Origin: a virus
Virus record (IMG/VR): IMGVR_UViG_3300037041_000665
Coordinates: 1 to 26,582 of that record
DNA length: 26,582 nucleotides
Strand: one strand, 5' to 3'
Shown here: positions 1-26,582 of the stretch, in pieces
Numbering within the stretch: the first letter of the stretch is position 1
How the letters are laid out: each line of letters opens with the position of its first letter
Translations under genes and position numbers: made by a program
The notes under the pieces: generated by a model
Seen by the model: the letters and a program-made list of their open reading frames with translations, nothing else
What the model was told of the DNA's origin: nothing
Databases searched by the model: none

Positions 1-109
1 GGTCTGCTTCCAAAATACCAATTGCCGAAATACCCCCACGATCATAAACACCACAAGCTAAAAGCTGGTGATTCGGCAAAGTACCGCAGCCATATTCAAA
101 ATATGCCAT
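1..109 (-). CDS. Partial phage structural-region protein (N-terminus only)
   Basis: An open frame starts with ATG at 109 and runs off the left edge after 36 codons without a stop. The visible residues begin MAYFEYGCGTLPNHQLLACG and continue with a Gly- and Ile-rich stretch. It is the next gene in the leftward late block, 79 bases beyond the stop of the large tail protein at 189, so it is probably another tail or baseplate protein. A TATATTTG box (178-185, minus strand) lies about 70 bases upstream, but no clear -33 element was found. The two Cys residues in the first 20 fit the Cys-rich style of two other late genes here (189-1607, 7040-7378). The function is not recognised. Confidence 0.7.
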   Translation of the reverse strand, partial: MAYFEYGCGTLPNHQLLACGVYDRGGISAIGILEAD

Positions 110-177
110 GTTTTAAGATTTGGGAATTTTTTGTTTGACATTTGGATGGCAAGTCAAGGCCACAACGCACGACAGCA

Positions 178-185
178 CAAATATA
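178..185 (-). promoter_or_regulatory. Possible -7 box (TATATTTG) before the leftmost gene
   Basis: The minus strand reads TATATTTG, a perfect match to the Bacteroidota -7 consensus TAnnTTTG, in the 79-base gap between two late genes. No TTG was found at the expected distance upstream, so it could be chance or a weak internal late promoter. Confidence 0.25.
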
Positions 186-188
186 CAA

Positions 189-1607
189 TTAAGAACAGAA
201 TGTTTTTGAACTTCCTCCAACAAGGTTCTGAGTCTTCTTCTCTACCTCTATGGTTACCGGTGCAAGCCTGCTTATCCGTATCCAAGATGGAGAATATGCC
301 TCAGAGCGAGTGAAAGAGTTCTGAGCAATGATATTGTAGCTGACATCTGTCAACTCAAAGTTATCATGTCTGCAAGCAAGGCGTAAAGCATTGTGAACGT
401 ACTCAGGAGAGTAGTTTATAATAAAGCTCTTATACTCTCTGCTCTCAGCGTACACAACACTCTTTCTGCCGAAGCTGTCTTGGTACATCTCCATCTCTCC
501 GTCATACTGCGGATTGCGAATCTCTCCCCATACACGCATGAATTGCTTGAACTCATTGCCAGCAGTAGCAGGTGGGTAGTAGAAGCCAAAGCCCGAAGCA
601 CCAGTAGTTGTAGTGGGTGTCTGCCAGTATTCTATCTTAACAGTATGGCAAGGGTCTGTAAGTGGCTTTATGCACTTGCTATAAAAGACCTCGGTACAAC
701 AACACTCTGAACCAAACTTAATGTAAGCGCATTTTATGTCGGGTGTTATTTCAATTACACCTATCTTTCCGTTAAATATGCCGTAATCAACGCCATTAAA
801 CGTGTCAAGGCTTGTCTCTGACTCAACCAGCTCACCAATAATCTCGGAGCTTTCAGATGTTACAAGTCCTAATGGCTCGAAAGTACATGGCACAAACATT
901 GCCCGAAGACTTATTATTCCCTCAAAAATATTCGCTCCATCAGCTGGTACGTCAATTGTAAACCCATTTGGACCTATAACCATATCGAAAGTAACCGAAA
1001 AAGCAGCAGCAGGGTCAACTCCGCTTTCTATTTCGTAAATATCTCCGTATTCATTGGTTATTAATATAGTCCATGGGAAGTCTACTCCTTCGTCAGGAGT
1101 AATGGTAAAGCCGAAGGTGTTTACGCATCCCTGAGCAAGGAAGTCGTAAGCCGTAAAGTCCATACTCTGAGGTATCGGTTCGGGGCCTCCCCCTTGCGTA
1201 TTGAATCCTATTGCTCCAGCGAAATAGCCTCTATCTTCAGGCTCTAAAAGAGTTGTTTCGTCAGTTAGCACAACTGCCCTATCGTCCTCAAGTATTACTC
1301 CTAAGTTATCGCAAGCCTGCTGCTCTCCGTCTTTTTCATAAAGAAAAGATATGTTTTCAGAGACATATCTTATAGCCCTAGATATTTCGTAGAACGTATC
1401 CATAACCTCTTCCATACAAGCAGCTGACCTATCGCTAGGCAAAGCACCATCGGCAACAGCACGAGCCGTGTAGGCTTCATATACATAGTTGTTAAGCTCG
1501 AACAAAAGGGGAGCGCAGTACTCGTGCTTTTCGCATCCGCATTCATCAGTTGGAATCGTTTCGCTCCAACCGAGAGGCTGGTTAGGGACTATGGTATATA
1601 CGCTCAT
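189..1607 (-). CDS. Large tail/baseplate-region structural protein, Cys-rich
   Basis: A 472-residue protein second downstream of the tape measure in the late block. Its ATG overlaps the end of the previous gene by 4 bases, so translation is probably coupled. Position after the tape measure and another large tail protein suggests a distal-tail, baseplate or tail-tip component; this is inferred from gene order, not from a recognised domain. Visible features are a Cys-rich N-terminus (CGCEKHEYC), a CCCTEVFYSKC cluster near residue 300, a Gly/Thr-rich middle typical of beta-rich virion proteins, and no signal peptide or membrane segment. The clustered Cys could bind metal or form disulfides in the virion. 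It could instead be a receptor-binding or adaptor protein. The coding call is strong; the function is weak. Confidence 0.85.
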   Translation of the reverse strand: MSVYTIVPNQPLGWSETIPTDECGCEKHEYCAPLLFELNNYVYEAYTARAVADGALPSDRSAACMEEVMDTFYEISRAIRYVSENISFLYEKDGEQQACDNLGVILEDDRAVVLTDETTLLEPEDRGYFAGAIGFNTQGGGPEPIPQSMDFTAYDFLAQGCVNTFGFTITPDEGVDFPWTILITNEYGDIYEIESGVDPAAAFSVTFDMVIGPNGFTIDVPADGANIFEGIISLRAMFVPCTFEPLGLVTSESSEIIGELVESETSLDTFNGVDYGIFNGKIGVIEITPDIKCAYIKFGSECCCTEVFYSKCIKPLTDPCHTVKIEYWQTPTTTTGASGFGFYYPPATAGNEFKQFMRVWGEIRNPQYDGEMEMYQDSFGRKSVVYAESREYKSFIINYSPEYVHNALRLACRHDNFELTDVSYNIIAQNSFTRSEAYSPSWIRISRLAPVTIEVEKKTQNLVGGSSKTFCS

Positions 1608-3280
1608 TCTGATATTAGTTGAAATGTAGTCATGCCGTCTTTTATTTTATACTTGACATTTAAGACATATGCTTCGATGTCCAAAGATACATTACTAAAA
1701 GCATTCACCTTTAAGTATCCCTCAAGGTTAGCCGCTAAGGTTTTATATTGACTAACGGTCATTGGGTACTCAAATTCAAGCATATTTTTTAATGGCAATG
1801 CATTTGGATTAACCATAACGTTTCCTCCATATTCAAGTCCCTCTGATCTAAATGCCCATTGTCTAGCAACGAGGTAGTGACTCATTTGAATGCATCCGCC
1901 AAATACTGAACTAGAAACAGCACCACCTGCTCTCCAAGAAACGGTATACGTTCCATCATATGGAGCTGTTGTAAAGAAATTAGTAGCGTATATGTAGTCA
2001 TCTGATTGCGAAGAACGATCTTGCTTGAACCTGCCAAATCCAGCCCTATAATCTGTATTGCCACATATTTTTCCAACGTATCCGTTATCACTAAAAATGT
2101 TAAATATGTCAGCAGTAGAAGAGGATACTTGCAATGCAGATATTCCCCACTCCTCATAAGGCTTTCTTATCAAGTCTTTAATCCCCCTCAAAGTTAAAGA
2201 CAAGGAGGAGGAATTGAAAAAGTCTTCTTCAGGCTCTATTTTAAGAAAACTAGAAGGTCCAGTTCTATAAAATTTCATTGCAACATTTGACATGCTATTC
2301 ACAAATGTGAATATTTCAATTAAAGAGATACCAGTGGTATTTGTAGTAGGAACAGAAGGAGCTACTGCTCTATAAATTATGTCAGGAGATATAAAGATAT
2401 TAGAAAGACCATAAGAATACGTTTGTGGTTTTGTAATCGTAAACGTAACGCCAGGCATTCCTGCTGAATTTATTGAAAAATTAGAGTCGTTCCAAAACTC
2501 AAGTCTTAGTCCAGTAGGGAACTTTAACTCGGTAGACACGGGGAATGTAAATTTTAATTCACCCAATCTATTTGGGTTTACTACATTCTGATTTAATGCT
2601 ACTCTTATTTCTTGCTCAAGAGAGCTTAGCCCCAAATATGTAAAGTTTATTGTTTGAGCATTGCCATATATGTCGTCATAAGAGAATATCAAAGTTTGTC
2701 CAGCAGTAGGAGTTGCGCCCGAAATATCTATTTCTACAACTTCTTGAATAAATACATTAGTATTAATTAAGCTTGAGTCAATAGTAACCGAGCCATCCGT
2801 TATGTAATCAATTATATACTGAAAGACATCCTTCATCGCAAAGTATTGCCGTCCAGCAAGAGTTGTTGTTGTAAGATTTGGTAAAGCTGTGCCGTTTAAA
2901 GTTTTTCCGCCATTTATAGTGACAGATAATTCTTTTAGCCTAACGATTCTTGACTCAAGGTCATCATCTTCTATTGTTGCTTTTATTGTGCATTTGCTTA
3001 AATTCTCCTCTGTGTCCGAGGGGAATATTACCCCATAGAATTCAAAGCCATTAATGCAATCTTCAACAATGCTAACTGGAATAGATTCACAAATATCCGT
3101 TGTTAAAGATATTTGGTTTTTTAATACAGAATATCCGTCTCCCCAAAAAACTAAGTCTGAAATAAATTGATTAAAAACCATTTTAAGGTCTTTATCTCTA
3201 CTCATTTCTACCTGAGCCTCAGTAAGGCCCATTGGTTCGTCATTTATCAATATCCCGTTAATCCTAACAATGTATCCCAT
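1604..3280 (-). CDS. Tail protein directly downstream of tape measure (distal tail-like)
   Basis: A 558-residue protein whose ATG shares one base with the tape-measure stop (TAATG type) and whose end overlaps the next start by 4 bases. In siphovirus-like modules the gene after the tape measure usually encodes the distal tail protein or a tail-tip component, and that is the likely role here by position. The N-terminus (MGYIVRINGILINDEP) is followed by a stretch rich in acidic residues and beta-strand-like alternation. Around residues 100-140 it reads like a domain with repeated short strands. No enzymatic motif, signal peptide or transmembrane segment is visible. A baseplate hub is an alternative. 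Confidence 0.85.
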   Translation of the reverse strand: MGYIVRINGILINDEPMGLTEAQVEMSRDKDLKMVFNQFISDLVFWGDGYSVLKNQISLTTDICESIPVSIVEDCINGFEFYGVIFPSDTEENLSKCTIKATIEDDDLESRIVRLKELSVTINGGKTLNGTALPNLTTTTLAGRQYFAMKDVFQYIIDYITDGSVTIDSSLINTNVFIQEVVEIDISGATPTAGQTLIFSYDDIYGNAQTINFTYLGLSSLEQEIRVALNQNVVNPNRLGELKFTFPVSTELKFPTGLRLEFWNDSNFSINSAGMPGVTFTITKPQTYSYGLSNIFISPDIIYRAVAPSVPTTNTTGISLIEIFTFVNSMSNVAMKFYRTGPSSFLKIEPEEDFFNSSSLSLTLRGIKDLIRKPYEEWGISALQVSSSTADIFNIFSDNGYVGKICGNTDYRAGFGRFKQDRSSQSDDYIYATNFFTTAPYDGTYTVSWRAGGAVSSSVFGGCIQMSHYLVARQWAFRSEGLEYGGNVMVNPNALPLKNMLEFEYPMTVSQYKTLAANLEGYLKVNAFSNVSLDIEAYVLNVKYKIKDGMTTFQLISE

Positions 3281-5988
3281 TACCAGCTTCTCCTTCTCAT
3301 AACGTATTCAGATGTGCTTCGTGAATTTATAGCCTTAGAGAACTCATCTACGTTTGCTATATTTATTTTTTTATTGCCTTTAACGGCTTGTATAAGTTCT
3401 GCGGTCTGAAAAGCAAGCTCTAAGCTTGTTTTGTCAGATATTGATTTTTTAGGCTCGTCCATAGAGCTTTTGTAGGCTGGTATTATGTATTTCTCAGCCA
3501 TCAAGCTAGGAAGTCTATCCTCTCTTATTGCCTCAAGAACATCTCTGTGCTTTCTTGTTTCTTGTGCGGTCATAACGGACTCGCCCTTAGAAAGTCTTGC
3601 AACAATGCTATCAGAAGTTCCCGTTCCAGGGCCTTGAAGGTCAATAACACCATCTTTAAAGCCTGGAGACTGAGCTTCAATAATAGAAAGCTGCGTTGCA
3701 GTTGTAGCTATTGCAAGAGGGATTAATATCGGAGCAACCGCAGCAAGGGCAGGGTTTCCTAAAATTGATATAATCGCATTCGCTCCTGACATAATAGCCC
3801 TTCCTATCTGATAGCTTTTTTCTGCTTGAAATGCCTCTCTTTTAAGTTTAGTTTTTTGGGTTTCATATTCTCTTTCCGATACAAGCCCTTTGTTGAATCT
3901 TTCTTCCAAATTCTGCAATTCAGCCTTTGCGGCATCTGCCTCAAGCTGTAATCTTAAAGAAAACAACTCCTCAAATGCGCCAGTTACTGCCATCACTTCT
4001 CTCATCTGATCACGAGTAGATTTAATGTCTATTTTACTACCCTTATCAGCAGCCCTTTGCTTAATATCATTTATTGATTTATATTTAGCCTCTTCTAATT
4101 GAATAATTAATTCAGCATTACCCTCAGCTTCTTTTATAAGGTCATTATAATAATCAATGGTTTTTTCAATCTCTAATTGCATAGGGTCCGAAATCGTACC
4201 ATATAGCTGGTCTCTAAATGTTTTTCTTAAATCATTCGCAAACTTTTCTCCTGATTTTACAGCAACCTGATATTGTAAAAAAGTTGTGTCATTGAATTTT
4301 TTTGTTAACTCCTCTGCTTCACGATACGCTTGCTCCATGATTGCGATTCGCTCTTTTGCTGTTAGCTTTTCGTTTTCAGCTCTTAATTGAGCCTCTGCAA
4401 CAAGCATCACTTGTCTAATCGCCAATTCTTCCTTACTGCCCTTTACAGCTTCTGCTAATCGTATTTTTTGAATAGCTATAAAATCTCTCAGTCCTTGATT
4501 CTCTATTTTTTCTAATTTAGTCGCCCCATCTTCTCTTGCTTGATCAAGAAGCGCATACTGTTTCATTGCGCCTTGAAGTACGCTTATTGTATTTCCTGCT
4601 TGTTGCTTCCGTTCTTTATTTAAATCTAAAGTCTTTTTCACTTCATCTCTTTGAGATATAGCATACCGCAACTGTTCCTTTTGTTCTTCAGTTATGCGCT
4701 TTAATGGGTTTCTTTGCTTAATGAGTACATCTATAAGAGACTGTTTTGATTTTAAGTTTTCCTCTTCTTTTTTAATAATTTCGTCTGCTTGTTTTATTAT
4801 TTCTCTATTAGCCTCAATTGTGCTTATCGCCCTATTCATTTCTGCTTTTCTCTGAGATTCGTTAAATTTTTCATAAGCGGAACTCATGGACACCAAGGCC
4901 TCTTCTTCTGCACGAGCAGTAGATACGCTAAGGTTAGCTCTTTGTCTTTGTCTATCTAAAGCCTCCTTAAATACCTTCTCAATACCCATTACGGCCTTAG
5001 ACATTTCTTCTTCACTCATGGAAGAAAGTCTAGGAGCGGAAGTTATTATCATAAATCTTTCGAGCCTAGAAAGGCTATCGTCAGTTAGGGCAATGTTTAT
5101 TGTATCTAAAAGGCCGCCAACAGATTTAGTTGCATTCTTAAATGCTTCTGTATCACCCACAGCAAGCTTAAATTGAAGCCAGGCACTTGTTACTCTATTA
5201 ACAGCAGCGTCCAATGAATTAGCCTTTCCTGCCAACGCTGGCGCAAAAGTTTCTTCAATAACCTTAGCGAATTCAGGAAGGATTTCTCTAGAAATAATCT
5301 TTCCCTCTTCCTGCATCTTCATGAACTGCCTATTGGTAATTTCTTGTTGCGGATGCAATCTATTATAGGCTTTAACCATTAACTCGTTCGCACCAGGCAA
5401 GGCTTCTCCCAACTGCCTTCTTAATTCTTCCGCAGCAACAACGCCTTTGGACATCATCTGTTGCAAAGCGTAAAACGCCCTTTGTGTTTGTAAGGAAGAT
5501 GCACCAGCGGCACGAAGTCCTGAAGCAACAGATACGAAAATTCTTTCAGCTTGTTGAACTGCCATACCTGCCTGAGTGGCTGCAATACCAAAATCCGCAA
5601 AGCCGCTAAGAGTTGTTTCTAAATCTAAGCCAAGCTTACGGGCGGTAGTTGCCATTCTTAAAAATGCCTCACCGCCCTTATCAGCAGATCCGGTTAGGAA
5701 GCTCAATCTGTTTTGAAGAAGCTCCATCCTTCTTTCAGCATCAAAAACAGATTTGGAAAACTCTATAACCTTTTGAACAGAAAAAGCAGCAGCTATTGCG
5801 CCTCCAAGTTTTTGTAGATTGTTATTAAGAAAACCAACTTCATCTGAAGACTTTTTAGCAGCATTAGACATATCGTCTCCTGCCTTCTTGGCAGTAGAAC
5901 TGAGCTGTTCTTGCTTTTGAATTATCTGGTCAAGCTTAGAATTTAGCAGAGCAATGTCTGCGTTGTACACAATAGTAACATTAGCCAT
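3280..5988 (-). CDS. Tape measure protein
   Basis: A 902-residue protein that sets tail length and is threaded through the tail tube. The first 60 residues are heptad-rich (coiled coil), followed by a typical tape-measure N-terminal domain including the stretch GVVAAEELRRQLGEALPGA near residue 190, which is characteristic of the family. Long Lys/Glu/Gln-rich helical regions fill the middle (about 350-700). A hydrophobic, Ala/Ile/Leu-rich segment near 740-780 could insert in the host membrane during DNA entry. It lies right after the chaperone pair, whose second frame it overlaps by 8 bases, the order expected in siphoviruses. At roughly 0.15 nm per residue, a tail near 130 nm would be expected; that number is an inference from length only. 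Confidence 0.95.
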   Translation of the reverse strand: MANVTIVYNADIALLNSKLDQIIQKQEQLSSTAKKAGDDMSNAAKKSSDEVGFLNNNLQKLGGAIAAAFSVQKVIEFSKSVFDAERRMELLQNRLSFLTGSADKGGEAFLRMATTARKLGLDLETTLSGFADFGIAATQAGMAVQQAERIFVSVASGLRAAGASSLQTQRAFYALQQMMSKGVVAAEELRRQLGEALPGANELMVKAYNRLHPQQEITNRQFMKMQEEGKIISREILPEFAKVIEETFAPALAGKANSLDAAVNRVTSAWLQFKLAVGDTEAFKNATKSVGGLLDTINIALTDDSLSRLERFMIITSAPRLSSMSEEEMSKAVMGIEKVFKEALDRQRQRANLSVSTARAEEEALVSMSSAYEKFNESQRKAEMNRAISTIEANREIIKQADEIIKKEEENLKSKQSLIDVLIKQRNPLKRITEEQKEQLRYAISQRDEVKKTLDLNKERKQQAGNTISVLQGAMKQYALLDQAREDGATKLEKIENQGLRDFIAIQKIRLAEAVKGSKEELAIRQVMLVAEAQLRAENEKLTAKERIAIMEQAYREAEELTKKFNDTTFLQYQVAVKSGEKFANDLRKTFRDQLYGTISDPMQLEIEKTIDYYNDLIKEAEGNAELIIQLEEAKYKSINDIKQRAADKGSKIDIKSTRDQMREVMAVTGAFEELFSLRLQLEADAAKAELQNLEERFNKGLVSEREYETQKTKLKREAFQAEKSYQIGRAIMSGANAIISILGNPALAAVAPILIPLAIATTATQLSIIEAQSPGFKDGVIDLQGPGTGTSDSIVARLSKGESVMTAQETRKHRDVLEAIREDRLPSLMAEKYIIPAYKSSMDEPKKSISDKTSLELAFQTAELIQAVKGNKKINIANVDEFSKAINSRSTSEYVMRRRSW

Positions 5989-6199
5989 CTTTGGTCTTCT
6001 TTTTTCGGTTGTACGAAAACAAAGTTAAGGCTTTCTCCAATGGGGATTTCATATACTCGTTATAGGCAATAATGTCCCCTTCAGCCATACTTACGAATAG
6101 CTCTCTCCAGTTAACATCATTCTTGTAGAGTTCTGCTCCTATTGTGAGGACTTCATCAGGTCCTGAATTGCTTGTAGGCGGATTTGGGATTGCTCCCAC
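5981..6199 (-). CDS. Tail assembly chaperone, frameshift (T-like) extension
   Basis: A short open frame in the -1 frame relative to the gene before it, overlapping that gene by 61 bases and the tape measure by 8. On its own it would need a GTG start at 6199 (MGAIPNPPTSNSG...), with no obvious leader. The frame is actually open further upstream to beyond 6265, where a TTTTTTC slippery heptamer sits in the right phase. The likely product is therefore not a separate protein but the tail of a 257-residue fusion: 163 residues of the upstream frame plus 94 of this one. The C-terminus is basic (NRKKKTKDG). This is the G/G-T arrangement known from lambda-like tail chaperones, just ahead of the tape measure gene it would assist. 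Confidence 0.75.
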   Translation of the reverse strand: MGAIPNPPTSNSGPDEVLTIGAELYKNDVNWRELFVSMAEGDIIAYNEYMKSPLEKALTLFSYNRKKKTKDG

Positions 6200-6753
6200 A
6201 ATACCATCCAGTCTTTCTCTAAAGACTCGAAGTTGGGAAAGAATTGACTCAATCCGCCTGTAACGAAAAAATCGTAAAGCTGGCCACTCGTGTAGTTCTT
6301 GCGGAACATATCCACCTTCTTGTGTTCGAATTCATCGTTCCACTCAGCTGGGTCTTGGTCTTCACGGATGTATAGCGCACCGGCTAACTCCATCATAATC
6401 TCAGGATGCAGGAGCATCTCTTTTCTGCTTTTAAGTTCCCCTATAAGGAAACCAATCTTAGCCAAGTCCTTTACCTTATCTCCGCTGGTAGCATTGAATA
6501 AAGCCTGCTCCATGTTTTGAATAAAGTTTGCTAACTCGTCATTGCTAACTACTCGGTTAAGCTGGATGATATAATCTTGCACTCTGCCCATTCGTTCGAT
6601 AGGGACATCGAATAAGTTGTTGTAAACAAAAAACTTATGCCCCTCACAGACCATGGCAAACTTTAAGCCTCGCATTCGGTCAGGCTTGTAGGTCTCGTCC
6701 CAAACCATTTGGGTCAGCTCTTTCTTGAAAAGCCGATAAACAAATTTTATCAT
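6139..6753 (-). CDS. Tail assembly chaperone (G-like)
   Basis: A 204-residue soluble protein, mostly helical by composition, with no membrane segment. It precedes the tape measure and overlaps a second short frame, the classical position of the tail assembly chaperone that coats the tape-measure protein before tube polymerisation. Codons 161-163 read GAT TTT TTC, giving T TTT TTC in the correct phase for a -1 ribosomal shift at 6265-6271. Without the shift translation ends at 6139 (LMKSSQ); with it the extension to 5981 is added. The ATG at 6753 shares a base with the stop of the upstream gene. The protein itself does not show a family motif I can name; the call rests on position, overlap and slippery site. 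Confidence 0.75.
   Translation of the reverse strand: MIKFVYRLFKKELTQMVWDETYKPDRMRGLKFAMVCEGHKFFVYNNLFDVPIERMGRVQDYIIQLNRVVSNDELANFIQNMEQALFNATSGDKVKDLAKIGFLIGELKSRKEMLLHPEIMMELAGALYIREDQDPAEWNDEFEHKKVDMFRKNYTSGQLYDFFVTGGLSQFFPNFESLEKDWMVLWEQSQIRLQAIQDLMKSSQ
6265..6271 (-). promoter_or_regulatory. -1 ribosomal frameshift slippery site T TTT TTC
   Basis: On the minus strand the zero-frame codons TTT (6270-6268) and TTC (6267-6265) are preceded by T (6271), the third base of GAT. This fits the X XXY YYZ rule exactly. A one-base slip gives TTT TTT, then CGT TAC AGG in the -1 frame, which stays open to the stop at 5981. The -1 frame is also open upstream of the site for about 70 bases, until a TGA in the codons for Asp-Glu. 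I did not identify a clear downstream pseudoknot. Confidence 0.75.
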
Positions 6754-7043
6754 TAAGCTAGTTTTATAAAGATGAAATTAAGCGGTACGCACATGGCGCA
6801 TACAAATATCATCTCTAAAGCGTTAAAATCAAAGCCTGGGGCAAAAGATGTGGCAGCGTAGTAAATAACGCCCCAAATCGAAGCCATGCAAGCGACACAG
6901 GCGTGTGTGGGTTTGTTAAGGGGATTGCCTTCAGGGAAAGCTTTGGACAAAAAGCGTCCAATCTTCTCGAATATCATATCAGGTTCAAAGGAGATATGAG
7001 TAGCTACTATGAGTAGGCTAACTATTATCGCTCTCTCTATCAT
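6753..7043 (-). CDS. Small integral membrane protein in late block
   Basis: A 96-residue protein with three hydrophobic stretches (about residues 4-17, 50-66 and 75-95) and so probably two or three membrane passes. Between the first and second lies HACVACMASIWG, a CxxC-like pair reminiscent of small DUF1360-type membrane proteins; that resemblance is only from memory. It overlaps the upstream gene by 4 bases and touches the downstream chaperone, so it is co-translated with tail genes. Membrane proteins in this position can be holins, but three passes with a Cys pair and no charged C-terminal tail are not diagnostic. Function open. Confidence 0.75.
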   Translation of the reverse strand: MIERAIIVSLLIVATHISFEPDMIFEKIGRFLSKAFPEGNPLNKPTHACVACMASIWGVIYYAATSFAPGFDFNALEMIFVCAMCVPLNFIFIKLA

Positions 7044-7378
7044 TCGGAATAGAAAAAATCCAACGAAACACAGCTTTGAAGGTCCTCAGAAATATCCGTA
7101 TCAATATCAAGGGGATCATCAAAATTGCAAGCATCAGCAGGGTAAATTCTGACTTCATATGTTCTATTTACAGCAAATTTAGTTTGGTTAGGGATGAGGT
7201 AAACATCTCCTTGAGCGGAAGACTCGTACACCTGCCTAATAATCGAATTAAGAGACAAGTCTTTAATCAGTAACAAATACTCAGTTTCTGCATCAGGCAT
7301 TCTTCCGATAAACACTTCTTCGCAGCAAATATCGTAAGTTCCTAAATCAAGACAATCGGTGCATTCAAGGCAGCTCAT
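7040..7378 (-). CDS. Cys-rich small late protein, possible adaptor/structural
   Basis: A 112-residue protein starting MSCLECTDCLDLGTYDICC, with six Cys in the first 19 residues, then a beta-rich remainder (YLLLIKDLSLNSIIRQVYE; TYEVRIYPADACNFDD) ending acidic and aromatic. It follows terL by 15 bases in the late transcription direction and overlaps the next gene by 4. In Bacteroidota phages small proteins with such a Cys-rich start recur near structural genes, but I cannot give a family name. The dense Cys could form a metal site or virion disulfides. A head-tail adaptor or tail-terminator role is possible from position only. Confidence 0.75.
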   Translation of the reverse strand: MSCLECTDCLDLGTYDICCEEVFIGRMPDAETEYLLLIKDLSLNSIIRQVYESSAQGDVYLIPNQTKFAVNRTYEVRIYPADACNFDDPLDIDTDISEDLQSCVSLDFFYSE

Positions 7379-7393
7379 AGCTTTATTGTTTTA

Positions 7394-8734
7394 TTAACGA
7401 GGTAAAGGTAAAGTTTTATATCCACTTCTTTTCAAATGAATCAAATACCAATCGTTCAAAAAGGTATTAATCATATATCTGCAAGAGTCACCGTGATCCG
7501 CTAACTGGCTGATAATCTGTCGGTTACGTTTTATAATGTTGCCAGCAGCATCGCATCTAAGCTGCTTAAAGTCCCTAGACATATTCGGGCATTTCTTAGG
7601 ATTCACCTTGAAGTCGGGGTGGTTTCTAAGGACATAGTTACATTGCGCCCTGCTGTTTTCGTGCTTAGGGTTAGGCTGTATCCGTATCTGCTTAGTGCTA
7701 AGGTTAAGCCCTCGTGCAAGCTGCTCGTAGTAGTTGGCATTGTCCCTCTGAGATAAGTCTCCTCTTTTGCCCATGGCATCACCAGTAATAAGGCACATAG
7801 GAAGATATGGCTCATACCTTTCCTTAATCACATCTATCATCTTCGGGATGCTTCCATCCACTACGTTAAACTCATCTACTATGTGGAAATGTTCTCCTTG
7901 GTCATCTTTCCACTTCTGCGCTACTATTCCAGCAAAAGGCTGCAAGTTAAAATCAAGCGATATAAGCAACGGAATATTCGGGTTGAAGTGTATGGACTGG
8001 TCTTCGTGAGTTAGTGCGTCATAAGCCATGAAAAACGGATTGTCGGGCTTCTCTTGAATCTCCCAGTCTCCTTCCACGAATCGTAGGTATTCGTATTCGG
8101 GCATATTCGCCTTTAGAGACTGAAGGTAGTCGGCAGGGATGTAAGGGTTGTCTGTAATCTTCGAAGGGATGTACGCCCAGGTTTCGGGCAATGCCTTCTT
8201 CTGCCATCTATCGTAGACCTCTTCCTTTACCCAGTTGTTAGCAGGGTTACAAGTGGCAAGTACTACGATAGGTGGTCTGCCAATGGAGTTGTTCCATGAT
8301 CCAGCACGTTCGAGCATTTTGTACAACGTCTGCTCTTGGCACTCGTTAATCTCGTCAATGCCTCCTCCATTTATTTCGAGTCCCTTGAAGCGGTCCAAGT
8401 CCTTGTCCGTTTCGTAGTTTTCGCCCATGAAGATAATCTCGCTGCCATTAGTGAAAGTAACCGTCTGCGCCTTTTTGTCCCAAGAGGAAATATACTTAGC
8501 CAATCCTTCATTCAGAATGGAGTTAAAAGTTACTAAGGTAGTTCTTTCGAGCGTAGGCATATTCGCACGAACAATCACCCACCTGCTCTTCGGAAACTTG
8601 GAGCATAGGGATATGAAGGTTAGAAGAAGCCAGTAAGTTTTACCGCCTCGGATAGCTCCGCCAAACAAGATGAACTGCTTCTCTCCGGACAGCGCAAGCC
8701 GATAGGCCTCCGTTTGTCTTTTAGTTAATTTCAT
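7394..8734 (-). CDS. terL: Terminase large subunit (packaging ATPase-nuclease)
   Basis: A 446-residue motor protein that pumps DNA into the prohead and cuts the concatemer. The N-terminal ATPase carries Walker A GGAIRGGKT (25-33), a Walker B-like GGGIDEIN (123-130) and the coupling motif VVLATCNPANN (157-167). The C-terminal RNase H-like nuclease shows its acidic residues in LISLDFNLQ (D261), CLITGDAMGKRGD (D319) and ADHGDS (D413, D416). Length is normal for the family. Its ATG overlaps the end of terS by 14 bases, as is usual for the pair. No portal or capsid gene follows; the next recognisable module is tail, which is unusual and means head genes lie outside this window. Confidence 0.96.
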   Translation of the reverse strand: MKLTKRQTEAYRLALSGEKQFILFGGAIRGGKTYWLLLTFISLCSKFPKSRWVIVRANMPTLERTTLVTFNSILNEGLAKYISSWDKKAQTVTFTNGSEIIFMGENYETDKDLDRFKGLEINGGGIDEINECQEQTLYKMLERAGSWNNSIGRPPIVVLATCNPANNWVKEEVYDRWQKKALPETWAYIPSKITDNPYIPADYLQSLKANMPEYEYLRFVEGDWEIQEKPDNPFFMAYDALTHEDQSIHFNPNIPLLISLDFNLQPFAGIVAQKWKDDQGEHFHIVDEFNVVDGSIPKMIDVIKERYEPYLPMCLITGDAMGKRGDLSQRDNANYYEQLARGLNLSTKQIRIQPNPKHENSRAQCNYVLRNHPDFKVNPKKCPNMSRDFKQLRCDAAGNIIKRNRQIISQLADHGDSCRYMINTFLNDWYLIHLKRSGYKTLPLPR

Positions 8735-9152
8735 CTTCTTCTCGTAAGTCTTCTTCTATCTCTTCGGAGTCATCAATGTCAACCACATGGGGCATCGAAT
8801 CACCTGATATAGTTGCTCTGTCATTTCCGTCAGTAAGTTCAAGCACGAATGGCTTGTCGTTGTTCTCCTGCACTGCATTCTGTGGCTTACCATAGATGTA
8901 GGCAAGAACAAGCTCTATGGCTCTCATATTGCCACGGATACCCTCAGAGACTAATCTTGCAATCAGTCCTTCCATGCGAGTGACTCCGTTTATGCTTTTG
9001 TTGAGTTCTATCTCAAGCATATTCTTTAAGTCCTTCTTCTTAGCTTCCCTTAGCTTTTTGACAGCTACTATCCTTGGGTCATCGGGACCTGAGATAGGGA
9101 TGAGGTTTGCTCGGTGGTCGTGCTTGTTTTTGCTTGGCTTTTCTTCGGGCAT
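8721..9152 (-). CDS. terS: Terminase small subunit
   Basis: A 143-residue protein that would recognise the packaging site and regulate the large subunit. The basic N-terminus (EKPSKNKHDHRANL) and helical centre are followed by RGNMRAIELVLAYIYGKP (about 79-96), a pattern seen in small terminases of the kind that lie before terL in Bacteroidota phages. The C-terminus is very acidic and overlaps terL by 14 bases. It is the first gene of the late block. The ATG at 9152 is only 4 bases after a TAAATTTG promoter box, and the next in-frame Met is too far in to be a sensible start, so the message may be leaderless. Divergence between small terminases is high, so position carries much of the call. Confidence 0.88.
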   Translation of the reverse strand: MPEEKPSKNKHDHRANLIPISGPDDPRIVAVKKLREAKKKDLKNMLEIELNKSINGVTRMEGLIARLVSEGIRGNMRAIELVLAYIYGKPQNAVQENNDKPFVLELTDGNDRATISGDSMPHVVDIDDSEEIEEDLREEDEIN

Positions 9153-9156
9153 GAAG

Positions 9157-9187
9157 CAAATTTAGTTCCTAATATTGAATTATGCAA
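9157..9187 (-). promoter_or_regulatory. Late promoter before terS (TTG-N20-TAAATTTG)
   Basis: Read on the minus strand: TTG at 9187-9185, a 20-base spacer, then TAAATTTG at 9164-9157, matching the Bacteroidota -33/-7 elements. Only four bases (CTTC) separate the box from the terS ATG, so transcription should start at or next to the start codon. A 6-bp inverted repeat (9188-9193 with 9206-9211) abuts the -33 box and is followed on the minus strand by TTTT; it might end upstream transcripts or bind a regulator. Confidence 0.65.
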
Positions 9188-9250
9188 AAGAGCCACCATA
9201 AGGCAGCTCTTACACAAAGGAAACTAACTAAAAACGATATACAAATATAC

Positions 9251-9281
9251 TTGTTTTTCGATTTGTTTATGGGTACATTTG
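9251..9281 (+). promoter_or_regulatory. Plus-strand promoter TTG-N20-TACATTTG
   Basis: TTG at 9251-9253, a 20-base spacer and TACATTTG at 9274-9281 give the same architecture as the late promoter, but pointing the other way. It is followed within about 55 bases by a good intrinsic terminator, so it should make a very short RNA. Confidence 0.5.
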
Positions 9282-9287
9282 TGCTGC

Positions 9288-9368
9288 TACTTTTTGTTTT
9301 GCTAAAAGTACTGTTGTTTCTTTATTTGTTTAGCTGCCCTGGGTTGAGAAATCCGGGGCTTTGTTTTT
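9288..9368 (+). ncRNA. Putative small RNA between terS and the accessory block
   Basis: The transcript predicted from the promoter at 9251-9281 would start near 9288 and end at the terminator at 9336-9368, about 80 nt, U-rich in its first half. The same strand carries an open frame (ATG 9182, 62 codons; inner ATG 9270) for a very hydrophobic peptide ending at 9370, but the predicted start lies after both ATGs, so an RNA product fits better. It is antisense to the 3' end of the small membrane gene at 9302-9532 and could regulate it. Prediction only. Confidence 0.35.
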
Positions 9369-9532
9369 AAGTGGTTAGCCTTAAAGTATATTAAGGTTAC
9401 TAAGGATATAACCTGACTTGTAATAAGCTGGACAAAAAGAAACCCCAACATTTCTGCTGGGGTCGACCAAGGGATACTATCCCAAGGGGGGTTCTTCCGA
9501 CCGTGTACCCACGATCCGCTACCTATCTCCAT
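9302..9532 (-). CDS. Small single-pass membrane protein
   Basis: A 76-residue frame starting MEIGSGSWVHGRKNPPW, with one hydrophobic segment (about residues 29-51, MLGFLFVQLITSQVISLV then TLIYF) and a basic tail (RAAKQIKKQQYF). The layout of a short polar N-terminus, one helix and a positively charged C-terminus is seen in small phage membrane proteins such as spanin parts or holin-like proteins, but no family is recognised. It lies downstream of the tRNA-Cys on the same strand, preceded by an A-rich leader (AAACAAAAAACG). A hairpin with a short T-rich tail (9434-9463) falls inside the frame and a plus-strand small RNA overlaps its end, so the region could instead be RNA only. Moderate to low confidence. 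Confidence 0.42.
   Translation of the reverse strand: MEIGSGSWVHGRKNPPWDSIPWSTPAEMLGFLFVQLITSQVISLVTLIYFKANHLKTKPRISQPRAAKQIKKQQYF
9336..9368 (+). terminator. Rho-independent terminator (plus strand)
   Basis: GCCCTGG (9336-9342) pairs with CCGGGGC (9353-9359), seven pairs with one G-U, with a 10-base loop, followed by TTTGTTTTT. Strong for plus-strand transcription. Confidence 0.65.
9434..9463 (-). terminator. Possible minus-strand terminator after tRNA-Cys
   Basis: On the minus strand ACCCCA (9463-9458) pairs with TGGGGT (9447-9442) around a 10-base loop, followed by TTCTTTTTG. It could end transcripts carrying the tRNA. It lies within a possible membrane-protein gene, so either the gene or the terminator reading may be wrong. 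Confidence 0.4.
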
Positions 9533-9585
9533 AGGCTACTACGTTTTTTGTTTAACGTCAGGGGTCGCTGACCTGAGTGCAGTTG

Positions 9586-9656
9586 AGGCTGGAAACGGAT
9601 TCGAACCGATTTAAGCTGATTTGCAGTCAGTCACCTGGCCATTCGGACATCCAGCC
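9586..9656 (-). tRNA. tRNA-Cys (GCA)
   Basis: A 71-base cloverleaf on the minus strand: acceptor GGCTGGA/TCCAGCC (7 bp) with discriminator T, anticodon loop CTGCAAA giving anticodon GCA, and T-loop GGTTCGAATCC. The anticodon stem has an A-C and the T-stem a T-T mismatch, so it is slightly degenerate. CCA is not encoded. A TAACTTTG box (9668-9661, minus strand) ends four bases before the tRNA 5' end and could start the RNA almost at its mature end, though no -33 TTG was found. Phage tRNAs usually compensate for codon-use differences with the host or replace tRNAs cut by defence nucleases. Confidence 0.9.
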
Positions 9657-9665
9657 GTCACAAAG

Positions 9666-9881
9666 TTAGAAAATATCCGTGGGTTGTTCATCGGTATATT
9701 CCAGCTTCTGCTTGAGCCACTGAATGTAAAGGGTGGCATCCATCAGCTCTTCTTCTAAGTGGGTAAGGCGGTCATTGATTTCTGCCTCGTTCCTGCAAAG
9801 GGTAGTGCCGTACTTATTAATGCCTACCTCGGATCGTCTGCGGAACTTAGCAACTACCTGCTCAACTATTTTATCAGTCAT
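9666..9881 (-). CDS. Small MazG-like protein
   Basis: A 71-residue protein with VAKFRRRSEVGINKYGTTL followed by NDRLTHLEEELMDATLYIQW. The spacing of KYGTTL and HLEEELMDA resembles short phage proteins related to MazG-type nucleotide pyrophosphohydrolases, where EExxxD acidic residues bind metal. At 71 residues it holds only one helical pair, so catalysis is uncertain and it may act as a dimer or be inactive. It overlaps the upstream gene by 4 bases and lies just upstream of the tRNA-Cys. Possible role in nucleotide-pool control; resemblance only. Confidence 0.75.
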   Translation of the reverse strand: MTDKIVEQVVAKFRRRSEVGINKYGTTLCRNEAEINDRLTHLEEELMDATLYIQWLKQKLEYTDEQPTDIF

Positions 9882-10048
9882 GACTTTCTCCTCTCCACCC
9901 AGCCGGTGCTGCCGTTAGGGAATACCTGAAGCACTCGCTCGTAGTGGCTAGGGTCGAATATCCTTACTCGGTATTTATCGGGGTTCTTGTTTAGGTCGTG
10001 CTTTTCGGGCTTCTTCTTATCTGCGCCTTCTTGTTTACCGTTCTTCAT
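9878..10048 (-). CDS. Small basic hypothetical protein
   Basis: A 56-residue, very Lys-rich N-terminus (MKNGKQEGADKKKPEKHDLN) followed by YRVRIFDPSHYERVLQVFPN and a basic end. I chose ATG 10048 because it follows an A-rich leader (AAAAAAAAATTAT) and leaves a 16-base gap from the upstream stop; a longer frame starting at 10084 would overlap the upstream gene by 20 bases and adds an unconvincing extension. The VRIFDP...W pattern looks like a small beta domain. No family recognised. Confidence 0.65.
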   Translation of the reverse strand: MKNGKQEGADKKKPEKHDLNKNPDKYRVRIFDPSHYERVLQVFPNGSTGWVERRKS

Positions 10049-10064
10049 ATAATTTTTTTTTACT

Positions 10065-10967
10065 TTATAAATCTCTTGTGTCAAAATTAATCTCTAGTTG
10101 AGTTTCTGTCTTTTCGACTAAATCATTCGTTCCGCAAAATCCATTACACTCAAATAGTGGCTTTACTTCTTGCTCTTTCATATCGCTAATGCATTTTAAA
10201 TCAGGATATTCAGGATGCTTTTTTAAGAAAATAAACTGCCTCCATTTAACGCCAGTTTCTTCAACTGTTTTTTTGGCATCGTTACTTTGATCTTTTAACA
10301 TCGTTACTGGCTCTCCACGCAAAGCAGTTAGCTTGTGTTCCATTTCAGCCATGTTTTCAAACTTATCAGGAAAGTCTTGTTTCATTTTCTGCCAATATCC
10401 TACTCCTCCCTGGACGCATCCAGTTTTAAAACAATTGTTGTTTCTAAAGCCGAATTTGTACATCCTTGGGACTTCAATCCCTGCGTCTTGAACAATTTGC
10501 AAACAATCATCTTTATCATAGCCCATCATTAAAAGCGGATAAATCGGTTTTGCTTTTTGGTGGTTAAGCTTTAATGCATTTGCTCTATTGAATTCTTTTT
10601 TGTCAAATTCAAATCCAAAAACCTGATAGTCGAATTCATTTGAATCCTGCCACTTTTCACGAACTCTTCTTTTTAGTTGAGTTGAACAAATTGCGCCAGT
10701 AGCTACGTTTAGTGACTTATGCTTTTCCCAAACGTCTTGTATGCTTTCATAATCTTTGCCGATTTCAGTAATTACTTCAATTTTCTGTTTATACCATTTT
10801 TCACAATCCTTTTTGAATCTATAGGTATCTTCATCTTCATTTTGAGTGTCAATCATAATTACTCGGCAATTCTTCTTCCCGAATAAATCCAGAGAAATCT
10901 TACAAGCCACGGCAGATGTAATACCTCCACTCCACCAGCATATTATTTTTTTAGTATTAGAATTCAT
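10065..10967 (-). CDS. PP-loop ATPase, PAPS-reductase/adenine nucleotide alpha-hydrolase family
   Basis: A 300-residue enzyme. The N-terminus IICWWSGGITSAVA holds the PP-loop SGGITS (13-18) that binds the ATP or adenylyl phosphates. Further on are a conserved aspartate strand (VIMIDTQNEDED), a central ICSTQLKRR Cys-basic motif near residue 93, NCFKTGCVQGG, and a C-terminal CNGFCG. Family members reduce PAPS/APS or activate substrates by adenylation, including sulfur transfer to tRNA or DNA (DndC-like). Such genes are common in phages and their target is mostly unknown. The three Cys groups could hold an iron-sulfur cluster or carry sulfur. It overlaps the upstream gene by 11 bases. Confident for the fold; the substrate is unknown. 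Confidence 0.88.
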   Translation of the reverse strand: MNSNTKKIICWWSGGITSAVACKISLDLFGKKNCRVIMIDTQNEDEDTYRFKKDCEKWYKQKIEVITEIGKDYESIQDVWEKHKSLNVATGAICSTQLKRRVREKWQDSNEFDYQVFGFEFDKKEFNRANALKLNHQKAKPIYPLLMMGYDKDDCLQIVQDAGIEVPRMYKFGFRNNNCFKTGCVQGGVGYWQKMKQDFPDKFENMAEMEHKLTALRGEPVTMLKDQSNDAKKTVEETGVKWRQFIFLKKHPEYPDLKCISDMKEQEVKPLFECNGFCGTNDLVEKTETQLEINFDTRDL

Positions 10968-11259
10968 CTGATTTCAGGTCTTTAAGTTCGTACTCGTCAC
11001 TTGTTAGCTGAACGCTAAGGCCTCTATGGAGGTCAAGCCATAATATCTCTTTTCTAGCCATAGCCATAGTCCAGCCCATCTTCTTTGCTGCGTACTTTAT
11101 AGCCCAAGCTGTCCATTCTTGGCTTTGATCCATAGTTATCTTGTATTCAAGAAACTTCTCGAATGGCATCTCCGTGGCTTGCTCGAAGGTAAGCCCTACA
11201 AGCTCGTACTGCTTGCCTAGGAGTTCCTTTATCAGGAGGCGTAGTTTAGATTCCTTCAT
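10957..11259 (-). CDS. Hypothetical helical protein
   Basis: A 100-residue protein, predicted mainly helical, starting MKESKLRLLIKELLGKQYEL and containing two Trp-rich stretches (EWTAWAIKYAAKKMGWTMAM and EILWLDLH). It overlaps the upstream gene by 4 bases and the PP-loop gene by 11, so the three are probably translated together. No motif recognised; a small partner of one of its neighbours is possible. Confidence 0.75.
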   Translation of the reverse strand: MKESKLRLLIKELLGKQYELVGLTFEQATEMPFEKFLEYKITMDQSQEWTAWAIKYAAKKMGWTMAMARKEILWLDLHRGLSVQLTSDEYELKDLKSDEF

Positions 11260-11855
11260 GAGTTCCTAATTGATTGGATTTTCTGAATAACCTCATCTAA
11301 ATCATCTTCCTGAATGTACACATACTCTCCGTCTTCAATATCTTTTATACGCAAATAATCATCTTCATAGAAATATCTATTGCGCCCTACTACCCATTCG
11401 CTAGGATCTTCCTTAACCAGGGTGTATCCGAGTTCCTTGGCCTTCTTTTTTAAAGCGTTAAGTCCGTCTAAATCTGCTTCTGCAAGTAATTCGTTTATGA
11501 TTGGGCTATCATATTCTCTTGCTTTGCCTTGCTCTCGCTTCCAATGGTTGTAGATGTGGTACTCAAACTCGGCACGGGAAATTTGGTCAATGTGCATCAT
11601 ATGCTTGCAAGCTGAGTCCCAAGCGTTTATACCTTTTTTATTGCCATCACAGTTTGAAATCCAATCGTATTCAATTGCGAAAGGTATTCTGCCTAAATTA
11701 TTTTCAAACCACTCCCAGCCCTTATCATACCCCTCTACTCGCCAATATTCGGGTAGTTCGGCACGGATGTATATGTCAGGATAGTCATGCAGGGCAGCTT
11801 CCCAAAGTGTAGGTAAGTTGTGTCTTTGCCCAGTAGGCAGATGTATTAGTTCCAT
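11256..11855 (-). CDS. Hypothetical protein, 199 residues
   Basis: Starts MELIHLPTGQRHNLPTLWEA, continues with several Trp/Tyr-rich patches (EYWRVEGYDKGWEWFENNL; EYDWISNCDGNKKGINAWDS) and ends with a highly acidic section (YVYIQEDDLDEVIQKIQSI). It is soluble and has no membrane segment. The aromatic-rich middle with scattered His/Cys might be a small enzymatic or DNA-mimic domain, but nothing diagnostic is visible. It lies second in the leftward accessory operon, 4 bases after the previous stop. Confidence 0.75.
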   Translation of the reverse strand: MELIHLPTGQRHNLPTLWEAALHDYPDIYIRAELPEYWRVEGYDKGWEWFENNLGRIPFAIEYDWISNCDGNKKGINAWDSACKHMMHIDQISRAEFEYHIYNHWKREQGKAREYDSPIINELLAEADLDGLNALKKKAKELGYTLVKEDPSEWVVGRNRYFYEDDYLRIKDIEDGEYVYIQEDDLDEVIQKIQSIRNS

Positions 11856-11859
11856 AAGC

Positions 11860-12069
11860 TTATAAGTCGATTAAATCTGTCTTCGGCACTTTCCTATGCA
11901 ATACAATTGCATCAGTAGCCTGGCTAGAAGGTTTAACATCCTTATCGATTATGAAGCCGATAAGATTAATAATGTCCTGCACGGTAGATCCAGCAGGAAG
12001 CTCGACTGAAAACTTAGTTTCAGGAGTACGGATAGACACGCTAATGTGCTTCTCAAGTGTTTCGCTCAT
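11860..12069 (-). CDS. Small protein with possible beta-grasp (ubiquitin-like) pattern
   Basis: A 69-residue protein, first gene of the accessory operon. The sequence HISVSIRTPETKFSVELPAG then STVQDIINLIGFI follows the order strand-turn-strand-helix typical of beta-grasp folds, with the LPAGSTVQDI turn at the strand-helix junction. It lacks a C-terminal Gly-Gly, so it would not be a conjugated modifier. The match is a pattern impression only. The leader ACTAACTAAAACAACATG is A-rich, and a possible promoter lies at 12089-12117. Confidence 0.75.
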   Translation of the reverse strand: MSETLEKHISVSIRTPETKFSVELPAGSTVQDIINLIGFIIDKDVKPSSQATDAIVLHRKVPKTDLIDL

Positions 12070-12088
12070 GTTGTTTTAGTTAGTAGGC

Positions 12089-12117
12089 GCAAGATACAAA
12101 CTTTCTGCAAAAGTCAA
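12089..12117 (-). promoter_or_regulatory. Possible promoter of accessory operon (TTG-N18-TATCTTGC)
   Basis: On the minus strand TTG (12117-12115), 18 bases, then TATCTTGC (12096-12089). The -7 box is one T short of TAnnTTTGC, so the match is imperfect, but the position, about 20 bases before the ATG at 12069 with an A-rich leader, is right. Confidence 0.35.
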
Positions 12118-12164
12118 CTTTGTTCAGTAAAAAAAAAATATACCCTACCCCTGATATATACAAA

Positions 12165-12173
12165 TGTGGATAA
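12165..12173 (-). promoter_or_regulatory. Perfect DnaA box TTATCCACA
   Basis: The plus strand reads TGTGGATAA, so the minus strand carries the consensus DnaA box. A weaker relative (CTATCCACC) lies at 12636-12644. The phage also encodes a protein with the DnaA DNA-binding domain (23481-23951), which makes a functional site more plausible. Confidence 0.45.
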
Positions 12174-12430
12174 TTTACAGAAGTGAAAGTTTGTCTTACA
12201 ACTGTCTGGTCATCGTGTAGAAACCTCCATAAGAAACTAAACCACAATAGCTTATCCGTGTAGAAAACACCGAACCTTTAGAATTAGATTTGAATTACAC
12301 TAAAACTAACTTATTAAACAATTCAAAAATTAGCCTCTAAAGAACCATTCTGACCTACTTTCTGCGGAAAACTTTGAAAGAAAAAGCTTGGAAGTTAGTT
12401 TCGACCTTCTATATTGAATATATAATAGTT

Positions 12431-12486
12431 ATATTACTATTAATACTATTACTATTAATAAGATATTACTATTAATACTATTACTA
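12431..12486. repeat. 24-bp perfect direct repeat in AT-rich tract
   Basis: Two identical 24-bp copies at 12431-12454 and 12463-12486, period 32, built from ATTACTATTAATACTATTAC and flanked by TATATAATAG and AAATATATATA. The whole tract 12410-12505 is over 85% AT and is made of ACTATTA/TTACTA triplet-like units. It has the look of a DNA-unwinding element. Confidence 0.8.
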
Positions 12487-13108
12487 GTAAATATATATAT
12501 TGTCCGATTTTGCTTTTTTTGAGTGAAATCAGCATAGTTTGGTTAGCCTTGTGTTGGAAAGGTGTTTTTCAAAAAGTTGGTGGGTAAGGAAAGAATCTGC
12601 CCTCTAAAGGCTTCAAATAATCTGAGGCATACAATCTATCCACCCAGCATAGTTCGTTCGTTACATCGCATCTAAACACCATTAGCGTTTATGTGGAGGA
12701 CCATGGAGACACCAGCTTGCTTTCCCCAAGAGTTGTCGGAGGGAAGAGAATATAGTATGGTTTGTTTTGTCTTGTGTTAGATAGATTGAGTATTATGGAG
12801 ATGGGGGAACTCCCACCCCCCTGGTCAAAACTGCGCGGGTTGTGACATATTGGCGGGTCGTATCGTTTCTGTAGTTGTTAGTTTTTTATTGGAGGGAGAC
12901 GGTTGGCGGAACTCAAACAGCCCTATCAATTTAAACAGCTCAAACAAGCCTATAAACAAGCCAATAAGAAAGCCCGTAAACACTCAAGCCCGTATCGTCT
13001 CATTTAAGGCACTTTTAAAGCCCTCTAAGCCACGTTAACCTATCGAGCCATACCAATGTACCAAACGAAGTGAAATAAGCGCTTGTAACGGCTTAAAATA
13101 GGCCAAAC

Positions 13109-13129
13109 AAAAAAGGTCCACAAAGGACC
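13109..13129 (-). terminator. Terminator of the CCGG-rich operon
   Basis: On the minus strand GGTCC (13129-13125) and GGACC (13119-13115) enclose a 5-base loop and are followed by six T. Located about 57 bases after the stop of the gene at 13186, it should end transcription of the five-gene leftward operon. Confidence 0.75.
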
Positions 13130-13139
13130 AAACAATAAA

Positions 13140-13163
13140 GCCCGGCTAACTTAATAACCGGGC
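13140..13163 (-). terminator. Additional hairpin ahead of the terminator
   Basis: GCCCGG (13140-13145) pairs with CCGGGC (13158-13163) around a 12-base loop, followed on the minus strand by TTTATTGTTT. It gives a tandem arrangement with the stronger terminator at 13109-13129. Confidence 0.5.
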
Positions 13164-13185
13164 CCAACAAATAAAGCTTGTAATA

Positions 13186-13941
13186 CTACATTATTACGAA
13201 ACCGGACTCCTTTACCTTTCGCGCGCGCCCTTTCGCTTTCAGTCCTAAAATTGTGGACCTGTTGTTAATCATTACAAGGTCTGAAGCGTCGCCGTCTAAA
13301 ACAGGCCGGCCCATGTATTCAGCCGGTAACGTCTTATAAAACACGGCCGCAATATTAGCGCCTAAGCTTAAAGCTTCCAGGCATTCAGCTTCATTTGTTT
13401 CTGAACGGCTGAAAGTTAGAACGTAATTAGTCCCGGCATATTTGCGGACCTTTCCGATTAACTTTGTATAATCATAAAATAAGATATTCGGCATGGCTTC
13501 CAGGATATCGATCCCGGTCCTATTTTTTATAATTGCTACAAAATCCAGGTCGCTGGTCCCGTTTAAACGTACGGCTATTTTTTCTCCTTTCTTTGCGGCT
13601 TTCTTATTAATTGCCTGTAGCTCGTTTAATATCTTATTAATGAAGCCGGCCCGCTCGTTAAGATAGTATTCAGTGCGCTCTATTCGGGACCTTTGTACAC
13701 TATTGAAAGCACCTTTACCGGACGTATTTAAACAAAGTTTAATGCATTCAGCTGTTGCGGCCGGGCATATGTTTATTTTCTTACTATTTTGATCCGCCGG
13801 GCTTAAATATAAAATAAAGCTTTCAATATCATTTTTTTTCGTTTTTTCATTTGTGAACCCTGGGCTTAAAAGTTTACGGCCTTTAAACATGTTTGCGTAA
13901 TTGGTTGCGGCATTGGTTGCGGCATTGGTGGAAATATTCAT
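13186..13941 (-). CDS. Gp88-like phage/plasmid protein of unknown function
   Basis: A 251-residue protein. It begins with a duplicated NAATNAATN, then SFILYLSPADQNSKKINICP and a three-Cys group C59, C66, C70. Conserved-looking blocks follow: RLNGTSD (125-131), FYDYTK (155-160), TNYVLTFSRSE (171-181), DGDASD (216-221) and GLKAKG (233-238). This order of blocks matches, from memory, a family in actinophages (Gp88) and Bacteroidota phages and plasmids with no settled function. The Cys trio could bind a metal and the Asp-rich blocks could be catalytic. Base use differs from other genes: GCC, GGC, CCG and CCGG abound. It is last in a five-gene leftward operon, with a leader identical to that of the gene at 14167. 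Confidence 0.82.
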   Translation of the reverse strand: MNISTNAATNAATNYANMFKGRKLLSPGFTNEKTKKNDIESFILYLSPADQNSKKINICPAATAECIKLCLNTSGKGAFNSVQRSRIERTEYYLNERAGFINKILNELQAINKKAAKKGEKIAVRLNGTSDLDFVAIIKNRTGIDILEAMPNILFYDYTKLIGKVRKYAGTNYVLTFSRSETNEAECLEALSLGANIAAVFYKTLPAEYMGRPVLDGDASDLVMINNRSTILGLKAKGRARKVKESGFVIM

Positions 13942-13972
13942 ATCGTTTTTAGTTTATTAGTTTAAATTAAGT

Positions 13973-14167
13973 TTATACGGTCCAATTTTTACAAGCTTTC
14001 CGGCTTGCATAAAACTTTTTAAAATTGCCGCTATATTTTAAGCTCAGATCGTTTATAGCCCGTTCAATAGCCCGCAAATATTCATAGTTACTAAAATAAC
14101 TAGACCGGTCTACCTGTTCAAAAGTTAATAATTTACCGTCAAATTTTGCATTTATAAAAGTTTTCAT
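13973..14167 (-). CDS. Small hypothetical protein
   Basis: A 64-residue protein, MKTFINAKFDGKLLTFEQVD..., with a basic C-terminal half (KKFYASRKACKNW). Leader ACTAAAAACGATATG matches the one before the next gene. The spacing to the neighbours (31 and 20 bases) is regular. Composition is like the other genes of the CCGG-rich operon. No domain recognised; a small DNA- or RNA-binding protein is possible from charge alone. Confidence 0.65.
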   Translation of the reverse strand: MKTFINAKFDGKLLTFEQVDRSSYFSNYEYLRAIERAINDLSLKYSGNFKKFYASRKACKNWTV

Positions 14168-14187
14168 ATCGTTTTTAGTTTATTGGT

Positions 14188-14361
14188 TTACTCGTTTATC
14201 AAAATTTTAGTGCTAACAAATTTAGCGCCGGTCCTTTGCATGTATAATATGTAGTTATTCATATGGTCCTCATCATTAAAAGGCTTTATGTACATTTTAT
14301 ACTTTCCATATCGATCGTAAAGTACAAAACTTGCAAGTATCAAATTTTCGGTTGGTTGCAT
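14188..14361 (-). CDS. Small hypothetical protein (57 residues)
   Basis: ATG 14361 to TAA at 14188. It begins MQPTENLILASFVLYDRYGK and continues KYKMYIKPFNDEDHMNNYIL, ending KILINE. The start lies 3 bases after the stop of the upstream gene, and the end is followed by the leader of the next, so it fills the gap exactly. Alternating hydrophobic and charged residues suggest a small beta-rich fold. No family recognised. Confidence 0.6.
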   Translation of the reverse strand: MQPTENLILASFVLYDRYGKYKMYIKPFNDEDHMNNYILYMQRTGAKFVSTKILINE

Positions 14362-14364
14362 GGC

Positions 14365-14634
14365 TTAAGAATTTAAAAGGTTGCTGTATTTATAGCCGGA
14401 TCTATAAACATTGCCGGCCCGGTCCTTTTTATAAATTGGTATAATTTTACCGGCTATTTCACCTGGGAGCCCGGATAAAGTAATTGTAACAAGCCCGCCG
14501 GCCTCGTTTAAAAATAGCCCGTTCAATTGTTTGAAATTTTGGATCTGAATATTCATAGCTACCTTTTTGTTAAATTGACTTTCTTTATTGATAGCCCGGT
14601 GAAATTTGAAATAATGATCAATTAAGTTTTTCAT
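14365..14634 (-). CDS. Small hypothetical protein (89 residues)
   Basis: Starts MKNLIDHYFKFHRAINKESQ; a later ATG (MNIQIQNFKQLNGLFL) at about residue 27 is an alternative start and would leave the better-looking domain (GLFLNEAGGLVTITLSGLPG; KIIPIYKKDRAGNVYR). The first start follows an A-rich leader (TTTTAAAAC), which I prefer. The second half looks like a compact beta domain (GLPGEIAGKIIPIYKKDRAG). CCGG-rich like its neighbours. No family recognised. Confidence 0.65.
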   Translation of the reverse strand: MKNLIDHYFKFHRAINKESQFNKKVAMNIQIQNFKQLNGLFLNEAGGLVTITLSGLPGEIAGKIIPIYKKDRAGNVYRSGYKYSNLLNS

Positions 14635-14645
14635 GTTTTAAAATT

Positions 14646-14819
14646 TTACTTTGTTAGTGTTTCAATTAAAAGGGCCGCCAAAAGTGGCAATACAAATAGG
14701 GCCGCGACCGTTCCCCAGTGCTCAATGATCAATAGAATTTTTTCCCTGTTCCCGTTTCTGTTTGTTTGTGTGTACAAATAGGCGGGCCCGTTTGTCTGTT
14801 TGTTTGTTTGTGGTTTCAT
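14646..14819 (-). CDS. Small single-pass membrane protein (57 residues)
   Basis: ATG 14819 to TAA 14646, first gene of the leftward operon, directly behind the promoter at 14845-14873 with a leader of about 20 bases (AACAAACAAACAGAAACGAT). A polar Asn/Thr/Gln-rich N-terminus (MKPQTNKQTNGPAYLYTQTN) precedes one hydrophobic helix (about 36-54, TVAALFVLPLLAALLIETL). Small membrane proteins made first in phage operons often act on host membranes or superinfection, but nothing specific can be said. Confidence 0.6.
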   Translation of the reverse strand: MKPQTNKQTNGPAYLYTQTNRNGNREKILLIIEHWGTVAALFVLPLLAALLIETLTK

Positions 14820-14844
14820 ATCGTTTCTGTTTGTTTGTTGGATG

Positions 14845-14873
14845 CAAAACTACAAACGTTTTTTGAATTGCAA
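14845..14873 (-). promoter_or_regulatory. Leftward early promoter (TTG-N18-TAGTTTTG)
   Basis: On the minus strand TTTTG ends at 14871, an 18-base spacer follows, then TAGTTTTG (14852-14845) and CATC. The extended TTTTGCATC is shared with the rightward promoter at 15207-15236 and with the small-RNA promoter at 16020. It drives the five-gene cassette ending at 13186. Confidence 0.7.
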
Positions 14874-14948
14874 AACTTTTTTTCAAAAACTTTTAAAAAT
14901 ATTTTCAAAAAGTAAAAATACAGATCTTTGCGTGCATGTATCCGGGAA

Positions 14949-14983
<35 letters not shown>

Positions 14984-15019
14984 CGCCCAGGCACACACGT
15001 ACACACGCACGTACATGCG

Positions 15020-15184
15020 TTGACGAACGGTTGACGATTGACGAGCGGTTGACGATTGACGACAGCTTGACGATTGACGACAGCTTGACGACAGCTTGAC
15101 GACAGCTTGACGACTGACGATACCTTGACGATAAAAAATTATTGACGATAACTTGATGATTGACAAGCACTTGACGAGTGACGA
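15020..15184 (+). repeat. TTGACGA heptamer array, 17 units (iteron-like)
   Basis: Exact TTGACGA begins at 15020, 15031, 15038, 15049, 15056, 15067, 15074, 15085, 15096, 15107, 15125, 15142 and 15171. One-base variants begin at 15114, 15153, 15160 and 15178. The steps are 11 or 7 bases (one is 17), because the heptamers are either abutted or separated by 4-base spacers (ACGG, CGGT-type or CAGC). Thus 18-bp super-units such as TTGACGATTGACGACAGC form. All copies point the same way, ending 13 bp before the inverted-repeat arm. Array of binding sites for a phage protein (origin iterons or operator) is the best reading. Confidence 0.9.
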
Positions 15185-15206
15185 AAAAAATATTTTAAAA
15201 AAAGTT

Positions 15207-15236
15207 TTGCAATTAGAATCAGGCTTTGTAGTATTG
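15207..15236 (+). promoter_or_regulatory. Rightward early promoter (TTG-N19-TAGTATTG)
   Basis: TTG at 15207-15209, 19-base spacer and TAGTATTG at 15229-15236 (one mismatch to TAnnTTTG), followed by CATC. The leader to ATG 15265 is about 22 bases (CAAACAACTAAACGAAACGA). It starts the right-hand early operon. Confidence 0.65.
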
Positions 15237-15264
15237 CATCGTCAAACAACTAAACGAAACGACA

Positions 15265-15501
15265 ATGAGCAAACCAACTCTAAAGGACATGATCGCTGCC
15301 TCAGATGGTAGGGTGATGTTAGCAAGCCTACCCAAGCGCTTGACGATTGACGAAATCAAAGCCATCATTAACTCTTTTGATTATGATGATGACCCCTACC
15401 AGGAATGCAAGCGCATCAAAGCAGAACTGAACGCCAATGGCTGGGACTGCTCCTATGGTCTTGACGGTATGATCCACAGCGTTAAACCCTTGACGATATG
15501 A
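15265..15501 (+). CDS. Small early protein, first gene of rightward operon
   Basis: A 78-residue protein, MSKPTLKDMIAASDGRVMLA, then KRLTIDEIKAIINSFDYDDD and a C-terminal half CKRIKAELNANGWDCSYGLD. It follows the rightward promoter by about 25 bases. Residues RLTIDE are encoded by GCGCTTGACGATTGACGA, an exact extra copy of the noncoding heptamer super-unit, and the gene ends with another TTGACGA, so the array motif continues inside coding sequence. ATGA overlap with the next gene. The first gene after an early promoter often encodes a host-takeover or regulatory protein; no family recognised. Confidence 0.75.
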   Translation: MSKPTLKDMIAASDGRVMLASLPKRLTIDEIKAIINSFDYDDDPYQECKRIKAELNANGWDCSYGLDGMIHSVKPLTI

Positions 15502-15662
15502 AATTACTTATCTTGACGATAGCCTTGAGCATTCACGGCATTTGGTTCACTGACGATTTAGAGCTGGTGACGAAAGTAGCTGGTCTTTGCTTCTTAATCG
15601 CCTTAGCAGCCTTTATAGCCTTCAAATCAGCCATCATTGATGACGAATCGGACTACAAATGA
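15498..15662 (+). CDS. Small single-pass membrane protein (54 residues)
   Basis: ATG 15498 overlaps the previous TGA (ATGA). The protein starts MKLLILTIALSIHGIWF, a short hydrophobic N-terminus, then TDDLELVTKVAGL and a second hydrophobic helix (CFLIALAAFIAF), ending acidic (KSAIIDDESDYK). It is either a signal-peptide-bearing or two-pass membrane protein. Three TGACGA motifs lie in the gene. Its TGA overlaps the ATG of the next frame. No family recognised. Confidence 0.6.
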   Translation: MKLLILTIALSIHGIWFTDDLELVTKVAGLCFLIALAAFIAFKSAIIDDESDYK

Positions 15663-16081
15663 TGACGATTGAACAGAGCTGTGCTTTTATGCTGCATATA
15701 CCTTACACAGCATTTAAGCCATTTAGAGACAATAACTCTGAAATGACTTCGACCCACTATATGGAACTTCCGACTGCGACCCCTTCTTATGTATTCGGCA
15801 CTGATGCCTGGGCGTTTTCGTTTACCTTAACCTATTCTCCTTTCGGATATGCAGCTCCTGTTGTCAAGCTAGACAGCGCAGGCATTGGTGGTGGTAAGGT
15901 ATCCATACTGAGCGATTGTTTTTATTTAATGCTTGTACAATCCGATACAACAAGCCACAAAAAAAGCCTGGTAGTCGGGTTACCAGGCTCTATATGCTTG
16001 CAATCGATGATTGTTGATGCAAATATAGTTGATGTCCCGACGACACACAACAAATATACAAATAATTTTAAACCCCTTTAA
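15659..16081 (+). CDS. Hypothetical protein, doubtful 3' half
   Basis: A 140-codon frame starting at ATGATG, overlapping the previous stop by 4 bases, which supports real translation. It reads MMTIEQSCAFMLHIPYTAF and has an aromatic/Gly-rich centre (FGTDAWAFSFTLTYSPFGYA). The last 40 codons run through a perfect minus-strand terminator hairpin and a strong minus-strand promoter, so this part may be fortuitously open. No protein family recognised. An alternative is that the region holds mainly an antisense small RNA. Confidence 0.45.
   Translation: MMTIEQSCAFMLHIPYTAFKPFRDNNSEMTSTHYMELPTATPSYVFGTDAWAFSFTLTYSPFGYAAPVVKLDSAGIGGGKVSILSDCFYLMLVQSDTTSHKKSLVVGLPGSICLQSMIVDANIVDVPTTHNKYTNNFKPL
15958..16013 (-). 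ncRNA. Putative small antisense RNA
   Basis: A minus-strand promoter (16020-16050) is followed after about 25 bases by a strong intrinsic terminator (15959-15989), so an RNA of about 55 nt is predicted, beginning near 16013 with CAACAATCATCGATTGC and ending in the T-run. It opposes the rightward early operon. It is too short for a useful peptide. It may act as an antisense regulator, or the promoter-terminator pair may be an insulator. Confidence 0.45.
15959..15989 (-). terminator. Strong minus-strand terminator
   Basis: On the minus strand AGCCTGGTA (15989-15981), a 7-base loop, TACCAGGCT (15973-15965), then six T. The 9-bp stem is perfect. Confidence 0.8.
16020..16050 (-). promoter_or_regulatory. 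Minus-strand promoter TTG-N20-TATATTTG
   Basis: TTG at 16050-16048, 20 bases, TATATTTG at 16027-16020, then CATCAACAA, which copies the TTTGCATC and AACAA downstream of the leftward early promoter. One of the best promoter matches in the window. Confidence 0.6.
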
Positions 16082-16085
16082 ACAA

Positions 16086-16361
16086 ATGAAAATGACAGTA
16101 ACCGGATCTTGGATGGTCCCGATGTGCGAAGAAGCCATTGACTATCTTAAATACCACAACCCTGAGTTGATGTGGATGCTTGACATCACCTATAAGCATC
16201 ACATTGACAAGCGCACTAAGAAGCTCTACACCCACATCGGCAAGCTTACTGAGGAGGTCCTCCCTTGGTGCTTTATTCCGCCCTTCGTTGAGGTGATGAC
16301 GATTGAGGATTTTATTGATAAAATCTACATTCCGCACACTTTTTCCCTTGATGTTTATTAA
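16086..16361 (+). CDS. Hypothetical protein (91 residues)
   Basis: ATG 16086 (MKMTVTGSWMVPMCEEAIDY) follows an A/T-rich leader; an in-frame ATG at 16092 begins MTVTGSW, matching the MTV start of the next gene. The frame is open to 16029, but that upstream part is the promoter region. The rest reads YLKYHNPELMWMLDITYKHH, then IGKLTEEVLPWCFIPPFVEV and MTIEDFIDKIY. It is Trp/Tyr-rich and probably soluble. TGACGA occurs once more (16297-16302) in MTIED. No family recognised. Confidence 0.7.
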   Translation: MKMTVTGSWMVPMCEEAIDYLKYHNPELMWMLDITYKHHIDKRTKKLYTHIGKLTEEVLPWCFIPPFVEVMTIEDFIDKIYIPHTFSLDVY

Positions 16362-16415
16362 CTTAGTTTTTGATTTTTACACCCGCATTACTTTTCACCT
16401 TTTAACAACCTAAAA

Positions 16416-16646
16416 ATGACAGTAAAAAACTACCTATTGCAACTCCCGACTGATGTGTCGGAAAAGGCAATAATCAACACCCAAATCGATGTGCTGGATC
16501 ACCCTTGTGATGGCATCTGCGATGCTCTCCTGATGGCGTTCTATTGGGACAAGACTCCCCAAGGTCATGACTACTGGGAAGCCATCTACAATGCCTATGA
16601 GGCAGACACCGATGCTGAGAAAATGTTTGACCCACGACTAAATTAA
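16416..16646 (+). CDS. Hypothetical protein (76 residues)
   Basis: Starts MTVKNYLLQLPTDVSEKAII, contains HPCDGICDALLMAFYWDKTP and ends with an acidic helix (YEADTDAEKMFD). The leader AACAACCTAAAAATG is typical for this genome. Soluble, acidic; a short Cys pair (CDGIC) is present. Unknown function. It precedes the HTH-like gene by 5 bases. Confidence 0.7.
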   Translation: MTVKNYLLQLPTDVSEKAIINTQIDVLDHPCDGICDALLMAFYWDKTPQGHDYWEAIYNAYEADTDAEKMFDPRLN

Positions 16647-16651
16647 TACTG

Positions 16652-17020
16652 ATGCCAAAAATGAGAGACATTCACGAACGCAAGCTGATTACTAAAAATT
16701 GGCCATTGCCGTTCGAAGCCATCCAGGAGATGAAGCAGTTCATCGTCTATGGTGATGTATCAGAAATCGCTAAGGAGCTGGATGTATCCATCTTCAAGAT
16801 ATGGGACTACCTGAACAGAGAGAGAAGCAAGTATGACCTAAAGGTGATGATTGCCATCTTAGAAAGAGCAGAAAGAAACCAAACGATTATGGATCCTAAG
16901 ACATTAAGCCGCAGATGGCGGTTCAGCTTGAGGATGTATATTAACAAGATTTACCGACACTATTCAACTAAAGAAAGCAAAGATGTACGAAATAGACTAC
17001 AAGAGGTTGAGGCAGTCTAG
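16652..17020 (+). CDS. Helix-turn-helix-like small protein
   Basis: A 122-residue basic protein. EMKQFIVYGDVSEIAKELDV then SIFKIWDYLNRER (about 26-58) has the spacing of a helix-turn-helix, with the Gly-Asp turn and a basic recognition-helix end. The remainder is basic (SRRWRFSLRMYINKIYRHYS). It could be a transcription regulator of the early operon or a small DNA-binding partner of the replication proteins downstream. ATG 16652 is used; MRD at 16661 is an alternative. The 3' end overlaps the next gene by 38 bases. Confidence 0.7.
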   Translation: MPKMRDIHERKLITKNWPLPFEAIQEMKQFIVYGDVSEIAKELDVSIFKIWDYLNRERSKYDLKVMIAILERAERNQTIMDPKTLSRRWRFSLRMYINKIYRHYSTKESKDVRNRLQEVEAV

Positions 17021-17162
17021 AATGCCTACCCTCGCCCAGCAGCAAGGCTGGAAACCTGCGGTGATGACAACAGTTATCCCTGATGTTGACCCTGCCAGCG
17101 AAGAGGCTGAGAAGCAGAGAAGAAAACTAATTGACCAACTTTACAAAAACAAATTAATCTAA
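16983..17162 (+). CDS. Small hypothetical protein (59 residues)
   Basis: ATG 16983 (MYEIDYKRLRQSRMPTLAQQ) overlaps the previous gene by 38 bases; an inner ATG at 17022 would avoid the overlap. It continues GWKPAVMTTVIPDVDP and ends in a charged helix (SEEAEKQRRKLIDQLY). It stops 6 bases before the ERF gene. The composition is clearly protein-like. Perhaps a small partner of ERF, from position only. Confidence 0.65.
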   Translation: MYEIDYKRLRQSRMPTLAQQQGWKPAVMTTVIPDVDPASEEAEKQRRKLIDQLYKNKLI

Positions 17163-17168
17163 CTAAAA

Positions 17169-17753
17169 ATGAAAAACATCATCAAAGCCTTATATGAGGC
17201 AAAGAAAGAAATCGGCTCAATCAAGAAAGACCAAAAGAATCCTTTCTTTAAGAAGAACTATGCCGACATCAATTCCATCATCGACCAGGTCGAGCCTATC
17301 CTTGAGAAGCATGGCTTGCTCTTATTGCAGCCTATCACCGATGAGAAAGTCATCTCCATCATCTACCATGTAGAAAGCGGTGAGAGCCTTAGCAGCGAGA
17401 TGAAGCTGACTGGCAGCAACAATCCCCAAGCTGTCGGATCTGAGATAACTTATTTCCGCAGGTACACTTTGCAGAGCTGCTTGGCCTTGATGGCCTTCGA
17501 TGACGATGCCAATATGGCTTCGGGCAGAACTACTCCTCCAGCACAGCCATTGCCAGCACCACAGCAGAAGCCAGCGAGTGATGGTCAGGTGAAGATGGCT
17601 AAGGAACTATGGGAGCAAGGTAAAAACAAAGATGCTGGTGGATTGGTCCGCATAGCGATGAAGTACAAGTTTGACCAACTCAAGCGCATTGAGCATCTTG
17701 GTGCTACCGACATCAATCTCCTTATCGTAGACCTTCAAGCCTTCTTGAAATGA
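17169..17753 (+). CDS. erf: ERF-family single-strand annealing recombinase
   Basis: A 194-residue protein. The ERF core is visible in KNPFFKKNYADINSIIDQVE (23-42) and GSEITYFRRYTLQSCLAL (90-107), followed by FDDDANMA, a Pro/Gln-rich linker (PPAQPLPAPQQKPAS) and a C-terminal helical domain with DGQVKMAKELWEQGKNKDAG. ERF proteins anneal complementary single strands and help circularise or recombine phage DNA. Length is normal. It overlaps the next gene by 4 bases and opens the replication/recombination section of the early arm. The leader CTAACTAAAAATG is typical. Confidence 0.92.
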   Translation: MKNIIKALYEAKKEIGSIKKDQKNPFFKKNYADINSIIDQVEPILEKHGLLLLQPITDEKVISIIYHVESGESLSSEMKLTGSNNPQAVGSEITYFRRYTLQSCLALMAFDDDANMASGRTTPPAQPLPAPQQKPASDGQVKMAKELWEQGKNKDAGGLVRIAMKYKFDQLKRIEHLGATDINLLIVDLQAFLK

Positions 17754-18907
17754 AGACAATAAATCTTGTGTCGCAAATAATTAATGATAAATATACAGAG
17801 TATGTATATGATGCATTTGACATCCAAGATAAAGAGAAGACATCTATATCAATTCCTTACGACTTAGATAATCTTGTTGAATTTGATTGGAATATTGGAG
17901 TGATAGTGGGTGGTAGCGGAAGCGGAAAGACAAGCATTTTAAAAACGCTGGGGGATTTAAGATCTCCCAGCTTTAAAGAAGACAAGGCACTAATCAGCAA
18001 CTTTGATTGGCTTGAGCCTAAAGATGCTGCATTAATTTTAACATCTATCGGATTGTCATCTGTTCCAACTTGGCTTAGGCCATTTAGCAAGCTTAGTAAT
18101 GGAGAGCAGTATAGGGCATCTTTAGCATACCTTATATCCTCTTCAAAGGATGGTGAGGTTGTGTTAATAGATGAGTACACCTCAGTAGTAGATAGAGATG
18201 TGGCAAAAGCAATGAGCTATGCGCTTCAGAAATTTGTTCGTAGAGAGAATAAGAAAGTTATATTAGCATCTTGTCATTATGATATACTTGAGTGGCTCAT
18301 GCCTGATTGGACCTGCTCACCGCAAAAAGGAGGCGCACTTGAAAGAGGCGAATGGCTTCGGCAAGGTAGACCAGCCATCGAATTACAAGTTAGTAGAGTC
18401 AAACATAAGGCTTGGGACATCTTCAAGAATCATCATTATTTAAGCAATAAATTAAGCAAATCCTTTAGCCTATTGCTTTTTGAATGGAATAACAACCCAG
18501 TAGCCATATGCGTGTATGCAAGTATGCCAAGTGGAACATTGAAGAATGGTTATAGATTAAGCAGGACTGTTGTTTTGCCCGATTTTCAAGGTATAGGAAT
18601 TGGTAAAGGCATATCAAATTTTACGGCATCAATACTTAAAAATAATGGATACAGAGTTTTTACCAAGACCGTAAACCCTGCGCTTGGCATATATAGAGAC
18701 ATTGACTCTTTAAGCTGGAAGCCAACATCTAAAAACAGAAAAGAAAGGAAAGACAAAAACTTCAAGTGTTTCGAAACAAAAAAATGGAAGCCATTAATAA
18801 GATTGTCTTATTGCCATGAATATATAGGGGAGGCAATACATGGTTATGATAATTTGCTTATGCCAATAAATCATTATCGAACAAAAAATCAATTAACACT
18901 TTTTTAA
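17750..18907 (+). CDS. ABC-type ATPase fused to GNAT (Mom-like?) domain
   Basis: A 385-residue fusion without membrane segments. The N-terminal half is an ABC ATPase: Walker A GGSGSGKTS (54-62), signature LSNGEQ (115-120), Walker B VVLIDE (137-142), and His switch in SCHYD (H176). The C-terminal half is GNAT-like: KHKAWDIFKNHHYLSNKL (218-234), then the CoA-binding loop VVLPDFQGIGIGKG (274-287). The HHYL motif and the following pattern recall Mom-type GNAT proteins that modify adenine in phage DNA; that is from memory. The protein could couple ATP-driven DNA scanning to base modification against restriction. It overlaps ERF by 4 bases. Codon use (ATA, AGA, AAT-rich) is more AT-rich than in neighbouring genes, suggesting separate acquisition. 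Confidence 0.88.
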   Translation: MKTINLVSQIINDKYTEYVYDAFDIQDKEKTSISIPYDLDNLVEFDWNIGVIVGGSGSGKTSILKTLGDLRSPSFKEDKALISNFDWLEPKDAALILTSIGLSSVPTWLRPFSKLSNGEQYRASLAYLISSSKDGEVVLIDEYTSVVDRDVAKAMSYALQKFVRRENKKVILASCHYDILEWLMPDWTCSPQKGGALERGEWLRQGRPAIELQVSRVKHKAWDIFKNHHYLSNKLSKSFSLLLFEWNNNPVAICVYASMPSGTLKNGYRLSRTVVLPDFQGIGIGKGISNFTASILKNNGYRVFTKTVNPALGIYRDIDSLSWKPTSKNRKERKDKNFKCFETKKWKPLIRLSYCHEYIGEAIHGYDNLLMPINHYRTKNQLTLF

Positions 18908-18918
18908 ACAAAAACAAC

Positions 18919-19362
18919 ATGAACTTAATCGAAATCCCAAGGAGTAATGTCGGCAAGGCTGACATCTCCGAGTACGCAAACAAAATGATTTCCCTCGTAG
19001 AGAATGGCGAGGCTGACCCACTCGAACTACACATCAAAGCTAAGGCCCTTACGAAGGCTTTAGCCGAACTCATCGAGAAGACTGAGGAGTTAACAAGGGA
19101 AGAGGCAATGAAGTACGGAGGCAAGTCCTTTGAAGCCTTTGGTGCTACTATCCAACTCAAGGAGGGTGCAGACACTCCCGACCTCGATGAGGATGCTGTC
19201 TTGAGAGAACTCAAAGAGGCTGTCAAAGCAAGGGAGGCTATCCTCAAGCAGGTGTATAAGATGAAAGGCGGAGTGCAGGTAGTGGATGAGGCTACTGGAG
19301 AGGTAGTGCCATTGCTTCCCCCTAAGCCTACCAAAGCAAGCATAGCAATCTCTTTTAAATAA
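18919..19362 (+). CDS. Hypothetical coiled-coil-like protein (147 residues)
   Basis: Starts MNLIEIPRSNVGKADISEYA; helical and acidic, with ALTKALAELIEKTEELTREE and EDAVLRELKEAVKAREAILK as likely amphipathic or coiled-coil helices, ending in a Pro-rich tail (VVPLLPPKPTKASIAISFK). It resembles, in layout only, small replication-module helper proteins. It lies 11 bases after the ABC-GNAT gene with leader AAACAAAAACAACATG. Function unknown. Confidence 0.75.
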   Translation: MNLIEIPRSNVGKADISEYANKMISLVENGEADPLELHIKAKALTKALAELIEKTEELTREEAMKYGGKSFEAFGATIQLKEGADTPDLDEDAVLRELKEAVKAREAILKQVYKMKGGVQVVDEATGEVVPLLPPKPTKASIAISFK

Positions 19363-19368
19363 CCAGCC

Positions 19369-19725
19369 ATGAAAAATTATAAAGCAAGCGTATTTTTAAA
19401 AAGACCAGACCACTATACTAAGCCAATGCCTCACCCTAAATGGTGGCGCAGATGGCTCGGTCAGACAGTATCCTACGAAATAGGGTTTGAAAGGGTTGTT
19501 TACGAATTTCAAGCTCCTCAAGCAGCTATAAGCGCAGATTGGTTTCAAGAAATGATAAGAAAGTCACTAATGCAGGTATCTGAAAATAGCAACGTGCTGC
19601 TATATGATGGGAGTATGATGTTTGAAGAAAATAGGCAAGCAACTCAATACATACCTACTGAGGGAGGCATTGTAGAGCCATCAACCACTAATCATCTATT
19701 AAACAATACGGAGGAAAAGAAATGA
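19369..19725 (+). CDS. Hypothetical protein (118 residues)
   Basis: Starts MKNYKASVFLKRPDHYTKPM, continues PHPKWWRRWLGQTVSYEIGF with a Trp/Arg-rich patch, then strand-like VVYEFQAPQAAISADWFQEM and an acidic tail with IPTEGGIVEPSTTNHL. No signal peptide or membrane span. ATGA overlap with the next gene. The aromatic-basic patch could bind nucleic acid, but nothing is diagnostic. Confidence 0.7.
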   Translation: MKNYKASVFLKRPDHYTKPMPHPKWWRRWLGQTVSYEIGFERVVYEFQAPQAAISADWFQEMIRKSLMQVSENSNVLLYDGSMMFEENRQATQYIPTEGGIVEPSTTNHLLNNTEEKK

Positions 19726-19895
19726 CAGCAGAAATGAAAGCATTGTCGTTGTTGCACCGGCACAATGGCGATAAGAAGTCCGCAGAGCTTAATGCCTTAG
19801 AAATATTAGATGATGTCACTTGGAATGGTGACCAGGAGGAGATAGACTTTTGGGAGGCTGTATTGGATGAACTCGAACTGATGGAGGAAGAATGA
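19722..19895 (+). CDS. Small acidic protein (57 residues)
   Basis: ATG 19722 and TGA 19893-19895 make ATGA overlaps with both neighbours, which strongly supports coupled translation. It reads MTAEMKALSLLHRHNGDKKS, then AELNALEILDDVTWNGDQEE, and ends in an acidic helix (DELELMEEE). The acidic surface could mimic DNA or bind the basic loader next door. No family recognised. Confidence 0.65.
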   Translation: MTAEMKALSLLHRHNGDKKSAELNALEILDDVTWNGDQEEIDFWEAVLDELELMEEE

Positions 19896-20602
19896 GCGGA
19901 TGGATTAAGATAGAGCGGTCCCTACAAGATCATTGGATATGGTCAGATGCTGTTAAACTGAAGTGTTGGGTGGGTATCCTGCTCAACGCTTCACACAGCA
20001 ATCAGAAGGTGCTTATAGGCTCTGAAGTGATAGAATGCCGAAGAGGAGAGATAGTCGGTAGCCTAAGAGACATCGCATCTACCCTAGGAGTCTCTAAAGA
20101 CTACCTCAGGCAGTTTATATCGATTCTTCAAAAAGATTTCATGGTAAATTCTGAAAGTTCGTCAAAGTACACACGGATAACTATTTGTAACTATGATAGT
20201 TATCAAGGGTCGCTACACGATGAGAAGACGATTCAAAGACAAACTGAAGACAGTAAAAAGAATGTAAAGAATGAAAAGAAAAGTCTAATTGATAAAAAAG
20301 CAAAAGATTTAGAACCTACAAGCATTGTGGATAAGTTTAACATATTTTGGGAAGTCTACAATAAAAAGGAAAGCAGAGCAACAGCACTCAAGTCATGGGA
20401 TAAGTTATCTCCCGAAGAGATGGATAAGGTCTTAGAGACAGTCAGCAGCTATGTCCTTTGGAAGAGTGACCCGAACTACCGAAAGCTTCCAGCAACTTAT
20501 TTAAATCAAAAGTGCTTCAATGATGAAATTCCATCTATTTTTGCAACCCCAATAAAGAAAGAAACAACAACTTACCAGCCACCAGCCAATGCAATATTCT
20601 GA
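19892..20602 (+). CDS. Replication initiator / helicase-loader-like protein
   Basis: A 236-residue protein directly before dnaB, overlapping it by 14 bases. The N-terminal half (SGWIKIERSLQDHWIWSDAV ... EIVGSLRDIASTLGVSKDYL) is a winged-helix DNA-binding domain of the DnaD/replication-initiator kind common in phages. A Lys-rich linker (about 115-145) follows, then a DnaD-like helical C-terminal part (FNIFWEVYNKKESRATALKS; YVLWKSDPNYRKLPATYLNQ). Such proteins bind the origin and load DnaB. The pairing with dnaB supports this strongly. The C-terminus is Pro/Thr-rich. Confidence 0.85.
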   Translation: MSGWIKIERSLQDHWIWSDAVKLKCWVGILLNASHSNQKVLIGSEVIECRRGEIVGSLRDIASTLGVSKDYLRQFISILQKDFMVNSESSSKYTRITICNYDSYQGSLHDEKTIQRQTEDSKKNVKNEKKSLIDKKAKDLEPTSIVDKFNIFWEVYNKKESRATALKSWDKLSPEEMDKVLETVSSYVLWKSDPNYRKLPATYLNQKCFNDEIPSIFATPIKKETTTYQPPANAIF

Positions 20603-21938
20603 AGCAGTCCAAGAAAAAGTCCTCGCAGTACTCATGTCCCCCGATATGAATACGGGCAATGTAATTACATCTCTAAGAGCGGAGTACTTCAGCGGTGAGC
20701 GCAGAAATATCTTCGCTGCTTGCCAGGTTCTCCATCGGGAGTCTAAGCCAGTAGATGTACTCACCATCTTTAAAAAGATGAAGGACTTAGGATTTGCTTC
20801 TAATGCCTCTAAGCTGGCAGAGATGAGTGCTGGCGGTATCTTCGAGCTTCAGCACGTTAAACACTACATAGCCGAACTGCATGATATGTACAAGGCTAAT
20901 AAGCTGGAAGAGATAAAGAGGGAGCTTATGGCAGACTTCGACATCCCGAAGGCTTTCGAGCAGTTCAATGTCCTTAATGCGGATGACATCGATGCTACCA
21001 GCACAGATGTTCATACAGCTGCTCTAAGCTTCGTTAAGAAGATTGCGAGGATAAAGGATGGCAAGGAGAAAGTTAAGTCCACTAAGACGCACCTAAGAGC
21101 CTTAGACAGCATCGTGAATGGCTTCCAACCTGGAGACTTCATAATCCTTGGAGGCAGACCTGCCCATGGCAAAACAACGCTCGCACTTCAGATGGCATAC
21201 AACCAGGCGCAGAAGGATACAGCAGTTGGATTCATCACTATGGAGATGTCTACCGAGCAGCTTACCTCAAGGCTTCTAAGCAACTCTACGGAGATAGATG
21301 GCAAGAAGTTCATCAACATCGTAGATAACCTCAGCGTTCAGGAGATAAACCAAGTGGCTGCCCATGTAGACAAGCTTAAAAACACCAAGCTGTACATTAG
21401 TGATCAACCCGATGCCGACCCGGTCAAGATAGAATCAGAGATAGCAAGGATGGTCCGCCAGCATGGAGTGGAAGGCGTGTATATCGACTACCTCCAGCTT
21501 GTCTCTCCGATGAGGGAGGATAAGATGAAGAACAAGGTAGAGCAAATCACTAATATCTCGAAGCAGTTTAAGGCTATGTGTAAGCGTCAAGGTGTTTGGA
21601 TATGTCTTATATCATCCTTGAGTCGGAAAGTCGAAGAGAGAGAAGATAAGAGACCATTTATGGCAGACCTTAGAGAGAGTGGGCAGCTGGAATATGATGC
21701 AGACAAGGTGCTGTTCTGTTATCGTCCAGCAGCGTACATGGAAGAGTCTGCTCCAGCCTTCGAGGATGCTAAGGATGTGATGGAGATATTGGTCCGCAAG
21801 AATAGAAACGGAGAGCTTGGAGTAGCTGTTGCCTCTACCGACTTAAAGTACACCAAGGTGATGGACTACGCTCCTAAGTTCAAACCCCTTCCCATTCCTG
21901 AGAAAACAACAATCGTAAGGCAATGGAATAATGAATAA
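20589..21938 (+). CDS. dnaB: Replicative DNA helicase (DnaB family)
   Basis: A 449-residue hexameric helicase. The N-terminal helical domain (residues 5-120) includes KVLAVLMSPDM and RRNIFAACQVLHRESKPVDV. The RecA-like domain has Walker A GGRPAHGKTT (188-197), FITMEMSTEQL (215-225), Walker B GVYIDYLQL (296-304), ISSLSRKVEER (341-351) and the arginine-finger region DLRESGQLEYDADKVLFCYR (360-379). ISSLSR replaces the usual LSQLSR. It overlaps the upstream loader-like gene by 14 bases. A normal-length, complete enzyme, expected to unwind the phage fork. Confidence 0.96.
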   Translation: MQYSEAVQEKVLAVLMSPDMNTGNVITSLRAEYFSGERRNIFAACQVLHRESKPVDVLTIFKKMKDLGFASNASKLAEMSAGGIFELQHVKHYIAELHDMYKANKLEEIKRELMADFDIPKAFEQFNVLNADDIDATSTDVHTAALSFVKKIARIKDGKEKVKSTKTHLRALDSIVNGFQPGDFIILGGRPAHGKTTLALQMAYNQAQKDTAVGFITMEMSTEQLTSRLLSNSTEIDGKKFINIVDNLSVQEINQVAAHVDKLKNTKLYISDQPDADPVKIESEIARMVRQHGVEGVYIDYLQLVSPMREDKMKNKVEQITNISKQFKAMCKRQGVWICLISSLSRKVEEREDKRPFMADLRESGQLEYDADKVLFCYRPAAYMEESAPAFEDAKDVMEILVRKNRNGELGVAVASTDLKYTKVMDYAPKFKPLPIPEKTTIVRQWNNE

Positions 21939-21959
21939 AAATATTTCTTCCACAAAGCA

Positions 21960-21989
21960 TTGTTTATTTGTGGAGAAGTTGTAGATTTA
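21960..21989 (+). promoter_or_regulatory. Possible promoter of the type II tRNA (TTG-N19-TAGATTTA)
   Basis: TTG at 21960-21962, 19-base spacer and TAGATTTA (one mismatch from TAnnTTTG) at 21982-21989, 22 bases before the tRNA 5' end. An 8-bp inverted repeat (TCCACAAA/TTTGTGGA) overlaps the spacer. Confidence 0.35.
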
Positions 21990-22011
21990 CAGAATCAAAC
22001 AAAAAAGACAT

Positions 22012-22122
22012 AGTCAGGTGGCGGAATTGGTAGACGCTGAGTGTTAGTATAGAAATATACAAAACCGTGGGTAAACAGTAGGTGCGCCAGCCTACATACA
22101 GGTTCGAATCCTGTCCTGACTA
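22012..22122 (+). tRNA. Type II tRNA (Leu-like), anomalous anticodon arm
   Basis: Ends are clearly tRNA: acceptor AGTCAGG (22012-22018) pairs with CCTGACT (22115-22121), D-arm GCGGAATTGGTAGACGC as in tRNA-Leu, T-arm ACAGG-TTCGAAT-CCTGT (22098-22114), and a long variable arm GTAGG/CCTAC (22078-22082/22091-22095). At 111 bases it is about 25 longer than a normal tRNA-Leu. The 40 bases between D-arm and variable arm do not form a 5-bp/7-base anticodon arm. They contain GTATA-GAAA-TATAC (22047-22060), a GNRA hairpin. An intron, a degenerated gene or an unusual tRNA-like RNA are all possible. The anticodon cannot be assigned. Confidence 0.7.
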
Positions 22123-22150
22123 CAAATAAACTTAAACAATTAAAAACAAG

Positions 22151-22315
22151 ATGAAGAAACTAACGTACACCACATCGATGATTCAGAAGAGAGTCCCCGA
22201 TGAAATCAAAGCAGAGTTAATCGAAATGATTGACATCCGTGTTGCATCCTTTAAACGCAGCGAAGCAAGCAGAATGCTGATGGAGTTACAAGTTAAACTT
22301 GCACGCAATGCCTGA
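22151..22315 (+). CDS. Small hypothetical protein (54 residues)
   Basis: ATG 22151 follows leader AATTAAAAACAAG. It reads MKKLTYTTSMIQKRVPDEIK then a helical part AELIEMIDIRVASFKRSEAS ending LMELQVKLARNA. Basic, helical, perhaps DNA-binding. The TGA overlaps the next gene by 8 bases (22308). First gene after the tRNA. Unknown function. Confidence 0.65.
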   Translation: MKKLTYTTSMIQKRVPDEIKAELIEMIDIRVASFKRSEASRMLMELQVKLARNA

Positions 22316-22541
22316 GTCATTCGATAGCGAGCTGAACGCTTACAACTCAGCATACGATGCGAGAGCAGAACGTGAAGAGGAACTTGCCGACCACATCATT
22401 GACCTTTACATTGGCAGCGAATATGCAGACCTCTACCAAAATGGTAAGTTCCGTGGTTACTTTGCACTACACGAGGCAATCGCTTGCGCCTTGGAAGATG
22501 ATGATAACGATGAATGGACTATAAACGATGAGAAAGAATGA
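22308..22541 (+). CDS. Acidic hypothetical protein (77 residues)
   Basis: ATG 22308 (MPESFDSELNAYNSAYDARA) is chosen over a TTG at 22299 that would only add three residues. Strongly acidic, with EREEELADHIIDLYIGSEYA and a C-terminal ALEDDDNDEWTINDEKE. The high negative charge could mimic DNA, as in some anti-restriction proteins, but no family is recognised. ATGA overlap with the next gene. Confidence 0.68.
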   Translation: MPESFDSELNAYNSAYDARAEREEELADHIIDLYIGSEYADLYQNGKFRGYFALHEAIACALEDDDNDEWTINDEKE

Positions 22542-22687
22542 AAGCCAACTATTCAATCAGCCATCTGCCAATAGGCTACTGGGCAAAGTCCATCATCTAT
22601 TTTGTCATTGACATTATAGCCTTACTATCTTACTGCGCTTTCCTTGCCTTCTTTGGCACGGCAGCCATTGCTTTAATTTTTGGGTAA
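22538..22687 (+). CDS. Small membrane protein (49 residues)
   Basis: ATG 22538 to TAA 22685-22687, coupled on both sides (ATGA and TAATG). Sequence MKANYSISHLPIGYWAKSII, then a long hydrophobic helix (YFVIDIIALLSYCAFLAFFG) and TAAIALIFG. One or two membrane spans fill most of the protein. Unknown role; could be a small superinfection or lysis-timing factor. Confidence 0.6.
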   Translation: MKANYSISHLPIGYWAKSIIYFVIDIIALLSYCAFLAFFGTAAIALIFG

Positions 22688-22920
22688 TGAAAACACCGAT
22701 GCAAGAATTACATCATTGGGTTAATACAGAATTAAAACTTGATGGATACGAACACGGAGTCATCTTAGACAAGATTGAATCATTTTTGAAATACGAAGAA
22801 AAAATCATAAAACAATCTTATTATGATGGAATTGTTTGCTCAATATCAGATCAAGATGATGATATGCTTCAGTTATCCAAAGAATACTACAACGAAACCT
22901 TTAACACTAAACAGAAATGA
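22687..22920 (+). CDS. Hypothetical protein (77 residues)
   Basis: Begins MKTPMQELHHWVNTELKLDG, then ILDKIESFLKYEEKIIKQSY and an acidic loop ISDQDDDMLQLSKEYYNET. The MKTPxxEL start resembles that of the gene at 23252. Helical, soluble; ATGA overlap with the following gene. No family recognised. Confidence 0.7.
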   Translation: MKTPMQELHHWVNTELKLDGYEHGVILDKIESFLKYEEKIIKQSYYDGIVCSISDQDDDMLQLSKEYYNETFNTKQK

Positions 22921-23249
22921 GCGGAGGACACTGGGACTACTTACAGCATAGACTTGCTGATGTGGTCGATGATATAGACGATATGGTCGATAAAAACGGC
23001 AAGGAAAAGACCAAAGAGGAAATGGAAGCCGAGCCTTGGATGGGACCTGATTGGTATGAAAAATATCCTGATGATAAGTTTCACTACGAATACCCACCCG
23101 AAATTATCGAGGAGTTTAAACGAGCGGCTAGAATAATTTCCGAGGCCGAGGTTTATATGCAGCGAATTGATTGGCTATGGTCGGGAGATGATGGAAACGA
23201 GTCTTTCTTGAGTAGATTAAAAGATGATTTACAAAAACTAAAACCATAA
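22917..23249 (+). CDS. MSGGHWDY-type conserved phage protein
   Basis: A 110-residue acidic protein starting MSGGHWDYLQHRLADVVDDI. Short phage proteins with an SGGHWDY start are widespread (from memory) and of unknown function. The rest has a conserved-looking centre (YPPEIIEEFKRAARIISEAE) and Trp-Leu-Trp near the C-terminus (IDWLWSGDDGNESFLSRLKD). Soluble and probably helical. It sits in a run of small early genes with ATGA overlap upstream. Confidence 0.8.
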   Translation: MSGGHWDYLQHRLADVVDDIDDMVDKNGKEKTKEEMEAEPWMGPDWYEKYPDDKFHYEYPPEIIEEFKRAARIISEAEVYMQRIDWLWSGDDGNESFLSRLKDDLQKLKP

Positions 23250-23251
23250 AA

Positions 23252-23488
23252 ATGAAAACACCAATTGAATTAGCAGCGGAAGTGATTTCCGAAATGCCGA
23301 CAGGAGTACTGTCAGCACAGAGCCTCAAGGAGGTAATTGTATCTTTCTTGCTAGAGAACATGGTCATCAGCGAAAGAGAGCATCTTGCCCTAGCATTCAA
23401 GGATGGTCAGTCAAGACCCCTTCAGATGCACACAGAATGGTTTAAAAAGAAGTACGGACAAACAGAAAGGACTGGAGAAAGTGAGTGA
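23252..23488 (+). CDS. Hypothetical protein (78 residues)
   Basis: Begins MKTPIELAAEVISEMPTGVL, then SAQSLKEVIVSFLLENMVIS and a basic C-terminus (WFKKKYGQTERTGESE). Two gene starts nearby share MKTP. A helical-looking domain; no function recognised. It overlaps the DnaA-like gene by 8 bases if that gene starts at GTG 23481. Confidence 0.7.
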   Translation: MKTPIELAAEVISEMPTGVLSAQSLKEVIVSFLLENMVISEREHLALAFKDGQSRPLQMHTEWFKKKYGQTERTGESE

Positions 23489-23951
23489 GTTGAAGCAAGA
23501 CACCAGTAAGGTAATCTCAGATGTAATAGAAATCGTAACTAACAATACCGGTATAGACCATGCTGATATGATTAGCAAGAAGCGCAGAAGAGAGATAGTG
23601 GGAGCAAGACAGTGCGCTATATGGCTCATCCGCAAGTACGCACCAAGCGTAACACTTAGCCAGCTAGGCAAGATATTCGGGGACAGACATCACTCTACTA
23701 TCATCCACGCAATAGAGGTGGTGGAAGATCAAATATTCTGCAACAACAAAGACTTCACCTGGGTGCGGAAAGTTGTTACAAACAAAGCGGATGACATAGC
23801 CTTAGATGCAGACCCCATCGTAAACGAATTGTCGAAGGCTGCAAGGGCTTTAAAGCTTGGATATGTAGTGGAGTCCCACGCAAGGATAGAGAGGGCCATA
23901 GAGATGAGAAGGCAGATGCTTGCTGAGTCTGAAACCCTAACCAACGAATGA
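23481..23951 (+). CDS. DnaA domain IV-containing phage protein
   Basis: About 156 residues from the GTG at 23481; a longer frame from ATG 23403 overlaps the previous gene by 86 bases, and its extra residues look like a shadow of that gene. SDVIEIVTNNTG begins the domain; RREIVGARQCAIWLIRKYAP, then VTLSQLGKIFGDRHHSTIIH follow the helix order of DnaA domain IV, including the DRHHST signature that reads the DnaA box. There is no AAA+ ATPase, so it is DNA-binding only: an origin-binding, replication-modulating or decoy protein. The C-terminal part (AARALKLGYVVESHARIERA) is helical. The DnaA box at 12165 is a possible target. Confidence 0.85.
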   Translation: MSELKQDTSKVISDVIEIVTNNTGIDHADMISKKRRREIVGARQCAIWLIRKYAPSVTLSQLGKIFGDRHHSTIIHAIEVVEDQIFCNNKDFTWVRKVVTNKADDIALDADPIVNELSKAARALKLGYVVESHARIERAIEMRRQMLAESETLTNE

Positions 23952-23953
23952 TT

Positions 23954-23984
23954 TTGGTTATGAAGCCTGATATACATATATTTG
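23954..23984 (+). promoter_or_regulatory. Promoter TTG-N20-TATATTTG before 23988 gene
   Basis: TTG at 23954-23956, 20 bases, TATATTTG at 23977-23984. The ATG at 23988 begins 3 bases after the box, as at terS, so a leaderless start is predicted. It could give independent expression of the nuclease/methyltransferase/ParB section. Confidence 0.6.
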
Positions 23985-23987
23985 CGT

Positions 23988-24299
23988 ATGGCTAAAACAG
24001 CAATCGATAGGTTATTCGAATGGCTGGATGACCAGCCTCCGTTAATGCCTAGGAACTTCTATAAGAAGCAACTGCATAGGATGAGGTCGATAGAAAAGCA
24101 TAACATCAAAAGAGCATACATGGAGGGTTATGCAAACTATGCTCACCCTAGAAAGTATAAGATGACACCCGAAGAGTTCTTCCAAAAGAAGTACGGATCA
24201 AAATCACAGAAAAAGCCATTAGGCAAGGAAAGATCAAAATTCAAATCAATATTAACTAAAATTCAAGAAAATGTCACAAACGGAAACAAAGTGGACTAA
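23988..24299 (+). CDS. Basic hypothetical protein (103 residues)
   Basis: ATG 23988 (MAKTAIDRLFEWLDDQPPLM) is preferred to a TTG at 23982 that lies inside the -7 box. Contains KKQLHRMRSIEKHNIKRAYM and a very basic C-terminal half (KKYGSKSQKKPLGKERSKF). The arrangement suggests nucleic-acid binding. First gene of a possible separate transcript; overlaps the next gene by 29 bases in another frame. No family recognised. Confidence 0.75.
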   Translation: MAKTAIDRLFEWLDDQPPLMPRNFYKKQLHRMRSIEKHNIKRAYMEGYANYAHPRKYKMTPEEFFQKKYGSKSQKKPLGKERSKFKSILTKIQENVTNGNKVD

Positions 24300-24552
24300 G
24301 GGGTTCTATCAGAACCTAAAGAATGTAAACGGCAAGAATGTCGTTGAAACGAAAATCAAGGTGCAAGACTTCATTGCTTGCCTGCTTGAGCATCAAGATG
24401 AGATGGGTGAAGTACGCATCTCTGCATGGCCTAAGAAGCAAGACGATGGCAAGGGAACATTGGTCCCAGTCATTAGCGATTGGAGACCGGCTAAGAAAGA
24501 GGTAGAAGAAACGCTGGATTTGAATCCTAGTTCTGACGGGCTTCCCTTCTAA
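24271..24552 (+). CDS. Possible SSB-like or replication accessory protein
   Basis: A 93-residue protein with alternating strands (KVQDFIACLLEHQDEMGEVR; GTLVPVISDWRPAKKEVEET) and a C-terminus LNPSSDGLPF. The acidic linker and final Gly-Leu-Pro-Phe resemble the C-terminal tip of bacterial single-strand binding proteins (DDDIPF), which recruits replication proteins. Size is small for an OB-fold SSB. It shares a base with the start of the DUF1064 nuclease gene. The SSB idea rests only on the tail and the context. Confidence 0.75.
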   Translation: MSQTETKWTKGFYQNLKNVNGKNVVETKIKVQDFIACLLEHQDEMGEVRISAWPKKQDDGKGTLVPVISDWRPAKKEVEETLDLNPSSDGLPF

Positions 24553-24932
24553 TGTTTGGAAGAAGCAAATACGGCAACAAGAAGGTTATAGAGTCGGATG
24601 GTACTAAGTCCGACTCTAAACTTGAATCCTACCTAAAGAGGCAGTTAGACCTGCATTCAATACCCTACGAGCAGCAAGTGAAGCACGTTCTTATGATGCC
24701 CTTCAAGTATGAGGGTAAGGCTGTCAGAGAGATAGCCTACAAGCTGGACTTCGTAGTAAATAAGACAATAGCAGTAGAGACAAAGGGATTCTTCACTCCA
24801 GATGGGAAGATGAAGTGGAAGATGTTTCTTAATTTGTACAGAAACTTGTACAACCAATGCGTTATCCTACGCAATCAGAAAGAGTGCAACGCATTTATTT
24901 CATTATATTTGGAGCAAAAAGCACCTAAATAA
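24552..24932 (+). CDS. DUF1064-type phage endonuclease
   Basis: A 126-residue protein with the family's start KYGNKKVIESDGTKSDSKLE (7-26), then VKHVLMMPFKYEGKAVREIA and YKLDFVV...AVETKGFFTPDG. E25, D66, E76 and K78 form the E...D-ExK pattern of restriction-endonuclease-fold enzymes. DUF1064 proteins are small phage nucleases thought to act like a Holliday-junction resolvase or RecB-like nuclease in packaging or recombination. Normal length. It follows the possible SSB-like gene without a gap and precedes the methyltransferase by 9 bases. Confidence 0.85.
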   Translation: MFGRSKYGNKKVIESDGTKSDSKLESYLKRQLDLHSIPYEQQVKHVLMMPFKYEGKAVREIAYKLDFVVNKTIAVETKGFFTPDGKMKWKMFLNLYRNLYNQCVILRNQKECNAFISLYLEQKAPK

Positions 24933-24941
24933 TAACAGATT

Positions 24942-25475
24942 ATGACTTGGAGAGAGGTACACGGATGGTTTGACTTCCCATCAATTTACGATGAAGCCGT
25001 AAAAAAAGCAACTAACAAAAGCATCTTTGTTGAAGTAGGCGTAGCTTACGGAAAATCGATTAACTACTTAGCCTCTGCCTCTAAGGAAGCAGGTAAGTCC
25101 CCTAAGATTTATGCGGTAGACTCATTTAAAGGAACTACTGGTGAACGCCCAGGAACATACTCTAAGAATATGTTTGAGCTATTCGTGCAGAATGTTCACC
25201 TCTGCCTTAACAACGACATCATCGAGACTATCGTTGGAGACTCTACGGATAGTGCCTCTAAGTTCAAAGATGGCTCGTGCGACCTTATCTTTATAGATGC
25301 GGCACATGACTATGCCAGCGTTAAAAAAGACCTCTTAGCGTGGATGCCAAAGCTAAAAAAAGGAGGCATTTTTGCTGGTCACGACATAGATGCAAGGGGA
25401 GTCCATAGGGCAGTTGAAGAGGTGTTAGGTGTAGGTGGCTTCGAGATAGTCGGTCGCTCTTGGGTAAAGATTTAA
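24942..25475 (+). CDS. Class I SAM-dependent methyltransferase (Methyltransf_24-like)
   Basis: A 177-residue enzyme. Motif I is seen in IFVEVGVAYGKSINYLA (about 28-44), the acidic post-I strand in KIYAVDSFKGTT, and motif IV-like in DLIFIDAAHDYASVKKDLLA followed by KKGGIFAGHDID. This is the class I Rossmann fold of the kind used by small-molecule or O-methyltransferases; DNA-methylase NPPY/DPPY motifs are absent, so DNA is an unlikely target. Phages carry such proteins in glycan- or nucleotide-modifying clusters. A metabolic or surface-modifying substrate is likely but unknown. Confidence 0.85.
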   Translation: MTWREVHGWFDFPSIYDEAVKKATNKSIFVEVGVAYGKSINYLASASKEAGKSPKIYAVDSFKGTTGERPGTYSKNMFELFVQNVHLCLNNDIIETIVGDSTDSASKFKDGSCDLIFIDAAHDYASVKKDLLAWMPKLKKGGIFAGHDIDARGVHRAVEEVLGVGGFEIVGRSWVKI

Positions 25476-25486
25476 AGTAAATAGCC

Positions 25487-25756
25487 ATGGCAGAATTTAG
25501 AGGGTGGAACATCACTCGCAGCACCGCAAAAGGAAAGAAATACACAGCGACCAAGGGGGATAAATCAGTCCATTTTGGCGCACAAGGATATACCATAGGC
25601 CCAGGCACTCCAAAGGGAGATAACTACTGCTCCCGGTCTGCTGGCATCAAATCAGAGACGCATAGCCCTAATTGGTTTGCTAGAGCGTTATGGTCATGTA
25701 AAGGCAATAAAAGCACCGATACCAAGCCATTCTTCGGAGAAACACAACTACCATGA
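25487..25756 (+). CDS. Small phage protein (89 residues)
   Basis: Begins MAEFRGWNITRSTAKGKKYT, then KSVHFGAQGYTIGPGTPKGD, YCSRSAGIKSETHSPNWFAR and ALWSCKGNKS. Two Cys residues, Ser/Gly-rich loops and the order HFGxxGYT ... YCxRSxGI ... SPNxFARxxW ... CKGxKS look like a conserved small phage protein, perhaps zinc- or nucleotide-related, but I cannot name the family. ATGA overlap with the next gene. Confidence 0.75.
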   Translation: MAEFRGWNITRSTAKGKKYTATKGDKSVHFGAQGYTIGPGTPKGDNYCSRSAGIKSETHSPNWFARALWSCKGNKSTDTKPFFGETQLP

Positions 25757-25920
25757 AAAAAGGATACATAGGAAACTGTCCCAAGCATGGACTCGTAGCA
25801 CACGATCCAAAGCAGCTGTACATAGATTTAAAGGGCGGAGCATTCTGCCCTTATTGTTTATCACTACTTACCAATGTTCAGTGGGAAGGTAAAGCCAAGA
25901 AGAATGTTGAAGGAAACTAA
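25753..25920 (+). CDS. Small zinc-ribbon-like protein (55 residues)
   Basis: ATG 25753 overlaps the previous TGA (ATGA). It reads MKKGYIGNCPKHGLVAHDPK, then a hydrophobic strand (LYIDLKGGAFCPYCLSLL), ending in Lys/Glu. CPKH and CPYC give a C-x2-H and C-x2-C pair, spaced like a small zinc ribbon. It probably binds metal and, by analogy, nucleic acid or protein. It overlaps the ParB-like gene. Confidence 0.68.
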   Translation: MKKGYIGNCPKHGLVAHDPKQLYIDLKGGAFCPYCLSLLTNVQWEGKAKKNVEGN

Positions 25921-26518
25921 AACCCTAAAGCTGTATCAGCTAAAGAATAACCTCGGTCAAATCGAAGGACTACCTAAGAACCCTAGGTTAATCAAAGACA
26001 ACAGATTTAATAAGTTGTTAAAGTCGATACAAGATGACCCCGATATGATGCAACTTAGAGAGCTTATCGTGTATCCTTACACACCTACTCTAAAGTCTAA
26101 ACATCAGTCACAGATAGAGTACATCGTAATAGCTGGTAATATGCGATTACACGCAGTTAAAGAGCTTGGGTGGGCAGAAGTGCCATGTAAGATTTTGGAG
26201 GCTTCTACGAGCCTAGAAACGCTTAAAGCCATTACCATCAAAGACAACGTATCCTTCGGTGAAAATGATTACGACCTCTTGGCTAATGATTGGGAGCAAG
26301 AGTTGTTAGAAGCTATGGGTATGGACATCATGTATGGCATGGATGAGATGATGGAAGAGGCAGAGAAAGTTAAGAACGATGATAAGGCTAAGAAAATTAC
26401 CCTAAGGTATAATACCGAAGCGTATGCTAGCGTAACGGACTACCTACTGTCTGTGGGGACCACCTTAGAAGAGGGGCTGTTAAATATAATCGAAGAGCAT
26501 AAAATATCTACACAATGA
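25904..26518 (+). CDS. ParB/Srx-like nuclease-domain protein
   Basis: About 204 residues from ATG 25904 (MLKETKTLKLYQLKNNLGQI); a start 30 bases earlier would add a basic stretch and overlap more of the previous gene. YIVIAGNMRLHAVKELGWAE contains the GNxR/H box of ParB N-terminal domains. Before it, IQDDPDMMQLRELIVYPYTP reads like the first helices of the same fold. Phage ParB-like proteins are CTP-dependent DNA-sliding or DNase-type proteins that act in partition, replication or packaging. A C-terminal HTH of ParB is not obvious. ATGA overlap with the last gene. Confidence 0.8.
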   Translation: MLKETKTLKLYQLKNNLGQIEGLPKNPRLIKDNRFNKLLKSIQDDPDMMQLRELIVYPYTPTLKSKHQSQIEYIVIAGNMRLHAVKELGWAEVPCKILEASTSLETLKAITIKDNVSFGENDYDLLANDWEQELLEAMGMDIMYGMDEMMEEAEKVKNDDKAKKITLRYNTEAYASVTDYLLSVGTTLEEGLLNIIEEHKISTQ

Positions 26519-26582
26519 GTAATATGATTCTACTGCTCGGAGAGCAATCAAATAGGAACGCCAAGCGTAAGCAAGAGAGGGA
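26515..26582 (+). CDS. Partial gene at right edge (N-terminus)
   Basis: ATG 26515 overlaps the ParB stop by 4 bases. The visible part starts MSNMILLLGEQSNRNAKRKQ, a hydrophobic N-terminus followed by a basic segment, and runs off the window after 22 codons. In phages the gene after ParB is often another DNA-processing protein, but no identification is possible from 22 residues. Confidence 0.55.
   Translation, partial: MSNMILLLGEQSNRNAKRKQER

Follow-up and report, generated by a model that had tools for sequence, protein, structure and literature searches.

A directional TTGACGA heptamer array and its candidate binding protein in a group of uncultured phages

What is the function of a dense array of a single seven-base word, with all copies pointing the same way, in front of the early genes of a phage? 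The question is raised by a 26.6-kb IMG/VR virus record that was analysed over its whole length of 26,582 nucleotides (the window), and in which the word TTGACGA is repeated on the + strand between positions 15020 and 15184. We examined how the array is built and where else it occurs, which promoters and genes surround it, and which protein could read it, and we weighed the explanations that its features allow.

The array and its distribution

A sequence-only reading of this DNA had described 17 same-direction heptamers, 13 of them exact, with starts 7 or 11 bases apart. The counts, the direction and the rhythm hold, with the exception of one step. Exact copies start at positions 15020, 15031, 15038, 15049, 15056, 15067, 15074, 15085, 15096, 15107, 15125, 15142 and 15171 (n = 13), and copies with one mismatch at 15114, 15153, 15160 and 15178 (total n = 17). 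The resulting series of steps is 11, 7, 11, 7, 11, 7, 11, 11, 11, 7, 11, 17, 11, 7, 11 and 7, the 17-base step between 15125 and 15142 being the only one other than 7 or 11. Dinucleotide-shuffled versions of the array contained on average 1.1 and at most 6 copies in 2000 trials, and in 20 shuffled windows no non-simple heptamer exceeded 4 copies per 165 bp. Over the whole window TTGACGA occurs 20 times, whereas whole-window shuffles contain 2.55 copies on average and 10 at most; just 3 of the exact copies are on the opposite strand. No publication on the TTGACGA motif was found in the literature searched, where the text matches were primer-type noise. A reading of the array region as an RNA element was dropped because Rfam gave no credible match.

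No DNA match to the array region was found among 50,697 deposited phage records, nor was a close cultured relative. A scan of IMG/VR for the pattern TTGACGA-N4-TTGACGATTGACGA retrieved 27 further viral contigs, which carry 8–20 heptamers each, with 7 and 11 as the commonest steps; in these contigs the array is mostly followed by an A/T-rich block and then by another 1–3 heptamers. In all, the array with its heptamer and both steps is found in dozens of uncultured phage contigs, L009–L035 among them. It is shared by deep relatives that were fetched through their DnaB, independently of the array (L116, L121, L125, L134 and L168), and whose DnaB is about 40–45% identical to that of other array phages. 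Judged where the contig reaches that far, the array is kept at the same position in these deep relatives, which bears out the expectation of the sequence-only reading that relatives should carry it at the same place. Because the word also runs on through the first early genes to the gene of a small DNA-binding protein and is avoided in this orientation in the rest of the genome (see below), we regard it as very likely to be a phage-specific control signal of a previously undescribed kind.

In the closest array-bearing relative (G001/L008) the distal early genes are 98% identical and the array is rearranged. Comparison of G000 with G001 showed that the DNA to the left of the array (window about 14000–15020) is unrelated and that the 3′ part of the array is common to both, which places the array at a recombination border. 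The heptamer copies turn over fast, while the word itself stays fixed. In L017 the main array is preceded, at a distance of about 1.5 kb, by a second, smaller heptamer array (4001–4079), behind which lies a GGGCCC terminator-like hairpin. Directly 5′ of the array in the window lies a (CA)n tract (14950–15015), and CA-rich tracts also precede the arrays of L010, L121 and L125.

Promoters, heptamer zone and the candidate binding protein

The array is flanked by the two arms of an inverted repeat (14866–14894 and 15186–15214), which had been noted before and are real, with 90% complementarity. The most fitting interpretation is that they represent two divergent promoters which resemble each other in sequence. 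The consensus for Bacteroidota promoters is TTTG / TAnnTTTG (PMC7366714). On the + strand, a promoter-like site of this type with one mismatch to the consensus is located at 15206–15236 (TTTG-N19-TAGTATTG), and a divergent leftward site at 14845–14874 on the − strand (TTTG-N18-TAGTTTTG); the latter is one of three pattern matches in the window, where 0.6 are expected. A scan for sigma-70 promoters was uninformative. Among the relatives, 28 of 34 loci have a TAnnTTTG box 2–73 bp 3′ of the last heptamer, with clusters at 2–3 and 24–29 bp. In the 2–3 bp class the heptamers sit where the −33 element is expected, which favours a regulatory role. Directly 3′ of the array is an A/T-rich block (15180–15209, +; 96% A/T in 25 bp), similar in most relatives, which is a candidate unwinding element or promoter upstream element. 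The earlier proposal of an array that binds protein in one direction and is placed between divergent promoters is well supported; the sequence-only interpretation as a whole is supported in part. The distant terminase matches are mostly to Bacteroidota phages (Flavobacterium 11b, Cellulophaga phi10:1, Polaribacter, Bacteroides) and, together with the TTTG / TAnnTTTG promoter-like sites, they suggest that the host is likely a member of the Bacteroidota.

The heptamers continue beyond the array. From its end to the gene of a helix-turn-helix (HTH) protein extends a zone of short early ORFs on the + strand (15185–16651; ORFs 15265–15501, 15498–15662, 15659–16081, 16032–16361 and 16416–16646), which contains 4 TTGACGA and 10 TGACGA on that strand. 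The four exact copies, missed by the sequence-only reading, start at 15340, 15347, 15490 and 15513 and lie inside the first two ORFs: an abutting pair (15340–15353) within ORF 15265–15501, a single copy at the end of the same ORF (15490–15496), and another one within ORF 15498–15662 (15513–15519). When 37 oriented loci were pooled, the density of array-strand heptamers fell from 4.4 per kb in the first kilobase to 3.3 and 0.5 per kb in the next two, with about 0.02 per kb elsewhere. In the 26 loci with an HTH gene, the stretch from the array to this gene measures 0.9–2.9 kb and is filled with same-strand heptamers that end at or inside the HTH gene; no heptamer follows it in 23 of the 26, and L070, L073 and L134 have 1–2. 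The other genes of the zone vary in number and kind between lineages.

The zone heptamers use two reading frames, with 33 and 17 cases, and encode different peptides in them, while the third frame would give a TGA stop. Synonymous-codon shuffling of the zone genes predicts 22 sense copies, and 70 are found. The use of both stop-free frames, the difference of the peptides and the excess over expectation show that the selection on the zone heptamers acts at the level of DNA.

The last gene of the zone (16652–17020, +) encodes a protein of 122 aa. In its AlphaFold model the helical core, which includes an HTH, is predicted with confidence (pLDDT about 90), and Foldseek matched the model to Xre/Fis-type HTH proteins, weakly and with no E-value below 0.001. 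Sequence searches in Pfam, PHROG and PDB returned nothing significant, no homologue was found in deposited cultured phages, and Foldseek with a 225-aa version of the protein was uninformative. An alignment-based scan of IMG/VR found 4 loci and was too insensitive. Every array locus whose sequence covers this region carries a homologue, and the array-less relatives L137, L138 and L140 have none, although these controls, the array-less and HTH-less contigs with enough upstream sequence, represent essentially one lineage. Of the binders named by the sequence-only reading, the product of 16652–17020 tracks the array perfectly, whereas that of 23481–23951, a protein with only the DNA-binding domain IV of DnaA (DnaA-IV), also occurs in related phages without the array.

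We hypothesize, with a probability of about one half, that TTGACGA is an asymmetric site recognized by a DNA-binding protein of the phage. The likeliest candidate is the HTH protein, which would control the early operon, and the array is possibly also a replication origin. The array copies, immediately 5′ of the first early promoter, would be bound head to tail, and the protein, by filling the array and the site or sites beside the −7 box, would control this promoter and probably the divergent one too. Further co-directional copies extend along the operon as far as the gene of the protein itself; the protein would thereby feed back on its own operon, and early expression would be self-limiting. 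That the array may double as a start of replication is plausible because of the A/T-rich block and the nearby replication genes. In favour of this model are the conservation of the heptamer and of the 7/11 steps, the co-occurrence with the HTH gene, the end of the zone at this gene, the position of the −7 box, the DNA-level selection in the zone genes and the avoidance of the array-strand word outside the zone (see below). Against it, the recognition region of the HTH protein shows little conservation between lineages in spite of the invariant heptamer, and the fold matches are weak. The recognition motif of the DnaA-IV protein, (D/H)HS(T/V), is in contrast conserved across the array phages, and it is mainly for this reason that we hold the identity of the binder less sure.

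Strand-specific avoidance and alternative explanations

Iteron origins of plasmids and lambdoid phages consist of same-direction short repeats beside an A/T-rich stretch, and the early region that contains them also encodes a helicase and its loader. An origin of this type, at which the array would bind an initiator, the A/T-rich block would unwind, and the DnaA-IV protein and/or the HTH protein would recruit the helicase loader and DnaB, is a possible, if tentative, alternative. The locus resembles such origins in its same-direction repeats with an A/T-rich block adjoining in most relatives, and in the genes for a DnaD-like helicase loader (19892–20602, +) and the DnaB replicative helicase (20589–21938, +) in its early region. 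The phage also encodes the DnaA-IV protein (23481–23951, +; Bac_DnaA_C, PF08299, 5e-21), which lies about 7–11 kb downstream in relatives, is an alternative binder of the heptamer, and has a recognition motif as conserved as the heptamer itself. On the other hand, the initiator is here a candidate only, the units are far more numerous and shorter than iterons, and many of the sites are spread through coding genes outside the array. The 7-bp step, moreover, is no whole helical turn. It is the commonest step across relatives (149 of about 340), ahead of the 11-bp step (99), and the earlier argument that proteins on copies 11 bases apart would line up on one helical face fails for this reason. 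GC skew was uninformative, with no clear switch at the array in G014, G015 and G003.

DnaA boxes are 9-mers with the consensus TTATNCACA. The phage carries a DnaA-IV protein and the 11-bp step would accommodate a 9-mer plus 2 bp, but the heptamer differs from this consensus and abutting 7-bp sites leave too little room for 9-mer boxes. The consensus is found twice in the window (1.17 expected) and never in the array, and the DnaA-box reading was dropped. The DnaA-IV gene is present in the array-less L137, L138 and L140, so that DnaA-IV as the sole partner of the array was dropped as well; by distribution it is a weaker partner than the HTH protein. Plain origin and DnaA-box readings, like the stoperator reading considered below, fit only partly.

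A further property of the genomes is a strong avoidance of the array-strand word on both arms, which spares the reverse orientation. Outside the zone, array-strand heptamers are absent from the genes of both arms in 17 partly redundant array phages, where codon shuffling predicts 12.5 in the left-arm genes and 9.3 in the right-arm genes, while opposite-strand copies number 108 against 71 expected. In an unbiased scan of 8 less redundant genomes for strand-asymmetric avoidance, TGACG ranked first of 1024 words, TGACGA first of 4096 and TGACGAT first of 16384, with TTGACGA seventh. For TGACGA in the left arm the array strand has 0 observed and 20.5 expected, the other strand 85 and 64.6; for TTGACG in the right arms of a larger, partly overlapping set, the values are 6 and 25.0 versus 25 and 20.8. 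The nominal binomial values of 7e-11 (left, TGACGA) and 6e-5 (right, TTGACG) are optimistic because the genomes share ancestry. In the matching right-arm regions of array-less relatives there is no such avoidance. The avoidance follows the absolute strand of the genome and not the direction of transcription, and since both arms avoid the same strand, the reader of the word is not simply transcription. On double-stranded DNA, a protein site can have a preferred strand only if it is read by something directional. The pattern is not predicted by a plain operator/repressor model, and this counts against the model that we favour. In coding sequence outside the zone, all array phages also strongly avoid GATC, CGTCG/CGACG, CAATTG and CTGCAG-type words symmetrically, as expected of restriction pressure; the avoidance of TGACGA, unlike that of GATC, CGTCG and CAATTG, is one-sided.

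Cluster A mycobacteriophages such as L5 and TipsytheTRex have stoperators and operators, short asymmetric sites in many copies, whose orientation is tied to transcription; the L5 sites act orientation-dependently and are bound by an HTH monomer (PMC9283540). By analogy, bound co-oriented sites in the early operon could halt RNA polymerase, but we consider such a control of elongation unlikely. It would agree with the location of asymmetric sites both at a promoter and in transcribed DNA, with their orientation along the early genes throughout the zone, with the HTH protein encoded there as candidate binder, and with the avoidance of only the co-directional orientation by right-arm genes. In the left arm, however, co-directional TGACGA is not avoided (85 observed, 65 expected) and the head-on orientation is (0 observed, 20 expected), so that the genome-wide spread of sites following transcription on both arms, as in L5, is not seen. 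The site has 7 bp and forms a dense head-to-tail array, its copies are limited to one operon and lie inside genes rather than between them, the HTH protein is unrelated by any family search, and no lysogeny gene was identified.

The heptamer could instead be a polar orientation signal on the scale of the genome, harmful in one direction outside the 1–3 kb zone on both arms and read by a directional machine through a new pair of phage protein and site. We consider this an improbable explanation; the machine may be a unidirectional replication fork that ends at the zone, or the packaging motor. In its specific form, with the protein-site complex acting on a one-way fork for which the zone is a polar terminus beside the origin, or on packaging from a pac-like array, it appears more doubtful still. 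It accounts for the avoidance of array-strand words on both arms whatever the direction of transcription, with the reverse strand unaffected. Near-full-length contigs start at differing map points, so the genome map is likely circular or permuted, and the large terminase subunit and a candidate small subunit (8721–9152, −; Pfam DUF5681, 5e-6, just under the cut-off; adjoining the large-subunit gene) co-occur with the array. A pac site, however, lies in or beside terS and binds TerS, whereas the candidate terS is about 3–6 kb away from the array; the direction of replication or packaging is here presumed, and polar barriers leave the end of the zone at the HTH gene unexplained.

Finally, a functionless heptanucleotide repeat grown by slippage is very improbable, even though pure 7-bp TTGACGA tandems occur in unrelated contigs and copy number differs between close relatives, because the motif is invariant across deep lineages, stands at a fixed place before a promoter with mixed 7/11 steps in a conserved context, has dispersed copies in two reading frames that end at one gene, and is avoided strand-specifically elsewhere. 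The pure tandems, of 3–8 copies, were seen in the viral contigs L142, L144, L145, L148, L149, L150, L154, L155, L158, L159 and L160 and in L036, an Anaerolineae MAG. Their contexts are apparently unrelated, HTH and DnaA-IV genes were not found in the stretches examined, and they look like a widespread heptanucleotide satellite that uses the same word. Treating all TTGACGA tandems as one thing was dropped, as L142, L144, L148–L150, L154, L155 and L158–L160 are pure satellites with neither gene in the examined stretches.

Relation to known site families and accompanying genes

A further system for comparison is that of the omega (ParB) heptads in parS of plasmid pSM19035, which are non-palindromic, contiguous 7-bp units (WATCACW) in both orientations that overlap promoters (PMC9499535). 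The abutting copies of our array are likewise contiguous non-palindromic 7-bp units, and the omega system indicates that a small DNA-binding protein can physically be accommodated at 7-bp steps. TTGACGA is not WATCACW, however, and the array differs from the omega sites in its single orientation, its 11-bp steps and its dispersed copies. A ribbon-helix-helix ParB or a ParA partner gave no Pfam or PHROG match among the window proteins scanned, which covered part of the ORFs. Because the array fails defining features of the stoperators, of the omega heptads, of the DnaA boxes and of iterons with helical phasing, we file it outside these families, as a type of its own among clustered directional binding sites.

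What the locus offers is a cis-acting signal that is conserved in an environmental phage group, for which the collection searched contained no close cultured relatives, together with the protein that is its candidate partner; this protein-site pair can be tested directly. If the strand-specific avoidance is confirmed, sequence alone would suffice to tell from the motif which way replication or packaging, as a process of the whole genome, proceeds. It would also be an unusual case of a control word embedded in protein-coding genes that moulds them.

Upstream of DnaB, L118, L130, L136 and L189 are densely packed with CGCTGCC/TGCCGCT repeats, which have the look of a long, repetitive coding sequence rich in alanine. 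These repeats were considered as an alternative array in L136, L118 and L130 and dropped as alanine-type coding repeats. In the window, 17750–18907 encodes a protein of 385 aa, which matches an ABC-type ATPase partially at its N-terminus and, over its full length, PHROG 11143, whose function is unassigned. The late strand carries a tRNA-Cys gene (9585–9656) and a gene for a protein with a PAPS-reductase domain (10065–10967).
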